From: a virus
Reading direction: 5' to 3' (one strand)
Length of the DNA stretch: 64,000 bases
IMG/VR virus record: IMGVR_UViG_3300036944_001167
Span: 1-64,000 of that record
The position numbers and the translations under genes are program-made. The notes under the pieces were generated by a model that ran no database searches, was not told the DNA's origin, and saw only the letters and a program-made list of their open reading frames with translations. Each line of letters opens with the position of its first letter. Within the stretch, counting starts at the first letter, position 1. Positions 1 to 64,000 of this stretch are shown here, piece by piece.

Positions 1-621
1 CTGAGTGACTGCCTTAAGGGAGGCTGATCCCTTGATGACAATGATATCGCCCTTTTTGATCTTGAAGGCTTTCTCGATGTCACTGATCCATTTCTCCACG
101 TACATCGCTTTGATGCACACAAAGGTTCTTTTCTTAATCTTGCTGATTGCAAGCAACGCGGTGAACGTTTTACCACGACCAGGGTCAATGGTGGCAACCT
201 TGGTCACCCCTTCGTCGGTGATGTAGTCAACCAACTCGACTTGGTAGTCACGCGGCTCCCGAAGATCAATCAGCTCCAGTTCAATGTCGTCGCCATAGTT
301 CTTTGGCAATTCGACTACGTTGATTTTACCCTTTCCATAACCGTGGCGTTCCAGAACCACGAAGAGTTCAGGCAACAGGTTACGGTGGAAATTAAAAACA
401 GTTCGATCCCGTGTTACACCCACAAACACGCGCAGCATGGTTCGTACGAATCGCCCATTTGGACTTCGGGTGAACCCAAACTGCGCGAGCCGGTCGCACA
501 TTTCGAACAGGGCCGGACGGACACGAGGTCCGAAGTTCGACACCCGTACGAAATGGCTTCCAAGCTCTAAGGTCAACTCTGTGCCTACTTTGGGTGGAAC
601 CGGGGTAGGTCTAGTAGGCAC
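1..621 (-). CDS. SF2 DEAD/DEAH-like helicase, N-terminal part (runs off the window)
   Basis: The reading frame starts at GTG (619-621), with AGGAG seven bases upstream, and stays open through position 1, so 207 N-terminal residues are visible and the C-terminus is missing. About residues 125-160 contain a Q-motif-like RDYQ and the Walker A motif DPGRGKT, followed by a conserved helicase Ia-like segment. This is the arrangement of superfamily 2 helicases such as T4 UvsW, which unwind or remodel branched nucleic acids. It lies 15 bases downstream of the beta-prime C-terminal gene and is probably cotranscribed with it. The family is supported by motifs; the exact role is inferred. Confidence 0.8.
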   Translation of the reverse strand, partial: MPTRPTPVPPKVGTELTLELGSHFVRVSNFGPRVRPALFEMCDRLAQFGFTRSPNGRFVRTMLRVFVGVTRDRTVFNFHRNLLPELFVVLERHGYGKGKINVVELPKNYGDDIELELIDLREPRDYQVELVDYITDEGVTKVATIDPGRGKTFTALLAISKIKKRTFVCIKAMYVEKWISDIEKAFKIKKGDIIVIKGSASLKAVTQ

Positions 622-635
622 AATGTTGCTCCTAG

Positions 636-2612
636 TTAACGTACGCCGGATTTGCCCACGACCAGATAGTCGAGGGGATGGTCAGGACGGTTGTCCAAGA
701 TGAAGGTTCGGATATCGCTGAGTACCGCCCCCTGCTTCTCATAGGCCATGGTGGCCGACAAGCTGCGGAACCACATGTTGTCCTCGTAATACCCCACTAC
801 ACCATTCAGCCGGTCAACCGGCATACGGTGGTCATGGTTCTCGGGGTCAATTGCCATGGTGGCCAACAAGATCGCTTCCAGGTGCGCAATGTTCACACTG
901 AGCTTGGAGTTGATCAGGTCGTCAAACGCAAACAGGGCTTCCTCGGTGGTGCTGTAGGAGCCTGAGTTCATGCGCTTGGAGGACTTATCGCGAGCCTTGT
1001 TCGCACTAGGCGAGGCCTTGATGAAGTTCTCAATCATGGTCATGTATTCCACAGTGTTCAGGTGACGCTGCGGCAGTTCAAAGATATCGTCCTCGAAGTC
1101 CCAGTCCGACAGATCGATCAGGAAATCACCACGGGAGGTGGTGGTCCAACCGACTTCCTTGAGGAAGCTCAAGAACAGCTCACCGAAGTAAGCACGTCGA
1201 GAACCCATCGAGACAGAGACCGTCACAGTATTGATCGCCCCGTCATTAATAATCTCCAGCTGAACTTCAACCAACTCAGCCAGACGTTCCATCGGCAACT
1301 CACGGACATGACGTACCCGATGCAGGTCAGTCAGGCGTGGAGCATACTGATGCGGGACAATCAACCGCACTTCATCGGCAATTTTCAATTCTGCCATTAG
1401 GCGCAGTTTCGATTCGTCGCTACCCTCCCGTATGTAGTATTGATCGTGTTCCGAGATCTTGAAAGATTCCACGCTAGTACTGCCATCCAGGTGTTTGGTC
1501 GACAATACGCGCTGCGACAGAATCTCACAGAGCGTGGTGGCACTGACGTGACCCAGTACCGTCTTGGCCGGAATGGCGTTGGCCAGTTCGCCGAAGCAGG
1601 TGGCACAAACACCGTATGGATCAAGGTGTTGACACTTAAGGATGCTGCGGGTTTTCAGGGTACGACCGATCAACTTGTTACGGTCGCGCTTGATGATGGG
1701 TTTGAGTTTTCCATCATCTTCCAGATAGAACTTACCCAACAGGTTCTCGAAGTTGGAGGAGGTGATCTTCCACTCGATGTAATGTTGGCTACCGCAGTCG
1801 CCTGGATGGATGTGCTTCAGCGTCTCACACACCAGCTGCATCCGACGGTTGAAGTACTCAGAATCAGCCACTGGGTCTTTGGCAAACCACAGGGCCTTGG
1901 ACGCCGAGCGAGACTCGATCATCGATTCGTACAGCTTGGTGATCCCGTGGGTGTAACCTTTCAGCACCGGAGTGTGGAAGATGCGTGAGTTGATGTCCGT
2001 CAGATAGCCTCGTACCGAGACACACTGGAGAATCTGACCCATGCTCACCAGACCTGACTTAGCCACCTTGGCCACAGGGTTACCCACCAGTTCGTTCTCG
2101 TCGAGCAAAACCCCCCGCACGGCGGTGTAGGTGTGTTCGATAGAGTTCGGGGACGGTTTGGTGTTGTCGTTAATTTCCTTGATCTTGGGATGGGTGACGA
2201 TGTCGATGAAATCAAGAATGCAGATACTGCTCACCGACTGCGGGACGTTCCAGGTGAAATCGTTGTAGATGTCCTGGAAGGTGTCGTACACCACTTGTCG
2301 GGCAGCATCCAGATCCAACAGATGGCCTTCGCCGCGTTCATCGAACCAGTCTTTGGTTTCAAACAGGGAGGTTTCAATCAGCTCGGCGGTGGTGCGCATA
2401 CCGAGGCGAGCTTTACCGATGTGATAGCGTTTGTACACAGGGGCTTGCGGGTAGAGTCGGTTGAACACCATGGTGTACCAACTGTACTGCGTCAACCGGG
2501 TATCAGTTTCAAGGTCCCCATCATCGAACTCCAGAATAAAGGGACGGTCCGGCATGGCCCACAGTTGAGCAGTAGACATAGCCAGAATCTGGCGCACGGG
2601 AATACGTTCCAC
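636..2612 (-). CDS. RNA polymerase beta-prime subunit, C-terminal part
   Basis: This is a 658-residue protein starting at GTG behind a GAGGAGG site. Residues about 186-263 align with the bacterial beta-prime bridge-helix region (a VRGYLTD segment, then an SRSASKALWFAKD segment corresponding to the bacterial THGARKGL region). Residues about 327-378 hold the Cys pair CATCF and a trigger-loop-like region (LSQRVLSTKHLDG where bacteria have the TQLTMRTFH region). In phiKZ-like phages beta-prime is split into separately encoded halves, and this is the C-terminal half, most like the non-virion enzyme subunit gp74. It follows the beta gene after a 65-bp gap with a hairpin. Assignment to the non-virion rather than the virion enzyme is inferred from the nearby early promoter. 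Confidence 0.88.
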   Translation of the reverse strand: MERIPVRQILAMSTAQLWAMPDRPFILEFDDGDLETDTRLTQYSWYTMVFNRLYPQAPVYKRYHIGKARLGMRTTAELIETSLFETKDWFDERGEGHLLDLDAARQVVYDTFQDIYNDFTWNVPQSVSSICILDFIDIVTHPKIKEINDNTKPSPNSIEHTYTAVRGVLLDENELVGNPVAKVAKSGLVSMGQILQCVSVRGYLTDINSRIFHTPVLKGYTHGITKLYESMIESRSASKALWFAKDPVADSEYFNRRMQLVCETLKHIHPGDCGSQHYIEWKITSSNFENLLGKFYLEDDGKLKPIIKRDRNKLIGRTLKTRSILKCQHLDPYGVCATCFGELANAIPAKTVLGHVSATTLCEILSQRVLSTKHLDGSTSVESFKISEHDQYYIREGSDESKLRLMAELKIADEVRLIVPHQYAPRLTDLHRVRHVRELPMERLAELVEVQLEIINDGAINTVTVSVSMGSRRAYFGELFLSFLKEVGWTTTSRGDFLIDLSDWDFEDDIFELPQRHLNTVEYMTMIENFIKASPSANKARDKSSKRMNSGSYSTTEEALFAFDDLINSKLSVNIAHLEAILLATMAIDPENHDHRMPVDRLNGVVGYYEDNMWFRSLSATMAYEKQGAVLSDIRTFILDNRPDHPLDYLVVGKSGVR

Positions 2613-2636
2613 TAGGAACCTCCTCGAAGTTAGACG

Positions 2637-2658
2637 GCTGTGGGGTTACCCCCACAGC
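2637..2658 (-). terminator. Intercistronic hairpin without a U-tract
   Basis: A perfect 9-bp stem (GCTGTGGGG/CCCCACAGC) lies between the two RNAP genes. No T-run follows on the minus strand, so it may be a partial terminator or an mRNA-stabilising or processing element rather than a full stop. Confidence 0.55.
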
Positions 2659-2677
2659 GAAGTTTATAAGAACATCC

Positions 2678-4942
2678 TCAGATGCTAGGTGGCGTCTGAG
2701 GCCTTTCAGGTTTGTACACGAAACGAATGCCCGCACACTCCAGAACGTGGGTGACGAACAGGATGTTGCGACCCTGTCCGAGCGGAAACTTGTCCCGGTC
2801 AATAACCTTGGGGATGTTGGTTGGTTGTGGTGCACGCAGGATGTTAGCCGTGATCTCCTTGTGTACCGTTGGGTTGTTAGACTGATCCACCAGATCGGCT
2901 GCTACGTAGCCACCGGCTGTACTGGCAAGTAGACGGACTTCACCTTCCCCGGTCAGTCGGATGGGTGAGGCACGACCTGGGTAGGCGTACTTATCCATCT
3001 TGGTGATCTTTGCTGGAATGCCGTGGTGCTGCAACTTGGCAGAAGCAACGCCTGACCACTCACTACCGGTTTTCTCCAGCTCGATCACGTAAACGCTACC
3101 GATCATGATCGGGGCATCCGTCACGACCCGCTTACCGTTTTGGGCAATGAAGCTCACAGGACCATAGCAAGGTGGGTACTTCGCTTGGACTTGCTGGACC
3201 GTCTCGACATAATCGATCGGGTTGTGTGTTGGCATCCACAGGTAGATACCATCACGCATCACCGACAACAGGTGCTCCTCGATGGGTTGTTTGTACTCCC
3301 CACGAGCAAACATCTGAGCCATCCACGGCGACACGATGTCGTAGTAACCAAAAAGGTATTGCCACGCCTGTGCCACAATGGCCGGGTCCAACTGAATGTC
3401 TTGTCCCGGTACGATGTTGCTTTCTCGACTGCCGAACAGCGCGTTCTGTAGGTTGAAGGTGGGTTTGGGTTTCGGTGGGACGTCATCACCCCAAGGACTG
3501 AAGCCAAACATTTGACGAATCTTCTTAGTGACGTCGCGCGATGCAGCATTGAAGTACTGCTCGTACAAACGACCCAAGTTCATCCGTTTGATGTTGGAGT
3601 CGGCATCCATGATGTAGTCAGCTGAATTGCCTTCTGCATCCACCGGCATGTTAGCCCGTGGCCAGATCCCACAGATAACCGCCTTATCGCCATGGGTCCC
3701 GGTGATCTTGTTGCCGATCGTAGGTACCATGTCGTATTGGTAGGTCACCTCAATCCGCCATTCGTCCAGCTCGTTACGACGGTAGGTTTTATTGACATCC
3801 ATACTGCCTTGACGACTATCGCGATGACGTTCGTTCAGGTAGGTACGGGCTTCAACCAACAACCGGTTAAACTCATACCCAAGGGTTGGACGACCTTCCG
3901 GACGACGACAGACTTTCTCATACTCCTGCCAGATACGACGGTAGTAGTTAGTGGCGGCTGTGTGGTACTTGCGCAGCTGCCGATCCATACCTGCCGGGGT
4001 ATTGCAATTACGCAGCAGGTGATTGTGCTGAACCATGATATCAATCACAGTAGCGCCAGGGGTTGCATAGACCAGTCGGTCGTAGATGTAGTCAGGTTCC
4101 CGCAAAGCGGTCGGCGACATCTCGATCGGAGCCAGCAGCGGATCGTATTTGCGCAGAGCAAACAGAAGACCGTCATCACGGATCTTTTCACCAATGTCCG
4201 GTACAGGCTTGTATTCATCCGGACGTTCAGGATTACCGTAGAGATTGATCATGTAGTAGTGCTGACCACAGCTCTCTACCCGCTTCTCAAACCCTTGGGC
4301 TGTGAGTTTCGGAAGAACATCATCGGCAAAGATCGCACCGTCCTCAATCACGCCTTCGACGGACATCAGACACATGTTCAACTCAAGGCCGTATTTGTAG
4401 TCTCCTTCTGGTGTGACGCTTGGAGAATCAGCCACTTTGGTACCCGCTCGGATGCGGGCTTCGGCAGTCATCTGACGGACGACGTTCTGGTCCTTCTGAT
4501 ATTCGAATCCGAAGTGCTGGTGGTTACAGTTATACATCGGAAGGATCATTACATCGACGTGACCGGTTTTCGCATCTTCGTAGATGTACGCCGTTTCGGG
4601 GGAGAAAGCAATGCTGTCGATACCGGCAGTTTGGTCGTAGCGATGCACTACGGCCAAAATCACCACATTGTTCTCAAAGCGCTTGGAGAACGTGTACTTA
4701 GCAAACTCTCGTTCGGTACCGGTTTGTTGACGGCGCAGGGTGCTGCCTTTAATCACAAGGCTCGAACCCAATGCCGAGTTTGCCATCTGGACCCGCGGGG
4801 AACTGTCGCCGCGCAGGTGGGAGTTCAGGTTACTGACACCAACCAGTTCGGGGAACAGTTGGCATTCGGCTTCCATCGGGTCAACCTCATTGTAGTGAGG
4901 TACCTGAGTGTGCTTGAAGACCTCTTTGACTTCATCCGACAC
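2678..4942 (-). CDS. RNA polymerase beta subunit, C-terminal part
   Basis: This is a 754-residue protein. Residues about 410-430 (GNKITGTHGDKAV) match the beta motif that ends in GNKGV in bacteria, and residues 453-462 (RMNLGRLYEQ) match the bacterial PSRMN(I/L)GQ segment. Both are catalytic-centre signatures of multisubunit RNAP. The N-terminal half of beta is absent, as in phiKZ where beta is encoded in two genes. The start is GTG (4940-4942), set by the Shine-Dalgarno in a hairpin loop at 4946-4959. An early-type promoter at 5011-5018 suggests it belongs to the non-virion RNAP made after infection (phiKZ gp55 type). Confidence 0.88.
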   Translation of the reverse strand: MSDEVKEVFKHTQVPHYNEVDPMEAECQLFPELVGVSNLNSHLRGDSSPRVQMANSALGSSLVIKGSTLRRQQTGTEREFAKYTFSKRFENNVVILAVVHRYDQTAGIDSIAFSPETAYIYEDAKTGHVDVMILPMYNCNHQHFGFEYQKDQNVVRQMTAEARIRAGTKVADSPSVTPEGDYKYGLELNMCLMSVEGVIEDGAIFADDVLPKLTAQGFEKRVESCGQHYYMINLYGNPERPDEYKPVPDIGEKIRDDGLLFALRKYDPLLAPIEMSPTALREPDYIYDRLVYATPGATVIDIMVQHNHLLRNCNTPAGMDRQLRKYHTAATNYYRRIWQEYEKVCRRPEGRPTLGYEFNRLLVEARTYLNERHRDSRQGSMDVNKTYRRNELDEWRIEVTYQYDMVPTIGNKITGTHGDKAVICGIWPRANMPVDAEGNSADYIMDADSNIKRMNLGRLYEQYFNAASRDVTKKIRQMFGFSPWGDDVPPKPKPTFNLQNALFGSRESNIVPGQDIQLDPAIVAQAWQYLFGYYDIVSPWMAQMFARGEYKQPIEEHLLSVMRDGIYLWMPTHNPIDYVETVQQVQAKYPPCYGPVSFIAQNGKRVVTDAPIMIGSVYVIELEKTGSEWSGVASAKLQHHGIPAKITKMDKYAYPGRASPIRLTGEGEVRLLASTAGGYVAADLVDQSNNPTVHKEITANILRAPQPTNIPKVIDRDKFPLGQGRNILFVTHVLECAGIRFVYKPERPQTPPSI

Positions 4943-4945
4943 GAT

Positions 4946-4959
4946 AGACTCCTTAGTCT
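4946..4959 (-). promoter_or_regulatory. Shine-Dalgarno hairpin of the RNAP beta gene
   Basis: AGACT-AAGG-AGTCT: a 5-bp stem with the ribosome-binding AAGG in the tetraloop and AG in the 3' arm, three bases before the GTG start. One of a recurrent family in this window. Confidence 0.6.
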
Positions 4960-4992
4960 TCTACGAGTTTAAGGGGCAGTGGTGATCACTCA

Positions 4993-5018
4993 CCAAGGGT
5001 ATTCACCTTAATAATATA
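4993..5018 (-). promoter_or_regulatory. Early-type (virion RNAP) promoter
   Basis: On the minus strand TATATTAT (5018-5011) is followed after six bases by GAATA. TATATTAC is the phiKZ early promoter motif. It reads into the RNAP beta gene. Confidence 0.65.
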
Positions 5019-5053
5019 GGTTTGTTTTTTCTTTACTGCGGACGGACACAGAC

Positions 5054-5398
5054 ATGACCATGCCTATCCAAGAGTTGATGACCAACACGGTGGCTCAAGT
5101 TTATTGCGACCAAGCGTTTCGCGATACGGTCGAGTCAGTCTTGAACATCATCAAAGTCAATCCTAACAATCGCACCATCGGTATCGAGCCCGGCATCGCC
5201 TACAAATATGAGTTTGACTTCTACGGGTTGTTGTCACACCTCAAAATTCCTACGAGCATGCACTGGTTAACCCTGCGGGTAAACGGTTATCGAGACCCAC
5301 GGGACTACGTACACACCCATGTCGAACTGGTCATCCCAAGCGAAGACGACCTGACGTATGTGCGTCGGATGTACAAGACACGAAAGGGCATACTTTGA
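5054..5398 (+). CDS. Hypothetical protein, 114 aa
   Basis: A lone plus-strand gene divergent from the RNAP beta gene and convergent with the next one. It has a GGACG-like site upstream, a second in-frame ATG at codon 3, and a strong bidirectional terminator right after the stop. I recognise no family. The product looks like a small soluble alpha/beta protein with no membrane segment or cysteine cluster. Confidence 0.7.
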   Translation: MTMPIQELMTNTVAQVYCDQAFRDTVESVLNIIKVNPNNRTIGIEPGIAYKYEFDFYGLLSHLKIPTSMHWLTLRVNGYRDPRDYVHTHVELVIPSEDDLTYVRRMYKTRKGIL

Positions 5399-5441
5399 AA
5401 AAAAAAACAGGGGACCGAAGTCCCCTGTTGCTTTTTTATGC
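5398..5441. terminator. Bidirectional rho-independent terminator
   Basis: A 10-bp stem (5406-5429, CGAA loop) is flanked by an A-run on the left and TTTTTTATGCC on the right. It serves the convergent genes on both sides and carries the TTTATGCC tail common here. Confidence 0.85.
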
Positions 5442-5445
5442 CGCC

Positions 5446-6804
5446 TTAGATCCCGGTGGGGAACATCGGCTGTTGCATAAAGGGTTGTTGCATGGGTTGT
5501 TGGTATTGACCAGGGAAGCCCATCATGGTCTGCTGCGGTTGTGCGAACTGTTGTGCGAACATCTGCTGCGGAGTCATCATCGGCTGCTGAACCGGTTGCT
5601 GATACTGAGGTTGCATCATCATCGGTTGAGGTTGAGCCGCTACGCCCATACGCTTAGCCAACAGATCACTGAAGGAGACCGTATCGGATTCCTTCGTAGC
5701 CTGATGAGCTTGCGGTTGGTACTGCGGTTGTGGCGGCTGTTGGGTTTGAGTTTCCCACGGCATGACAGCGGGGGTTGTTGGAGCTGGGGTGTTGGTAGCC
5801 TGAGGCTGAAGCGACACTTCTGCGTTCTCGATGCTGGCCAACGCGTGATGCGCGGCGTGTTTCGGGGCGCTGGTGTCGAGCACCACCACCTTGTTCGATG
5901 CAGCAGGCTTGACTTCGGCACCGGTCTTATCCAGCACCACGCCTTCGTTACCCGACAGGCTCGGGATCAGATCGCGGTACTTGCCAAGGTCGTTGAGTTC
6001 CTTGTCGAAGTCCACGTTGATCAGCAGCTTGTCCGCATCGTCCAAATGTTTCTTGAACTTGCGCACGACGCTATTGAGCTGTTTGGCCACCTTAGCAAAC
6101 GACGACATCATCGCATGGAAGTACGGTGCGACGTCGCTGTTGGTACCGAAGCTGTACTTGTCCACGTCCTCGGCTTGCGGCAGGATGTAGTCGAACAGGG
6201 CCTTGATGGCTTTCTTGTTCTTCTGACTTCCCAGCGTAACCGTGAAGACTTCCTTCCCCGGCGTACCGAGTTGTTCGATCAGCGGGAAGGTGGTAACGGC
6301 TACGCGGGAGTAACCTTTACCTTTCCATTGACCGGCACGCTTGAGGTACATGTTGATCAGCTGGTTCTTGTCGATACCCAGCTGCTCGATGGTTTTGGTC
6401 AGGTCCTTGAACGTATTCTCGGTGACCGGACCGACCAACGAGAGGAACTCGTGTTGGTCAGGCGTGAGCTTCTTCTGAGCATCCACATTGACGGCAATCG
6501 CCATCAGCTGGGTGGCCAGCTCGGTTGTGACACCGAGTATCCGCACCATCAACAGCGCCTTGAGTTTGCGCAGTACTTCGGACTCACCACGCAACAGGCT
6601 TTCCGACAGCGGATGGAAGGCGATGGTGGTGTTCCAGTTGGGGTTGGCCAACACTTCGGAGGTCGGCATCACCAGACGCTTGGCAGGTTCCTTACCCACC
6701 GTACACGGCGTGTGGATACCGTCCAGGTCCATGCTGATCAGACCTTCCTTGTTGACAACGAGGCCGGCAGCTGCCAGCACGGACTCATATAGTGGAATGA
6801 GCAT
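5446..6804 (-). CDS. Conserved-type unknown protein with Gln/Pro/Met-rich tail
   Basis: This is a 452-residue protein with no recognised domain in its first ~310 residues, which look folded and helical. From about residue 330 to the end it is low-complexity, rich in Q, P and M, with repeated QPMM and QQPM units, and is probably disordered. The chimallin candidate at 18462 has similar Q/P/M-rich stretches. The start overlaps the stop of the upstream gene by 20 bases, so translation is probably coupled. It sits between RNAP subunit genes, which suggests a role in transcription or the phage nucleus, but no function can be assigned. Confidence 0.8.
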   Translation of the reverse strand: MLIPLYESVLAAAGLVVNKEGLISMDLDGIHTPCTVGKEPAKRLVMPTSEVLANPNWNTTIAFHPLSESLLRGESEVLRKLKALLMVRILGVTTELATQLMAIAVNVDAQKKLTPDQHEFLSLVGPVTENTFKDLTKTIEQLGIDKNQLINMYLKRAGQWKGKGYSRVAVTTFPLIEQLGTPGKEVFTVTLGSQKNKKAIKALFDYILPQAEDVDKYSFGTNSDVAPYFHAMMSSFAKVAKQLNSVVRKFKKHLDDADKLLINVDFDKELNDLGKYRDLIPSLSGNEGVVLDKTGAEVKPAASNKVVVLDTSAPKHAAHHALASIENAEVSLQPQATNTPAPTTPAVMPWETQTQQPPQPQYQPQAHQATKESDTVSFSDLLAKRMGVAAQPQPMMMQPQYQQPVQQPMMTPQQMFAQQFAQPQQTMMGFPGQYQQPMQQPFMQQPMFPTGI

Positions 6805-8263
6805 AGTTCATGCCTCCGAGTGGGTTTTGATTGTTTGCGACCTGGGTCACAGTTTTGTTTGCCAAGCTTTCGATGTCGCTGACGTACTGCATGGCGTAGT
6901 TGACGTTTTGCGAGAGCAGCGGGGTGGTCAGCGAATCTGCAAAGGACGGCGCACAGAAGTACTGCTCAGGACCTCCCATTACAGAAGCGAAGATGTGGGT
7001 TTCGCCATACATGTCAATCATGACACGGATGTTGAAGTCCACTGCGTTGTTGATCGAAAGACCGGTGAGGATCTCGTGAATCAAACGGTTGATGAAACTG
7101 TTGGTGGCGAACTTGATCATATCCGGGGTGGGGAGCCAGGACGACGGGGCGCCTTGAAGGTCAACCAAGAACTCACGGGTCACCGTACGGTTGGTAGCCG
7201 AGAACGCCACCTTGGTCAGGAAGTGGTCCGACATCAACGCGGGAACTTGCGAACTGATCACCTGTGCAATGATGCCTTCGGTGTTCGACGCATTCCAGTT
7301 GGCCGAGGCACCTGCTTGGTGAAGCGGCATTTGGAAGTTCTCGTTAGTGGACGGTTCGATCAAACTGACGCGATCGTCGAGGTTGCCATGATTCGACCCG
7401 ATTTCCATAAGACACTTGTAGGTGAATGAACACCCTTCTTGGAAACCACCGTTCTGGATGATCTGGTGCAAGATCCGGTTTTGGTTAATGCTCATCTCGG
7501 CGTAATGACCGATCGCACGATCGAGGGTGTCGCCGTACGGAGTGGCCATGCTATCGGACGCTGAGATGTTGTGGATCGGCAGCGAGCCCTTGAGCACTCG
7601 AGAGAGGTACTGGTTGGGCAGGTCGTTGGCAATCGTGGAGAACTTGGGTGTGTTCCCAGCAAAAGCCGTACGACCATCAATCACAGGTTCGGAGTAGTTG
7701 CCCGGTCCTGCAATCTGCATGATGCTGAACACGTCCTCTGGACGCAGACCCAGCGTAACCGTTTCACCACCACCCATACCGAAGGTTGGGTTGTACTCAC
7801 CCGAGAGGACTCGGTCAGAACCAGCCAGGCGGATGCCACCCTGTGTACCGAGGTTCAAGCTGAGCACGCGGTTGACGACCAACTGCATGTCCGGGTCAAA
7901 AGTCACTTGGCTCAGATTGCGGTGGTAGCCTTGGTAGTTGGTGTACCCCGACATGTACTGCTTGACCAGGCCGGTTTGATTCTGGATCTCCACCTCCATC
8001 ATGAAACGCAGGCGTGGGGTATCCCAACCACTGATGATGTTGCTATCCCAGTAAACGTCGGCCGAAGGACGCAGGATGCTGCCTGCGTAAGGGGCCAGTG
8101 CACCGGGGGTGATATGTTGACCCTCCTGAGTGACCTGACGCAGCGTGTCAACCATGTTGTTGTCCACGTTGTTGGTCAGGTGATAAGGACGTTGGAACTG
8201 CGGGTTGTGAGATCCGGTCGGGGTGAACAGAACTCGAACGATCTTTACATAACTGGGCAACAT
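6785..8263 (-). CDS. Unknown protein, 492 aa, in the RNAP gene cluster
   Basis: A long intact reading frame with AAGGAA upstream of ATG and normal codon use for the window. It has no P-loop, zinc motif or membrane segment. The residues are mostly mixed alpha/beta with Gly-rich turns (for example FGMGGGETVTLG near residue 165). It overlaps the next gene and closely follows the candidate fifth RNAP subunit. I do not recognise the family; genes at this position in relatives are uncharacterised as far as I know. Confidence 0.8.
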   Translation of the reverse strand: MLPSYVKIVRVLFTPTGSHNPQFQRPYHLTNNVDNNMVDTLRQVTQEGQHITPGALAPYAGSILRPSADVYWDSNIISGWDTPRLRFMMEVEIQNQTGLVKQYMSGYTNYQGYHRNLSQVTFDPDMQLVVNRVLSLNLGTQGGIRLAGSDRVLSGEYNPTFGMGGGETVTLGLRPEDVFSIMQIAGPGNYSEPVIDGRTAFAGNTPKFSTIANDLPNQYLSRVLKGSLPIHNISASDSMATPYGDTLDRAIGHYAEMSINQNRILHQIIQNGGFQEGCSFTYKCLMEIGSNHGNLDDRVSLIEPSTNENFQMPLHQAGASANWNASNTEGIIAQVISSQVPALMSDHFLTKVAFSATNRTVTREFLVDLQGAPSSWLPTPDMIKFATNSFINRLIHEILTGLSINNAVDFNIRVMIDMYGETHIFASVMGGPEQYFCAPSFADSLTTPLLSQNVNYAMQYVSDIESLANKTVTQVANNQNPLGGMNYAHSTI

Positions 8264-8291
8264 AGGGGAACGTTCCTTACTAACAAGGGGT

Positions 8292-9854
8292 TTAGATTAT
8301 ACGAGCAGCCGCCAACTGATGATCGACGGGGGTCAGAATGTAATCCATCAAGAGGCGAACCAATTGACTTTTCACATCGGCCGGTACTGTGATCACGTTG
8401 TCGAACTCAAAGCGAAACTCACTGACTTTCTCGACTGGTACATAGACGGCCCAGTAATTGGTCGACATTTCCAGTGCAAGGGCGTCAATGGCCCGACAAG
8501 CCGCATTGGTCTGTCGGTCTGAAGTCTTACCGCTCTGTCTTGTGCTGTAGGGGTACAGACCCACCAGCTTTTGTACCGCATCTGAACTGATGCGGCTACG
8601 GCTTTCCACGGTGAACATCGCCGACTCTTCTTCCCAGTTATAAGCCGTTGCAGTCAACAACACCGCCAGCTCTTTGAAGCCCCAATGGAACATCAAGGCT
8701 TGGGTGGCGCCGATGGTGCGAAGAAGAGAAGGTTTGTCCAAGTTGGGGATCGCCCGTGGGGACAGGACTTTCGACATGACCCACTGAACCAAAGTCATCT
8801 GGTGTGGGGCGATCGGGTCCAGCTCCAGCTTCCATGCATTGCGGATGCACATCTCCACCAACTCCGGCGGTACCGTCGGATCGATAGCATGCGTCATCTG
8901 CATGTAGTTCTCAGTGTAGATCGATTGGGGGATCAGATCACCATCCGAGATTTCTTGCTTGACCTTGTAGGTTTCAGCGATCGACATGTTGTCTTCATCG
9001 CCACCACGATCGGTCGGGTTGTGCTTGGGGTTCAGCTTGCCGTCACCGGCTGTAAAGCTGCGATCCAAAGACTTGTAGGTATTGCGCAGGTAGTGGTACA
9101 CGTTGCTGATGATGCTACTGTTGACATCCACCACCGTCACTTCCGACAACGCCACTTTCTTGACGATGGCGCGACAGTACAGGTGGTCTGGCAATTCAGT
9201 AGAACTCAGACCAAAGCACACCGAAGCCACCGAAATCGCTTCTCGTGCAATGTTGGCTTCCACATAAGCCCGCAGACGTTGAGCACCTGGTGTGGTTTCG
9301 ATCCAAGTGTCTCCAAGAAGACCGTAGGCGTATTGCTCCTTATGGTTGTTACCCACGTTCTTGTTGATGAAGATGAACTGGTAGAACACCGGAACCATCA
9401 GCTCCAACGACACTGCCAAGACGGCCAGCTCTTTATAGTCGTTGATCAGGTATGTCCGGTCCTCGGGATTACCGTCATACTGGTCGTAGATGTTCTCCGG
9501 GATATAGATGCTTCCGTACCCCAAGACCCAATAACGCAGTTGGTCGTAGGTAAAGAGATCGTACATCCGCTTTACAACTTTCTTCAACTTACCGAACAGC
9601 AGTCGAAGCTCCCCCTGTGTCCGCATCAGCTCGTAAGCTTCAACGTAACACTCCCATAAAGCTTGTTGCTTATCCGCAGGCCATGAGGCGATGAACCCAT
9701 TGATCGGGTTAAACAGATTGTCGAGATTCTTGAAGCTGGTGCGATTGAGCATCGACCCACTCCACTCCAACTCCTGTCCCTGATGGCTCGTCAGAAAAGA
9801 ACCGATCATCTGGGCCGATTGGTTCTCTTTCGAACGAATGCCGGCAATCTTCAT
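8292..9854 (-). CDS. Candidate fifth subunit of the non-virion RNAP (phiKZ gp68-like)
   Basis: This is a 520-residue, mainly helical protein with no catalytic motif I can name. The non-virion RNAP of phiKZ has, besides the split beta and beta-prime pieces, a unique subunit, gp68, of about this length. Here a protein of matching size lies among the other RNAP genes. The identification rests on size and context only, not on recognised motifs. The start is ATG with the Shine-Dalgarno in a hairpin loop (9861-9874). The downstream gene starts 28 bases after the stop. Confidence 0.6.
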   Translation of the reverse strand: MKIAGIRSKENQSAQMIGSFLTSHQGQELEWSGSMLNRTSFKNLDNLFNPINGFIASWPADKQQALWECYVEAYELMRTQGELRLLFGKLKKVVKRMYDLFTYDQLRYWVLGYGSIYIPENIYDQYDGNPEDRTYLINDYKELAVLAVSLELMVPVFYQFIFINKNVGNNHKEQYAYGLLGDTWIETTPGAQRLRAYVEANIAREAISVASVCFGLSSTELPDHLYCRAIVKKVALSEVTVVDVNSSIISNVYHYLRNTYKSLDRSFTAGDGKLNPKHNPTDRGGDEDNMSIAETYKVKQEISDGDLIPQSIYTENYMQMTHAIDPTVPPELVEMCIRNAWKLELDPIAPHQMTLVQWVMSKVLSPRAIPNLDKPSLLRTIGATQALMFHWGFKELAVLLTATAYNWEEESAMFTVESRSRISSDAVQKLVGLYPYSTRQSGKTSDRQTNAACRAIDALALEMSTNYWAVYVPVEKVSEFRFEFDNVITVPADVKSQLVRLLMDYILTPVDHQLAAARII

Positions 9855-9860
9855 AAACAG

Positions 9861-9874
9861 GTACTCCTTAGTAC
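9861..9874 (-). promoter_or_regulatory. Shine-Dalgarno hairpin
   Basis: GTACT-AAGG-AGTAC, six bases before the ATG at 9854. The stem sequence differs from the other members but pairs fully. Confidence 0.6.
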
Positions 9875-9988
9875 TGGTTGCCAGAGGATATTATACACTT
9901 ATAAAAGCTTTCAATCCCGTGGTCGCATGGAGGGACGTGGGTTGGTGTGCCTGCTGCCGGACAGGCCGACAGCAGGACTCGTGGGGTG

Positions 9989-10738
9989 TTACATGTTGTA
10001 ATCGTCGTCGCTGCCCCAGTCGTTACCACTACTTGCCGGTGCGCCGCCGTTACCGCCGTTGCGATTACCACCGCCGTTGTAGCCACCGCCGTTGCCGCCA
10101 CCATTACGGTTGCCGCCACCGTTGTAGCCACCACCAGAACCACCGTCTTTGTTCTTCGGTTCCGGAGCCACGTACTCAGCAACAGCCACACCGCCGGTCA
10201 GGTTGTTGATGGTACGACGCCAGCCACGAGCGAAGAAGTTCGACGCTTCAGCTTTCGAGAGCGGTTGACCATCCGGACCCATGATCGCATGGTAGTTGGT
10301 GCCCAGGAAATCGAACTTCAGGTACGGACGATCCTTGGCGACCAGCGCAATGAACATCACGCCTTCTTTGTCGCGACCCAGAATGGTGGTGGACACCACA
10401 CGAGGTTCTTCAGAACGCTTGCCTTCGAAGAAGGTATGGTTCTTGTTGACGATCTTGTAAGCCGTGTCGGGACCCGACTTCAGGACCGCATCGAACAGTT
10501 CGAGGAATGCCCCGAAAGTCAGATGATCCATGGCAGCACGGATGTTGCCATTGTTCTTGTCGTTCGGAACGTTGGTGTAGACGTCCAGGTGGATTTGGTT
10601 TTTGACCACGCTAACAGCCAGCGCGCCGGGGAACTTCGCACCTTGGTCGGTCAGGGTTGGACCCGAAAGGCGAAGTTTGTACTCGTCCAGGGCGTTTTTC
10701 TTACGCGGTGCCGGACGGAAATTGTTGTTGCCAGCCAT
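9989..10738 (-). CDS. SSB-like single-stranded DNA-binding protein candidate
   Basis: This is a 249-residue protein. The first ~190 residues form a folded, beta-rich domain. Residues about 198-235 are a Gly/Asn-rich linker with the unit GGGYNGGGNRNGG occurring twice, and the protein ends in an acidic tail with SDDDYN. A globular domain, Gly-rich linker and acidic tip is the layout of bacterial and phage SSBs, whose tips recruit replication partners. No OB-fold motif can be proved by eye. The start is the ATG at 10738, placed 11 bases after GAGGAG; the in-frame GTG four codons upstream would leave no spacing. Confidence 0.65.
   Translation of the reverse strand: MAGNNNFRPAPRKKNALDEYKLRLSGPTLTDQGAKFPGALAVSVVKNQIHLDVYTNVPNDKNNGNIRAAMDHLTFGAFLELFDAVLKSGPDTAYKIVNKNHTFFEGKRSEEPRVVSTTILGRDKEGVMFIALVAKDRPYLKFDFLGTNYHAIMGPDGQPLSKAEASNFFARGWRRTINNLTGGVAVAEYVAPEPKNKDGGSGGGYNGGGNRNGGGNGGGYNGGGNRNGGNGGAPASSGNDWGSDDDYNM
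10050..10135 (-). repeat. In-gene direct repeat encoding the Gly/Asn linker
   Basis: Two near-identical copies of a ~40-bp unit encode GGGYNGGGNRNGG, a likely site of slippage-driven length change in the SSB-like linker. Confidence 0.6.
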
Positions 10739-10773
10739 GATTTTTGTCACTCCTCGGTTTTACACATTATGGG

Positions 10774-10801
10774 GCAAAAAGGTAGTTTTTTACCTTTTTG
10801 C
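10774..10801 (-). terminator. Hairpin terminator upstream of the SSB-like gene
   Basis: An 11-bp stem (GCAAAAAGGTA/TACCTTTTTGC) ends in CTTTTTGCC on the minus strand, just after the stop of the 10803 gene. It could also attenuate SSB-like expression. Confidence 0.65.
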
Positions 10802-10802
10802 G

Positions 10803-11657
10803 TTAGAACATCTTCAACAAAATCATTTTGAATTCAGGGTGAAACGGGTAGCTGTTGATACACTGTTTCATCCGACCCAATGTGGTGGTTGGTGTCCAAA
10901 GGTACTTAGACGCCATGTCCACAAACTGACGCTTCTCTTTAATAGGGAAGGTTTGAAAGTGAACACCATCACCGAAGAGTTGAAGGGTTACGTGGTTAAA
11001 AGGCATCCGGGTCAAATCCAACCCAGCACCCCCTGTGAGTTTTGACGACCACTGGGTGTGTGGTTTGATCTTACCGGTGTGAGACTCCAATAGATCCAGT
11101 CTTTGGAATTCGTAGCGAGACAGTAGATCGATTGGCATATGCGTCACAATCAAACTGTCTTGAGGACAACCCTTAAGGGTCAAGTCGCTGTGTTGTAAAT
11201 CGATCACGCCACTTTTGGTCAATGCCCCTAGGACAAAATCCTCTTGCGACACCATTGCTTTCTGCAAATCCGTTTTGGGGGTCTTGAGAAAACAATGTTG
11301 GTATTTCTTCTCCAACCCTGCGTAGGACTGAATGTAGAAATACGGGGTACACAAACCTCGCGTGACGGAATCTAGCGACCCCATGATGACCTGAATCTCA
11401 GCGGTTAACGCATCAAACAAGTCGTCGTCCTTTATTGCATCCTTTCGATCGCGCGCTACCGCGCCGATCAGGTTCCGTAGCAGGGTGCGTACGTTGAACC
11501 AGATGGCACGATAGTTGTTGATCGGTGGTTTTGCCTTGTGTTCCGGGTGATCCTCCGACACCCCGAACGCACTCTCCAGTGCTAACGCTGTGGCAATGGA
11601 GATCGGGGCGTAATTACCCAGTTCACGTTCGGCCAGAGGAGAATATCTTCTGGTCAT
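10803..11657 (-). CDS. Unknown protein, 284 aa
   Basis: An intact frame overlapping the end of the nuclease gene by 35 bases, which implies translational coupling. No catalytic motif is recognised. The N-terminal half is helical and the C-terminal half mixed. Position between a nuclease and an SSB-like protein suggests DNA metabolism, but this is only context. Confidence 0.75.
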   Translation of the reverse strand: MTRRYSPLAERELGNYAPISIATALALESAFGVSEDHPEHKAKPPINNYRAIWFNVRTLLRNLIGAVARDRKDAIKDDDLFDALTAEIQVIMGSLDSVTRGLCTPYFYIQSYAGLEKKYQHCFLKTPKTDLQKAMVSQEDFVLGALTKSGVIDLQHSDLTLKGCPQDSLIVTHMPIDLLSRYEFQRLDLLESHTGKIKPHTQWSSKLTGGAGLDLTRMPFNHVTLQLFGDGVHFQTFPIKEKRQFVDMASKYLWTPTTTLGRMKQCINSYPFHPEFKMILLKMF

Positions 11658-12762
11658 TTAACAGATTCTCCGCAAGTTGGTGGTAGAGAGGATCGTGAAC
11701 TTCTTCCTTGAAGCGCGCCATTATCAAACCGAAGATGTTGTCGGGGGTAATGGCAGCAGGGGTAAAGGGTGTGATGATGCGGTTAACCGCCTCACGTTTA
11801 CCTTTCTCTTGGTCCATGACCTTGGTGGTTAGGAAGTGCTCGGTGTACTTCGTCTTCAGTTCATTCAAACTGAGGATGATGGGGTCCGTCTTATTTGCTA
11901 AGATGCGTACATGTGAGCCTGGCGGTAGCGCCAATACTTGCTGCTCTACCTTATCGGTGGCCAAATCCAGGCTATCGCCACTACAGTCTACCGAGACATA
12001 CATCTTAGCGTTACGGTTTTCTATAAAGCGAATTTCATGCCGACCATCGGCTTTGGTTTTAACCCAGAGATGTCCTTTGGCTTCTTCCTCACCGTGACAG
12101 AGTCGATCAAAAGAACCTGCTGCCAGAATGTTGCCGTTCTGCGAGCGTTTGTGGATGTGTCCCCCGAATACAAAGTACCGGGTGATGTTCTGATAACGGT
12201 CACATTGGTGCTTTGGGGCTGGGACGTGTTCGGGCAGCTGGTGCTCAAAAGCCCCGTGGAGGACAGTGAAGTCCACTTTTTCCAAGCCGTGTTCAGCCAA
12301 CGCTTTTTGAACATCCAACCACACATCGTTGGGATCGTGTTTCCACTCATCCGGAACGTACAGGACGTGAATCCCCAATTCGGCAATGTACTCAATCGAC
12401 AGGGTGTCAACGTATTTAAAGTTGGCCCCTATCGTGTTGTTGGCGTACACCATGTTCGCACTTTGTTGCCAATCATGCGAAGGTGTTCCGTACAGACACC
12501 GAACAATGACATTGCGTCGTTTACACTGAGCGAGGAAGTCGTTCATCCAACGGTCGATCAACTCCAGATTAGGATCGGAGTAATCCAACAGTCGATCAAA
12601 CAGGTCCCCTGCAATGATGAACAGATCCAGTTCACCAAAGGCATCAGTGTCCGGAAACTCCCGACGAAGGTTCTCGATGATGTGGGCTGTTTCGGTGTTG
12701 TGGTGACCTAAGTGCACATCACCTATTTCGGCGATCGTTAGCTCACGCAAGCTCGTAGTCAT
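11623..12762 (-). CDS. SbcD/Mre11-like metallophosphoesterase nuclease
   Basis: This is a 379-residue calcineurin-fold protein. In order it has GDVHLGHH (motif I, metal Asp/His), GDLFDR (motif II), GTPSHD where most family members have GNH(D/E), LHGAFEH and GGHIHKR (late His motifs). Family members are Mn-dependent nucleases acting on DNA ends and hairpins, usually with an SbcC/Rad50 ATPase; no such partner is in this window. I chose ATG 12762 as start because the longer form only adds residues overlapping the upstream gene. The altered third motif is noted as a finding. Confidence 0.82.
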   Translation of the reverse strand: MTTSLRELTIAEIGDVHLGHHNTETAHIIENLRREFPDTDAFGELDLFIIAGDLFDRLLDYSDPNLELIDRWMNDFLAQCKRRNVIVRCLYGTPSHDWQQSANMVYANNTIGANFKYVDTLSIEYIAELGIHVLYVPDEWKHDPNDVWLDVQKALAEHGLEKVDFTVLHGAFEHQLPEHVPAPKHQCDRYQNITRYFVFGGHIHKRSQNGNILAAGSFDRLCHGEEEAKGHLWVKTKADGRHEIRFIENRNAKMYVSVDCSGDSLDLATDKVEQQVLALPPGSHVRILANKTDPIILSLNELKTKYTEHFLTTKVMDQEKGKREAVNRIITPFTPAAITPDNIFGLIMARFKEEVHDPLYHQLAENLLNDQKIFSSGRT

Positions 12763-13291
12763 CGATGAAGTCCCCATCACTGGATGGTGAGGCAGTGGTT
12801 TGTGGTTCGGCAACTTTGGTTGCGTTAGGGTCTTTGATCACCCCAAAATGTCGCAACACAACACGCCATTCCTCTTTCTCCGCTTCAGACAGGGCCACTA
12901 CTTGGGTCTTGGCCTTCACCGCATTACCGATGTAGCGTTGACCAAGGGTGGGCACCACGTCGTCTTTTTGTAGGGACTTGGCTACGTGTTCGAACATCGT
13001 GTCGCCCCGATGGCGAGCCGGCTTGAAGGTAAACCGACGAGAGATCGGAGGGCAACGGAAAAGCAGTTCGCTACCACGATAGACATCCAACGGCCGTTTG
13101 ACGTTGTCCGACACTTGAAGCCAAGGCTGAAGGCTCGGGCGTTCTTCAGTGCTCAGCAACATGGGTAGGATGGCTTCGCGAAAGTACTCTTCGCTGCAAC
13201 GCGGCACATCACTTTGGAACAATTGGTTAAGGTCTGAGATGGCTTCTTTAACGCGTTCGGTGTTTTTTACAATCGGTTCTTTCTTCGTCAT
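12743..13291 (-). CDS. Hypothetical protein, 182 aa
   Basis: Starts at ATG 13291 after GAGGACC; the longer frame lacks a ribosome site. It ends 20 bases inside the nuclease gene. The middle is basic (RRFTFKPARHRG) and the tail is Ser/Asp-rich and acidic (DGDFIDDYE). No family is recognised. Overlap with the SbcD-like gene suggests a shared operon and perhaps an accessory role. Confidence 0.7.
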   Translation of the reverse strand: MTKKEPIVKNTERVKEAISDLNQLFQSDVPRCSEEYFREAILPMLLSTEERPSLQPWLQVSDNVKRPLDVYRGSELLFRCPPISRRFTFKPARHRGDTMFEHVAKSLQKDDVVPTLGQRYIGNAVKAKTQVVALSEAEKEEWRVVLRHFGVIKDPNATKVAEPQTTASPSSDGDFIDDYELA

Positions 13292-13305
13292 GGTCTGGTC
13301 CTCAA

Positions 13306-13340
13306 CACAAACGACTAGGGTCATACCCTAGTCGTTGTGT
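13306..13340. terminator. Intercistronic hairpin
   Basis: ACGACTAGGG pairs with CCCTAGTCGT, extended by ACACA/TGTGT with a bulge. There is no T-run on the minus strand, so this is more likely an mRNA-stability or partial termination element. Confidence 0.55.
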
Positions 13341-13362
13341 ATAAAGAGTTACTTAGTGCGCT

Positions 13363-14046
13363 TTACGATTGTGTTTTAACCGGCACCTGGACAGAAGTTT
13401 CATCCAGGGGCTTGTCAGTGATCAGGTTAACAGTGATGTAAACCAGCTGACCTGGTTTGTACTGTTTGGAGCGGTGTTCTTCGAGCACGGCGGTTCCGAG
13501 TTGAGTTGCGTCGGATTCGGCGTCGAAGGGTTTGTACTGGGGTAGGCCATTCTCATCACGAGTGATATCGTAGAGAAACAACCCGCCGTCACGCAGTACA
13601 CACATAACCAGAGCATGGTCCGTACATTCCAGTGAGGAGTCGATAGTAGCCCGACCCTCCTCCACCAGTTGTTGGATCGTTTTAGGTTCCGGGGTGTGGG
13701 CGTGGTGGTCGTGACTGTGTTGGGTTTGTGTCAAGCGTTGACGCAGCTCAACGATCAGGTCATCAAACTTGGTACCGATTTCTTCCACCATTTTGCGACT
13801 GGCCTTGTCTGCGCAAATTTCTGCCAGACGGATGATCTTGACATTTTGTTCGGTCACCACTTCATCCAGTACCGAGATCAACTGATTCAGTCGGATGAAA
13901 ACTTGGTCCACTTTCGGACCTTGTTGTGGGAATGTGGACTGTCTCATACGAGCAGCAACACCGTTCCCCTCCACCGTTACTGGAGCAGCGGTTGTGGTTT
14001 CTTGGGAAGTAGGGGTAGTCGTCAAAGAATAATCGGGAGTGGTCAC
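13363..14046 (-). CDS. Hypothetical protein with His-rich linker, 227 aa
   Basis: Starts at GTG 14046 with AGGA seven bases upstream, just after the stop of the preceding gene. Residues about 10-40 are Thr/Pro-rich and probably disordered. A helical segment of about 70 residues follows, then a His-rich stretch (HSHDHHAHTPEP) and a C-terminal beta-rich domain. No family is recognised. The His cluster could bind metal, but nothing else supports that. Confidence 0.7.
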   Translation of the reverse strand: MTTPDYSLTTTPTSQETTTAAPVTVEGNGVAARMRQSTFPQQGPKVDQVFIRLNQLISVLDEVVTEQNVKIIRLAEICADKASRKMVEEIGTKFDDLIVELRQRLTQTQHSHDHHAHTPEPKTIQQLVEEGRATIDSSLECTDHALVMCVLRDGGLFLYDITRDENGLPQYKPFDAESDATQLGTAVLEEHRSKQYKPGQLVYITVNLITDKPLDETSVQVPVKTQS

Positions 14047-14062
14047 AGGGGGTTTCCTTTTT

Positions 14063-14464
14063 TTAACCGTTGTTGATTTCAGCAATTTTCGCCACTTTGG
14101 AGTTGATCAAGGACAACTCACGACCGGCGTAATACTGTTGACCATTTACCAGCACTCGGATATCCAGCGAAAGGTCGATCAGGTCGGGTCTGTCAGGGTC
14201 AGGGGTGGTAGCTTCAGCATCCACCTCAGCACCGTCAAAGTACCGGGAGAGCAACGTCACCAACGTACTGCGAGTTTCGTCGGCCAAACGCATGGGTTGT
14301 TCGGTGTTGTTCTGGATAATGGCGGGGAAGGATGCCACTGATCCGTCGAAGATGAAGGATTGAGATTTCTCGCTCACCAAGAAATACCCCAACAACTTAT
14401 CGAGCTTCTCGGGAACATCACCAACCCAACCAGAGGCACTGAGGGAGGGGATCTCAACATTCAT
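14063..14464 (-). CDS. Hypothetical protein, 133 aa
   Basis: Start chosen at ATG 14464 because GAGGTG lies four bases upstream; longer in-frame starts have no ribosome site. No recognised family. It contains a short Asp/Pro-rich acidic patch near the middle. It is 16 bases upstream of the next gene in a tight operon. Confidence 0.7.
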   Translation of the reverse strand: MNVEIPSLSASGWVGDVPEKLDKLLGYFLVSEKSQSFIFDGSVASFPAIIQNNTEQPMRLADETRSTLVTLLSRYFDGAEVDAEATTPDPDRPDLIDLSLDIRVLVNGQQYYAGRELSLINSKVAKIAEINNG

Positions 14465-14520
14465 ATACACCTCAACGAGACAGGGCAAAAAATAAGGCTT
14501 CATATAAAGGGGATGAGTGA

Positions 14521-14535
14521 GGGGACAAAGTCCCC
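14521..14535 (-). terminator. Short intercistronic hairpin
   Basis: GGGGAC-AAA-GTCCCC, just after the stop of the 14543 gene. No T-run, so probably an mRNA processing or stability hairpin. Confidence 0.45.
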
Positions 14536-14542
14536 CCACCAA

Positions 14543-15166
14543 TCACCAAAGTGAGGAATTGAATTTACTGGTCGGATCGTCCCGACCAGTACGGTAGCGC
14601 ATCAGCAGTTCACTCCAAGTACAGAGCACGTCAACCTTCTGATCGAAGTTCAGTTGGTCTTCCGATTTCTCATGTTCCAAGAAGTAGGTGACTGCACGCC
14701 ATTCCTCGCCTTCTTCAGTGTCCTCTACAATCCCGGACATGACGCACTGGTAGTGATAATGTTCCTCACCCACTGCATCGCCATGTTCGTTCACATAGGT
14801 TTCACTATAACCGTCGATCTTCTGGTCCAGATACGCTTGGCGTATCTCGGGCTGGGCCATCAGGAACGGCTGCATCACCACCGGGGCATGTTGCAAGGCT
14901 GCAATACCCACCAGTTGACGAATGCTGTCATCATCCCACAGACTGACAACCCGTCGCGCGCCGGCTCGGGCCAGGCGGGCTGCGTCCTCACCGAAGAACC
15001 GACTCCACTCGTTCCGGGTATTCTGAACGAAGTTAAGTCCTTCTTGAGTTAGCATGGGGGTAATCTGCTGATGCAGGGTGTTGACAAACTGCTGCACTTC
15101 GGGGTGGGGTGCACCATACAACAATTGGTCAAACGTATTGGTACCGCCAATTACCATTTGGGCCAT
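14543..15166 (-). CDS. Hypothetical protein, 207 aa
   Basis: AAGGAG lies six bases before the ATG, a strong site. The protein is mainly helical, acidic in its C-terminal half (VEDTEEGEEWRAV), with no motif I can name. It is cotranscribed with the RNAP beta-prime N-terminal gene upstream. Confidence 0.75.
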   Translation of the reverse strand: MAQMVIGGTNTFDQLLYGAPHPEVQQFVNTLHQQITPMLTQEGLNFVQNTRNEWSRFFGEDAARLARAGARRVVSLWDDDSIRQLVGIAALQHAPVVMQPFLMAQPEIRQAYLDQKIDGYSETYVNEHGDAVGEEHYHYQCVMSGIVEDTEEGEEWRAVTYFLEHEKSEDQLNFDQKVDVLCTWSELLMRYRTGRDDPTSKFNSSLW

Positions 15167-15206
15167 GAATTACTCCTTCTACATAAAGTAGTGGCTAATG
15201 GTAATT

Positions 15207-15518
15207 TTAGATCGCGTAGATGCCACGCTCCGCGAACCACTTCTCGGTACCGCGCTTTGCCACCAGGTAGAGGCCTTGTGGGTTGGTGAGGTAGAGCGAG
15301 TAGGTGGTGGCGGGTGCAGGGACACTACCCCCGTTGGCCACTTTCTTCGTTTCGGTTTGTTCATCAGGAACCAGCGAGAAGGTATAGCCGTGCTTGGCCA
15401 GCTCCTCACGCATCTCCTTGAACTCCTGTGGGGTGGACTTAACCACCAGCAGGTAGGTCCGCGACGTATTCAGTTGGTTGTTCTGCGCCAGTTGGAGCAG
15501 CTCTTGTGCCTTGTTCAT
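15207..15518 (-). CDS. Hypothetical protein, 103 aa
   Basis: A small gene 48 bases downstream of RNAP exon 2, starting at ATG after GAGGACACC. It is a compact alpha/beta protein with a Pro/Ala-rich linker near residue 65. No family is recognised. Confidence 0.7.
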   Translation of the reverse strand: MNKAQELLQLAQNNQLNTSRTYLLVVKSTPQEFKEMREELAKHGYTFSLVPDEQTETKKVANGGSVPAPATTYSLYLTNPQGLYLVAKRGTEKWFAERGIYAI

Positions 15519-15536
15519 TCGAGGTGTCCTCGGTGA

Positions 15537-15557
15537 GAGGGGACTGAAAGCCCCCTC
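15537..15557 (-). terminator. Intercistronic hairpin after RNAP exon 2
   Basis: GAGGGG pairs with CCCCTC around a nine-base loop, between the RNAP stop at 15566 and the next start. No U-tract follows; probably partial. Confidence 0.45.
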
Positions 15558-15565
15558 AAGTTTAT

Positions 15566-15739
15566 TTAGCGACCCCGGTGGATGTAGTTCGAGATCGTAG
15601 TCACCACAGGCGCAGGGATTGCGATGTGGCTAGAGATACTGCGGGGTTTGCGGGTGTCGTAAACACCGTTGCGGGGTGCCAGTTCATCCAGAGCCTCCAA
15701 CATCTGGTGGTCCAGAATAATGATGCCATTGAGAGCATC
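15566..15739 (-). CDS. RNA polymerase beta-prime subunit, N-terminal part, exon 2
   Basis: After splicing, exon 1 (ending FDG) joins this exon (beginning DALNG), restoring NADFDGDALN, the catalytic metal-binding loop of all multisubunit RNAPs. The exon encodes 57 residues that continue beta-prime-like sequence (Pro- and Ile-rich, ending in HRGR) before a TAG stop. The spliced protein is 476 residues. The third catalytic Asp is the first codon of this exon, so the RNAP cannot be active without splicing. It corresponds to the second part of phiKZ gp71-73, whose gene is also intron-split. Confidence 0.9.
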   Translation of the reverse strand, partial: DALNGIIILDHQMLEALDELAPRNGVYDTRKPRSISSHIAIPAPVVTTISNYIHRGR

Positions 15740-15767
15740 CTTTGATGTTTCTGCTATGTGAACCAAC

Positions 15768-16757
15768 TTACACAACTGGACTTGTTGTAAACTGATTTAA
15801 TCTACCTAAAGCCCATGGGGTGTTATAAACGAATGCCCACGGACCTACTTGTCGAATGACATCCTTCTTAAGGGTTGTCGTTACAGCTTTCTTACTCAGA
15901 CCTTGAGTGGTGTGGAACAGACTGGCGCTCTTAAACACCGAGACTTCGCCCGTCACCACATTCTTGGCCAACACTTCTTTAGGACCTCTACCCAAAGCTC
16001 GATCCAAAGACTCTTGGTCGATTTCGGGCAAACCTTCTTCCTTATACGCACAGACATAACGTTTGTTAACCAAACGCAAGACATCGCCTCTGGACATACA
16101 TTGGAAGATGTGGCTGGGAAGTGCATCGATAGCACGCCCTAAAAGACCCATCGAAGGGTATTCCTGAACTTCGTTGGTCTGGATATCTAAACACAACACT
16201 GGTCGTGAAGGCTGTTGACCCAGACTATCCCTTTCACGGATACGAGCTTTGTGAAGCTGTTCGGGGATTCTATCCTTTGTTCCATGGTGGGTGAGTACCC
16301 ACCCATCGATAGGGATTCCTTCCTTAATGTGCTTCCAAATCACCTCAGGTTGATACCCGAAGTGCTCTCCCGCATGGAACAGGTCTCGGAGGAACATACA
16401 CACACCGTCCTTATCAGCCAAAATCCGCGGACGTGATTCTGACTTAAAGAGTGCAGCGTGTATATTGTTAACCTTAACCGTTGCCCATTCGAGGTTTTCT
16501 ACGTCGTTATTGGTACAGTCTCCATCGATGTGGTTCACTGTTAACTGACTAACGTCCCTATCCCACGGTAAGTGTGCCAAGGCCACCATCCGATGAACGC
16601 CGAACGTTGGCATACTGCCATCCAACATTCTAACGTTAACCGTGATGTAGCCGTCAAGGTTGACGTAGTAATTCTTCTCAACGCCTTCGGAGTCAAAGAT
16701 CCTACCGCACCGAGAAGCCATATACCCGTCAGTGCCCGGTATGATCTTCAAATCCAT
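15768..16757 (-). CDS. HNH homing endonuclease encoded in the intron
   Basis: This 329-residue protein starts at ATG after AAGGATACG and lies wholly inside the intron. Residues about 8-25 (GYMASRCGRIFDS) are a NUMOD4 motif. About residues 55-90 hold the HNH nuclease core: HRMVALAHL, then NHIDGDCTNNDVENLEW. Two NUMOD1-like DNA-binding repeats follow (LDIQTNEVQEYPS and KNVVTGEVSVFKS). Such enzymes cut intronless alleles so that repair copies the intron in. The expected target is the joined exon sequence at the NADFDGD codons. It is not needed for splicing. Confidence 0.9.
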   Translation of the reverse strand: MDLKIIPGTDGYMASRCGRIFDSEGVEKNYYVNLDGYITVNVRMLDGSMPTFGVHRMVALAHLPWDRDVSQLTVNHIDGDCTNNDVENLEWATVKVNNIHAALFKSESRPRILADKDGVCMFLRDLFHAGEHFGYQPEVIWKHIKEGIPIDGWVLTHHGTKDRIPEQLHKARIRERDSLGQQPSRPVLCLDIQTNEVQEYPSMGLLGRAIDALPSHIFQCMSRGDVLRLVNKRYVCAYKEEGLPEIDQESLDRALGRGPKEVLAKNVVTGEVSVFKSASLFHTTQGLSKKAVTTTLKKDVIRQVGPWAFVYNTPWALGRLNQFTTSPVV

Positions 16758-16860
16758 AACGTATCCTTTTCTTTATTTACACATAGCAGAAACGCACGAG
16801 TCGTTAATTCGTGGTTACCTGTGGTCCAGACAGATAACTTCCTCACTTTCATGAGGCGGT

Positions 16861-17121
16861 AGACTATATCTTCTTCCAGTTTCCCAGAAGCTCCCTGTTT
16901 CGAATGTCACTTGACACCCTACTCTACTCGGTTCGTCTCTCGACGCCTTTCGATAGTCGTTGAACCTTGTCCGTAACTTGTCTCCCGACAATTTGTAGGA
17001 CCTTGGCTGCTGATTGTCCAATCTCGATTCTTTTCAAACCATGACGTTTATCGTTTCCGATTCCGCTTTGGTGAACCAAGCTCTAAGGAGTTTCCAGCAA
17101 TTTAAGGAGTTTAATGACGGC
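16861..17121 (-). ncRNA. Group IA intron ribozyme core
   Basis: Reading the minus strand in order: guide GCCGTC (17121-17116), a P4/P5-type TTGCTGGAAACTCC (from 17100), GGACAATCAGCAGCCAAGG (17019-17001, the P6/P3-region signature of phage introns), AAGGTTCAACGACTATCG (16968-16951, P7 5' strand), and AAGATATAGTCT (16872-16861, P7 3' strand). ACGACTAT and ATAGTC pair to form P7, the guanosine-binding site. This matches T4 td-type introns. Confidence 0.9.
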
Positions 17122-17129
17122 AATACTCT

Positions 17130-18386
17130 ACCGTCAAAATCAGCATTCATACCCCCTAGTACTAGGACTGATAAGCTCACTGTATTGACGTTGATGTCTT
17201 CACTCTTGATGCGGGTGACGTACAGGCGTTGCGCCGACAAACGGGTCAACGTAGGGTTACGTTGGAAGATTACCGGGATGCCCTTACGAGGCGATTCGGC
17301 GATCATTTCCTTGAAGATCTCATCGATCAGAGGATGGTACCGCAAGGTGTGTTCGAACAACAGCTTGTTGATTTGCTTGGGCGAATACCCACGATGGAGC
17401 AGTTTGGCCGTCAGGTGAGTTTTGAACACCATGATGGACAGGGACCACGGGAGTTCCAGTTCCTCATGATGGTGTTGGTCTGAACGCGAGGTGATTACAG
17501 CCCGGAAGCTGAAATGGTCACGAGAACCAAACACGTGTTTACGCCACCAACCTGTTTTACTACCCAACTGCGCACCGATGAACGGGGCATAGTACTCAGA
17601 TAGCATCACGATGGCCGTGACGGTACGTTTCTCGATTTCCTCTTGGCTCAGTTTGGTTTGACTGTGCACAATGCCGCTGATGGTGTAAATCGCATCAATG
17701 GCAGGGCGCATGGTCAGGTCACCGTACAGGCCTGTAGCTGCCTTCTCGATGATGAACGCCGCTTTCGACGGGATGGGCACCTTATGGCTGAAGATCAGAT
17801 CGCGGTACAAAGCAATGAAAGTGCGTAGGTATTCCACCTTACGCTTCTTCTTATTGTCGTACAGCGGCCCTTCCTCCGAGCACATCAGTTGCATGATACT
17901 GTCGAAGTTGTGGTAGAAAGAATTCAACCCCCGCTTATACCCTTGTGCCGAAAGGCTTTGGGTGAAGAACTCCATCTTCTTATTCGGTGGGCGATATCCC
18001 GGATTGATCAACCAGTCCAGTAGACTGACGCTCTTGATCGTCATCTCGGACTTCAAGATCACGTAGACCCAGGGGTTGATCAGACGTTCTACCCCTTGAG
18101 GGGCAGCAATCCACAACAACGCCTCCAGCGGCCGTTCCGTAGAAGGCAGGCAGAAGTGGTTACAGATTGGACAACGTACGCCAACGTTGTACTGATACTT
18201 CAGGTAGCCGCAATCGCATGAAGGTACGATATCAAGCGACTCACCAGTGTACTTGGTGATTGCGAGGTTGTGGAGAGCGTCTCGGTCCTCTTTGCTGTCG
18301 ATTTGATAATCGTTAATGATGAGCGGTACGCTGGTCAGTGAATCAAATAGCTGATCGTGGTTCACGATCTCTGCACAGACACCCAT
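17130..18386 (-). CDS. RNA polymerase beta-prime subunit, N-terminal part, exon 1
   Basis: This exon encodes 419 residues from ATG 18386. Residues about 55-78 hold a Zn-ribbon-like Cys cluster (CDCGYLKYQ...CPICNHFC) matching the beta-prime N-terminus. Residues 414-419 are NADFDG, the catalytic loop cut by the intron. Translated without splicing, the frame would run on for 31 intron residues to 17034 and lack the third catalytic Asp. The closest known arrangement is phiKZ gp71-73 of the non-virion RNAP. A terminator separates it from the chimallin candidate upstream. Confidence 0.9.
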
Positions 18387-18400
18387 CTGTCGAGACTCCC

Positions 18401-18445
18401 ATAGCTGACATAAAAAATAAAAAGGGGAGGCAATGCCTCCCCTTT
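18401..18445 (-). terminator. Strong terminator after the chimallin-candidate gene
   Basis: An 11-bp stem (AAAGGGGAGGC, 18421-18445) is followed on the minus strand by TTTATTTTTTATGTC. It separates the highly expressed gene upstream from the RNAP gene downstream. Confidence 0.85.
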
Positions 18446-18461
18446 TCGCTAGGCCGCTAAA

Positions 18462-20459
18462 TTAGCGACCCCAAACACCGCTGAACGCCTGGTTCCCGAA
18501 ACGGGTACCGTAGTTCGGCTGGATCGCGCCCGAGGACATCCAGTTACCCAGGTTCGGGTTGACCAGCTGGCCTTGGAAGGTGTAGCCACCGCGAGTTGCA
18601 CCCTGATTGAACGAATCAACCATGTTGCCCGGACGTACGGACAGACCGGCTTCTTCGATCGAATCGCTCAGAGCCTTGATGAACTGCTCGGAGAAGGTCA
18701 CGCGACGCGCGAAGCCCTTGACCACGACGCTGCCGGAGAGCAGGCGATCGATGATGGTCTTGCGCTCGTGCAGACGCACAGCCAGCGGGATGTTGCGATC
18801 GAGGTGAGTACGCTCCCACTTCTCCACCAGAGTCGGATCGTCCTTGCCAGCCAGGTTCAGGATGGCGAGGTAGTCCAGCTCACGCAGATCACGCAGGTGA
18901 CCGTCGCTGTTGGTGTAGTAGCCCAGGTGGATGCGGTCAGCATCGTCGAAGCACACCGGCGCATCGAACGGGAAGTGCTTCTCGAAGCGACCCAGGGTCA
19001 GGCGGTTGGCCGCCATCAGGATGCTCTTACGCGCGTCTTCGTTCTTGTTCGCCGCAGCGATGAAGGTCTGCTGCAGCCAGCTCAGTTCACCAGCTTCTTC
19101 GATGTCCAGCGTGTACAGTAGCTGCTGGTTGAAGAACATGCTCATCATCTGAGCAAACTGCTGGTCACCGAAGTTGGTGGCCGAAGTGTCGATCTTGTTG
19201 CCCGGTTGACCAGGGTTGGCCGGGTCCTTGATCTCGTAGCCGATGGCGCCGATATCGCGGAGGTTGATGCCCTTGCGAGCGTTGGCACCTTCCGAGTACG
19301 CCTTGAGCGGACGACGGAAAGCGTTCCACCAGTTGCCACCACGACCCAGCTGTACTGCAGTCGACAGCGCCAGGAGTTGGAGTTCCATGGACACGACATC
19401 GGTCAGTGATTCGACGGAGGTCAGTACGAGGCGAGGCTGGTACATCACACCCGGCATCATCTGCTGCGGCTGCATCATCGGGAACATGCCGAATTGCTGC
19501 TGAGCAGGTTGTTGCGGGTTGTACATCAGATCGACGTAGCCGGTCACACGGGTCAGTTCACGCGGAGGACGCATGTCCAGACCTTGGGTGTCGGCGTTGT
19601 TGCTGGCGCTGACGGTCAGCTCGATGTCTTCGCGAACCGGCAGGCCCACGATGTTGGTACCATGAACCGAACCGTACTCGGAGCGAGCGGTCAGGATGTC
19701 CTTCTCGCCGAACTCGGCCAGGGTGAAGGGCGGAGCCTCGGCACCCAGCTTCAGATCCAGCACAGCCCAGACGGCCTGAACGCTGTTGTGCAGCCAGTCT
19801 TGGAAACGCTCGACCGGAATTTCCTTGTCGATCTCGGTCGGGATCACGGTGCAACCGGCATCATGCACTTGGGCATTCACGCCGAAGGTGTCGATCACGA
19901 ACTTCTTCACGGTGTCCCAGTGGGACTTGTGGTTGTAGATGTCGCTCGGTGCGAAGATCGTTTCGATGGTGTGGCCATCGATGGTGGTGATGTTCGGCTG
20001 CAGCGGACGGCCAGAACCTTCGATCATCAGGTCGTAGACGCCGATGTGGGTTTGACCCTGATGAACTTCCTTCATGCACACGAGGATGCTGGAGTAGTTC
20101 ACTTGCAGCTGGTTGCTGTCCAGCACCAGGAAGCGGAAGGCTTCGAGGGTCTTGGTGTCCATGACACGCTTGGCGCGTTCCAGGAGACCGTCGTGGATCT
20201 TCTGAACGGTTTCACCGCTCATGTTACGGCTGACGAGGCCGCGGTGCTGGCTGTTCACGTTCATGATCGAACGGCCGGCCTGGCCCACACGGGCGGAGGT
20301 ATTGGTGTTCATGGTGGTCCCTCCCGATTCCGGGATCTGCTGCTGTTGGGGTTGGGGAGCAGGTTGAGCCTGCTGGGTTTCGTTAGCGCCCAGGCCAGCT
20401 TGACGCATGGCATCGGCCAGGCTGCCGTTGGATTTCCCGCTATCGCGATTGACACTCAT
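18462..20459 (-). CDS. Abundant early protein, candidate chimallin (phage nucleus shell)
   Basis: This is a 665-residue protein starting at ATG 20459 (AAGGAA upstream); the longer frame lacks a ribosome site. It has a disordered N-terminus (Gln/Pro/Asn-rich, ~70 residues), a folded middle, an internal Q/M/P-rich loop near residue 325, and a Gly/Asn-rich C-terminal tail. Codon use is strongly G/C-ended, like the sheath and tube genes, so high expression is likely. An early promoter (20522-20529) drives it, which argues against major capsid protein. In phiKZ the shell gene gp54 also lies beside an RNAP gene (gp55). Identification rests on context, promoter and architecture; no motif proves it. 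Confidence 0.6.
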   Translation of the reverse strand: MSVNRDSGKSNGSLADAMRQAGLGANETQQAQPAPQPQQQQIPESGGTTMNTNTSARVGQAGRSIMNVNSQHRGLVSRNMSGETVQKIHDGLLERAKRVMDTKTLEAFRFLVLDSNQLQVNYSSILVCMKEVHQGQTHIGVYDLMIEGSGRPLQPNITTIDGHTIETIFAPSDIYNHKSHWDTVKKFVIDTFGVNAQVHDAGCTVIPTEIDKEIPVERFQDWLHNSVQAVWAVLDLKLGAEAPPFTLAEFGEKDILTARSEYGSVHGTNIVGLPVREDIELTVSASNNADTQGLDMRPPRELTRVTGYVDLMYNPQQPAQQQFGMFPMMQPQQMMPGVMYQPRLVLTSVESLTDVVSMELQLLALSTAVQLGRGGNWWNAFRRPLKAYSEGANARKGINLRDIGAIGYEIKDPANPGQPGNKIDTSATNFGDQQFAQMMSMFFNQQLLYTLDIEEAGELSWLQQTFIAAANKNEDARKSILMAANRLTLGRFEKHFPFDAPVCFDDADRIHLGYYTNSDGHLRDLRELDYLAILNLAGKDDPTLVEKWERTHLDRNIPLAVRLHERKTIIDRLLSGSVVVKGFARRVTFSEQFIKALSDSIEEAGLSVRPGNMVDSFNQGATRGGYTFQGQLVNPNLGNWMSSGAIQPNYGTRFGNQAFSGVWGR

Positions 20460-20510
20460 CAGTTTATTTCCTTCAGGTTTGTTTGCGCAAACAACCCACA
20501 CATCGGTGAG

Positions 20511-20529
20511 TATTCCAATGGGTAATATA
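20511..20529 (-). promoter_or_regulatory. Early-type promoter of the chimallin candidate
   Basis: TATATTAC (20529-20522) then six bases, then GAATA on the minus strand, with an AAATC/GGG-containing AT-rich upstream region. It leaves a leader of about 50 bases before the ATG. Confidence 0.75.
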
Positions 20530-20668
20530 TACCCGATTTCTTTTCGAATACGATTCAGGTGACCGATAGCGATCATGCATCCTAAATCCCTTGGCGGAAA
20601 ACCCACCAAGTTGTATTCGTCTATACCATAGGTGAGAATGTAATTAAATATCTAATCCACATTCTTCC

Positions 20669-20974
20669 TCAAAGCTCAACACGACGATTCTCAGCCGTAA
20701 CCCAATGACAGTAGCCCTCTTTGCGGGCTGCTTTCTTAGCTTCACATTCGGCACCCAGTTCAGAGATCTCTTTACTGTAGTACTCGAAGTCAAACGGGTT
20801 ACCATAGGGAACGCCTCCACTATCTAGGTGGCGAACCTTGAGTCGTACATACTGCCGCTCTTTCACATACCCTTTGCTATGGGTGTTTTTATTTACCAGG
20901 CCGGTAGGGTTACCAAAGCGCTTAACAGCAAGGGACAGAGCACGTTCCAGATCCTGCATCGCTTGAGATGTCAT
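20669..20974 (-). CDS. Hypothetical protein, 101 aa
   Basis: A small basic protein starting at ATG after AAGGAAGA. It contains a Lys/Arg-rich central part and no recognised motif. It lies upstream of the chimallin candidate and is separated from it by the promoter region. Confidence 0.65.
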   Translation of the reverse strand: MTSQAMQDLERALSLAVKRFGNPTGLVNKNTHSKGYVKERQYVRLKVRHLDSGGVPYGNPFDFEYYSKEISELGAECEAKKAARKEGYCHWVTAENRRVEL

Positions 20975-21066
20975 GATTCTTCCTTATAGAGAAGTGTTAG
21001 CGGTACCAATTCACGTGGATAGTATGTAGGCCAAATTCTTTTAAATCGCATTTTTCTGGGGGCTTT

Positions 21067-22158
21067 ATGTATTCCCTATTCAGCAAGGGGGAGTGGGGTA
21101 ACCGGGGTGGTGCTCCTACCTACCTCAACTATCGCTACTCCTTAAAGGGTTTGCGGAGCAACCTGGAGCGCGTGGTTCACTATAACCGAATCTACCCACG
21201 GGCTGTCAAACCTAATCATTTCCTCGTACGTCTCATTCACTCCTTAAATGTACCCATGACCATGGACCCCCAACGCATGGTGGACGTGGTCTCTGAACGG
21301 ACAGAAGGTGTGGGGATGGCGATGAACATCACCTCACCATTGAACAAAGGGCGGATCTTCCACCCAGGGGTTCTTTACGGCGAAGGGTCTCAGGAAATCC
21401 TGATTGCCGACTCTGCGTACTTTGATGTCAGGGAACACCAAGATTCGTGGGAAGAACTGCGGCCCCTTGAGTTCCTGTACCACCCCAAAACAGATTTGGG
21501 TATGGATCTGCCTTGGGGTCTTCAGAACAACGAAGAGTCAGGGCTATCGGTGATTCGCATCAACGTACCCATGTTGGCGTTTCAATACCAGCAATGGCGT
21601 CAACGGGAATGGTCGTTCAATCCTGAGAATCAACGCACCGTGATGCAGTTCATTGCCTCCTACCCACTGAACAATCTACTGTACTCCCAAGTGGATTGGG
21701 CGATCCTGAACCGCATCATACACACCTATCGGGGTTTGCCTTGCGCAGACAGTCAGGTGCGTAAACCATTTCAGTTAACCGATTACACCGATCGACTACA
21801 GGTAGCCATCGATCAGATGGTCCATGACTATCGGACTCGTGCCTTTACCATGGAGCAGTTGTTGGACAGTATCCAGCTGCTGGGCGCCCCGACTGCGTTG
21901 GAACGCGTGGCGCTACCTAAACTGTTGGCTACCCGGCAAGTGAAATGGGCGCTGATGATGGCTCGAGAACCCTTGGTGCGTTTTCTGGTGGATTGGAACA
22001 ATGAAACCGGCAACAAGAAAAATCGAGCACAACTGATCAAGGTTCGACAAGAACTGATCAGGTTTCACAACGACAATGTCCTTCGAGGTTCTGTACCTAA
22101 AAAGGCAGTGCCCTATTGGGAACAACGTTTCAAAGAACTGATCGACTTGACGTCATAG
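21067..22158 (+). CDS. Unknown protein, 363 aa, plus strand
   Basis: An intact frame with GGGGG six bases before ATG, followed by a strong terminator. It is mixed alpha/beta and rich in Arg, Trp and Tyr, with no motif I can name. Its lone plus-strand placement and the upstream TATGTAG, which resembles the minimal TATG of phiKZ late promoters, suggest late expression and perhaps a virion role. This is inference. Confidence 0.75.
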   Translation: MYSLFSKGEWGNRGGAPTYLNYRYSLKGLRSNLERVVHYNRIYPRAVKPNHFLVRLIHSLNVPMTMDPQRMVDVVSERTEGVGMAMNITSPLNKGRIFHPGVLYGEGSQEILIADSAYFDVREHQDSWEELRPLEFLYHPKTDLGMDLPWGLQNNEESGLSVIRINVPMLAFQYQQWRQREWSFNPENQRTVMQFIASYPLNNLLYSQVDWAILNRIIHTYRGLPCADSQVRKPFQLTDYTDRLQVAIDQMVHDYRTRAFTMEQLLDSIQLLGAPTALERVALPKLLATRQVKWALMMAREPLVRFLVDWNNETGNKKNRAQLIKVRQELIRFHNDNVLRGSVPKKAVPYWEQRFKELIDLTS

Positions 22159-22161
22159 GTG

Positions 22162-22193
22162 GCTAGGGAGGGGCGACCCTCCCTAGCTTTTAT
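22162..22193. terminator. Convergent terminator
   Basis: An 11-bp stem (GCTAGGGAGGG, loop GCGA) followed on the plus strand by TTTTATGTCGCC. The converging DNA polymerase gene ends within it. Confidence 0.85.
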
Positions 22194-24361
22194 GTCGCCG
22201 TTTCCCACTCTTGAACGAAATCACTCACCAGCTTGGTGTTGTTTCCATTCACCAAGAAGATCCCAAGGGCTTCAAGGATGAGGTAGAACGGCCGAACGGT
22301 TGAGTAGACAAGTTTACGGATGTTCATTGCTTGCACCACTTCTTTAGGCAATCCTCGACGCTCCACATTGTCCTTGGGGAGGAGTAGTGTAGTCATTCCA
22401 GGTTTGTTGGCGAAGTGCTTGGCAATTTTAGCAGCAACCTCCGGGTTTTCAATAGAAGCGATCCATTCCTGAATGGCTGTCTTGTTGGAAAGATCTAGCG
22501 ATACCTTAATGGCTGGGTAGGGTAGCTCAGGAGCGTCCCCATAGTGCGGGGCAAAGATATCCTGCCAATACACGTAATGTTGATACGGGGACTGGCTCGG
22601 GTTGGTGTAGGAGTTGGCCGTCTTAACCGATGAACGGGCCAAGTATTCAGACTTACCTTTAACCACAGAGTCGATAATACCGAGTTCGATATTGGCAATT
22701 TTGCGGTAAAGGTCAATCATCGAGATTTGTTGGTCTGCGATGACCGTGTCCATGATCTCCTTGATGGTCTCCGTCACCACCGCCATAATCTGTGGCGGAC
22801 AGTTCGAGTCCTTCAGGTAAACCCCTTTGATCTCCTCCTCGAGGTGTTTGAAGACGTTGCCTTCTCGTGCTGCCTTGTAGGCGAAGTAGTGTTTAGCCAT
22901 AGAAGTCAGACCGAACACCGAGAATGCAAACTCATTCTTCATGGCCAGAACGTTCAGCTTTTCGGGAATAACACCCAAGATGGTCGACAGTTTAGCCAAG
23001 ACATGGATAATTGACTGAGATGCCAAGTACACCATGGTGTAGTTGATGCTAAAGGCTTCTTCGCTGAAGTCCACCTTGCCCAAGTACCACTCCACCCAGT
23101 TCTCTACCGCAAAGATCGTGGAGTCCGTATCAGAGGTGATTGCCACATGACGCATGGAGTTACGAATCCGTGCGACGGATGCAGGGACGTTGTCCGTTAC
23201 CCAAAACGCCTCGATCAACAACGCGTATTGCTCAAGGGTTTCGATAACCTTCTTCGCAAATTCACCCATGACGCAGATGCCATGAATGTCGTTAGCATTC
23301 CCTTGTTCAGCCGACTCCTGTAGTTTCTTCAGGGTGCGTCCGTCCAACTCTTTGGCACAGATCAAACTGACGTAGGCTTTAAGGTCATTGTCCATCCCCT
23401 TCACATAAACCTTGGCATCTGTGTATGACAGGGTGGTGCCGGTAGGTTTGCTGGACATGATTTGGAGGAAGGTGTGTACGAAGGTTGGGTTGTACTTTGC
23501 CAGATGCCACATGTCGCCTACGTAAACAAAGGCTGCACGTTCTAAGGGTTGGAGACCCTCTACCAACTTACGGACTTCCAACTCCTGCTTATTGTTACGC
23601 CAGTAATGGCGGGTACTGTAGAGGATGACATCCATAACCTGATCGACACTGGGGATTGTCAACCCGTAGGTCTCTACTGCTTTGCCCACCAGGTTGTAGT
23701 CGACATGACCGATGATGGAGGTGATGTTAGCCAAGACCACATCAGGGGCCCAGTAGTGACGATTACCCGCCAAGAACTTCTCGTTGTTGGCATTACCGTA
23801 ACTTGTAGCTACACGGCAGGTAGACGTCAAGCTGGAGTGGGCCGACTTATTGTAGAATATTGTTGAAGCCGAAGCTTGACCACCAGAGATCGAGTTGTTG
23901 GCGATCTTGTACGTGGACTGTTCGTTCTCCTTAATGTCCGCCACCACCATATTACCCGCCATTTTAGCATCGAAGGCCTCGTCTTTAACCTTAGCGCGAC
24001 CCTCAATGTTACCGGTAACGTAGATAGAGAGGAGCGACTCTCGGCGATTGGGGTTCTCGTATACGGTCATGGCAGGCGAGAACAACAACCTACGGTCTTT
24101 GATGTTGTTAAGGTATTCGGTGTACGTTAGGACCTTTTGTTCACGGTCACCGTTTTTATTACGGGCCAGGTGCAGAACTTCTGGATCTTTGATCTCCAAA
24201 CGACCGCCACGTGCCGTCACTTGGTTAACCCAGGCCTGACAAACCTCAAGAGGTTTACCGGTGCGCTTGGACAGATAAAGAGCCATGTCACTGCGATAGT
24301 TTCCCAGCACATCCAAGTCACGGTTGTAATGGCTGGCGGGCTTAATGAATGCATTGTTCAT
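22190..24361 (-). CDS. Family B DNA polymerase, catalytic part (diverged)
   Basis: This is a 723-residue protein. Residues 152-160 (KIANNSISG) match polymerase motif B (K-x3-NS-x-YG), and residues 410-415 (SDTDST) match motif C, the catalytic DTDS. Motif A with its Asp, and the 3'-5' exonuclease, are not apparent, so they are probably in a separate gene outside the window. About 250 residues separate motifs B and C, far more than in T4 gp43, which implies a large insertion. It would replicate the genome, presumably inside the phage nucleus with the SSB-like protein. Confidence 0.75.
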   Translation of the reverse strand: MNNAFIKPASHYNRDLDVLGNYRSDMALYLSKRTGKPLEVCQAWVNQVTARGGRLEIKDPEVLHLARNKNGDREQKVLTYTEYLNNIKDRRLLFSPAMTVYENPNRRESLLSIYVTGNIEGRAKVKDEAFDAKMAGNMVVADIKENEQSTYKIANNSISGGQASASTIFYNKSAHSSLTSTCRVATSYGNANNEKFLAGNRHYWAPDVVLANITSIIGHVDYNLVGKAVETYGLTIPSVDQVMDVILYSTRHYWRNNKQELEVRKLVEGLQPLERAAFVYVGDMWHLAKYNPTFVHTFLQIMSSKPTGTTLSYTDAKVYVKGMDNDLKAYVSLICAKELDGRTLKKLQESAEQGNANDIHGICVMGEFAKKVIETLEQYALLIEAFWVTDNVPASVARIRNSMRHVAITSDTDSTIFAVENWVEWYLGKVDFSEEAFSINYTMVYLASQSIIHVLAKLSTILGVIPEKLNVLAMKNEFAFSVFGLTSMAKHYFAYKAAREGNVFKHLEEEIKGVYLKDSNCPPQIMAVVTETIKEIMDTVIADQQISMIDLYRKIANIELGIIDSVVKGKSEYLARSSVKTANSYTNPSQSPYQHYVYWQDIFAPHYGDAPELPYPAIKVSLDLSNKTAIQEWIASIENPEVAAKIAKHFANKPGMTTLLLPKDNVERRGLPKEVVQAMNIRKLVYSTVRPFYLILEALGIFLVNGNNTKLVSDFVQEWETAT

Positions 24362-24422
24362 GACAGATACCTGTTTGAGACCACTCTTATCAGATAGGTC
24401 AAACTAAGATTTATTTACAGCG

Positions 24423-24448
24423 GGCATACACCCGCCCGAAGGCGGGTA
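24423..24448 (-). terminator. Terminator after the CYTH-like gene
   Basis: ACCCGCC-TTCG-GGCGGGT on the minus strand, followed by GTATGCCC. Shows the common TATGCC tail. Confidence 0.75.
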
Positions 24449-24455
24449 CACACCT

Positions 24456-25043
24456 TTAGCGTTTAATCGCCCAAGTTTCAAACAACTCGCCCACCTTTTT
24501 GTACTCTTCCGGAGTACGTTGAGAGGACTGACTCATGATGGTCTCGACGGTTGGAATCGGCAAGGGTGGAATTTCCATGTCCTTGTCTTTGAGCAACACC
24601 TCAAGATCAATTTTCACCCAGTCGTAGGGTTCGCCGTCAATGTTTTCAAAGACGTCCACCTCATACTGGTAGTCAGAACCTTCAATGGGGTAGCAGTAAC
24701 GCTTCTTGCGCAGCGAATGGGGTGCCATCAACAGCATGAGTTCGAACATGTCTTGAGTGACAGGCTTCTCAGCTTCTTTCTTACCCAACTCGCCGGGGGT
24801 CTTGAACTTCAGACACAGTTCGTAGTCGCGGTCATTGACTGCCCGTACCCGAATTTGACCAAAGCCTTTCTCGCCCTTGTCCACATGGATCTCAGCCTGC
24901 TCCTGCTGCTCCTTGAGGAGTTCAGGATTGATCCAGTCAAAGTTCTCTACACGAGCAAAGAACGTGTACTCGATTTCTTGCTTGGCTTTACCTTCGCTTT
25001 CTGCGAGTTCCTCCAAGCTGATCATTAGTCGCCGTAGTCGCAC
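24456..25043 (-). CDS. CYTH-like domain protein
   Basis: The start is probably GTG 25043, which follows AAGGTGATCCT; ATG 25025 is an alternative. The ~195-residue product has an EIEYTFFAR segment near the N-terminus, then alternating basic strands (GQIRVRAVNDRDYELCLKF) and a late acidic strand pair (YEVDVFENIDG, WVKIDLEV). This pattern matches the CYTH tunnel fold (triphosphatases and adenylate-cyclase-type enzymes binding phosphate tails with metal). Family assignment is by pattern only. It lies just upstream of the DNA polymerase gene. Confidence 0.6.
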   Translation of the reverse strand: MRLRRLMISLEELAESEGKAKQEIEYTFFARVENFDWINPELLKEQQEQAEIHVDKGEKGFGQIRVRAVNDRDYELCLKFKTPGELGKKEAEKPVTQDMFELMLLMAPHSLRKKRYCYPIEGSDYQYEVDVFENIDGEPYDWVKIDLEVLLKDKDMEIPPLPIPTVETIMSQSSQRTPEEYKKVGELFETWAIKR

Positions 25044-25130
25044 AGGATCACCTTTTGAAAAAACGGAAAAAATAAAAGGCGGTGCACCCAAGCCGAAGCT
25101 TGAGCGCGACCACCCATCAGTCGAACGTCA

Positions 25131-25550
25131 TTAGATAGCGGACGACTGTTTCACGATTTCTACTTGGTTAAATCCGTTAGCAGCCAAAGCCTCGAGGATC
25201 TTTTCAGCCTCGCCTGGATTGACATTGCCTACACGAACCATGACGTTGGTGTAGTCCAGCACTTGTACAGACGAGGCCTTGATCCAAGGCAAACCCAGAA
25301 TGGATTGTTGTCCGTTACTGTGTTTGACTCGGACGTAGAGGTACTCATCGTACGCATCTACCGAGCCTGGTGGCAGTGTGGGATAGACGTTGGCATGCAT
25401 GGCCGGTGCATCCAGACCCAACATACGTGCGGTGTCGGCATCAACGATACCCATCACCTTAACGTTTTTGAAGTTGTTACCCAGGATCAGACTGGGGTAG
25501 ACTTCAAAAGAGACTTGCTTTGAGAGTGGGAATTGGTCTTGCGTGGCCAT
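25131..25550 (-). CDS. Hypothetical protein, 139 aa
   Basis: A beta-rich small protein overlapping the preceding gene by 47 bases. No motif is recognised. It lies at the end of a run of overlapping small genes. Confidence 0.7.
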   Translation of the reverse strand: MATQDQFPLSKQVSFEVYPSLILGNNFKNVKVMGIVDADTARMLGLDAPAMHANVYPTLPPGSVDAYDEYLYVRVKHSNGQQSILGLPWIKASSVQVLDYTNVMVRVGNVNPGEAEKILEALAANGFNQVEIVKQSSAI

Positions 25551-25908
25551 TGTGTTTGGACTCCAGTTCGAGAAGGATCAAACCCTCATCGTTAAGAAAA
25601 GTGATGTCGCGAATCTTACCTTGCTTAAGCAAGGGTTTAAGTAGCGGATCTTCGGCCAACTGTTGGACATGGTGAATTACTTTATCCAACAGTTGACTAT
25701 CGAATTGTTCGATCTCCCCCGACAGGCTCGGTTCGTCGTAGGGATCAATGGCTTCGTAGATCGATTGGACGATGTAGGCCAACAGATGCTTAACCGCCTG
25801 ACTCAACCCTGGGATGTCATTAAGCGCATCTTGGTTCAGGTGTCGACTCACTAGCTGAAGGGCTTCTTCAATATCCTCAGAGGTGGTTGAGACGTTTATG
25901 AGCTTCAT
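25504..25908 (-). CDS. Hypothetical protein, 134 aa (small-gene run)
   Basis: A helical N-terminal ~90 residues followed by two predicted beta strands (RDITFLNDEGLILLELES). This build recurs in the next five upstream genes. ATG start, overlapping both neighbours. Function unknown. Confidence 0.7.
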   Translation of the reverse strand: MKLINVSTTSEDIEEALQLVSRHLNQDALNDIPGLSQAVKHLLAYIVQSIYEAIDPYDEPSLSGEIEQFDSQLLDKVIHHVQQLAEDPLLKPLLKQGKIRDITFLNDEGLILLELESKHNGHARPIPTLKASLF

Positions 25909-26293
25909 AATGCAGATTAACCTCGAGTTTAGAAGTAATCAGCAATTTAGGTTTTAACACCAACAGTTCCCCGACGAAACGATCGAGTTGGAAAAGGCTC
26001 TCGCCTTGGGGTGTGTAGACCTGCATGGCCGACAGACGATGTTGTAAGGTATTGGCAAGAACGGAGATAGCCGTTGAAAGGATCATCCCGTCGTTATTGG
26101 GGTGTTGGGTAGAATGTCCATACACCTGATAGGAGAACACGTAACCATTTACCGCCATAGGATCATAGCGGCGTAACATGATGTCGGTCAAACTGACTAC
26201 GATCTCAGCAATGTCGTAGTCCATGTTAGTCATGGCTCGTGTGGCGCCTGTGAAATCCGATACTGCATCGCGCAAGTCAATGACTAAATTCAT
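25877..26293 (-). CDS. Hypothetical protein, 138 aa (small-gene run)
   Basis: The start was chosen at ATG 26293 (GGAG 10 bases upstream); the longer frame runs into the terminator hairpin. Helical first part, then paired strands near the end (KPKLLITSKLEVNL). Overlaps the next gene by 32 bases. Confidence 0.68.
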   Translation of the reverse strand: MNLVIDLRDAVSDFTGATRAMTNMDYDIAEIVVSLTDIMLRRYDPMAVNGYVFSYQVYGHSTQHPNNDGMILSTAISVLANTLQHRLSAMQVYTPQGESLFQLDRFVGELLVLKPKLLITSKLEVNLHYEAHKRLNHL

Positions 26294-26313
26294 TCTATAA
26301 AATCTCCGGCATA

Positions 26314-26335
26314 CTAGAGGGCCTAAGCCCTCTAG
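26314..26335 (-). terminator. Hairpin within the small-gene run
   Basis: CTAGAGGGC-loop-GCCCTCTAG followed by TATGCCGG on the minus strand. It overlaps the stop codon of the 26332 gene and splits the run into two units. Confidence 0.75.
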
Positions 26336-26787
26336 GATCTGCGGCAGACTTTGACTAGCATATTCTGACCTCGCCAACCGACCACACTGCGATACAGCAT
26401 CGGGTGGTTTGCGATTTTGTAAACCTCCATGAAGTTCACGAGTTCATAATACACTTCTAAAGCCAACGCAGTAAGTTGATGGTGGACGACGGCGTCGTTC
26501 ACGTCTTCATAACAATTCGTTGGATTCACGTGTTGTATTTTTTGCTCGAACTCAGCCAGAATGGTGGTGGATCTCGGGGGAGTACTGGGGAGGGGGAAGG
26601 GACTTGAGAAGTCCAAGTAGTATGCAGGGTGACTGCAGTAACTACGTTGGTCGGCTATCTCAACTTTATCCATGACCGTAACCGATGTTTCCATGAAGTC
26701 CTTGAGAGACATCTTATTTTGCTCAAGGTGTGGCTCCACGTGTTCGTACATCGCTATCAGGTGACTCAAGGGGATCGATAGGATCAT
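26332..26787 (-). CDS. Hypothetical protein, 151 aa (small-gene run)
   Basis: ATG start overlapping the upstream gene by about 64 bases, or an internal ATG 12 codons later. Helical with a Pro/Ser-rich loop in the middle and a short C-terminal strand (NMLVKVC). No family recognised. Confidence 0.65.
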   Translation of the reverse strand: MILSIPLSHLIAMYEHVEPHLEQNKMSLKDFMETSVTVMDKVEIADQRSYCSHPAYYLDFSSPFPLPSTPPRSTTILAEFEQKIQHVNPTNCYEDVNDAVVHHQLTALALEVYYELVNFMEVYKIANHPMLYRSVVGWRGQNMLVKVCRRS

Positions 26788-27133
26788 AGTGACATTCCAC
26801 GACTAGCACAGCTTGGGTTTGTTTACTGACTCGAAGGTCACACTGACTCATGTGCTCTCCTAGGTAGTGGAACAGTACGTGCTCCAACGCATTCATGTAA
26901 TCTAGGTACTGTTGGTGTAGGTGGGTCACCGTTTCCGAGTACGCCACCCCTTCATCACCTAAGACCCGATCAAAGAATAAGTCGGCTAACACTTGACCGT
27001 CGCCCCTATTACCTAAGAGTTTCACAGCCAAACAACACAAGCTTTGCGACGACTCATTTAAGTACGTCAAGAGTTTAAGGGAGGGAGGTGGTAGTTCGGA
27101 GTTCGGGATTGCCAACACCACCACCGGACTCAT
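26723..27133 (-). CDS. Hypothetical protein, 136 aa (small-gene run)
   Basis: Starts with an ATGA overlap with the stop of the upstream gene, a sign of translational coupling. Helical middle and a late strand (QAVLVVECHYD). No family recognised. Confidence 0.68.
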   Translation of the reverse strand: MSPVVVLAIPNSELPPPSLKLLTYLNESSQSLCCLAVKLLGNRGDGQVLADLFFDRVLGDEGVAYSETVTHLHQQYLDYMNALEHVLFHYLGEHMSQCDLRVSKQTQAVLVVECHYDPIDPLESPDSDVRTRGATP

Positions 27134-27582
27134 CGCATTGCTTCCAGAGCACGGCGCACGCGTTCGGGTACGTAGTCACCGTTGTCTTCTGCTTCTTCCA
27201 ACCACTCCTGTGCTTGTTCCTCAATATTGAAGGTGACAGGCGCAGCTCGCTCACGAAGGATTTCCACTAAGGTATCTCCCCGTCGAATCAGACGAAAGTT
27301 ACAGACGTACTCGCTGATGTCGTACTCGAAGCTGAGGTTGAAGATTTGGTTCATCTGGTCACGCACCGCATCGAAGATCTCTTCGAGTTGGGTCGTCTCC
27401 AGTCCGTAATCAGCGATTTGTTTCTTGATGACTTCACAACACGCCATCACATTACCGCTTATACGGTTCTCTACCAGTTGGTAGAGGATCGACTCCAGGT
27501 TCAGGTACTGAGCAGCGGCACCGAAGTGATCGCATAGCGCAGTCTCCATAAACCCCAAGACCCGAGAGGTCTCAACCACCAC
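27130..27582 (-). CDS. Hypothetical protein, about 150 aa (small-gene run)
   Basis: The start is uncertain: GTG 27582 lies just after the upstream stop, and ATG 27549 is an alternative; neither has a strong ribosome site. Helical, with late strands (FRLIRRGDTLVEIL) and an acidic C-terminal helix. No family recognised. Confidence 0.65.
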   Translation of the reverse strand: MVVETSRVLGFMETALCDHFGAAAQYLNLESILYQLVENRISGNVMACCEVIKKQIADYGLETTQLEEIFDAVRDQMNQIFNLSFEYDISEYVCNFRLIRRGDTLVEILRERAAPVTFNIEEQAQEWLEEAEDNGDYVPERVRRALEAMR

Positions 27583-27586
27583 CCGT

Positions 27587-28108
27587 CTAGGGTTTGATGG
27601 TGCTTCGGTATTTGTCCCAGAATAGTGCACGGTAATCTTCCCCGCGATTCAAAATGTAACTGTTACCCATCTGCTTGAGTGTGGCGTGATGCCAACTGGG
27701 TTCAATTGAGAAGGAGCTGGCAAGGTGGTCTTGGAGGAAACTGTCCAGAGGTTCGATCACCTCAAGCTCAATGATTTCACCCCATTTGAGCAAAGACGGG
27801 TTGGGATTTTTGGTTACGCCGACCACATTGGCAAAACCAGGAAAGATCCGTGCGATCAGACTCTCCATAACCTCGACTTCAAAGGATACTAACATATCCT
27901 TACGGTCCACCAGATTCAGCTCCTGCTCATCTTCATACCACAACATTAGATCACGCAAACGCATGATAAAGAGGTGCCGCACCACGTGGGTACACACCGA
28001 GTTGCTAAAACGCAATTCTTCTTTCGGGATCATCCCTTCTTCGATGATGTCGTGAAGTCTTGCCTTTAGGAACTCAACCCAATCACGGGTGGGGATAACG
28101 TATTTCAC
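27587..28108 (-). CDS. Hypothetical protein, 173 aa (first gene of small-gene run)
   Basis: GTG start with AAAGGA upstream, placed after a promoter-like TATAACAT. Helical, ending in a basic strand-rich tail. It begins the operon of overlapping small genes that extends to 25131. No family recognised. Confidence 0.7.
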   Translation of the reverse strand: MKYVIPTRDWVEFLKARLHDIIEEGMIPKEELRFSNSVCTHVVRHLFIMRLRDLMLWYEDEQELNLVDRKDMLVSFEVEVMESLIARIFPGFANVVGVTKNPNPSLLKWGEIIELEVIEPLDSFLQDHLASSFSIEPSWHHATLKQMGNSYILNRGEDYRALFWDKYRSTIKP

Positions 28109-28145
28109 AGGTTAATCCTTTCTTTAAAGGGGTCGGCCACTTCAC

Positions 28146-28164
28146 TAAGATGTTATAGGTTTGA
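28146..28164 (-). promoter_or_regulatory. Possible early-type promoter (weak match)
   Basis: TATAACAT, six bases, then GAAGT on the minus strand, keeping the spacing of the better promoters. Upstream AAACC also matches the promoter before the RNAP beta gene. Two to three motif positions differ. Confidence 0.35.
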
Positions 28165-28279
28165 AACTTCTTAGGATGCGTTACAAGGGGTTCTCTATAA
28201 AATACGTGGTCAGGTATTGTTTAACAGACGAAAACGTTATCTGGCGCTTCCTAGAGGGCTTATAAAGGATTTAAGGAAA

Positions 28280-28312
28280 AGGCGGCATAAAGGGAGGGGC
28301 GAACCCCTCCCT
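28280..28312 (-). terminator. Terminator of an unassigned transcript
   Basis: AGGGAGGGG-TTCG-CCCCTCCCT followed by TTATGCCGCC on the minus strand. No clear gene precedes it, so it implies an unannotated minus-strand transcript to the right. Confidence 0.8.
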
Positions 28313-28740
28313 CTACACCCCACCTTCTGGGTGGAAAGGAGTAAACTGACCGGCCTGGTAACGTACGAAGACTTCCCCTTAAGCAGCCCTGTACCTACCA
28401 GCGATGTTCTCTGTACGACACAACACCGTTCCCGAGTCGTTGTTGCATCAGAACATACACCAGCCTCGTTCACCCACTGAAAAACCGCTACCCCGCCCTA
28501 CGGATTGTAATAACTTTGCTCGCTCCACCGTGCGCAAACAAACAAATGAACGGTGGCAAAGTCCGGGTCACTTCTGTATTCATCCACACAGCTTTCACCG
28601 AGACCCATAACTCGGTTATCCGTACACACGGAGCAGCGCCATAGACGTTGCCAGCGGAGAACACTCGGTGTTAATCCATTGTCCGTGAAAGCCAACGGAT
28701 TTTTTTTTTCAGTACCGATTAGATCGCATACTATAGGGCA
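28313..28740 (-). other. Unassigned transcription unit between two terminators
   Basis: This 430-base stretch has no convincing gene of normal length, yet it is bounded on the minus strand by a terminator at each end. One candidate is a 65-codon frame (28498-28695, TTG start, poor ribosome site) with a CSVC-type Cys pair. Another is a structured RNA: ACCGAG and CTCGGT form a hairpin near 28605-28625. I cannot decide between a small protein and a noncoding RNA. Confidence 0.45.
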
Positions 28741-28744
28741 AAGC

Positions 28745-28799
28745 CCCGAGAAAAAAAAAAGGAGGCCGAAGCCTCCTGAGGTTTTTGTGCCACCTCAGG
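28745..28799. terminator. Bidirectional terminator
   Basis: AGGAGGC-CGAA-GCCTCCT (28760-28777) with a ten-T run on the minus strand. CCTGAGG and CCTCAGG (28775-28799) form an alternative overlapping hairpin. Confidence 0.8.
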
Positions 28800-29217
28800 G
28801 AATCTGAGGCAGTCCAACGAGCTGAGAAACAAGGTTGCGGCGGTACTTATACCATCCATCTGGGTGGGTGTGTAATCCGGCTTCTTGGCTAGCACGACGG
28901 ATGCTGTCATCGTCCTCAAAAAGCAGGGGTACCGGAAAATAGCGATAGCAACCAGGTTGACCTGAACGTACCAGTGTGTGTTTGGAACGTCCCTCCCAAT
29001 TACCAGTTTCAATACCTCGCTTGATCAGTTCGATCATGGAGGTGCCTTCATTAGACAGGCTCTGAATGTTGGTGTAGTGGGTGTGAGTCCGCGCAGGGTC
29101 ATCCAGTTGCGGGGTGATGTTACGGATGAAGACAGTCCCTTCTTCATCATGTTCAATCGTATTGCCGTTATTAAGCCGCACGTAAGACTTATCGGCATTA
29201 ATGGTAATATCTACCAT
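28795..29217 (-). CDS. Hypothetical protein, 140 aa
   Basis: Start at ATG 29217 after GGAGTAAAACTC. The first ~50 residues are beta-rich, the rest Arg/Tyr/His-rich. No family recognised. It ends in the terminator. Confidence 0.7.
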   Translation of the reverse strand: MVDITINADKSYVRLNNGNTIEHDEEGTVFIRNITPQLDDPARTHTHYTNIQSLSNEGTSMIELIKRGIETGNWEGRSKHTLVRSGQPGCYRYFPVPLLFEDDDSIRRASQEAGLHTHPDGWYKYRRNLVSQLVGLPQIP

Positions 29218-29569
29218 GAGTTTTACTCCACGTGTATTTCCGTACGAGTTGATAGGACTGGTATTCGAATGCAAACGACACGCACCCGAAGGCCAAAGGT
29301 CCCCACCACCCTAGGAAAATGAAAGGGATGATACCGACCACAACAGTCATAAACGTCAAGCTGGCTTGGTCAGTTGCTGACTTCAACCAAATCTCAACGG
29401 CCTTCCCCCCCAACACTGCTAGGCAGAGTGCTCTAGCGCCCGCATAGAAAGTCCACACCATTGCGATACGATGAGTTAACGCAAGGCCTGCCCATTTATA
29501 TATCCCCAGCATCCCTACTGCTATGATGAGGTAGATCACAAAAGGTATTACACCCTTGCTAGTTTTCAT
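29198..29569 (-). CDS. Small integral membrane protein, 123 aa
   Basis: Three to four hydrophobic segments (about residues 7-27, 33-55, 70-90 and 88-105) separated by short basic loops, and a basic C-terminus. An inner-membrane protein of unknown role. Overlaps the next gene by 20 bases. Confidence 0.7.
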   Translation of the reverse strand: MKTSKGVIPFVIYLIIAVGMLGIYKWAGLALTHRIAMVWTFYAGARALCLAVLGGKAVEIWLKSATDQASLTFMTVVVGIIPFIFLGWWGPLAFGCVSFAFEYQSYQLVRKYTWSKTHGRYYH

Positions 29570-29625
29570 GTTGGCTACTTCTTATTTCCGTTTTAGTTTT
29601 AGTCTCACCGTTAGGAGCACGTCCC

Positions 29626-30237
29626 ATGACGGCTAAACTTACTTCCCTCTTCGACACAAATCTCAGTTTGGTTTATAGTGCCGAAGGGATCGAGTTGGTT
29701 GATGCGGCTAAACGCCGTGACGCACCCTCGATTTACATTCTGTTGACGGACACCAAGACCCAGTTTAGCAAAGTCAGTAAACTGATTACGGGTGATCCCT
29801 ACAACCATGTGTCCTTGATGTTAACCGACAGTTTCGACGATCCTATCTACACCTACGCCTTGAACAACGGCATCAGTTCACTTAAGGGCGGTTTCATGGT
29901 GGAAGATCGTTCTAACTTGTACGGTTCATTTTATTCGCTTTACGAGTTAAAAGTAACAGGCGCAGCGTACCGTCAGATCAAGGAACGGGTAGAGTACCTT
30001 GCGGCAAATCCCAATCAGACTCGGTATAACCATCTGGGTTTGTTCAACGCCATCTTCCGCAAGAATATCTTTTCCTCTGAGGACGGGCAGATCTCCATCT
30101 GTTCTGAATTCGTGGTTGAGGTCTTACGCTTTGGCGGCATAGAACTCTTAAAGGGTAGACTCGGTAGCACCATCCGGCCTTACGACCTGGTGCGCTCCAA
30201 GCTACTGAAATTTGTACGCCGAGGCAAAATCAACTAG
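29626..30237 (+). CDS. Permuted NlpC/P60 (YiiX-like) papain-fold hydrolase
   Basis: This 203-residue protein has the catalytic His in YNHVSLML (about residue 61) before the Cys in ISICSEFVVEV (about residue 158). That order is typical of circularly permuted NlpC/P60 enzymes, which cleave amide or thioester bonds in peptides, lipids or cell walls. RBS TTAGGAG lies nine bases before the ATG. Substrate unknown; a lysis or virion role is possible. Confidence 0.62.
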   Translation: MTAKLTSLFDTNLSLVYSAEGIELVDAAKRRDAPSIYILLTDTKTQFSKVSKLITGDPYNHVSLMLTDSFDDPIYTYALNNGISSLKGGFMVEDRSNLYGSFYSLYELKVTGAAYRQIKERVEYLAANPNQTRYNHLGLFNAIFRKNIFSSEDGQISICSEFVVEVLRFGGIELLKGRLGSTIRPYDLVRSKLLKFVRRGKIN

Positions 30238-30612
30238 ACGGCATAATTAGGAAACGCCCCCGTCTCGACTCGAGTCAGGTCTGAGTGTCTTTTGCTTCGC
30301 TGCTGCCTCAAAGGGCTGCTGCTAGCTTGGACTACTGCCTGGGCTGCGGCCGAGGGGGGGTGTTCTTTACTGCTTTTGAAGCTATCAAGCAAACCCTAGG
30401 GGGGTGGACAGCTGATAGAGGCCGTTCGTCCTAGGTGTGTTACTATTAACGACTGCTGGGTTGGTAAACCCTTTACTGCCGAACTTAATCGGTTCATATA
30501 TATAGCGCATCAATAGACGCTTCTATCTTAAACCATGGCCCTGAACCCTGTGAACTGGCGGGGGGTTTTATGCCGCGCGTTAAAAGGCCGCGGACTCACC
30601 TCAGATATATGT
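30238..30612. other. Non-coding stretch with local G-runs
   Basis: No gene-like frame on either strand. It ends on the plus strand with TGAACTGGCGGGGG then TTTTATGCCGC (about 30554-30575), resembling the local terminator tails but without a clear stem. The TGAACTGGCGGGGG block recurs inverted near 36505-36520. A small RNA is possible. Confidence 0.4.
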
Positions 30613-31053
30613 TCAAAGATAGACGCTCCGTTGACCGCCAGCACTGACCGAACCACCCAAATGACTTGGCGCCATTGGTAGCATAAGGTCAGCATGATGA
30701 GTAGCAGAAAGAAAAAGATTCCTTGTATGCTCGCATGGACGGTTGATGGGAAATAGGAGACGTCTGCGCCTTACAGGCACCTTAAGCCTGGGGTGCGAAT
30801 CTCCCACCAATGTGCGTCGCCTAGGCCAACTCTCATCCACTACAAACCCGTAAGCTGTTTTAACACGGGGAATATCGATTCCTTCTCGTGTTACTGCCTC
30901 GTGTTGAAAGGACCGTAAAGTGTAAGCCTTCTGCGACCAGCCGTTGGAGGTGGTATAGTAGCCGACATCCACACCCTGAACTTCAACCCCCGCTGGGATT
31001 CCCTGATTCAGCAAGTGCGCCAACGCCAATGCACCCATACCACCGATGATCAA
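30613..31053 (-). CDS. Doubtful gene, Rossmann-like N-terminus
   Basis: A 146-codon frame with only a TTG start. The first ~90 residues look protein-like, opening with RVLIIGGMGALALAHLL, a pattern like an NAD-binding beta-alpha unit. The C-terminal third is low in plausibility. It may be a remnant of a larger gene or a real small protein with an unusual start. Confidence 0.35.
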   Translation of the reverse strand: MIIGGMGALALAHLLNQGIPAGVEVQGVDVGYYTTSNGWSQKAYTLRSFQHEAVTREGIDIPRVKTAYGFVVDESWPRRRTLVGDSHPRLKVPVRRRRLLFPINRPCEHTRNLFLSATHHADLMLPMAPSHLGGSVSAGGQRSVYL

Positions 31054-31075
31054 GACTCTTATACAAAGCCCCTTA

Positions 31076-31137
31076 TTAAAAATGGTGGGTTGGTAGAGCG
31101 ACCAGGAAAAGGTATCGCTCTAGGCTCCAACCCCACC
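31076..31137 (-). terminator. Long hairpin with U-rich tail
   Basis: GGTGGG..TTGG..TAGAGCGA pairs with TCGCTCTA..CCAA..CCCACC (stem of about 18 bp with a bulge), followed on the minus strand by ATTTTTAATAA. It terminates the small-gene pair at 31144-31502. Confidence 0.7.
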
Positions 31138-31143
31138 AAAACC

Positions 31144-31305
31144 TTAACAGACCATCTCGGGAACCGGGATGCCCAACTCTTCGCACCGTTTCTCCAAATC
31201 AGCTTGGGCTTGTTGAAACTGCTCAATCCGCTTCAAAGTCTCTTCTCGAGCCTTCGGATTCGGTGTGGGTAGCTTCAAGTCGCTTAACTTGATTGGACGG
31301 AGCAT
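31144..31305 (-). CDS. Small coiled-coil-like protein, 53 aa
   Basis: A short gene starting at ATG 31305 with GAGGAC six bases upstream. The residues form a Lys/Glu/Gln-rich helix (REETLKRIEQFQQAQAD). It overlaps the stop of the membrane-protein gene upstream, so the two are probably coupled. Function unknown. Confidence 0.65.
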   Translation of the reverse strand: MLRPIKLSDLKLPTPNPKAREETLKRIEQFQQAQADLEKRCEELGIPVPEMVC

Positions 31306-31502
31306 GTGGTGTCCTCATATGGATAACGTTCGAGCATCGCGATTCGCTTGCGAGTCAAACCCATACACAGTACAAACTGGAACAATCCCAGCCCCACTGC
31401 CGCATGCCAGGAAAACAAACTTCCAATGGCTGCACCTATCACTGCACAGAATACGACGAACAAGGTGCGTAAAACCAAATACTCTTTTTGCTCTTGCGTC
31501 AC
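31284..31502 (-). CDS. Small membrane protein, 72 aa
   Basis: GTG start. Two hydrophobic helices (about residues 12-30 and 33-47) and a positively charged loop after the second. Holin-like in size but with no supporting context; function unknown. Confidence 0.6.
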   Translation of the reverse strand: MTQEQKEYLVLRTLFVVFCAVIGAAIGSLFSWHAAVGLGLFQFVLCMGLTRKRIAMLERYPYEDTTCSVQSS

Positions 31503-31545
31503 GATGATGAAGTCCTATTTCAATGGTGGTGTTTAAGACAATGTA

Positions 31546-32025
31546 TTACCAACCAGCGCTGGGCGGTGGATTGTTATTAATCGTAACCTTCTTCGTACGG
31601 ACCCAACTACGAATGTCTATCCGTGTGGGTGCTTTGGTCATACGAATGGTCTCCTTTGTTTTGTATTCACTCTGGAAGTTATTGACCGCATTCCCAACTA
31701 ACTCCCAGTGGTCTGTCGACTTGGGTTTAAACTCGTGGAGGAATACTGGACACTCCAAAAGTTCCTTAAGTCCCACCTGTCGATGTTTGGACGATAGTTC
31801 AATCACGAGTATGTCACCCTCGATCTTAAAACGATCTAACTCAAAAGACTTCTCGATAGACGACGCCCATCCGAGTCCTATGGCCGATTCTTTATCCGTG
31901 GTAGCGTAAAGGTACCGGTTGGATTCAGTCTCATCCCATTTAATTTCTTTTCCCGTGTGTTCATAACCTGGCTTTAATACAAGGTCATTAAAGCCAGTGC
32001 CGTGATATAATTTACTGGGAAGCAT
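31546..32025 (-). CDS. ADP-ribosyltransferase-fold protein (tentative)
   Basis: This 159-residue protein opens with LYHGTGF and at about residues 38-52 has YLYATTDKESAIGLG. An N-terminal YHGT followed by (L/Y)YAT is the pattern seen in ADP-ribosyltransferase and KptA-like folds, where the His/Gly segment binds NAD. The third catalytic position is not obvious. If real, it may modify a host or phage protein or RNA. ATG start after AAGGATG. Confidence 0.45.
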   Translation of the reverse strand: MLPSKLYHGTGFNDLVLKPGYEHTGKEIKWDETESNRYLYATTDKESAIGLGWASSIEKSFELDRFKIEGDILVIELSSKHRQVGLKELLECPVFLHEFKPKSTDHWELVGNAVNNFQSEYKTKETIRMTKAPTRIDIRSWVRTKKVTINNNPPPSAGW

Positions 32026-32038
32026 CTGACATCCTTAC

Positions 32039-32239
32039 TTATCCCAAACCGATGCCCGAAGGACGATTAACCACCAGATGTTTCTCGGGGTCGTACTTTT
32101 CTTGCGGGAACTGGTTGTGCCAGGGTTGGCTCATGCAGCAGGTACAGAGCCACTTACCTGACGGCCACGGTTGTGATACCGGTGACAGCTCATCAAGGTC
32201 AACCGTTCCACAATTGTCGCAAACAAACAAGTGGCTCAT
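32039..32239 (-). CDS. Small zinc-ribbon protein, 66 aa
   Basis: CDNC near residue 8 and CTCC near residue 32 form two Cys pairs for one zinc site. The end is His- and Gly-containing. AGAGGTAC lies before the ATG. It sits just downstream of PhuZ; role unknown. Confidence 0.7.
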   Translation of the reverse strand: MSHLFVCDNCGTVDLDELSPVSQPWPSGKWLCTCCMSQPWHNQFPQEKYDPEKHLVVNRPSGIGLG

Positions 32240-32249
32240 ATAGTACCTC

Positions 32250-33230
32250 TTACAGAACCAAACCGTCGTCTTGTGCTTCGTCCAGATCCACGATCTTGCG
32301 GGTCTGTACGCGGCTATCGCGACGAGCGTTGTAGTCGTTACGGGTTTCCTCGAGCTTCTCGTAAGTCGCGCCGAGGTGTTGGGTCGAGATCACGAAATGG
32401 ATCTCTTCGATGTCCTGCACCTTGTGCTGGAAGTAACCAGTTGCCGAGTAGTCCGGCACCGGATCGGTAAGATGCGGTTGGTCACGATCAGCGTAGAGGC
32501 TGGCCACCGAGATCGGATCGGTGATGCTCTTGGCCGACTTCTGGTCGATGAAGATGTCCAGCAGCGAGAGCTGCGGCGCCACTTCGGTCGAGTGGTTGTA
32601 ACGCAGCCAGTGACTGACGTCTTTGGTATCCAGCTCGGCATTCTGACGCGAAGCCAGGTACGACAGGCAGGAGGTAGCGAACGCCAGCTTTTTGTCCACC
32701 GCGCTGCGGGTGTTGTCGCCACCGTTGTGCAGGTAGTAGGTCACGACAGGGGCCGATTCCTTCTTACTGATAGCCGCCAACGATTTCAGGGTGTTGACGG
32801 TGTTGTTGGCAGTGATGTTCGATTCCGAAGAACCGGCAGTCAGTACCACGACCGGCAACCCGCGCGCCAGCAGTTCGGAGACGATCAGCGGACCCAGAAC
32901 AGAACCCGAGCCACCGGAGGCCGAGAACACGACGATGTTGAACTCACCAGGCTGCTGCGATTGCAGGATGTGCTTGATGGAGCTGGAGATCTGAGCGTGG
33001 TTCTCACGACGCACCTTACCGGAACCGTCGGTGTTGTCGAGGATGTAGATCTTTTCCTCGGGGATTTCCGGAGTCAGGTTGGAGCGACTGGTGTCGATGA
33101 ACGCCGGATCGATCGCAGCGAACCCATCACCTCCCTGACTCTTCAGGTAGTTTGCAGCGAAATTGACCCCGAGGCCCCCACACCCAAAAATTCGAACGGT
33201 ACCGACACCAGAAACGTTTTTATCGCTCAT
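32250..33230 (-). CDS. phuZ: PhuZ tubulin/FtsZ-like cytoskeletal protein
   Basis: This is a 326-residue protein. The nucleotide-binding tubulin signature appears as SASGGSGSVLGP (residues 103-114, GGSGS at 106-110), preceded by a Rossmann start (RIFGCGGLGVNFA). The C-terminus is acidic and extended (DLDEAQDDG), as in PhuZ, where this tail contacts the neighbouring subunit in the filament. PhuZ forms dynamic filaments that centre the phage nucleus and carry capsids to it (phiKZ gp39, 201phi2-1 gp59). Codon use is G/C-ended, suggesting high expression. Confidence 0.93.
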   Translation of the reverse strand: MSDKNVSGVGTVRIFGCGGLGVNFAANYLKSQGGDGFAAIDPAFIDTSRSNLTPEIPEEKIYILDNTDGSGKVRRENHAQISSSIKHILQSQQPGEFNIVVFSASGGSGSVLGPLIVSELLARGLPVVVLTAGSSESNITANNTVNTLKSLAAISKKESAPVVTYYLHNGGDNTRSAVDKKLAFATSCLSYLASRQNAELDTKDVSHWLRYNHSTEVAPQLSLLDIFIDQKSAKSITDPISVASLYADRDQPHLTDPVPDYSATGYFQHKVQDIEEIHFVISTQHLGATYEKLEETRNDYNARRDSRVQTRKIVDLDEAQDDGLVL

Positions 33231-33270
33231 ATGAATTCACCTTGTATTCAGGTTAAGTTTAGTACATAGG

Positions 33271-33300
33271 GATTACCGTTTATAGGTTGGGTAGATCCCT
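33271..33300. promoter_or_regulatory. Inverted repeat upstream of PhuZ
   Basis: TAGGGAT and ATCCCTA, 7 bp, separated by about 16 bases, in the PhuZ upstream region. It could be an attenuator or operator; no function is proved. Confidence 0.35.
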
Positions 33301-33357
33301 ACATGGGTTTATGCTGGCATCTCTTCAAAGAAATACCAAACACATATCTTTTTTTAC

Positions 33358-33957
33358 TTACAACAAATCCACGAGGTCGCGTTGTTCTTGAAGCTCCTGT
33401 TTAAACGCCTGTGTGTACAGGTTTGGATAGCGGGCATAACCTTGACTACCAAACTTCTCTTTAATGTGTGTCAATGCTCCTTTACGGGCGGCTTCGTGAT
33501 TATCCCCTCGATGGAGTCGATACTCAATGGCGCGTTGGAGCATGCCTTTAAGATTCTTATCCGGGAACCCCCGATCTGCTGAGGACATCAATTCAGCAAA
33601 CTGGTTGGTAAACGGCTGCTGGTTAGACGCCCGGTGTTCACGACAACCTGAGGCCACCAAAGAACGCTCTTCAGGGTCCAATTGAGCGATCAGTGGGTAA
33701 TCAGTAGTCATGATCCACTCACCGGACATCAGGTGGTGGTTGTAACGACTCCACGAAAACAAGTCGTGGAAATAAGCAACCAACAGAATAAGTTTGGGGT
33801 TAAAACCCAAACGTAATTTATTGTTGATGTGGAGTCCTGTCAACTCTACGTTGCGGAAATGGTCTACTCGATGGGCGGCATCATTCAACGACCACGCATG
33901 AGAGAAGTCACTGATGATGGTGAGCCGCATGTCATCGAGTTCATCTTTGTTCGACAT
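33358..33957 (-). CDS. HD-domain phosphohydrolase
   Basis: This 199-residue protein has HRVDHFRNV near residue 28, then AYFHDLFSW with the HD pair near residue 63, YNHH just after, and REHRAS near residue 105. The H...HD...H pattern is typical of HD metal-dependent phosphohydrolases, which hydrolyse nucleotides or cyclic nucleotides. It could process nucleotide pools or signalling molecules. The start is ATG 33957, set by a Shine-Dalgarno hairpin. Confidence 0.75.
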   Translation of the reverse strand: MSNKDELDDMRLTIISDFSHAWSLNDAAHRVDHFRNVELTGLHINNKLRLGFNPKLILLVAYFHDLFSWSRYNHHLMSGEWIMTTDYPLIAQLDPEERSLVASGCREHRASNQQPFTNQFAELMSSADRGFPDKNLKGMLQRAIEYRLHRGDNHEAARKGALTHIKEKFGSQGYARYPNLYTQAFKQELQEQRDLVDLL

Positions 33958-33961
33958 CTTC

Positions 33962-33975
33962 ATTCTCCTAAGAAT
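33962..33975 (-). promoter_or_regulatory. Shine-Dalgarno hairpin of the HD gene
   Basis: ATTCT-TAGG-AGAAT, with AGGAG placed seven bases before ATG 33957. Confidence 0.6.
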
Positions 33976-33988
33976 TGCTGGGTTGGGT

Positions 33989-34201
33989 TTATTTATCGCT
34001 GAGGGCAAAAGCCTTGTTAGCGAACTCGAGGGCTTTTTTCATACAGGCATCTTTAACCGGACCTTCACGATGACTGTCAGCTTCAATAACCATCAGGTCG
34101 GCCTGTTGAAAGAACTGCTCCGCCTTACGACGGTTCTCCCAACGTTTGACTGCATGTGCTGCACGCTTTCCCCAATGTACAGGGTTAATCCATTTGAACA
34201 T
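33989..34201 (-). CDS. Hypothetical protein, 70 aa
   Basis: ATG 34201 after GGAGCACTATC. A highly charged helical protein (KRWENRRKAEQFF). No family recognised. Located upstream of the HD gene and probably cotranscribed. Confidence 0.6.
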   Translation of the reverse strand: MFKWINPVHWGKRAAHAVKRWENRRKAEQFFQQADLMVIEADSHREGPVKDACMKKALEFANKAFALSDK

Positions 34202-34226
34202 GATAGTGCTCCAATCGACTGAAGGC

Positions 34227-34245
34227 TGGACATTACTTCCCACAG
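34227..34245 (-). promoter_or_regulatory. Possible early-type promoter (weak match)
   Basis: TATACTAT, then six bases, then GAAGT on the minus strand, matching the spacing of the other early promoters but with changed bases. Confidence 0.35.
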
Positions 34246-34330
34246 ATAGTATACACCTGAATTATTTTCCAATAAGAGATTGACTTACCCGCAATTTTAT
34301 AGAAGGGGAAACTAACGTAGGACCTTAACT

Positions 34331-35149
34331 ATGAACGCCATTCAAAAAGCTCTAAAGGACATTCGAACCAGTATCCCCAAAGAGATCCTGGAACGTACGT
34401 TCTTAACCCAAAACATGTCTGCCTTCGGTGGACGTCATAACTTCCAACCTTTGTCGTTGGATCAACGCATTCGTGAGGCTGTGATCGATGGAATTGTTTT
34501 GCCGGATTGTCATCTTGTGGGTGGCACTGAAGTCACTGTCCCGCTTGGCTCAGTACGTCCCGAGTACGTCAACTCGTACAACCTCGTTTATCGGGTGCCG
34601 AAGCACCTCACCCAACAGCGCAGTATCGTCCGTGTTCTCCATATAACCTTCGGTGATGGCGGTATCGCAGGGTCGATGAACCTAGGCCTTCAAGGCCGCT
34701 CTGCGGTATTGGACAAAGCCCAAGGGGTTTTGCAGTCACGCCTGCCGATTCCGATTGTCTCTACCGCCAACATTGAGTTGATCGGTGAAAACACTGTACT
34801 GGTGCGAGAGAACATTGCCATGCCAGGCAATCCGTACCTGCGGTGTGTGGTCGAGAACGATGCTGAACTCAATGGCTTCTTACCTGCAGCCATTTTGGTG
34901 TTTGGTAAGATGTGTGTGTTGGCCTGTAAGGGCTACATCTACAACAACATCAACATCAGTATGGACCAAGCCCAGCTCTCGGGTGGTATGGCCTTAGGTC
35001 GGTTTCGTGAAGTGGTGGACGGGTATTCCGACGCCATGGAACAATACCAAACCATGTTCGATGAACGCTGGCGAAAGGTGGCGCTCCTCAGTGACCCGAG
35101 TCAACATTCAAGACACCTTAAAATGATTACTGGTGGTCGTTGGGGCTAA
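34331..35149 (+). CDS. Unknown protein, 272 aa, possibly structural
   Basis: ATG after GTAGGACC. A beta-rich protein with many Gly and Val residues and no motif I can name. It is followed by a hairpin and a second plus-strand gene. A virion role is only a guess from its composition. Confidence 0.72.
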   Translation: MNAIQKALKDIRTSIPKEILERTFLTQNMSAFGGRHNFQPLSLDQRIREAVIDGIVLPDCHLVGGTEVTVPLGSVRPEYVNSYNLVYRVPKHLTQQRSIVRVLHITFGDGGIAGSMNLGLQGRSAVLDKAQGVLQSRLPIPIVSTANIELIGENTVLVRENIAMPGNPYLRCVVENDAELNGFLPAAILVFGKMCVLACKGYIYNNINISMDQAQLSGGMALGRFREVVDGYSDAMEQYQTMFDERWRKVALLSDPSQHSRHLKMITGGRWG

Positions 35150-35157
35150 CACAACCA

Positions 35158-35180
35158 GAGGAGGGGACGGTCCCCTCCTC
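35158..35180 (+). terminator. Intercistronic hairpin
   Basis: GAGGAGGGGA-CGG-TCCCCTCCTC between two plus-strand genes. Only a weak U-rich tail follows (TTTCTTTATG, the next start). Confidence 0.65.
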
Positions 35181-35194
35181 GTAAGGATTTCTTT

Positions 35195-35950
35195 ATGACT
35201 CTTAAAAAACCCCCGTATCAAGAAGGTCCCGATAGCACCTTCCGTCATATGGACAAAGATTACCAACTCGACCCCCTACTAGCCGATGCTGCGAAGTTAC
35301 CTGTCAAACAAGTCCATACCAACCAATTGGAATGGAACTTACGTTTCGGGGAACCGGACCCCATCCGCTTGAAAGAGGCTGATACCCGGTACCCCATCAT
35401 CATCACTGAAGAGCCTCGGTTTGGTTGGGTGATCCTTGATGGCTTTCACCGCTTCTGTAAGCTGATCGAACAAAAACGCACTACCTGTTCGGTACGGATC
35501 ATTCCCAGAGAGTGGCTCAAACGCTACAGGGTGTCTCTGGAGAGCGATTCACCCATCACGGTAGGTCGAGCTACCTTAGATCAAGCTAAAGCCTTCCTGG
35601 AGCCTCTGGGGATCATTTACAACCTCCCTCAAATGGGTGCCATCAACTACTCAGACGTCCCGCACCAATACACCTTCGCCTACCAGCAAGAACAACCCGT
35701 AGGACTTCTGATCACCACCACCTTACACAACGACTTCGTGTCTTTGAACGTCAACCCAGAAGCAGACTACATCCACGTAGGCGGTACGCTGTTAAATTCT
35801 GTAAGGATCAATCAGGTATTGGTCAGGACAGAGGACGAGGCGTTAAACAGCCTACTCAAGTATGCAGGGTATCGCCTGGCTGAGTCTTTGGTGAAGTATA
35901 ACCTTTACCGTAAAGTCTTCTCTGCCTCTGAGTTCCTCTCTATTCAGTGA
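35195..35950 (+). CDS. ParB/sulfiredoxin-like N-terminal domain protein
   Basis: This is a 251-residue protein. Residues about 38-105 follow the ParB/Srx fold: VKQVHTNQLEWN, then a central strand (YPIIITEE), then WVILDGFHRFCKL, matching the family DG(H/N)HR motif. Family members bind nucleotides (CTP or ATP) or cut DNA. The C-terminal ~130 residues are a separate domain I do not recognise. No parS-like sites or ParA partner are visible, so it is probably not a partition system. Confidence 0.65.
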   Translation: MTLKKPPYQEGPDSTFRHMDKDYQLDPLLADAAKLPVKQVHTNQLEWNLRFGEPDPIRLKEADTRYPIIITEEPRFGWVILDGFHRFCKLIEQKRTTCSVRIIPREWLKRYRVSLESDSPITVGRATLDQAKAFLEPLGIIYNLPQMGAINYSDVPHQYTFAYQQEQPVGLLITTTLHNDFVSLNVNPEADYIHVGGTLLNSVRINQVLVRTEDEALNSLLKYAGYRLAESLVKYNLYRKVFSASEFLSIQ

Positions 35951-35956
35951 AAAAAA

Positions 35957-36003
35957 AAAGCAGGGCATAAAAGCTACAGGGGAGCTAGGCTCCCCTGTAT
36001 GCC
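35957..36003. terminator. Bidirectional terminator
   Basis: An 11-bp stem (TACAGGGGAGC, loop TAG) with TATGCCG on the plus side and TTTTATGCCC plus a ten-T run on the minus side, serving two convergent genes. Confidence 0.85.
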
Positions 36004-36004
36004 G

Positions 36005-36334
36005 TTACCACACGTAGTTACGAGCAGCAGTAGCCGCTTGAGAGAAGTCCAAGTCGAACAAGAACGTTCCCACAGGCGTTACCGCCTGATACCGATGTGC
36101 ACTCGGGGTTGGGTTAGACCGACGAGCAAAGAACTCAGGGTCTTCCAACTGTACCAAGACTTCATGATGACGTCCTACCACGTCTACCAGAGCACCCAGT
36201 ACTTTAGGTTCCAGTCGCCCAGTCAGCTCCAGGTTACGACTAGGGTTTTCGCCGATTTTCTCACGGATGACCCGTAAGGCTTGAGCGTAGCGTGCACAGA
36301 CGACTTCGTTATCTTTCCAGACGTTGTTTTTCAT
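36005..36334 (-). CDS. Hypothetical protein, 109 aa
   Basis: ATG start with only a weak ribosome site. A mixed alpha/beta protein with no motif recognised. It is alone between non-coding DNA and a convergent gene. Confidence 0.62.
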   Translation of the reverse strand: MKNNVWKDNEVVCARYAQALRVIREKIGENPSRNLELTGRLEPKVLGALVDVVGRHHEVLVQLEDPEFFARRSNPTPSAHRYQAVTPVGTFLFDLDFSQAATAARNYVW

Positions 36335-36809
36335 GTTAAGTGTTGGCTCGTTGTTGTTGGTTCACTTACACCCCAACTCCACTGGAGGTTACGTTGGTTA
36401 GGTGCTTGTGTTTAATAGGGTTAGTTAACAGTAGAGACGTAAAAGGTTTTTCAAAAGCATAGGAAGGGAATCTTCGATTCCCTGCTCTTTAGCCCCCTTT
36501 CCCCCGCCAGTTCATGGCCTTTACGCTACGCTCCAAGACCATTCACGCGAGTGAAATGGGATTGGTTTAGCTGTCAGTCAGTCCTAGTATCTCCGCTTAC
36601 GCTTCGCTACTACTCCTTCCTTCCGCTTTTATGTCAAAGCCATACCGAAGTAATGTAAAAAAATACTGACACAGGAAAACAAGACTAGATAACCCTAAGA
36701 GATACCCCAGAGGGGATCTAAAAAAGCAAACATTTATCTATGCCCCGCCGCCCCGCGCTGCCCGCCGGCATAACCGGGCGCAACGGCCGAAGCCGCCCGC
36801 CCAGCCTAC
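36335..36809. other. Non-coding stretch with hairpins
   Basis: No convincing frame. It contains AGGGAATC-TTC-GATTCCCT (36465-36483), followed on the minus strand by TTCCTATGC. It also holds the inverted TGAACTGGCGGGGG block (about 36505-36520) and a G+C-rich patch at 36738-36806. A minus-strand small RNA ending at the first hairpin is possible. Confidence 0.4.
36762..36806 (-). terminator. G+C-rich terminator
   Basis: GGGCGGC-TTCG-GCC...GCCCGG on the minus strand, followed by TTATGCCGGC, just after the stop of the 36810 gene. Confidence 0.7.
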
Positions 36810-37298
36810 TTAGCACGCTGTGGCTACGTACAAGGCAGCATCTTCCAGAGAAGTCACTACCGCGATGCCTTTCTGTCGCAATGCGTCCACCGCCAGCGCC
36901 TCAGGACGCTTGGTGACCACCACCGAGTTCTCAGGGTTGTTCATCGCAGCGTTCAGAAATTCTTCCTGAACAGCCTGACCCAGATCCTCTTCAGGCAGTA
37001 CATACACCTGAGTGGCTTCACTCAACAACTCTTCGGTGAGTTCGGCTGCATGCTCTTGAAGCTGGATGGTTTCCAGCGAAGGGATTTCTACACCCCGCCC
37101 AGGTAGATTCCATACCCGGAACTCTTTGTAAGAGTCCTGGAGGATCTGCTCCCATTCACCCGATTGGATGTTGCCATGGAAGATCACACTGCGTTCAGGC
37201 TCGAAGCCCTCGAAGAGAGGATGTTCGACGCTGTCGTCGTCCACCACGCTTTCTTCGTGATTTTCCATACTGAGTTGGAAGATGTCACGGACGCTCAT
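36810..37298 (-). CDS. Hypothetical acidic protein, 162 aa
   Basis: ATG after TGAGGTACC. Strongly acidic, with an alpha/beta C-terminal half (VVVTKRPEALAVDAL, GIAVVTSLEDA) resembling a small Rossmann-like fold. No family recognised. Confidence 0.68.
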   Translation of the reverse strand: MSVRDIFQLSMENHEESVVDDDSVEHPLFEGFEPERSVIFHGNIQSGEWEQILQDSYKEFRVWNLPGRGVEIPSLETIQLQEHAAELTEELLSEATQVYVLPEEDLGQAVQEEFLNAAMNNPENSVVVTKRPEALAVDALRQKGIAVVTSLEDAALYVATAC

Positions 37299-37336
37299 TG
37301 TCGGTACCTCAGCTAGTGGCTAAGAATGTGGATAAA

Positions 37337-37377
37337 AAAAAGAAGAGTCGAGCGCATCCCTTAGGATGCACCCGACT
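37337..37377 (-). terminator. Rho-independent terminator
   Basis: AGTCG/CGACT outer stem and GCATCC/GGATGC inner stem, followed on the minus strand by an eight-T run. Confidence 0.75.
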
Positions 37378-37386
37378 TCATAGGTA

Positions 37387-37893
37387 TTACGTTGTGGTGA
37401 TGAAATTGCGCAGATAGACTTTACGGCTGAAACCAACGTTCTGAGCAAAGAGGATCAGGAGGTGTCCGTCACCACTTTCTTCTGGACACAAGGCCACATT
37501 GATACCCGCAGCTTCCAAGCGAACCAGGTTCTTACGGATTAGGCCTACATCAGACACCAACAGTGCTCGAGCCGAAGTCATCATCGCATTGATGTGGCTA
37601 GAGAGGTCCAGGCGCAGCTCTGGGGTGTCTTTACCTTGCAGTGCAGACTTCAGGACATCGAAGCGCAGGATCAGGCTTCCTACGGCATCGGTCTTGAACG
37701 TTGGACGAATGGCGTCGGTTACCACACGCTGTTCTTGTGTCGGTGTCGCCTCATGGTGCGCCATGTCCGCAGCCAAGTCATTACCCTTGTGTTGAGACCC
37801 TTCACTTTCCATAAAGGTCTGTAGGTTCTGGTTCAATGCATCCATGTCCAGATGGAAGTGGGTATCGGTGTTCAGAGTGTCGATGGTATTCAT
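37387..37893 (-). CDS. Hypothetical protein, 168 aa
   Basis: The start is ATG 37893 with a Shine-Dalgarno hairpin. The first half is Asp/His/Gln-rich and helical, the C-terminal half alpha/beta. No family recognised. First of three similarly sized genes. Confidence 0.7.
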   Translation of the reverse strand: MNTIDTLNTDTHFHLDMDALNQNLQTFMESEGSQHKGNDLAADMAHHEATPTQEQRVVTDAIRPTFKTDAVGSLILRFDVLKSALQGKDTPELRLDLSSHINAMMTSARALLVSDVGLIRKNLVRLEAAGINVALCPEESGDGHLLILFAQNVGFSRKVYLRNFITTT

Positions 37894-37896
37894 GGT

Positions 37897-37912
37897 ACTT
37901 TTCCTTAAAAGT
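37897..37912 (-). promoter_or_regulatory. Shine-Dalgarno hairpin
   Basis: ACTTTT-AAGG-AAAAGT, a 6-bp stem with the ribosome-binding AAGG in the tetraloop. Confidence 0.6.
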
Positions 37913-37921
37913 CAGACAAGT

Positions 37922-38182
37922 TTATTCTTCGAAGCGTGCTTGGATATTCTTCAAGGTTTCAGCAGCTGCTTCTTCACCGTACTCTTTGCGTACGATATCG
38001 AGCATCTCCACAATCTCATCACGCAACATGATGGTGGCGTTATAAGCAACGGTGACGTGTACCGCCTCATCGAAGTAGCGTTCAGAATCCTCCACCATCG
38101 GGAATCGGCGGAAGAGGTCAAACCACATACGGGCAACTGCTACTTCAAACAGATACAGCTGTTCCAACAAACGGACCATCAC
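37922..38182 (-). CDS. Hypothetical helical protein, 86 aa
   Basis: GTG-ATG double start behind a Shine-Dalgarno hairpin. Helical, with acidic and Ala-rich segments (EYGEEAAAETLKN). No family recognised. Confidence 0.68.
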   Translation of the reverse strand: MMVRLLEQLYLFEVAVARMWFDLFRRFPMVEDSERYFDEAVHVTVAYNATIMLRDEIVEMLDIVRKEYGEEAAAETLKNIQARFEE

Positions 38183-38185
38183 ACA

Positions 38186-38197
38186 CCCTCCTTAGGG
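38186..38197 (-). promoter_or_regulatory. Shine-Dalgarno hairpin
   Basis: CCCT-AAGG-AGGG, a 4-bp G/C stem with the same tetraloop. Confidence 0.55.
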
Positions 38198-38206
38198 CTA
38201 TAGACT

Positions 38207-38222
38207 GGGGTCCGAAGACCCC
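38207..38222 (-). terminator. Short intercistronic hairpin
   Basis: GGGGTC-TTCG-GACCCC with no U-tract, between two small genes; probably partial or stabilising. Confidence 0.45.
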
Positions 38223-38230
38223 GACGGTTT

Positions 38231-38683
38231 TTACTGACCGACGTTCATCTGAGCGTAGGCTTTCTTGTTATAGCGATCGACCATGCTCTTCTGCATCTCA
38301 ACCAAACGCAGACCGAGATTGGGGTTGCCGGGAATGCCGAGAATGGTATTGAACTCGTCGGAGGTGAGTTCGTTAGGATACATCCAACGCAGCTCCCGTG
38401 GTAGGTTGGTCACCACGATCACAGCATCGTGTGGTTGAACCTTATCAAGCTTCCGGGCACGGCGCTCGAATATCACCAGATTGCCCAGAGGACTGCCGAT
38501 GATGATCCCATTACGCATCATGTTGTCCACGAAGCGTACCACTTCACCGTCTTCCAACTCAAGGTCATCATGGACCAAGTGATCGAAATACCCGGTTCCG
38601 TTATTCCACTTGGGATCGAATGGTACGAAGCGTTCGATCTTGGCCAACACATTGTCGATCTGACGGATAGTGGGGTGAGTCAT
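38231..38683 (-). CDS. Hypothetical protein, 150 aa
   Basis: First gene of a minus-strand unit behind an early-type promoter (38742-38749) and a Shine-Dalgarno hairpin. Mixed alpha/beta with no motif recognised. The promoter suggests expression right after infection. Confidence 0.72.
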   Translation of the reverse strand: MTHPTIRQIDNVLAKIERFVPFDPKWNNGTGYFDHLVHDDLELEDGEVVRFVDNMMRNGIIIGSPLGNLVIFERRARKLDKVQPHDAVIVVTNLPRELRWMYPNELTSDEFNTILGIPGNPNLGLRLVEMQKSMVDRYNKKAYAQMNVGQ

Positions 38684-38687
38684 TGTG

Positions 38688-38701
38688 AATCTCCTGAGAT
38701 T
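38688..38701 (-). promoter_or_regulatory. Shine-Dalgarno hairpin
   Basis: AATCT-CAGG-AGATT, the family form with a CAGG loop and a different, fully paired stem. Confidence 0.6.
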
Positions 38702-38730
38702 ACGAGGGTTAATGAATAAGAGTTTGTAAC

Positions 38731-38749
38731 TTATTCCCTTGAGTAATAT
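38731..38749 (-). promoter_or_regulatory. Early-type promoter
   Basis: CATATTAC, six bases, then GAATA on the minus strand, with TTTTCA upstream shared with the promoters at 49456 and 60758. Confidence 0.7.
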
Positions 38750-38806
38750 GTATTTGAAAATATTTTATTTGGTATCCTGTGACTCCCAAGCCTTAGGACA
38801 TAAACC

Positions 38807-40030
38807 ATGGCCTCCACTATCAAGGACACCTTCAAGAAGGAATTGTCCTACCTTGAGATTGACAGTAAGTTGGTCAAACGGTTGGCCAATTTCAAACACA
38901 GCTTCATTAACCGCAACGACGACCACATCAAGTTCTTTGGGGGAAACCTCCTCGGGGTTGAAGTCGTCCGTTATCTGCAAGCCGACCGGGACACGTGGTT
39001 CGGGGAAGTGTTGGATATTGACGATGACGCCCTGACAGAATCACTCTACTCCTTGGAAGTGATCAACGAAGAATACAAACGTACCTCGGACGTGGTGAAC
39101 CTCACCAGTGCGTGGTTGCTCCATGCGCTGTACACCTCCAGTAAGCTGACGGTGCGTGAGAAAGAACAAGCCATGATCGATGTGGCGTACATGCTTCAGG
39201 TCAAGTTCATCACCAGCATCTTCGCCCACTACTTCAAATACCCAGCCGACAAAGAGTTGGCCCAAGCGGTCTACGAGTCGTTGAGTAAGAAGTATGCCTT
39301 GAAGCAACACGGTAGCTGGCATGCGTTGTTTACCGCCCGTTCACAAGACATCATAGCTCGCAACGGTATTCATCATAAGACGATCAAAGACTTTACAGAC
39401 GATGATGCAATTTTGTACCTAATTACAGACGTGCAGGGTCGTATCCGTGAAGTCGTCAAAAAGATGTATGCGGTAATGATCGAGCTGAAGGACAATCAGC
39501 AACGCATTTCGTCGACCAGCAGTACGGTGGCCATCGATGGGGAGAATATCCTCAAAGACCGCCAGCGCAGCATCAGCAACTACAAGCGGTATATCCACAC
39601 GATCATCGTAGACCGCGACACCTTCATTCGCAATGAGGTTTTGTCGGTGATCAACGATGCCATGCACACCATGCCTCCGAAGCTTCTAGTCGAGGTGTTG
39701 GAATACTGTTCGGCGAACTATGGTAAGGCTCGACATGAGAACATCGGTGAACTCTGTGACGAGACCCTGCTCCATGCGTTTGAGTTCTTGTCACAAAACC
39801 GTGCCTTGATCCGCAACCAATCGAACCTCTCGAGTCTGGTCAGTCGCCTTCGAAACCTGTACATGGCATCGAAGATGAATGACCCAACCCTCCTCAAGAT
39901 GAAGAGATTGGCTGAAGAGATCGTCTCTAAGTCAGCTACCACCAAGTCCAGTTCGGTTCAAGCGAGTCTGCGTACAGGCTTGCAACTGTATATCGTCTTG
40001 CGCACGTTCACCATGGAGTATTACTCATGA
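38807..40030 (+). CDS. Unknown helical protein, 407 aa, possibly virion
   Basis: ATG after TTAGGAC. Almost wholly helical, with no catalytic motif. It is coupled to the next gene by an ATGA overlap. Its position at the start of the structural region makes a virion or assembly role likely, but this is inference. Confidence 0.72.
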   Translation: MASTIKDTFKKELSYLEIDSKLVKRLANFKHSFINRNDDHIKFFGGNLLGVEVVRYLQADRDTWFGEVLDIDDDALTESLYSLEVINEEYKRTSDVVNLTSAWLLHALYTSSKLTVREKEQAMIDVAYMLQVKFITSIFAHYFKYPADKELAQAVYESLSKKYALKQHGSWHALFTARSQDIIARNGIHHKTIKDFTDDDAILYLITDVQGRIREVVKKMYAVMIELKDNQQRISSTSSTVAIDGENILKDRQRSISNYKRYIHTIIVDRDTFIRNEVLSVINDAMHTMPPKLLVEVLEYCSANYGKARHENIGELCDETLLHAFEFLSQNRALIRNQSNLSSLVSRLRNLYMASKMNDPTLLKMKRLAEEIVSKSATTKSSSVQASLRTGLQLYIVLRTFTMEYYS

Positions 40031-40356
40031 TCAAATTAGGTCGTAGTAGTGACACGGTGTTCGAACATTACGCTGCGTACCCGAAGTTACCTTTTGGTCG
40101 GGCTCGAGAGTTCCTTGAAGTCAAAGATTCTCAAGTGGTGATCAAACGACAAACCACGACTGAGTACGTCCATTGGGGTATTTTCTCGTGGCCCAAGCGT
40201 AAGAAGGTCAGCTTCATCATCTACGTGACACATTACTTCCGCAACGGCCTAACCGGCGGGGTAGCAATGTACAACGTGGATAAAGGCGTCTTGGAAGAAC
40301 ACGTAGAGAAGTGTTACCAGCATCCACCGCGTCCTAACTGGATTGTGTTGACATAA
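40027..40356 (+). CDS. Hypothetical protein, 109 aa
   Basis: Begins in an ATGA overlap with the upstream stop. Basic and beta-rich. Followed by a bidirectional terminator. No family recognised. Confidence 0.7.
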   Translation: MIKLGRSSDTVFEHYAAYPKLPFGRAREFLEVKDSQVVIKRQTTTEYVHWGIFSWPKRKKVSFIIYVTHYFRNGLTGGVAMYNVDKGVLEEHVEKCYQHPPRPNWIVLT

Positions 40357-40393
40357 AAGGCTAGAGAGGAGGCGTTGCCTCCTCTCTTATGCC
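40356..40393. terminator. Bidirectional terminator
   Basis: AGAGAGGAGGC-GTT-GCCTCCTCTCT with TATGCCGC on the plus side and CTTTTATG on the minus side. Confidence 0.85.
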
Positions 40394-40395
40394 GC

Positions 40396-41109
40396 TTACC
40401 AATTGGCGTACAGCTCATCGACCTCTGCTTGCGACAACAACTTGTTGTAAATCACCAAATCAGACACCAACCCCACGTTCTTCTCCCCCGTCTCCAACTC
40501 GTTAATCGAGCCGCACAGGTAATTACCCAGAGGCGGTCTGTAATTGGAAGCCTGAAGCAACGACAAGACACCATTGATGTAAATGCGATAGTTGCTACCG
40601 TCATAGGACAACGTCAACATGTGCCAACCTGTTGCTCCGATGGCATCAGGTGCTCGGTAACTAATGCCGTTGAAATGAATGTACGGACGCCCAGGGTAGG
40701 TCGGACTCAACTTAAAGGTAAAGTTTGCCTGATTACCTGAGTAGGTAAAGAAGTGTTGATAACCGTCAAGACTTCGTGCGTGATACCACAGGTTTATTGT
40801 CCATTGTGCCGGTAGCTGAAGATCAGTCATCTTGATCCAGCCGGCGTTGATAAAGTCAACACAATCGCGACCATTCAACTTACGTTCAAACGCATTAAGT
40901 CCTAACGTGGTGCTGGGGTCATACAACTGGGCTACGCTCATCCCTGTGGCATAGTGTCGCAACTTATTCTCTTCTAGGTAGTAATTGACCCCAACCTTCA
41001 ACCACTTCGCATTGTGCTTCTGCCATGTCGACCGCGGCTTAAGCCAGGCTCCTTGTCGTTTAAAGCGGGTAAGCCCAATTCCCCACTTACCGTTAGCTTT
41101 AACTTTCAT
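40396..41109 (-). CDS. LamG/concanavalin-like protein with Trp-rich N-module
   Basis: This 237-residue protein has an N-terminal ~45-residue module (MKVKANGKW, then KRQGAWLK, then KHNAKWLKV) shared with three other genes nearby. Residues about 75-235 form a LamG-type jelly roll: WTINLWYHARS, HMLTLSYDGSNYRIYINGV, LVIYNKLLSQAEVDELY, typical of carbohydrate- or protein-binding domains. A likely tail or capsid decoration or adhesin. Start at ATG after GGAG. Confidence 0.72.
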   Translation of the reverse strand: MKVKANGKWGIGLTRFKRQGAWLKPRSTWQKHNAKWLKVGVNYYLEENKLRHYATGMSVAQLYDPSTTLGLNAFERKLNGRDCVDFINAGWIKMTDLQLPAQWTINLWYHARSLDGYQHFFTYSGNQANFTFKLSPTYPGRPYIHFNGISYRAPDAIGATGWHMLTLSYDGSNYRIYINGVLSLLQASNYRPPLGNYLCGSINELETGEKNVGLVSDLVIYNKLLSQAEVDELYANW

Positions 41110-41171
41110 GTCGGCTCCACCGTTTTAAAGCGGGTTAGGTCTACCCATTCATACGATTTCTGGACCAAGGC

Positions 41172-41208
41172 GGCAAAAAAAAACAAGGGAGCCTAAGCCC
41201 CCTTGTTA
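41172..41208 (-). terminator. Rho-independent terminator
   Basis: AACAAGGG paired with CCCTTGTT, then on the minus strand a nine-T run and GCCGCC. Confidence 0.8.
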
Positions 41209-41221
41209 AAACGAACATCGT

Positions 41222-41551
41222 TCATTTGAAGAACTCGACGACCTCATAACGGTCATTGACTTGGGTTTGTTGGATGATGCGGCCTTGTGAGTCGACAATC
41301 AGACCGATACAGAGTTGCGGGAAGAGGTAAAAGCGTCGCGAGGAACGACTGTCGGCGAGAGTGATGCGGTGATACATACGGTCATCCCACGTACCGATGG
41401 TTCTCGACATCGCGTCGGTTTCCAGACTTTGCATAGGTTTGAGCGCAGTATCGACCTTCTCTACGATGTAACCGTTGGACACCATTTGGTGACCGTAGCG
41501 CAGTTCCATCACAGGAACTAATTGGGAGGTTTTTGCTTCTTTAACTTTCAT
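41222..41551 (-). CDS. Hypothetical protein, 109 aa
   Basis: Start at ATG 41551, four bases after the upstream stop; longer starts overlap the neighbour without a ribosome site. A beta-rich protein, perhaps a small tail-associated component given its neighbours. No family recognised. Confidence 0.65.
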   Translation of the reverse strand: MKVKEAKTSQLVPVMELRYGHQMVSNGYIVEKVDTALKPMQSLETDAMSRTIGTWDDRMYHRITLADSRSSRRFYLFPQLCIGLIVDSQGRIIQQTQVNDRYEVVEFFK

Positions 41552-41555
41552 GGCG

Positions 41556-42563
41556 TTATTCCATAGAGTTTGGGGTGTATTGTGGGTTGAGTACAAAGAC
41601 ATCGTTGTCACGAACTTCGTAGTCCGTACAGTAGGTGCCCCTCCCGACGATGTCAAGTTGACCAATCAGGCGACGGATCAGGAAGGGGAGGTTTTGCCAA
41701 TAACCTTGTTTTACCCTTAGAAAGGCGTAGGCTACGTCGTTGGTGGTGTAACACAACCGTTCTTCTTCGTCGCGGTAGAACGACAGTTTGAAGGCTAAAG
41801 GTTGTTTAATGTTGGGATGTACGGTGAAGTTCTCAATCTCCACCACAACTTCATCACAAGACAGGTACTGACCCACCACGGTCAGCTCTGCCCAGTCGGG
41901 CGTACCTGGGTTGTCGTTCTTCAGCGCTTCGAAAGCACCACCCTCCATTCGGTCACAGAAGTAGAGATACTCCTCCCCTATTTGAGCATAGTCAACGTAA
42001 GCGACCGGCGTAGTGTTCAACAACACATTCAAGTCGGTGCGCTCAACCTGCTCAAGTTCGTTGGTGTAGTAAACTCGCTCTATGGTGAAATCGGGGTAGA
42101 TGGTCTCAAACTCGCTAAGGGAGTGACCGCTAGGGTTAATCACCTTCAACGGACTGTAGAACCAAGTACTTCCGGAGCCGTAAGAGAAGAGTTGGTAAGG
42201 ACGTGCATAGTCAGCCAACTCCCCTGCAATGTATTGTTTGTTGAGTAAGAGGTAGTAGTACCACCCCATCAACCGAACCGGCTCTGGTAGCGTGGTGTTG
42301 CTACGCTCGTTCTTCTTGAAGTGAACCTGCCCGTAATTCTCTGCTGGGTTTTTGTAGATCATGGCGTGGACTTGGCTTTTCGGACCGCGTCCTGCCACCA
42401 TTTCCCAAAACAAACGCCGTTGTTCTTCCTGACCCAGTATATCAATCTGGGTGGCCGTAAGTCGCAGGGCTTGTTCGATGCCAGGGATCATACTGGCCAT
42501 CCCTGAAGATGAGAGGATTGATTGAGCGATGTCTTTACAAGCCCGACTGTAATCATTGTTCAT
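41556..42563 (-). CDS. Unknown protein, 335 aa, probably structural
   Basis: ATG start with GAGGATATCC upstream, itself palindromic. Rich in Tyr, Asn and beta strands, like tail and baseplate proteins. No named motif. It is coupled to the small gene downstream by a few bases. Confidence 0.7.
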   Translation of the reverse strand: MNNDYSRACKDIAQSILSSSGMASMIPGIEQALRLTATQIDILGQEEQRRLFWEMVAGRGPKSQVHAMIYKNPAENYGQVHFKKNERSNTTLPEPVRLMGWYYYLLLNKQYIAGELADYARPYQLFSYGSGSTWFYSPLKVINPSGHSLSEFETIYPDFTIERVYYTNELEQVERTDLNVLLNTTPVAYVDYAQIGEEYLYFCDRMEGGAFEALKNDNPGTPDWAELTVVGQYLSCDEVVVEIENFTVHPNIKQPLAFKLSFYRDEEERLCYTTNDVAYAFLRVKQGYWQNLPFLIRRLIGQLDIVGRGTYCTDYEVRDNDVFVLNPQYTPNSME

Positions 42564-42589
42564 GGAGGATATCCTCGTTGCGTTTAAGG

Positions 42590-43204
42590 TTAGGCTGAAA
42601 GCTCTGCGACACGCAAAGCTTCTTGTGCAATTGGGGTGTTAAGGAACTGACTAGCCCAGACTTGACCTTCAGGGGTGTACAGATTGATCCGGTGTTTAAC
42701 CTCGGCCTTTTTGGCAATCTGTAGGGTGGTATTGGTACCACCGCGCACTTTCTCGGTTTTACCCACAGGAATGGCCCAATACACCAAGTACTCAACCTTG
42801 TCTTGAAGACTAGCCCCATGTATCTGCATGACGTTGCGACTGTGAAGATTGATACCCCAGTCATCCAACCCATGAAAGCTTCCGCGCGCTTCGAGTGCCA
42901 TTTGTTTGGCCTTCTCAAAGGTTGGGAACCGTTGAGCATTGTAGAAAAAGTTCTTCGGATCAGCTTTCCTGCCCCGCACCCACTCATCACACAAGTAAAT
43001 ACGTGCACCGATCTTACGGTAAAAAGGACTCAACAGAGCACCCTCCCAGAAGGCTCTATCAGCCCCTCTGGCGTCACCTGAAGATAATCCGTACCCTAGG
43101 GCATAAAAGACCACAGCAAGCTTCTGCATGAGCTTACAGACGTCTTCCGGTGTATCCCGACTCCCAACCCCTGCGAACCAACCTTTGAACTCGGGTGTGG
43201 ACAT
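42590..43204 (-). CDS. SLOG/DprA-like Rossmann protein
   Basis: This is a 204-residue protein. Near residue 12 it has FAGVGSRDTP and near residue 38 GYGLSSGDARGADRAF, the family pattern of SLOG/LOG and DprA-type folds (GSR, then SGxAxGAD). A later GGTNTTLQIAKKA matches the family GGT(x)xT element. SLOG proteins bind nucleotides or ssDNA; in bacteria some sense cyclic nucleotides in defence. The phage role is unknown. Start ATG 43204, three bases after the upstream stop. Confidence 0.7.
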   Translation of the reverse strand: MSTPEFKGWFAGVGSRDTPEDVCKLMQKLAVVFYALGYGLSSGDARGADRAFWEGALLSPFYRKIGARIYLCDEWVRGRKADPKNFFYNAQRFPTFEKAKQMALEARGSFHGLDDWGINLHSRNVMQIHGASLQDKVEYLVYWAIPVGKTEKVRGGTNTTLQIAKKAEVKHRINLYTPEGQVWASQFLNTPIAQEALRVAELSA

Positions 43205-43206
43205 GG

Positions 43207-43650
43207 TCAATCCTTAACAAGCTTGAGTTCTTTACGAGCATTCATTGCTACCTTGCCCAAGTAGTCCTTCTTATCGAAGGGGATACGGTAAACAATGGCT
43301 ACGTGGTCTGTTGTGTCGGTGCGATTCATGACGTAGTGTTCAATTGAATCGACATCGCCCACGCGAAGGTGCGTAAACACCTCGGTCAAACACCCCTGCA
43401 TCCAATCCGCATACTGCAACATGTCGTTGTTATCAGCATCGTACATGATCACATGAAGGTCGTTACAGGTGTGCTCAACATCATTGACGATGAACAAACA
43501 CCCCTCTCCCCGAGAGAGTTCTATCTCGCGGTATTTAAAACCCATTTCAAAATGCTTACCACTAAACGTTTCGATACACCCCAAATAGTTCAAAGGGTTG
43601 GTGGGTAAGATCTTCTCGTCACGAGCAAAGACAATAAAGACAACAGACAT
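43207..43650 (-). CDS. Hypothetical protein, 147 aa
   Basis: ATG with an AAGG ribosome site in a weak A/T hairpin. A mixed alpha/beta protein, coupled to the SLOG gene downstream. No family recognised. Confidence 0.7.
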   Translation of the reverse strand: MSVVFIVFARDEKILPTNPLNYLGCIETFSGKHFEMGFKYREIELSRGEGCLFIVNDVEHTCNDLHVIMYDADNNDMLQYADWMQGCLTEVFTHLRVGDVDSIEHYVMNRTDTTDHVAIVYRIPFDKKDYLGKVAMNARKELKLVKD

Positions 43651-43656
43651 AATTTA

Positions 43657-43668
43657 TTTTCCTTAAAA
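43657..43668 (-). promoter_or_regulatory. Shine-Dalgarno hairpin (weak)
   Basis: TTTT-AAGG-AAAA: same layout as the others but with only four A-T pairs. Confidence 0.35.
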
Positions 43669-43671
43669 GAG

Positions 43672-43702
43672 GGCATAAGTAATCGGGACCGAAGTCCCGA
43701 TT
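43672..43702 (-). terminator. Terminator after dCTP deaminase
   Basis: AATCGGGAC-TTCG-GTCCCGATT followed by ACTTATGCCC on the minus strand. Confidence 0.8.
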
Positions 43703-43730
43703 GCCAAGGTTATTTACAGACAGCTTCCCT

Positions 43731-44555
43731 TTAAACGCGCGGAGTGACGACCCCGGTCTGGAACATATATTTGCCTTCGCGGTCGGCGTAGGACGTTATG
43801 CAGTCTTGGTCGCTCTCGAAGAACAAGAACTGTGCAATACCCTCATTAGCGTAGATCTTCATCGGTAGGTTAGTGGCATTAGAAATTTCAATGACCACAT
43901 TACCTTCGAACTCAGCTTCGATCGGCGTCACGTTGACGATAGCACCGGCACGCGCCAGGGTTGATTTACCAACAGCGATAACCGTAACGTTACGCGGAAT
44001 GCGGAAGTATTCCACAGTACGGCCCAAAAGGTACGAGTTCGGAGGTAGGATCACGTACTCGTCGCCGGTTTCATCAGTGTGGACCACCGCATCTACCAAA
44101 CACTGGGTGTCAAAGCGCTTAGGGTCGATGATCGCTGAGTTGAGGTTGGTAAAGAGTTTGAACTCGGTAGACAACCGCACATCGTAGCCGTAGCTGGAAG
44201 TACCGAAAGAAATCAGCCGTTCCCCTTTGCGATAAAGACCACCGTCCTTTTCCACTACCTCGTCTTCCAACAATCCATTATAGTGATCGAACTTATCAGA
44301 CTCAGACAACGGACTGTCTTCACGGTAACGCACTTGGACACCTACGAAGGGTTCGATCATCGGCTTCCAGTCGATCTTGGCAAGATCCTCAGGACGCAAA
44401 CGAGTTGCGATGTAACGCTGTTCTTTACTTTCGAGTTCTTTGGGGGTATGGGTGATACCTTCCCACGCCAGTGTAGTGTCACGACCATGAACGGTGTGAA
44501 GGGCATGGCTGGGAGGAGTAGATTGAGTAGCAATCCATTTGTCGGATTTGATCAT
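43731..44555 (-). CDS. dcd: dCTP deaminase
   Basis: This is a 274-residue dUTPase-fold protein, starting at ATG 44555 after AAGGACAC. Conserved blocks in order: [42 protein letters not shown] (catalytic and phosphate-binding), [11 protein letters not shown] and [10 protein letters not shown]. These match Dcd, which deaminates dCTP to dUTP and so feeds dTTP synthesis. It carries about 100 extra N-terminal residues compared with bacterial Dcd; their role is unknown. Confidence 0.9.
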
Positions 44556-44636
44556 GGTAGTGTCCTTAAGGTTAAGGTCAGTTGAAGATTCCTTTATATA
44601 GTTTAGGTTTTTAATATTTTTTAATGAGGGGTGGGG

Positions 44637-44666
44637 TGGCATAAACGGGAGTGTTACCTCCCGTTT
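44637..44666 (-). terminator. Terminator
   Basis: AAACGGGAG/CTCCCGTTT followed by ATGCCACC on the minus strand, after the 44670 gene. Confidence 0.8.
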
Positions 44667-44669
44667 AAG

Positions 44670-45299
44670 TCAGTGTCTGAGTGTGAACTCGAAGTCCCGC
44701 ATACCACGCAGGGATGAGGGGTAGTAACGATTCTCTGTATACGCCGGATAGGACAGCACATCTAACCCTGTGACATATACACCTTCAGGAACCGTGTAGG
44801 TGTAGCGTTCGCCGAGTACGTTGCGCGTTACCTTTTCTTCAAAACCTGCATCCCCTTTGTATATTAGTTGTCCTGACGGACCATGAGCCCACGCATCGAT
44901 GGTTCCGATGGTTTGAGTCGTCCCGTTACTCAAGTGAATCCTGATGTAGTTGAGGTGCAAACCTTCCACTGGGTTGTTGTAATACCCGGTGAATGTTGCA
45001 CTAACCTTACGGATTTTTGATAAGGTGTCGACAGAAAACTTGCTAACCATAGGCGGGTAGTTATTTTGAACGGTCGGATAGACATCGCGGTACCATCCGC
45101 GCACACTGTCGTATACCCACCCAGAAGGGTTTGCGATAACGTCAGAGATTTGAGTGAGACTCAGTAACTCAATTCCGTCAATGACTCGCCACTCCCCGCT
45201 TTGTTTTAACAAGGTGCTCTGAGGAGTGATCCAACCAAGGTTTGTCAATCGGGCCTTAAGGGAACCTTCCGACCACTTCCCTCCTGCTTTAACTTTCAT
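44670..45299 (-). CDS. Trp-module protein 2, 209 aa
   Basis: Shares the N-terminal module (MKVKAGGKW, then NLGWITPQS, then QSGEWRVI) with three neighbours. The C-terminal ~160 residues are beta-rich and unlike the others. Probably an anchored virion surface or decoration protein. Confidence 0.7.
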   Translation of the reverse strand: MKVKAGGKWSEGSLKARLTNLGWITPQSTLLKQSGEWRVIDGIELLSLTQISDVIANPSGWVYDSVRGWYRDVYPTVQNNYPPMVSKFSVDTLSKIRKVSATFTGYYNNPVEGLHLNYIRIHLSNGTTQTIGTIDAWAHGPSGQLIYKGDAGFEEKVTRNVLGERYTYTVPEGVYVTGLDVLSYPAYTENRYYPSSLRGMRDFEFTLRH

Positions 45300-45308
45300 G
45301 ACGACCCC

Positions 45309-45821
45309 TTAAATCAAAATGCGATGTTGTACTTGTGTGGTCGGTAGATCCCGATAGGTTCTATACCACACCCGAGTAGTCCCGTACTGTGGCTGCCAGT
45401 TATTACTAACGAAGTGAAGCGGAATGTCGTTAAACATACCAATCTGTGGCCACGGAATATGCGTTTGGTTTCCCGCCATGTGGAACGTAAACCATCGTAG
45501 CGCACCTACGCCAATCTGTGAGTCCATACCCCACTCACAACTCGCCCAGATGATGTTGTTGTCAAACAGGTTAAAACGATCAGTGCTAATGTCCCCAGTG
45601 GGTACGTAGGACTGCGCATAACCGAAACGTTCTCCATAAGACGGAAAGACGTGTGTGGGGATAATCAACAGGTCAATGATGCTAGCCGGTTTGTGCGGTT
45701 CACTGACGTCCTTCCACTGACCCCCGACTTTGGTAAACACGTGTTCGCCTTTGCGCCACACGTTGGCTTGCTTGAAATGGGGCAGTGTCTTTCTCCACGC
45801 CCCACCGGTACGTAGTCTCAT
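45309..45821 (-). CDS. Trp-module protein 3, 170 aa
   Basis: N-terminal module MRLRTGGAW, then QANVWRKGE, then VGGQWKDV. The C-terminal part is Trp/Tyr/Pro-rich with no recognised fold. Nine bases separate it from Trp-module protein 2. Confidence 0.7.
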   Translation of the reverse strand: MRLRTGGAWRKTLPHFKQANVWRKGEHVFTKVGGQWKDVSEPHKPASIIDLLIIPTHVFPSYGERFGYAQSYVPTGDISTDRFNLFDNNIIWASCEWGMDSQIGVGALRWFTFHMAGNQTHIPWPQIGMFNDIPLHFVSNNWQPQYGTTRVWYRTYRDLPTTQVQHRILI

Positions 45822-45840
45822 GTTGGTATCCTAGAAGTTG

Positions 45841-46350
45841 TTAAACAGGGTCGTGGATGAGTTTGATGGTGAGTGTTTTACCGTACTGGCTCTTCAAGTA
45901 CTGATGAACGTTCTTAACGCCATCTGAAAAGTATCGACGTGTGATCGTGTCAGAACTTCCCTGGTTCGTACTTTTGAACGGTAGTCGTCCCAAACCCTCG
46001 ATTTCAACAGCGATGACTTTAGACGAGTCACCTTTAGCATACAGACCAAACTGGAAGCCTGTTTGATTGTCATCGGGTGAGTTGAAGTCACGGATCTCGA
46101 GACCACGGTAATACGCAGGAGAAACAGTGCCTGGGTCAGGACTGCCTTGTTTGTAGAAGCCGTACCACACCTGTGGGGCGTTGAATGTTCCTACCCTTAT
46201 TTGAAACGTTTCAATAATTTCATGTCGTCGAGCTATTGTCCAAACCCCGTCGATTTTGTAGTAAACAATATTTCCTCTCACCCAACTATTCAGGCGCTTG
46301 AGTTTGAGGTCGTTAACGTCTAACCAACCCTCGTTAATTCGAATCTTCAT
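45841..46350 (-). CDS. Trp-module protein 4, 169 aa
   Basis: N-terminal module MKIRINEGW, then RLNSWVRGN, then IDGVWTIA. The C-terminal domain is beta-rich. First gene of the tandem trio 44670-46350. Function inferred from its neighbours only. Confidence 0.7.
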   Translation of the reverse strand: MKIRINEGWLDVNDLKLKRLNSWVRGNIVYYKIDGVWTIARRHEIIETFQIRVGTFNAPQVWYGFYKQGSPDPGTVSPAYYRGLEIRDFNSPDDNQTGFQFGLYAKGDSSKVIAVEIEGLGRLPFKSTNQGSSDTITRRYFSDGVKNVHQYLKSQYGKTLTIKLIHDPV

Positions 46351-46413
46351 AACAACCTCTGTCGTGTCAGGGGATTAGAAAAAGGTACCTTCATAAAATT
46401 TCTGAGGATTGCC

Positions 46414-46455
46414 GGCATAACCGGGAGGTTACCCTCCCGGCTAGCTCTTTATGCC
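46414..46455 (-). terminator. Terminator after TerL
   Basis: CCGGGAGG/CCTCCCGG flanked by GGCATAA on one side and TTTATGCC on the other. Confidence 0.85.
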
Positions 46456-48665
46456 GCCCGACGCCCGGTAAGGCCACCACGCCCCATGATCTTACCCCAC
46501 GGGTTGAGGCTCTTCTGAACATGCGCCGCGTTGTGTGCACGCGCAGCTTTGATGTTGCGCAGACTACGTTCTTCCGAGGCCTTCTGGATCAGGCTGGACA
46601 AGCTGGTAACGGTGTCCTCATCCACACTGTCCATAGCGGCCAGTTTACGCGTGAGGTGTTCAAGCTTGGCTTCCAACCGCGCCACCACAAAGGTCTCTTT
46701 GGCATTAACCAACAGTTCGTAGACTTCTTCCATCTCCTTCTTCATCTTGTTAAACTGTGCCCGCTGATACAGCTCTTCAGGCGTCAGTTGTTTGTTGTTG
46801 CTAGTCACTGCAGACAACAGCTTACTGGTATCGATTCCATAGTGATCCAAATTACGACCCATGGTCACCAACCACTGTGCCAACAACCACGCAATGACCG
46901 TGTCATCATGACCGGAGGCCGCGTGATCGATTCGACCCTTCTTCACCACCAACCCACGAATCTCTTCAGACAACTGCTTGTCGTGTACCAAGTGCCCGCT
47001 GTCTTTCGCCGCATTCTGAAGAACCGGTCCGTAGAGTAGCGCACGGGTTTCGGCATTCGTGTTAAAGCCAAAGTAGCCTTTAGTCTCGTCGTAGAATTGT
47101 TCCGTCCGAGTACCCATGGGTTTACAGATGGTCTTGTAAAGGTCTGCTTTCTCATTGGAGTTCTCCACAATACGGTTGAAGATACGACGGAACGGATCTT
47201 CGCCCATGGCTGGCAACTTCAGGATCAAGGCATCAACGATCATCTGACCAGTCGACTTCTTCTCAGGAATCAAGGTGATGTTCTTAAACCGCACCAAGAA
47301 CTCTGCCAAGAAGTTAGAGAACCGAATCAGGTTAGTCTCATTGACATTGAACGCACCCACCACCGACAAGTCCTTGGTGTTAATGATCGTCCCTGCAATC
47401 CCGTCTCGACCCACCGCTTCAGAGGTATCCAACCCCAAGATGAACTGGTCGGTCTGCGTCAAGCGCTGAAGGCTGACTTCATCGACATACCAACGCACCA
47501 CGTACAACTCTTTGGACACGAAGTTGTACATCACATCCCGTACCGAGTTTTTGATCATCTCGTTGAGCTGTGGGGTCAACGGCGAGCTTTGTGTACCAGA
47601 CGTCCAGACGTTGAAGAAGTCGCGGTTTGCTCCATCACCATAGGAGTTTGCCTCCGCCATGGTCTTGTACAACCACTCGTCGGTGTAACCCAATTGGCGG
47701 TGCGAGAAGGTTGCGTTGATCAGGATCTTACGACCAGGGTTGTTCTTCGCCACCATCTCATGGAAGGCTGCTTTGTCTACACAGTCAAAGTACAGTTCAG
47801 TCCACTTAGCACCGCCGTGGATCATGTCGTACATGTACTTGCCGTCGCGGTCATCCTTCTTACCAGCGGTTGTGGTGAAGATGTTACCGTGTGGACGGTT
47901 GTGTTTACGGGCTTCTTCACGCGCTGCGTTACCGGCCGCCAGCGCAGCAGGCAAAGTGATGCCAATGAAGTTAATGAACGGACCTTCGTCGATGTGGCTG
48001 ATTGGTGAGGTCTGTCCACGACCCAGGTTGTTAGCACTGGATTCGGAGTTTTGAGCAACACCTGTGGAGTAGGTGTTCTCCCACTTCTTACAGGTGACTT
48101 CGAATTGGTTATCAGAGTCTGTACGACCCTTAGCGACCAAATAAGGTGGTAATAGATCCCGGATTTTCTTCAGACGTTCAACGTTAGCCTTACGCAGAGC
48201 ATCGTCCTTTGTGATCATGTTGATACGAGAGTTACTCGTACCCAAGAACAGTAACCAGATCATCAAACAGTCAGTAGATACCGATTTACCTGTCTGACGA
48301 GGTTGGATCAAGGCGATGTCCATGTTGTTGATAAAGGTCCATGTGGTCGCCATGTTCCCCCGGTTGGCTTTGTAGGGAACCGGGTTAGGGCCTGCCACAG
48401 GTGGAATGCGCACTACTTCACGTAAGTAGTACCAAATGTTGTACCGGCACTCCAAACCAATCTTCATCTTGTAGGCATCGGACAACACTTCAGAATGTGG
48501 GTCAACCCCAATCAATTCCGGTTGCATAATCGCCAAGGGCCACAGGCAGTTTTTAATCCCCATCTCTTTTAGCAGGGAGCTGTAGCGTAGGAAAGATTCG
48601 TTCTTTGTGGAATAATCCACTCTGGCCATCGGGTAACGATGCCAATCGTTTCCAAACAAAATCAT
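46449..48665 (-). CDS. terL: Terminase large subunit (TerL)
   Basis: This is a 738-residue packaging motor. The ATPase part has Walker A (QPRQTGKS, about residue 121) and Walker B (ISHIDEG, about residue 218) with a coupling segment (TTTAGK). The C-terminal nuclease has LGLDTSE (about residue 412), a middle acidic segment (IPEKKSTGQ) and ASGHDDT (about residue 592), the three metal-binding Asp/Glu sites. It cuts and pumps genome DNA into capsids. The position upstream of the tail genes matches phiKZ gp25. Confidence 0.9.
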   Translation of the reverse strand: MILFGNDWHRYPMARVDYSTKNESFLRYSSLLKEMGIKNCLWPLAIMQPELIGVDPHSEVLSDAYKMKIGLECRYNIWYYLREVVRIPPVAGPNPVPYKANRGNMATTWTFINNMDIALIQPRQTGKSVSTDCLMIWLLFLGTSNSRINMITKDDALRKANVERLKKIRDLLPPYLVAKGRTDSDNQFEVTCKKWENTYSTGVAQNSESSANNLGRGQTSPISHIDEGPFINFIGITLPAALAAGNAAREEARKHNRPHGNIFTTTAGKKDDRDGKYMYDMIHGGAKWTELYFDCVDKAAFHEMVAKNNPGRKILINATFSHRQLGYTDEWLYKTMAEANSYGDGANRDFFNVWTSGTQSSPLTPQLNEMIKNSVRDVMYNFVSKELYVVRWYVDEVSLQRLTQTDQFILGLDTSEAVGRDGIAGTIINTKDLSVVGAFNVNETNLIRFSNFLAEFLVRFKNITLIPEKKSTGQMIVDALILKLPAMGEDPFRRIFNRIVENSNEKADLYKTICKPMGTRTEQFYDETKGYFGFNTNAETRALLYGPVLQNAAKDSGHLVHDKQLSEEIRGLVVKKGRIDHAASGHDDTVIAWLLAQWLVTMGRNLDHYGIDTSKLLSAVTSNNKQLTPEELYQRAQFNKMKKEMEEVYELLVNAKETFVVARLEAKLEHLTRKLAAMDSVDEDTVTSLSSLIQKASEERSLRNIKAARAHNAAHVQKSLNPWGKIMGRGGLTGRRAA

Positions 48666-48726
48666 AGTCGTTACCTATTGACAGGGAAGCTGTATAGTCT
48701 ATAGGATTGGGGAGCCCCTACAAAAG

Positions 48727-48754
48727 GCAAAAAAAAAGAGGCCAGAAGGCCTCT
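48727..48754 (-). terminator. Rho-independent terminator
   Basis: AGAGGCC-TTCT-GGCCTCT followed by a nine-T run on the minus strand. Confidence 0.85.
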
Positions 48755-48755
48755 C

Positions 48756-49043
48756 TCAGAGTTGCTCCACCACGTATGTGGCGATGCCGTGATCCCGGAA
48801 CTCCCGAAACAAGATCTCTGAGTACTCGGTGGCCGATTCCAACAAAACTTCTTCGACCTTGTAGTTGGTTGCTTCTAGTACCAGCAAAACTAACTCTTCA
48901 GACAAATCCAGGCGCTGTACATCATCAGTCGCCTTTTCAAGTTGGGTCAGTAAGTTCACGACTTGAGTGTGCTCTTTCAACTCATAAACCCGACTTTTCA
49001 TTTCGGATGTCAGACTTCGCAACGTAACATTTACCATATCCAT
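48756..49043 (-). CDS. Hypothetical helical protein, 95 aa
   Basis: ATG start with GGGGAAG upstream. Acidic and fully helical; may be a small regulatory or assembly protein. No family recognised. Confidence 0.65.
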   Translation of the reverse strand: MDMVNVTLRSLTSEMKSRVYELKEHTQVVNLLTQLEKATDDVQRLDLSEELVLLVLEATNYKVEEVLLESATEYSEILFREFRDHGIATYVVEQL

Positions 49044-49082
49044 GTTCTCTTCCCCACTTTACGAATAAGAACTGTATAAAGT

Positions 49083-49397
49083 TTAAGCTGGAACGCCCAG
49101 AAACGCCAGACGATCTTCAATCAGATTCAGGCGCATTTCCAGAGCGACGATATTATCGCCGCTCAGTTGGGCATGTAGACCGTGATCGAAATATTCATCG
49201 ATCACCGATTGGATCATTGCGACTTCATGACGAAGCTCAGCAGCCTGTTGTTTACGGCTTTCCAAACGCTGTGTGCGTTCAGCAGCCGCCATTGCTTTAA
49301 CCTCAACCGGATCTACTTTTTCGATGGTGCGATGGATCTGCTTCATCTGGCGATCAAACAGCTTATCCAGGGCAGCTTCAAAGCTCATGGTGTTCAT
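49083..49397 (-). CDS. Coiled-coil protein, 104 aa
   Basis: Two long charged helices with heptad-like spacing (residues about 10-65 and 80-100). It lies behind a strong early promoter and a Shine-Dalgarno hairpin, so it is expected to be made early. Confidence 0.72.
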   Translation of the reverse strand: MNTMSFEAALDKLFDRQMKQIHRTIEKVDPVEVKAMAAAERTQRLESRKQQAAELRHEVAMIQSVIDEYFDHGLHAQLSGDNIVALEMRLNLIEDRLAFLGVPA

Positions 49398-49401
49398 GAT
49401 G

Positions 49402-49415
49402 GTTCTCCTAAGAAC
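49402..49415 (-). promoter_or_regulatory. Shine-Dalgarno hairpin
   Basis: GTTCT-TAGG-AGAAC, four bases before the ATG at 49397. Confidence 0.6.
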
Positions 49416-49444
49416 TCAAGGGTTAGATACAGGTTGTTGTATCC

Positions 49445-49463
49445 TATTCCTTTAAGTAATATA
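49445..49463 (-). promoter_or_regulatory. Early-type promoter (strong match)
   Basis: TATATTAC, six bases, GAATA, with TTTCAGATC directly upstream and GGATACAA downstream, both shared with the promoter at 60758. Confidence 0.8.
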
Positions 49464-49492
49464 GATCTGAAATTTTTTTATTTGACCAAACG

Positions 49493-49520
49493 GCATAAAC
49501 GGGAGGTTGCCCTCCCGTTT
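49493..49520 (-). terminator. Terminator
   Basis: A 10-bp stem AAACGGGAGG/CCTCCCGTTT followed by ATGCCG on the minus strand. Confidence 0.85.
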
Positions 49521-49533
49521 AGTCCAATCAGGG

Positions 49534-51213
49534 TTAACTGATCTGTTTGGTGTACATGACACCCATACCCAACTGTACGTCGGTCACTGCGGTGCGTCGG
49601 AAGAAACGGATGATAACCGGCTCTCCTGACTTAATGGCGTGTGGCGACACCAGTTCGTGGTTCCACATCTCAAGTGGGTACTCGAAGTTCTCACCGTTGA
49701 TGTAGAGTGCGAAGTGGGTCGGTTCCGGCGCACGTTGCTCCACAGCAGGATTGAACAATGGTTCGGCGCGGTAGAACACCTGGTCCAACCACACCGCGTA
49801 GTTGCTCAAACCGTTACTGAGGTCCAGCTTCCAGTTGTTGACGTTCTCCATGCGGGAGGTGGCTTTAACACCCGAACCGTACATCGGGTTTTGACCCGGC
49901 GTGTAGCGGATAGCCCAACGGTCTTCGCTGACCAAGCTGTCCGGTTGACGCAGTACGATACCGATGGTTTGGCTGTGACGGTAGTTTTTGAACTGACCAT
50001 CCACTTCCTGCATGTTGATACCAACCGTGAGGTTTTGCAGCACCCCATAGTCCGTTGGACGGAACTCGGCAGACCCTACAGCGAAGGACACCAAGTGACT
50101 CACTTCGAACCATTCTTCTCGGTCCAAGTTCATCAAGAACCAGCGCAGCCGGTAACCGTAGATGTTATCCACCCACACCGGTGCACAGAACAGCTTCACA
50201 CTGTACGCCCCGTCCATCCGCAACGTAGTGGCCTTGTAGGCCGTCGAGATGTGCTTGCCCTGGTTAGCAGTCGCCCCGTAGCAATACTCATCATCACCCA
50301 GACGGTACGTCAACACCAAGTCCAACCGCTGACCTTGTTGGGTGGCCATGTAGTTATTCAACCCATACAGGTTAAACTTACTACCGTCCACAGCCATGCG
50401 AGTTTGACTGTTGTCACTGTACGTCACCACGCCAATTGCATTGAGTGCCGACACCGGAAGGTTAATCGGGAACTGAAGTAACGACTGGTCCACTTCCGAA
50501 AGGAAGGGAGATTCCAGATGAATCGCGGTGATGTACTTGCGGTACGCATCGGTGGTGCGAGCAAAGGCACTGTTACACACCAGTACCCGCGCCATCGAAC
50601 GTACGTTACCGACTTGGTCATACGCCACGACCGTCAGCACTTCGTTGTCTGGGAGTTGACGCATGGTGTAAGCAGCCATCGGTACCTTTACCGCCTTGTT
50701 GTAGGCAGCCGGTTGTCCATCCGGGTTGTTCGGTACCTGCGCCAGCTCAAGCGGAATGTTTTCACCCAACATCTGACCGTTTTGGTCATACATGGCCGAG
50801 ATGACATTCGCGCTGTCACCGATATCTGATCCCAAGAACACCTTGACGTATTCAACCGTCGTACCTTTGAACGACAGACGAGAATCCAACGCCAACGTGA
50901 AAGGCACCACCGAGGTGTCAATGAACGCCCGGAACGACTCGCTTTGATAGCCAGGTCCCACACCCAACAGGATGTCCTCATCGTTCAACGAATCGCTTTC
51001 CAGCGGTTCTTCATAACGCCGAAGACGCGACAGCCCCGTGGTGTAATCCACACTCACCACACGCCACAGGCCCGTGGCCCAATCCCAAACTTCATCGTCC
51101 AGGTTCGGGCAATATCGACCGGTCCCATCCGGTCCGGTGTACAGCTCAGATTTGCGCCAGCGACGATGTCCCCGATCGGGGTTAATCACTGGCACCATTG
51201 GGGTAGTTGACAT
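49534..51213 (-). CDS. Large virion structural protein (phiKZ gp26 position)
   Basis: A 559-residue beta-rich protein starting after TTAGGTGAG. No named motif. It is placed between TerL and the sheath exactly where phiKZ has gp26, a virion structural protein. The operon with the next two genes is tight. Confidence 0.72.
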   Translation of the reverse strand: MSTTPMVPVINPDRGHRRWRKSELYTGPDGTGRYCPNLDDEVWDWATGLWRVVSVDYTTGLSRLRRYEEPLESDSLNDEDILLGVGPGYQSESFRAFIDTSVVPFTLALDSRLSFKGTTVEYVKVFLGSDIGDSANVISAMYDQNGQMLGENIPLELAQVPNNPDGQPAAYNKAVKVPMAAYTMRQLPDNEVLTVVAYDQVGNVRSMARVLVCNSAFARTTDAYRKYITAIHLESPFLSEVDQSLLQFPINLPVSALNAIGVVTYSDNSQTRMAVDGSKFNLYGLNNYMATQQGQRLDLVLTYRLGDDEYCYGATANQGKHISTAYKATTLRMDGAYSVKLFCAPVWVDNIYGYRLRWFLMNLDREEWFEVSHLVSFAVGSAEFRPTDYGVLQNLTVGINMQEVDGQFKNYRHSQTIGIVLRQPDSLVSEDRWAIRYTPGQNPMYGSGVKATSRMENVNNWKLDLSNGLSNYAVWLDQVFYRAEPLFNPAVEQRAPEPTHFALYINGENFEYPLEMWNHELVSPHAIKSGEPVIIRFFRRTAVTDVQLGMGVMYTKQIS

Positions 51214-51220
51214 AACTCAC

Positions 51221-53785
51221 CTAATCGTCAGAAATGGAAACAAAGTGGTTGACGTTGACCTTATCCTCGAGATAATACTTGATAGCCCGTTTCAAGAACG
51301 TCAGCTTGTAGATACTCAACTCAAAGACCGAGTTGTACGTGTGGGGATGAACCACCACGTAACGGTCGTCCACAGCCTTACGAGTGGGTTCGAAGTCCAA
51401 CAACCATTCGTAGCTTTTGAGCAGACTGCGCATGAACGGGATGTCATATCGACCAATCATCCGATTGTCCCACAACACCCCACGGTCCAAATCGGATATC
51501 AACCGAGCCACAAACGGACTGTAAACTCGGTAACGGTCTGGGATAGGTGTGATGCCGGGTAGTTTAGGTTCACGACGTTTCCCGTTGACATACGTCTCCA
51601 CAATCACATCCACCGCTTGCGATTGTTCTCGCAAAACGTAGGTGTCTGTGGGTGTGTACACACCTAACGGGTTAACGATTTCATCCACCTGATAAGGACG
51701 CCCATTTTGCAGCAGCTTGGTGGCATCAACGTTTGGATAGTCCTCAACGAAAGCGACCTCCGAACGGTGTTTGGCACACCCACCCACCACGATCCGCACG
51801 TTCTTGTCATCGCGCAGGTTGATGGTTTGGTTCATACTGAGCAAACCGTACTCCACAAACCCAACGTCCGGCTGAGCTTCCGGCGTCATGTCGTCTTGAC
51901 AGAACCCTTCGGCCATCACCACCACATCTTGAGTCCCGTCGACCAAATACTCTTTGTTAGTCAACACCACTTTGGGCCAACTTACAAAATAGTCGAGGTT
52001 CTCAATCAGACCGTACCCGTTCAACCACACACTTACCCGCCGTGGTGGCAGCGTCAGGTCACCGTCGGTATAACCATTCCCCGAACGTTCTTCTTTGCTG
52101 CGCAGAGTCAGGTGGTAGATACCAGCATCCATCGCCAATTGTTGACGATATAGCAGGAAAGCTTCGTCAGACTTCACCAGTCCTTGCCAGTTGACCGCAT
52201 TGAGGGTCCAAGCCAGTTGACCGTTTTGGAAACTGAAATCCACTCCTTCTTTCGCAGGAACCCAATTACCAGTTACCACACCCGCCACTTTAGGCGACTT
52301 ATAGAACCGATAATTGTGTCGCGTGTCTAGGGTTCTCGCCGTCAAGCCATGGATAGCGCTTACTTGTCGACTACCAATCCCACGGTGGGCTTCAATCATC
52401 CGAGTCCTACGTTCGATGGGGTTGTAGTACTCACCCCCGTTGTGAACATGAAAACCCAGCAGCTTACCCTGTGCATCAAACTCCAGCATTGTGGAGGGGT
52501 CATAGAAGCCGACAGGTAGCTTGACGAAACGAGTCCCGGCCATCAAGTCCACCTTTTGCGGTGTCGGCACCACTAACTGCGTGATGGCGTTATAACCGTA
52601 GGCCTTCTCCACCATGGCGTTGGTGATTTGACCGTCCTGCGCCCGCATCATTGCCGTATACCACGACTGCTCCAGATGGTCAGCCCGCCAGTTAGGTACT
52701 GTCGATTCCAACCCCAACATCGCCTCTTGGATCTGTTGGTCGGTGAGCTTATACAGCTCATGAAGACGGTTGTGTTCAAACACCAACGGGCGCTTGTAAC
52801 CAGACTCTCGAATAAACAGGTGCAGTTCCAAGTCGTTGATGTCGGACCACTCAGGGTGGTCATTGACATAACCCTGAACATAGGTCACAGGAATCGAGTA
52901 CGTGTTGTGCGTTACCATCCGCACCGCGTCTTCTTTGTTACGGTGATAGAACACACCTGAGAAACGCCCATTGACCCCCGGTTTTACCAGATAGATGTCA
53001 ATGTCGTCGCGGTAATCAATCCACGCATCAGCGTTAGCTTTGTCGCGGTAAATCAAAAACTTACGCTTCTGATCCAGTACGCTGTCAAAGGTTGGAAGAT
53101 CCTTGACCTTCAACACCACTCGCCGCCGCATTGAGGCATCATAAAAGAATTCCGCCTCATCACCCAACCCCATTCGCCCAGGCTGTACATCATCGACGTA
53201 ACGACCGTTGTGAAAGGTTAGGGTTTGTCCGACTTTGGCTTTGAAGCTATTGCGCAGGTTTTGGAACGACACCAGATCTTGCGTGCTACCCCAGTGGGTA
53301 TAACCCGTACAGGTCAGGGTTTCAGACTGTCCATCCGAACGCCGCGAACTGTAGTACGCATTCGAGTAGAAGCGCACAAACAAAGGTTTCACGTAACGAC
53401 CGCTCAACACATCCACTTGCCGCAGTGCGATCACCACATTGCGATCACCCATCACCATCACGTAGGCCAGCTTCCGAGGGAACTGAAAACCGTCTTTGTG
53501 ATACAGGTTGATGGTCACCCCTTCGTTCTTTGCCAGCTGGTCCACCGATTGCCAAACCTTTTGTTTAGCACCAATCCCCAAATGACGGGGATGAACCTGA
53601 CCAACAGAGAACACGTGATAGATGTCACCACTGGTGGGGAGTGGAATAGTTTGCCATTCCACCGCACACACCTTAGAAACCCCGAGGTCTCGAGTGATGC
53701 GTGCGACTTGGAAGACGTGTTGATAGTCCTGATCTGGAGTGCACCAAACGTTTTTGGTTCCGTGCAGCGCCAGAAAATTAGACAT
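51221..53785 (-). CDS. Large virion structural protein (phiKZ gp27 position)
   Basis: An 854-residue beta-rich protein with many Tyr and Asn residues. Its ATG overlaps the upstream TAA by one base, so it is translationally coupled. Position matches phiKZ gp27. Function probably tail or baseplate; no motif recognised. Confidence 0.72.
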   Translation of the reverse strand: MSNFLALHGTKNVWCTPDQDYQHVFQVARITRDLGVSKVCAVEWQTIPLPTSGDIYHVFSVGQVHPRHLGIGAKQKVWQSVDQLAKNEGVTINLYHKDGFQFPRKLAYVMVMGDRNVVIALRQVDVLSGRYVKPLFVRFYSNAYYSSRRSDGQSETLTCTGYTHWGSTQDLVSFQNLRNSFKAKVGQTLTFHNGRYVDDVQPGRMGLGDEAEFFYDASMRRRVVLKVKDLPTFDSVLDQKRKFLIYRDKANADAWIDYRDDIDIYLVKPGVNGRFSGVFYHRNKEDAVRMVTHNTYSIPVTYVQGYVNDHPEWSDINDLELHLFIRESGYKRPLVFEHNRLHELYKLTDQQIQEAMLGLESTVPNWRADHLEQSWYTAMMRAQDGQITNAMVEKAYGYNAITQLVVPTPQKVDLMAGTRFVKLPVGFYDPSTMLEFDAQGKLLGFHVHNGGEYYNPIERRTRMIEAHRGIGSRQVSAIHGLTARTLDTRHNYRFYKSPKVAGVVTGNWVPAKEGVDFSFQNGQLAWTLNAVNWQGLVKSDEAFLLYRQQLAMDAGIYHLTLRSKEERSGNGYTDGDLTLPPRRVSVWLNGYGLIENLDYFVSWPKVVLTNKEYLVDGTQDVVVMAEGFCQDDMTPEAQPDVGFVEYGLLSMNQTINLRDDKNVRIVVGGCAKHRSEVAFVEDYPNVDATKLLQNGRPYQVDEIVNPLGVYTPTDTYVLREQSQAVDVIVETYVNGKRREPKLPGITPIPDRYRVYSPFVARLISDLDRGVLWDNRMIGRYDIPFMRSLLKSYEWLLDFEPTRKAVDDRYVVVHPHTYNSVFELSIYKLTFLKRAIKYYLEDKVNVNHFVSISDD

Positions 53786-54678
53786 TAGAGCACCTCGAGC
53801 ATGCGTGCCAAGTTGATGGTGAATTGCTTACCGGCACCGTTGCGATCATTGATCTGAACAACGTTGGCGATCGGTGCCTTACGGAAGCTCCGATCAATCA
53901 GGGCCGTATAGATGATGGCGTACCACGTCGGAATGTGTTCCAGCGCCACAGCCACCACTTCCCGTGCGTTGAAACCAAACCATCCACCACCCAACATGGC
54001 GTATAGCAGCGCCACATCAAGTTGTTCCAGACGACGGTTGGGAATCACTTCTTTGACCACCGCAACGAAATCAGTCACCCCATCCATATAACGAATAGGA
54101 CCGATGTTGTCGAAGATCCACTGGGCGTTGAGCTTGGTGCAGCGCGCCACACGGGGGACCATACGCTGAAGATCGCTTTCCGTCAGTTCTGTCAGCTCCC
54201 GCATACCACAGAGGTGCCAGAAGGAGGCTACCATCGCCAGCTTCATTTGCTCTTCGGGGTTGAGATTCAGACGACGAGTGATGTTCTCGGAAACGTAACG
54301 GGCAAAGGTGGTCAGTGCCAAATCACCCAAATTGCCGATGTCTTCCATGCTGTGACGATGGGCATACAACGTCAAGGCTGCACGCGTCACATTGAATTGA
54401 AACTCGGTGTGGTTGGCCACTTTATAAGTGGAGCCATCTTCACGGATGAGTGCGCGGGCATCGATAACGACAACCGTTTGCCCGGCATGTTCGATCAATA
54501 CTGGATGGGTAAACGGTTTGATCTCGCGATTGCGTGGCGAGACCAAGTAGATACCGTTGAGCGACGTGCCTTCAAGGCTGTAGAGAGTACCCTCCACAAA
54601 CGCCAAACGAAGGTGTTTGAGCGTGTCGGCCATGTTATACGACGCGCAGGGCTTGGTATCGTATGGAGAGACTTTCAT
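53785..54678 (-). CDS. Virion structural protein (phiKZ gp28 position)
   Basis: A 297-residue protein, coupled to the gp27-like gene. The N-terminal ~100 residues are beta-rich, the rest helical. Position just before the sheath gene matches phiKZ gp28. No motif recognised. Confidence 0.7.
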   Translation of the reverse strand: MKVSPYDTKPCASYNMADTLKHLRLAFVEGTLYSLEGTSLNGIYLVSPRNREIKPFTHPVLIEHAGQTVVVIDARALIREDGSTYKVANHTEFQFNVTRAALTLYAHRHSMEDIGNLGDLALTTFARYVSENITRRLNLNPEEQMKLAMVASFWHLCGMRELTELTESDLQRMVPRVARCTKLNAQWIFDNIGPIRYMDGVTDFVAVVKEVIPNRRLEQLDVALLYAMLGGGWFGFNAREVVAVALEHIPTWYAIIYTALIDRSFRKAPIANVVQINDRNGAGKQFTINLARMLEVL

Positions 54679-54721
54679 CTATTCAATCTCCTGGTTTACT
54701 GGGACGTAAAAGTTTACTAAA

Positions 54722-54760
54722 CTTAGGTATGTAGTTCGTCGCTGGAATAGTATGATGTAC
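54722..54760 (+). promoter_or_regulatory. Possible late promoter of the tail operon
   Basis: GGTATGTAG and AGTATGATG upstream of the sheath gene include TATG, the minimal motif of phiKZ late promoters. TATGTAG also occurs before the plus-strand gene at 21067. The motif is short, so support is weak. Confidence 0.35.
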
Positions 54761-54890
54761 TACATCAGTGTACGGCAACTATACCATTCAAGTTATTTCT
54801 CCTCCGATAAGACCATGGCTTGGACGAAGAGTAGATTTGTTTGGTCCTTTAATCGCGATTAATGATCAACGTTTGATCACGGGAGCTGTT

Positions 54891-56948
54891 ATGATCACAA
54901 TCAAAAACGCTGCCCCTCGCGCCATCCTGAACGGTATCAAGGATGAGTCTGGTCGCGCTCCGGTCTACCAACCGGAAGCACGTCCCACTCACATGCCGCA
55001 TGTGTTTCTGTTTGCACAGCGCGGTCCTCTGGTTCCTCAGGTTGTCGTGGGTGACAGTCTTGTCTCCACCTACGGCGCGGAGTCTTTCGACTACCGCTCC
55101 AAGTACGCTACTCACCAGACGGTGCTGATCAACACCGTTAACGGTCGCGGCAACATGATGGTTGCTCAGCGTGTAGTAGCCGAAGACGCAGCCATCGCTG
55201 CACTGGTTCTGTGGGCTGACTACGTGGCCGATGACGTTCCGGACTTCCAGCGTACTGAAAACGGCCGCTTCCTCCTGGACGCCGAGGGCAAGCGCATTCC
55301 GACCGGCCAAACCGTTCCGGGTATCCGCGTTCGCTACGAGATCAGCGGTCTGGAAGCAGAACAGGATCTGCACACCCTGGAGCCTCGCGTAGGTACCCTG
55401 GTGGCTGAATCCGACGGTACTCAATCGACCATGGTTCCGCTGCACGCTTGGCGTGTCTCGTCCCACGGTTCGTTCGGTGACCTCGTCGGTATCCGTCTGT
55501 CGTCCCCGACCATCGACTCTTCGTCGCCGGTTAACGACGAACTGATCGAAACGGCTCGTGCCTACATGTACCGCCTCGCGATGGTTGAGCGCCCCTCGAT
55601 CAACAGCCTGCCGGTTGTGAAGGAAACCCTGTATGGTGACCAGTTCATCGACTTCACCTACAAGCCGGGCGTGATCAACGCCAAAACCGATACCGAAGTG
55701 TCGGTTGATGACATCCTGCTCCAGAGCTGGAACCAAGAGGCCTCCAACGGTCTGCCACCGACCATCGGTCTGATCAACGATCAGCACGTCTACTTCGACA
55801 ACATCGAAGCCCTGCTGACCAAGATCCAGGAAAACGAAAGCCTGCACGGCCTGGTCTCCGAGTCCGAAGACGACCTGCACATGGTCAACTTCATCGGCGG
55901 TCACGACTACAACGGTACGCCGTACTACAGTCTGGTCATCGAAGGGCCTTCGGCGGGTGGTATCCTGCTGAACGAGAACTCGACCCATTATGCCCGTGGC
56001 GGTGCTGACGGCACGATGGATTTCGAAACCTTCGATCGTCTGGTCGGCGACATCTGCGCCAACTACGGTGAAGGTGAATACCACTTCCTCGACAGCGCGG
56101 TCTACCCGCAGTCGATCATCTGGGATTCGGGCTTCAGCCTGGAAACCAAGAAGAAGTTGCTCACCGTTCTCGGCCGTCGTAAAGACATCGCTGTGATCCT
56201 GTCCACCCAGGACGTGTCGCAGCCGCAGAACAGCAACTCGGAAGAATCCTCGATCGCCGTTTCGCTGCGTACGGCTGCCCGCATGTTCCCGGAATCGGAA
56301 GTCTACGGTACCTCCGTTTGCCGCGCCATGGTTGTCGGTCATTCCGGTTATCTGGTCAACTCCAAGTGGAAGCAGCTGACGCCGCTGACCATCGAGCTGG
56401 CGGATAAGTGTGCGGCTTACATGGGTGCCGGCGACGGCGTCTGGAAGTCCCGCGCCAAGTTCGACATCTCTCCGGCCAACCAAGTCACCATGTTCCGCGG
56501 TGTGAACTCGACCTATAAAAAGGCCAACGTTCGCTCCAACGATTGGGACGCAGGTCTGGTCTGGGTACAGAACTTCGACCGCCGCAGCCAGTTCTTCCCT
56601 GGTCTGCAAACCGTGTACGACGACGACACCAGCATCCTGAACTCCATGTTCAACATGCTGATCGCCGTTGAACTCGAGAAGGTTGCTGAAATCACCTGGC
56701 GTCAGCTGACTGGTATTTCCGGTCTCACTGAAAACCAGTTCATCACCCGTTCGAACCGTCTGATCGAAGAAGCCGTCAAAGGTCGCTTCGATAACCGCGT
56801 TGTGATCGTCCCGGATACCTTCGTATCCGAAGCCGACCAGCAGCGTGGCTTCAGCTGGGGTTGCAACATCGTGATGTACGGCAACAACATGAAAACCGTG
56901 GGCTCGTTCACCATCGTAGCCCGCCGTCGTGAGGACCTCGAACAATGA
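54891..56948 (+). CDS. Contractile tail sheath protein
   Basis: A 685-residue protein starting at ATG 54891 after GGGAG; the longer frame has no ribosome site. Its size, strongly G/C-ended codons and the immediately following tube gene match phiKZ gp29. The C-terminal region (TWRQLTGISGLTENQF, then VIVPDTFVSEAD) is typical of sheath domains that interlock subunits. It contracts to drive the tube through the envelope. Confidence 0.85.
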   Translation: MITIKNAAPRAILNGIKDESGRAPVYQPEARPTHMPHVFLFAQRGPLVPQVVVGDSLVSTYGAESFDYRSKYATHQTVLINTVNGRGNMMVAQRVVAEDAAIAALVLWADYVADDVPDFQRTENGRFLLDAEGKRIPTGQTVPGIRVRYEISGLEAEQDLHTLEPRVGTLVAESDGTQSTMVPLHAWRVSSHGSFGDLVGIRLSSPTIDSSSPVNDELIETARAYMYRLAMVERPSINSLPVVKETLYGDQFIDFTYKPGVINAKTDTEVSVDDILLQSWNQEASNGLPPTIGLINDQHVYFDNIEALLTKIQENESLHGLVSESEDDLHMVNFIGGHDYNGTPYYSLVIEGPSAGGILLNENSTHYARGGADGTMDFETFDRLVGDICANYGEGEYHFLDSAVYPQSIIWDSGFSLETKKKLLTVLGRRKDIAVILSTQDVSQPQNSNSEESSIAVSLRTAARMFPESEVYGTSVCRAMVVGHSGYLVNSKWKQLTPLTIELADKCAAYMGAGDGVWKSRAKFDISPANQVTMFRGVNSTYKKANVRSNDWDAGLVWVQNFDRRSQFFPGLQTVYDDDTSILNSMFNMLIAVELEKVAEITWRQLTGISGLTENQFITRSNRLIEEAVKGRFDNRVVIVPDTFVSEADQQRGFSWGCNIVMYGNNMKTVGSFTIVARRREDLEQ

Positions 56949-57814
56949 GCCGCCTAGCAGATACGCTCCTTGACAACAAGGGGTTCAACCAGTACGGTCA
57001 GGCGCCTGCCGTAGACATCCGTAAGGGTGGTCAAATGGGCCATGCTCCGGTATTCGACTCCTACGTGTCGAACGCTTCGTACATCCGCCGCAACCTGATC
57101 GCGATCCTCATCGAGGCACCGCGTGGGTTCCAGGACCTCGAAGACCCGGAGTACTGGGTAGCTACGCTGAAGAACCTGGTCGAGCTGGCTCCGCTGACCA
57201 TCGAAGGGCTGAATCAAACCCTCTCGGTGGAACACAGCGAGAACCCGTTCGGTGGTGCTGGTGAGATGCAACAAGACATCACCAACGTCACTCGTCAGCG
57301 TTCGACGCCGTCGTTCACTTGGAACGAGAAGTACGGTCGCTCGGTCGCCAACTTCCTGAACGGTTGGACTCTCAACCTGATCATGGACCCGGAAACCAAG
57401 TACCCGCGTGTGGTCAAGCTCGCCAGCCGTCCGGTTGACCTGCTGCCCGACTACACCGGCATGACCGTACTGTTCATCGAACCCGATCCGACCCACTCCA
57501 AAGTGGTAACGTCGTGGCTCTCGACGAACATGCGTCCGAACGGCACCGTGGCTGAAATCCAAGGTCGTCGTGAACTGACCGCCGCCGGTGACAAGACCGA
57601 CTACACGGTTGAGTTCACTGCGCTGACTCAGGTCGGTGAAGGTGTGGACCTGCTGGCTCAGGAATTCCTGGACCGCATGACCCTCACTGGCGCCAACCAG
57701 AACCTGCGTCAAGCCTTCATCACCGAAATCGACGCCGACGTCGAGGCCGCTGGTGCAGACGGCAACGGTTACAGCGAGCAGATGGAAGAGATCGCAGCTG
57801 CGGCTGTCCTCTAA
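56945..57814 (+). CDS. Tail tube protein
   Basis: A 289-residue protein with an ATGA overlap with the sheath stop. Length and position match phiKZ gp30. Beta-rich with G/C-ended codons, indicating high expression. Followed by a terminator. Confidence 0.83.
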   Translation: MSRLADTLLDNKGFNQYGQAPAVDIRKGGQMGHAPVFDSYVSNASYIRRNLIAILIEAPRGFQDLEDPEYWVATLKNLVELAPLTIEGLNQTLSVEHSENPFGGAGEMQQDITNVTRQRSTPSFTWNEKYGRSVANFLNGWTLNLIMDPETKYPRVVKLASRPVDLLPDYTGMTVLFIEPDPTHSKVVTSWLSTNMRPNGTVAEIQGRRELTAAGDKTDYTVEFTALTQVGEGVDLLAQEFLDRMTLTGANQNLRQAFITEIDADVEAAGADGNGYSEQMEEIAAAAVL

Positions 57815-57825
57815 CCCCTGGGCTG

Positions 57826-57852
57826 AGTGGCGGGCTTCGGCCTGCCACTTAT
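57826..57852 (+). terminator. Terminator after the tube gene
   Basis: AGTGGCGGGC-TTCG-GCCTGCCACT followed by TATGC on the plus strand. Confidence 0.85.
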
Positions 57853-57920
57853 GCTGTTATGTACCAACGCTATTTAATGAGCTTGTCTCTTAACTACAAC
57901 CAATTTTAGATAGGTGTACC

Positions 57921-58004
57921 ATGCTTGCCGATCTATTCAAGGACGCACAAAAAGTTCCGGGTATTCGGATTTTGGCCAGCCGCACCATCGCTACAGCCAA
58001 GTAA
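57921..58004 (+). CDS. Candidate 27-residue peptide
   Basis: ATG with AGGTG five bases upstream, 27 codons, ending 50 bases before the next gene. It encodes a short amphipathic basic peptide (LFKDAQKVPGIRILAS). It may be a leader peptide or a real microprotein. Confidence 0.4.
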   Translation: MLADLFKDAQKVPGIRILASRTIATAK

Positions 58005-58054
58005 TTTCCACAAAGGGGTAGAACCATCTACCCCGTTACAGTTAGGTGATCCCC

Positions 58055-59299
58055 ATGCTACAGAAACTGGCGCGTCCCAACCCACGCCCCACCAACCTCT
58101 CCATTGATCAGTTGCACATGATCGTACACACCAACCAAAACTGGCTGGTAAGTATGGAAGAGTTGGCCGATACGGTTGATGAATTGGATCATTTGGAAGT
58201 CACGCTGGAGAACCTCGATCAAGCCGGTGCGTTGAACCACGGTGTGGGTATCTTGGCCATGGAGCGCATTCAATCGCTGGAGAGCATTACCGGACGCATT
58301 CTGGGTACGCTCCCCTCGCTTGAAAGCGATACCTATAGCAGCGAAGACTTCAAAGACAGTGTCCTGCCTGCACTACAGAGTGTTGCGCAAATGACCAGCA
58401 AGGCCTACCACGACAACTTCGCCAGTGTCCTCACGGCGTTGTCCAACGTCTCACTCGGTAGTATTCATACTGCCAAGTCGGGCCTTAAGCGCACCGATGT
58501 ACTTAAGCAAAAGCTTAAAGCTGCAGACATCAAAGGCAGTCTTGAAGTTGCTCTCTCGGGGAAGAACGTGGGAAATGCGTTTACCCGTGATGGCAAGGCT
58601 GTTCGTGAGTTGCTCCCTGCGCTGAAGAAAGATTTGGCACAAGCCAAGATCCTGATGGAAGTGATACCGGCTCAAGTGCTGGCGTTTGCCAATGAGTTCC
58701 ACAAGCTGGTTGAGGGAATTGACTTGGATTCGGACGAAGGCTTCAAACGTACGGTCCTGGACAAAATCCAAAACCTAACCCACCCCATCGAGGCTTTCTC
58801 CAAGAAGATCTCTCCAACCGAGGAGTTGCTTTTCAACACGTCGTTGTACGTGGTTAAGAAGAACGCTCCGAAGGCTCGGGGTATCAGCAACGACTACGTC
58901 CATCTAGCAGACCTTGCAACGAAGCAGGTGGTGCGCGAGCGCGGCGGTAAGCCCCTACAACGGTCTGACTCAGCAAAGCTCACCAAGAGCGATTTAGAGG
59001 CCTTGCTGGAGTGCTCGGCGGCCTACTGTGAACTGGTGATCTCTGGTTGGGGAACTTATCGGAAAATGTCCAGTGCTTTGCAACGAGTCATGCGCTCGAT
59101 TCAAAAGCTGGACTACAGTGCCGGTGAGTTGAAATCGTCGGATAACATCCACGCCCTCAAGCAGTTGGTCAAGATCTCCAAACACATCCCCCAGTACTAC
59201 CGCAGTCCACTGGCGGATGAGACCGATCGCTGCATCAAGATGGCGCTGGCCACTCGTGTTGTGGTATCACGAGCAATCAAAAGCGACACGCCGGCATAA
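58055..59299 (+). CDS. Helical virion-associated protein (phiKZ gp31 position)
   Basis: A 414-residue, almost fully helical protein with long coiled-coil-like stretches, starting at ATG 58055 after AGGTGAT. It follows the tube gene, as gp31 does in phiKZ. Probably a tail or internal head component; no motif recognised. Confidence 0.72.
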   Translation: MLQKLARPNPRPTNLSIDQLHMIVHTNQNWLVSMEELADTVDELDHLEVTLENLDQAGALNHGVGILAMERIQSLESITGRILGTLPSLESDTYSSEDFKDSVLPALQSVAQMTSKAYHDNFASVLTALSNVSLGSIHTAKSGLKRTDVLKQKLKAADIKGSLEVALSGKNVGNAFTRDGKAVRELLPALKKDLAQAKILMEVIPAQVLAFANEFHKLVEGIDLDSDEGFKRTVLDKIQNLTHPIEAFSKKISPTEELLFNTSLYVVKKNAPKARGISNDYVHLADLATKQVVRERGGKPLQRSDSAKLTKSDLEALLECSAAYCELVISGWGTYRKMSSALQRVMRSIQKLDYSAGELKSSDNIHALKQLVKISKHIPQYYRSPLADETDRCIKMALATRVVVSRAIKSDTPA

Positions 59300-59343
59300 A
59301 AGCAAAAAAAAGAAAGGGGCGAGAGTCCCTTTCTTTTTATGCC
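59294..59343. terminator. Bidirectional terminator
   Basis: AGAAAGGG/CCCTTTCT flanked by GGCATAAAA on the left and TTTTTATGCC on the right, giving T-runs in both directions. Confidence 0.85.
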
Positions 59344-59561
59344 ACGAAGCGAAAGACAACAGTCTTTTCCTCACGGCGATCTACTTCGTACAGCTCTACG
59401 TGAACACCCAAATCCGACACAGCGACTGTAAGGATCACAGCAACCGAGACTTTCAAGGCGATGGTGCGAGCCACCACTTTATCCAAGCCGGCTTTGATAA
59501 GCTCTTTGTAGTTTTCGATTATACGCATTTGTTTCAAAGTTAACATTTTTTCCATTTTCAT
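59337..59561 (-). CDS. Hypothetical small protein, 74 aa
   Basis: Contains a hydrophobic stretch (VSVAVILTVAVSDLGV) that could be a single membrane segment. Several ATGs near the start leave the exact start open. No family recognised. Confidence 0.6.
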   Translation of the reverse strand: MKMEKMLTLKQMRIIENYKELIKAGLDKVVARTIALKVSVAVILTVAVSDLGVHVELYEVDRREEKTVVFRFVA

Positions 59562-59589
59562 TTTCTTTTTCCTATTTAAGGTTAAATTG

Positions 59590-59616
59590 GGCGTAGACGT
59601 CTAAGACGCCTACGCC
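59590..59616. terminator. Hairpin
   Basis: GGCGTAG/CTACGCC with an inner GACG pairing. No clear U-tract on the minus strand; probable partial terminator. Confidence 0.45.
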
Positions 59617-59626
59617 ACTGTTTTCG

Positions 59627-60004
59627 TTATGCCGCTTTAGCAGCAGAGTCTTTAACGGGGATGATCTCGAGGAATTTCCCCAGCCGACCTTCGTCGTCAT
59701 TGTAGCGCTGGCAGCGCTCATCCATACTCAGACTGACGAACTCCACAGTACCCCCTACCGAATTGCGGCTAAGGGTGATCTCGTCATCGGTGATGTCGAT
59801 GTGGTTGATGCAGAACAGCACCCCGTCAAGCAGGGCAACCAGAACCGGGTTCTTTGCCTGCGGTCCCTGTTGAAAAACACCCACATGGGTGATCTGAATC
59901 TTGCCATTAGGACGATGCTCATCCCCGATCAAGCCATTGCAGGCTTTGATCTTAGCGATGGCGGCTTCATGATGACGCTTGATGTTTTCGCTGGTGTAGG
60001 ACAT
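59627..60004 (-). CDS. Hypothetical protein, 125 aa
   Basis: Start at ATG 60004 set by the Shine-Dalgarno hairpin. Beta-rich with a helical N-terminus. No family recognised. One of three adjacent genes with the same leader. Confidence 0.7.
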   Translation of the reverse strand: MSYTSENIKRHHEAAIAKIKACNGLIGDEHRPNGKIQITHVGVFQQGPQAKNPVLVALLDGVLFCINHIDITDDEITLSRNSVGGTVEFVSLSMDERCQRYNDDEGRLGKFLEIIPVKDSAAKAA

Positions 60005-60009
60005 TGTTT

Positions 60010-60023
60010 GTTCTCCTAAGAAC
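60010..60023 (-). promoter_or_regulatory. Shine-Dalgarno hairpin
   Basis: GTTCT-TAGG-AGAAC before ATG 60004. Confidence 0.6.
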
Positions 60024-60066
60024 TTGAGGTTAGTGGGTAGGTGCTTCTGCACCTACCTAAGGGGTC

Positions 60067-60423
60067 TTACTTCAGGAAGAACTCTTTCAGTTCATCCATT
60101 GGCAATACAAGGACCAGGTTCTGCAGCTCGTCGACCGAGTTAATCTCGATCTCACCGAGCGACCAGTTGCCTTTGTGGTGGGTCAGGGTGATGCCCTTGG
60201 CGGTCAGCTTGAAGACGGTGGTGCCCGAGGTTTTGAATTCACCTTGGGCCTTGGAGTAGGCAACGTCTTTGAAATCCCAAACCAACTGAATTTCTTCAAC
60301 CTTGAATTCACCCTCACCTTTGACGGCGAAGGCGAAGTTTTTCAGTTTGATACTGCCATTACCACTGCCTTTGTAGTCAGCGACGATTTTGGCTACGATG
60401 TTCATTGCGATTTGCTTGTTCAT
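60067..60423 (-). CDS. Hypothetical protein, 118 aa
   Basis: Beta-rich small protein with repeated short strands (KLTAKGITLTHHKGNW). ATG after the same hairpin leader. No family recognised. Confidence 0.7.
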   Translation of the reverse strand: MNKQIAMNIVAKIVADYKGSGNGSIKLKNFAFAVKGEGEFKVEEIQLVWDFKDVAYSKAQGEFKTSGTTVFKLTAKGITLTHHKGNWSLGEIEINSVDELQNLVLVLPMDELKEFFLK

Positions 60424-60427
60424 GGTT

Positions 60428-60441
60428 GTTCTCCTTAGAAC
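60428..60441 (-). promoter_or_regulatory. Shine-Dalgarno hairpin
   Basis: GTTCT-AAGG-AGAAC before ATG 60423. Confidence 0.6.
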
Positions 60442-60450
60442 TGGGGTTGG

Positions 60451-60699
60451 TTAGAAGCCGAGGGTTTGTTTAGCGTTGCGTTCTGTCACTTTGTCACCTA
60501 CCCAGACTTTAGCAGTGGTCTGGATGAAGTAACCATTCTCATCAATGCTGGTCTGAGTCATGTCACAAAAGCCTTCGGAGCAATTGCTCAGAGGCGACTT
60601 GTAGGTCAGGTCTTTGGTAACGTTGTAGGTGGCGACTAGAGAGATCAGAGTACCGATCACAGCGATGATGGAGATAGCGCGGATGATGTTGAAAGTCAT
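60451..60699 (-). CDS. Small membrane-anchored protein, 82 aa
   Basis: One N-terminal hydrophobic helix (about residues 5-24), then a soluble part with two Cys (NCSEGFCD) that may form a disulfide outside the cytoplasm. First gene behind the early promoter at 60758. Confidence 0.7.
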   Translation of the reverse strand: MTFNIIRAISIIAVIGTLISLVATYNVTKDLTYKSPLSNCSEGFCDMTQTSIDENGYFIQTTAKVWVGDKVTERNAKQTLGF

Positions 60700-60704
60700 G
60701 GTTA

Positions 60705-60718
60705 GTTCTCCTTAGAAC
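60705..60718 (-). promoter_or_regulatory. Shine-Dalgarno hairpin
   Basis: GTTCT-AAGG-AGAAC before ATG 60699. Confidence 0.6.
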
Positions 60719-60746
60719 TGATGGGTAGATACAGTTTATTGTATCC

Positions 60747-60765
60747 TATTCACCTGAGTAATATA
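60747..60765 (-). promoter_or_regulatory. Early-type promoter (strong match)
   Basis: TATATTAC, six bases, GAATA, with the same flanks (TTTCAGATC, GGATACAA) as the promoter at 49456. Confidence 0.8.
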
Positions 60766-60792
60766 GATCTGAAAAAATTTTAATTGGCATTT

Positions 60793-60834
60793 TGGCCATA
60801 ACGCACTCCTAGGGGCAAAAGCCCCTAGGAGTGC
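60793..60834 (-). terminator. Strong terminator
   Basis: A perfect 14-bp stem (GCACTCCTAGGGGC, AAAA/TTTT loop) followed by GTTATGGCC on the minus strand. Confidence 0.85.
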
Positions 60835-60839
60835 AGGTA

Positions 60840-61364
60840 CTACTTACAGAAGTCAGCGTAGTTGAAGACCGCCGTCTTTTTGCCCATGGTGATTACGTAG
60901 AGTTCGGCTGGCATCAGGATTTGTATCCCACGTTCCCCTTCACCCACGTACACCGATTTCCACGCACCTTCGCTCAACCCCACGATGTTCATAGCTGTGC
61001 CTCGCACATCCACCTCAGTACTTTCAGTGACCTTCTTACTCTCACGGTATTGGATACCGAAGAACTCTTTTTGCATGTAGGAGTATTCGCGTTTACCCGT
61101 CAGTTCGAGGTTCTGTTCTTCACTGACGTACTTACAGGTGCGGTAGTCAGTAACTCGTACGCCCGGCTTTTTGTACTCAAGGTACACCCGGTACCCTGCC
61201 GCCGAGACCGCAGCAATGAGGAAGAGAGTAAGGACAGTCAGTACTATCCAAAGTACTTTGCGGGACTTACGCTTGGATTCCAAACGCTTTCGAGCCTCAG
61301 CCCCTGCGTCGCGATTCAGTTCGGAAGTCTCAACCAGCTTTTCAATGTCGCCCATATGAGTCAT
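60840..61364 (-). CDS. Single-pass membrane protein, 174 aa
   Basis: A charged N-terminal ~33 residues, a membrane helix (about residues 34-56), then a ~115-residue beta-rich domain likely outside the cytoplasm. Function unknown; a role at the host envelope is possible. Confidence 0.7.
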   Translation of the reverse strand: MTHMGDIEKLVETSELNRDAGAEARKRLESKRKSRKVLWIVLTVLTLFLIAAVSAAGYRVYLEYKKPGVRVTDYRTCKYVSEEQNLELTGKREYSYMQKEFFGIQYRESKKVTESTEVDVRGTAMNIVGLSEGAWKSVYVGEGERGIQILMPAELYVITMGKKTAVFNYADFCK

Positions 61365-61395
61365 GTCACAATGCTCCAGTTTAAGGTTAGGTATT

Positions 61396-61428
61396 ACACG
61401 GCATAAAGGGCTAGGTTAACCTAGCCCT
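61396..61428 (-). terminator. Terminator
   Basis: AGGGCTAGG-TTAA-CCTAGCCCT followed by TTATGCCG on the minus strand. Confidence 0.85.
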
Positions 61429-61437
61429 CGATGTTTG

Positions 61438-61845
61438 TTATCGACGATAGCCCAAGGCCAGATATGGATCTTCACGATCCTCGTCATTAGAAACCACCAG
61501 CACCGGTTTAGGGAGCTTAGGCGGTTCCGGCTGGGTATCCTTGATGGCACGATCCAAGTCGCTTGCCGCCAAGATCTTACCCATCCAGTCGACATTAAAG
61601 CCCGCGAAGGAGCGCTTGCCTTTGATGCTGATTACCCCACGCCGAACATGGAGATATTGAAGCAGTTGGTGAATACGAGCTTCTTCAGCCATCACTTCGT
61701 AATAGACAGCTTCCGGATACCGTAGACACAACTCTGACAATTGGCTCAGAGGAAATGCTTCGTTAACCTGTAGGATATCGAGCACCCGCTTAACTTCATC
61801 GTCATTGTCCGCCAAGACGATATTGAGACCTTGCTCATTACGCAT
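61438..61845 (-). CDS. Hypothetical protein, 135 aa
   Basis: Mixed alpha/beta with a Pro-rich linker near residue 107. ATG start, GGGGGAG 12 bases upstream. No family recognised. Confidence 0.7.
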   Translation of the reverse strand: MRNEQGLNIVLADNDDEVKRVLDILQVNEAFPLSQLSELCLRYPEAVYYEVMAEEARIHQLLQYLHVRRGVISIKGKRSFAGFNVDWMGKILAASDLDRAIKDTQPEPPKLPKPVLVVSNDEDREDPYLALGYRR

Positions 61846-61881
61846 AGCACAACTCCCCCAACGATGCCCAATGGGCGATAG

Positions 61882-62778
61882 TTAATTGATCAACACAACA
61901 TCCAGGTCCAGTTGGCGCTGACCTAGAAAGGCATAGAAGGCTGAACGTCGAACTTTGGTGAACACCAAGGTCGCGTCATCGACGTATACTCGGTCAAACC
62001 GTTCACGCAGTTCATCACGACCGTAAGGCTTGCGCATTTGGTCGATGGCTTCTTGGAGTTCTTCTTCGGTATAGACCCGATCACGAACCGTTCTATCATA
62101 GTGTTGATTGAACGCTGCGCTCAAAGGCTCGCGCACAATGGCAATGGCCTCAGGGTTGTCTACCAACTCTTCTAGCACCCAACGGGTTTTCCCCGATTGT
62201 CTTGGTGCAGTAAAGCCTACGGTACAAAAGTCGCTTAAGTATTGCCCCCGACTAACGCCTTCAGGAATGCTTCCAGAGCGATTCCGTCGAGCCGTCGTGA
62301 GCATGGTTTGTACGATGCTACTAAAGATGTTGTCCGGTTGTTTTGGTGAGTTCACTTCATTAATCCTTCCCCGTGCATGATTCTGCCGTTCGCCGGGACC
62401 CATGGTCAATTCTCCCATCAGTCTCAGCTCAACGCCCTCTTCCTTCGCATAGGATTGGAAGTAGCTGGCGAGCAAGTGACGGTGACAGAACTTACCGGAG
62501 GAGCAGAAGCAGGCAAAAGCAAAACGAGGCAAAGCTAATAACTCACGCCATTTATCAGCGTTGGCAACAACACTGTAATCCAACATCCGGATGTAGGTAT
62601 TGGTGTATTCCTCCTCGGTGATCTCTCCGGACTTGACGCCCATGACGATATCCCACGAAGGAGCAAGAAAACCATAACCTGATTTAGGGGCTGATTTAAC
62701 TGTGGTGTCCACCACCACGATGTTCTTGGATTGGGCCAGTCGCCAGCGTGCCAGTTGGACAGTATAGAGTTCAATCAT
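61882..62778 (-). CDS. DUF488-like domain fused to a P-loop ATPase-like domain
   Basis: This 298-residue protein starts at ATG 62778 after GAAGG. Residues about 1-105 follow the DUF488 pattern, ending in FACFCSSGKFCHRHLLA (Cys, Cys, His). Residues about 180-298 have a Walker A (GFTAPRQSGKT) and a Walker B-like VYVDDATLVF. A fusion of these two is unusual. It may act on nucleic acid using ATP; no function can be named. Confidence 0.6.
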   Translation of the reverse strand: MIELYTVQLARWRLAQSKNIVVVDTTVKSAPKSGYGFLAPSWDIVMGVKSGEITEEEYTNTYIRMLDYSVVANADKWRELLALPRFAFACFCSSGKFCHRHLLASYFQSYAKEEGVELRLMGELTMGPGERQNHARGRINEVNSPKQPDNIFSSIVQTMLTTARRNRSGSIPEGVSRGQYLSDFCTVGFTAPRQSGKTRWVLEELVDNPEAIAIVREPLSAAFNQHYDRTVRDRVYTEEELQEAIDQMRKPYGRDELRERFDRVYVDDATLVFTKVRRSAFYAFLGQRQLDLDVVLIN

Positions 62779-62815
62779 CACACAAACCTTCAAAAAGAAA
62801 AGGGCGACCAGCTAG

Positions 62816-62847
62816 CATAAAACCCAACGGGGGCGAACCCCCGTTGG
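62816..62847 (-). terminator. Terminator
   Basis: CCAACGGGGG-TTCG-CCCCCGTTGG followed by GTTTTATGC on the minus strand. Confidence 0.85.
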
Positions 62848-62858
62848 ATCACGCAGGC

Positions 62859-63338
62859 TTAGTCGGCCAGAGCAGCGGCAGCCAGGGCACCGATGTGGGT
62901 GCGCACTTTCTTCAGCTCACCCTTGTTACCGTTGCTGGCCACTTCGTAGCTCGCTTCGATAACGCCGTACTTGGTGATCTTCGCGTTCGGGTCACGAACT
63001 TCACCTTCCTTCGGAATGCCACCGGCCGGGTATTCGCGGCTGCGGATGACCGCGGTGGAGATCTTGTCGCCCACTGCCGGGATTTCAGCAGTCACGCGCT
63101 GCAGGTCTTTGTCGGCCTTGAAAGCATCGATGGCCAGCTCGCCAACCGCCATTGCCGAAGCGGCAACCAGTGCGGTGTTGTGCTGTTGGATTGCCTTGAT
63201 CTGGTCAGCGGTGATCCCTTCGGGCAGGGACTTCTCGTAGAGACCTTCTTCGGCCAGCACCACGCCGTTGTCGGCGAGGGTGAACATCGGCTTGATCTTG
63301 GCGGCCAGATCTTGTACAGCTTGCTTGACGTCGGACAT
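62859..63338 (-). CDS. Abundant early protein, 159 aa
   Basis: G/C-ended codons like those of the chimallin candidate and an early promoter upstream point to high early expression. The protein is Ala/Lys-rich, with a helical N-terminal half and a beta-rich end. No family recognised. Confidence 0.72.
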   Translation of the reverse strand: MSDVKQAVQDLAAKIKPMFTLADNGVVLAEEGLYEKSLPEGITADQIKAIQQHNTALVAASAMAVGELAIDAFKADKDLQRVTAEIPAVGDKISTAVIRSREYPAGGIPKEGEVRDPNAKITKYGVIEASYEVASNGNKGELKKVRTHIGALAAAALAD

Positions 63339-63446
63339 TGCAATGTTTCCTTGTTTGCGTTTAAGGGGTTACGGGTCTTTCATACCCTTGGGTGTGACGA
63401 TAATCTTTTATCGACAGACAACCCAATACGAAGGTTCAGCGCTGAA

Positions 63447-63465
63447 TCTTCATGTAGGTAATATA
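63447..63465 (-). promoter_or_regulatory. Early-type promoter
   Basis: TATATTAC, six bases, then GAAGA on the minus strand; AGACC upstream. It drives the 62859 gene. Confidence 0.7.
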
Positions 63466-63468
63466 GGT

Positions 63469-63756
63469 CTATGTTTCTTTTGAATCTGATTGTGCTTGGG
63501 GTCGTATTACCTCCACGGTTCGAAGGATGCGAGGTCTTTGAAGGATAACCTTTAAGCGACCTTGGGGATCACGGTACAACAAGCTGGCATCGTGTGCCAG
63601 TAGGATGCGACCATCGGAGAGGGTATATCGTACGTTACGAATCGAACGTTTGGACACCCCGTAACGTTGAGGCTCCACTCCTGTCACGATCGCACCCAAG
63701 ATCGGAAGGTAGTCGTTTACTTGTAGCTTGAAGAGGTCAACGTTTAGGTTTTGCAT
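63469..63756 (-). CDS. Hypothetical protein, 95 aa
   Basis: Basic, beta-rich small protein overlapping its upstream neighbour by 13 bases. Its end overlaps the AT-rich part of the early promoter. No family recognised. Confidence 0.65.
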   Translation of the reverse strand: MQNLNVDLFKLQVNDYLPILGAIVTGVEPQRYGVSKRSIRNVRYTLSDGRILLAHDASLLYRDPQGRLKVILQRPRILRTVEVIRPQAQSDSKET

Positions 63757-64000
63757 TTAGCCCCCTTCTTGGTAGGGATTTTAACCGGTACCTGTTCGGG
63801 CGGATCAATAGGCAGTTTATCATCAGGGATTTCTGAAACCTCGCTGACAGTACCTTTGAACATAGCACGAATGTTGGGGTGTAGGCTATTTATCAACACC
63901 TCTGGATCAACGGGAGTATCGAAGTGCTTGATCTCCCGATCCAACACCCACTCTCGTTTCTCCTCGTTATAGACAGCTTCAATGTAGGACCCGTCGCTGG
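63744..64000 (-). CDS. Hypothetical protein, C-terminal part (start beyond window)
   Basis: The frame stays open to the window edge, so at least 85 residues are visible and the start is outside. The tail is Pro/Lys-rich. No family recognised. Confidence 0.65.
   Translation of the reverse strand, partial: SDGSYIEAVYNEEKREWVLDREIKHFDTPVDPEVLINSLHPNIRAMFKGTVSEVSEIPDDKLPIDPPEQVPVKIPTKKGAKCKT

Follow-up and report, generated by a model that had tools for sequence, protein, structure and literature searches.

In all likelihood, the DNA analysed here (64,000 nucleotides of a metagenomic contig, hereafter the window) carries a mobile group I intron, probably of the T4-like subgroup IA, inserted in the active-site codons of the gene for the N-terminal half of the beta' subunit of the non-virion RNA polymerase (nvRNAP) of a chimallivirus. 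The intron encodes an HNH endonuclease of the I-HmuI type and is predicted to splice and to home; splicing, endonuclease activity, homing and its direction are all read from the sequence. The intron and the elements of its predicted fold are the following:

15740..17129 (minus strand): group I intron, 1390 nt, with 5' sequence AGAGUAUUGCCGUC... and a 3' terminal G, delimited by the Rfam match and by comparison with an empty site
16840..17139 (minus strand): match to the RF00028 core from P1 to P9, 79.8 bits, E=1.2e-18, model positions 1-253
17130..17135 (minus strand): exon strand of P1, GACGGU, forming six of six pairs with the internal guide, with U-G at the splice site
17116..17121 (minus strand): internal guide sequence GCCGUC, the P1 pairing partner of GACGGU
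17122..17129 (minus strand): P1 loop AGAGUAUU, which is the intron strand of P10, forming 8 bp with GAUGCUCU of exon 2 (15732-15739)
16954..16960 (minus strand): region of the P7 5' strand, ACGACUA, with the 3' strand UAUAGUC near 16861-16867, from the Rfam alignment

The intron starts with AGAGUAUU and is inserted between GACGGT and GATGCT, splitting NADFDG/D (here and below, the slash marks the insertion point) of the nvRNAP gene. The covariance-model search against Rfam group I introns that the earlier note had proposed yielded a score well above the gathering threshold of 50, with the full model covered. RF00028 is the sole RNA family above threshold within the window, and this match is the only one to RF00028 in the 84,477-base record. 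The P1 helix proposed in that note, with U-G at the splice site, and the terminal G of the intron both hold, all six pairs being present and the last base being G; the proposed P10 pairing is present too, but comprises eight pairs rather than six. Across 16 introns at the same site, the P10 run averages 4.5 pairs, compared with 3.26 when exon 2 sequences were reassigned randomly among the introns, and none of 5000 such shuffles was as high. In L017, exon GATGGT and guide GCCATC represent a compensatory P1 change seen in the sequence. The Rfam alignment places a 28-nt insert, in which short hairpins can form, between P7 5' and P3 3', which fits the likely membership of the intron in subgroup IA. 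The letters of P7 and the extra segment between P7 5' and P3 3' presumably resemble those of the T4 td-type introns.

The interrupted gene lies directly downstream of the gene for the nuclear shell protein:

17130..18386 (minus strand): exon 1, nvRNAP beta' N-terminal half, 419 codons, ending ...MNADFDG; PHROG 2987, E=5.3e-135
15566..15739 (minus strand): exon 2, starting DALNGIIILDHQ, 57 codons and a stop, in the joined frame; contiguous with exon 1 in the intron-less contig L072
18462..20609 (minus strand): chimallin (nuclear shell protein), upstream of the RNAP gene; PF25677, E=5.7e-59; PHROG 4795, E=2.1e-107

Removal of the 1390 nt yields a single frame of 476 aa containing NADFDGDALN, and the junction reads ...GGMNADFDGDALNGIIILDHQ.... 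Residues 1-474 of the joined product match PDB 7ogp_A (phiKZ gp55+gp56.1; E=2.6e-86); thus, homology to the nvRNAP beta' N-terminal half extends over the full length of the product, and the gene is located beside chimallin. In a tblastn search, the joined product matched 292 phage records, all at less than 60% identity, and a megablast search of 12 kb of the window against phage records gave no match. Because the next gene upstream encodes chimallin, the phage is, by gene content, a chimallivirus. The earlier note placed a T4-type group I intron and its HNH endonuclease exactly in the NADFDGD codons; this core reading, with the ends given there, passed every test made, among them the Rfam match, the joined frame and the empty site in L072.

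The endonuclease gene is contained within the intron:

15768..16757 (minus strand): HNH endonuclease P0001, 329 aa, after P9 and near the 3' end of the intron; Pfam HNH_3, E=1.6e-6; PHROG 59, E=1.8e-24
16464..16601 (minus strand): HNH motif region, residues 53-98, from the HNH_3 match and alignments

Residues N75, H76, N88, W91, N97 and H100 of P0001 are invariant in both alignments made. P0001 matched I-HmuI (1u3e_M) both by sequence (phmmer, E=1.8e-6) and by structure (Foldseek, E=3.2e-7); the AlphaFold model compared was weak (pTM 0.32, pLDDT below 50 in the HNH part) and was used only for agreement with the sequence match. A scan with P0001 as a single protein detected only four distant, partial relatives. 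We infer that P0001 is a homing endonuclease of the I-HmuI type. The one clear relative of P0001 among solved structures, I-HmuI of Bacillus phage SPO1, is also an HNH homing endonuclease belonging to a phage group I intron, but is shorter (174 aa vs 329 aa), and the sequence alignment spans residues 2-97 only. The SPO1 intron sits in the DNA polymerase gene.

An almost identical phage with the site empty is represented by L072, a 221 kb contig. It is 98.7% identical to the window over 4.8 kb on one side and 98.9% over 3.5 kb on the other, and the intron is missing precisely where the junction had been predicted, so that both of the base-exact ends claimed earlier are confirmed. No P0001 homologue was detected in the whole L072 record, where the sole group I intron is in the thymidylate synthase gene, together with an I-TevI-like GIY-YIG protein. 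Around the junction, 35 of 132 bases differ (26.5%) vs 72 of 8126 elsewhere (0.9%; binomial P=7e-41). The diverged tract is asymmetric:

17130..17244 (minus strand): upstream part of the putative co-conversion tract, about 115 nt in exon 1, with scattered extra differences to about 17382 (-252)
15728..15739 (minus strand): downstream part of the putative co-conversion tract, 12 bp in exon 2, with the next L072 difference about 150 bp further on

The changes in the tract are mostly synonymous, and of the 33 bases closest to the junction, 10 differ between L072 and the window. At about 4740-4757, L072 reads NADYDGD where the window has NADFDGD, an uncommon Phe to Tyr change in the catalytic motif. 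If placed between the flanks of L072, the window intron would meet G at position -1, turning the U-G at the splice site into G-G, and P10 would drop from 8 to 6 broken-up pairs; thus, the flanks in the window fit the intron, whereas those in L072 do not. GC3 is 0.53 in the window tract, 0.67 in the L072 tract and 0.66 in the gene, and other stretches of the gene range from 0.49 to 0.81, so that base composition leans towards intron gain in the window lineage while staying inside the normal range of the gene. A search for the donor of the diverged tract found none. The tract is best read as the mark of a homing event that took place after the split of the two phages, in which a diverged donor supplied the intron with asymmetric co-conversion of the flanks; gain in the window lineage is the likelier direction. 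Such homing would require that the enzyme tolerate changes at about 10 out of 33 target bases.

Under the proposed mechanism, GACGGU of the exon would pair with the guide GCCGUC in the transcript, and an exogenous G would attack after the U of the U-G pair; exon joining would be aided by the 8-bp P10 and would restore NADFDGD. P0001 would nick or cut the uninterrupted gene of a co-infecting phage, an activity with which the pair of the window and L072 is consistent, and repair would copy the intron, along with a short stretch of the donor exons, into that gene.

Other histories could be proposed for the same observations. L072 might be the derived state: the common ancestor would have had the intron, and an exchange with a diverged phage lacking it would have removed the intron from L072 and left the tract. 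By itself, a recombination tract gives no direction, the RNAP beta' gene is commonly found with the site occupied as well as empty, and a long association would likewise produce exon flanks that match the intron. However, GC3 of the L072 tract is like that of the rest of the gene, whereas it is the window tract that departs from it, and the endonuclease provides a mechanism for gain, with none evident for loss; we regard loss in L072 as unlikely. Slightly less unlikely, but still doubtful, is that the intron has become fixed and has lost its mobility, its endonuclease being retained as a weapon that interferes with co-infecting relatives, as has been proposed for PhiPA3 gp210. The P0001 ORF is intact and its HNH residues are conserved. 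For PhiPA3 and phiKZ, it has been found that the endonuclease harms the rival, and it has been argued that the genome with the intron is restricted as a repair template by compartments and by divergence (PMC11620839). The near-twin with an empty site and the diverged tract, on the other hand, indicate recent transfer or loss by recombination, and the roles in interference and in homing are not mutually exclusive.

It is highly improbable that the insertion does not splice, or is an assembly artefact, and simply breaks the RNAP gene. Such an error is conceivable in a metagenomic contig, but the window shows a complete group I fold, in which P1 and P10 match, and a frame that is intact across the junction; the same arrangement is present in isolated phages, and in phiKZ the orthologous subunit is known as a joined chain.

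Introns occupy the identical boundary, GAYGGT/GAY, in about 20 other phages or contigs, so that the insertion site is not a rare one. The isolates are Erwinia phage pEa_SNUABM_54, Vibrio phage 5/USC-1, Klebsiella phage Miami, Serratia phages Totoro and 2050HW, Pseudomonas phage HHBS8_1, Aeromonas phage PS1 and Bacillus phage PBS1, to which about a dozen IMG/VR contigs can be added; most of the intron cores at this site are supported by Rfam. In pEa_SNUABM_54, 5/USC-1, Miami, Totoro, HHBS8_1 and PS1, the boundary is GACGGT/GAY and a homologous HNH ORF (33-39% identity) lies at the same place in the intron as in the window. These six introns are mostly unannotated in GenBank, and no functional work on them was found in the literature searched. 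Among Moabitevirus members, the site is empty in Moabite (a contiguous tblastn match) but holds a 296-nt intron in 2050HW and a 1410-nt intron with an HNH ORF in Totoro. Similarly, AVP1 is empty at NADFDG/D where its genus-mate PS1 is occupied. Most matches to the NADFDG pattern that lacked a guide were set aside as empty RNAP genes or chance occurrences.

Outside the chimalliviruses of Gram-negative hosts, PBS1 (L064, 4900-5830) contains an HNH-bearing, intron-like insertion at GDYDG/DVLN. Rfam reported no core there at E up to 0.05, and thus the PBS1 case rests on P1, the terminal G and the reading frame.

Across 11 loci, the identities of the endonucleases correlate with those of the exons (Mantel r=0.52, a value reached in none of 5000 permutations), which indicates that the element mostly spread between relatives. 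Judging from these identities, long-term association with related phages dominates its spread, with repeated gain and loss. Frequent long-range jumping of the element was also considered and was rejected in view of the same correlation, the endonuclease and the host gene being broadly co-inherited.

The NADFDGD motif is broken by introns at no fewer than six boundaries:

A/PNADFDG: LucasX
N/ADFDGD: phiKZ, HUST_1, KpGz_1 and L083
NA/D: phiRU
NAD/F: AVP1, the first intron of PS1, L073 and L122
NADFD/G: XC31 and L110
NADFDG/D: the window and the phages and contigs that share its boundary
NADFDGD/Q: PA7 and PS119XW

In several genes, group I introns follow one another inside the motif (L010, 2685-4325; L073, 4736-6119; L082, 4790-5500; also L033, L038 and L090). 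Such tandem introns delimit micro-exons of about 9-21 nt, namely TTCGACGGT in PS1, TTTGACGGT in L073, TACGACGGT in L082, and about 20-21 nt in L033 and L038. In L090, which perhaps has three introns, three cores lie side by side, the last of them weak. In a scan made without selection for introns, with an exon alignment of four sequences (the 11-sequence set was too divergent), the motif is interrupted in 9 of about 50 complete genes, and in a further gene, that of L114, the interruption lies elsewhere, ahead of RNPNLT. The RNA core of the window intron is 73-78% identical to the cores in PS1, at the same site, and in PS119XW and PA7, at the next codon; neighbouring sites thus share related ribozymes.

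The same gene has a second intron site just before or within the RNP motif (R/NPT region), occupied in L114 (about 4640-5090), L035 and L052. In Goslar (L003, 4757-6560), the annotated Intron_gpI is accompanied by an apparent second core after the endonuclease ORF.

We consider it likely that the seven catalytic codons of the chimallivirus nvRNAP beta' gene are a multi-site intron hot spot, with at least six boundaries and two or perhaps three introns in a row, and that the window and L072 record homing across lineages, with short asymmetric co-conversion that would have delivered splicing-compatible flanks. If so, homing between diverged nucleus-forming phages occurs in nature, even though donor-directed repair is considered limited in the PhiPA3 and phiKZ model.

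The joined chain of phiKZ is already known, and the Goslar intron in the same gene is already annotated as Intron_gpI in GenBank. No paper describing the introns at the beta' site or the hot spot was found in the literature searched. The comparison with L072 provides a base-exact, nearly isogenic pair with and without the intron in a nucleus-forming phage, and so lets one ask whether the endonuclease homes or is only an anti-rival weapon, the question raised by the work on PhiPA3 gp210. More generally, the introns show heavy targeting of one universally conserved motif, and many GenBank entries give this essential RNAP gene as a truncated ORF and separate 'hypothetical proteins'.

Among known systems, the introns of phage T4 td, nrdB and sunY (group IA) are like the window intron in the style of the core sequence, but are located in other host genes and carry other endonucleases.

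The closest counterpart is phiKZ gp55-gp56-gp56.1, the same gene as in the window, likewise adjoining chimallin. In phiKZ (L071, 5924-8762), gp55 is exon 1, gp56 the intron ORF and gp56.1 exon 2, given as three separate CDS in GenBank; the group I intron scores 75.6 bits, and PDB 7ogp contains the joined PHIKZ055+PHIKZ056.1 chain with DFDGD at 417-421. The phiKZ intron lies earlier in the motif (N/ADFDGD) and its ORF is upstream of the core, whereas the window intron is at NADFDG/D with the ORF after P9. The jumbo-phage precedents cited in the earlier note, phiKZ gp71-73 and PhiPA3 gp210, are indeed in RNAP genes, but these encode beta subunits (gp71-73 being the C-terminal half of beta, and the PhiPA3 gene being gp211/209) and not the beta' subunit interrupted here.

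The PhiPA3 gp210 intron interrupts the virion RNAP beta subunit gene (Birkholz et al. 2024, PMC11620839), a gene different from that in the window, and gp210 is absent among the best matches of P0001 listed. It is, however, also a chimallivirus group I intron with an HNH endonuclease, beside the catalytic Asp codons of an RNAP subunit gene, and gp210 nicks the intron-less site in vitro (PMC11620839). phiKZ escaped gp210 through missense changes of the conserved Asp (PMC11620839). The view that the catalytic site is nearly escape-proof does not hold in light of these changes, of the 10 of 33 junction bases and the NADYDGD motif by which L072 differs, and of the synonymous changes that abound among intron-less genes. 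In the argument of Birkholz et al., the donor seldom serves for repair because of divergence and compartments (PMC11620839); in contrast, the tract that separates the window from L072 suggests that transfer between diverged relatives does happen.
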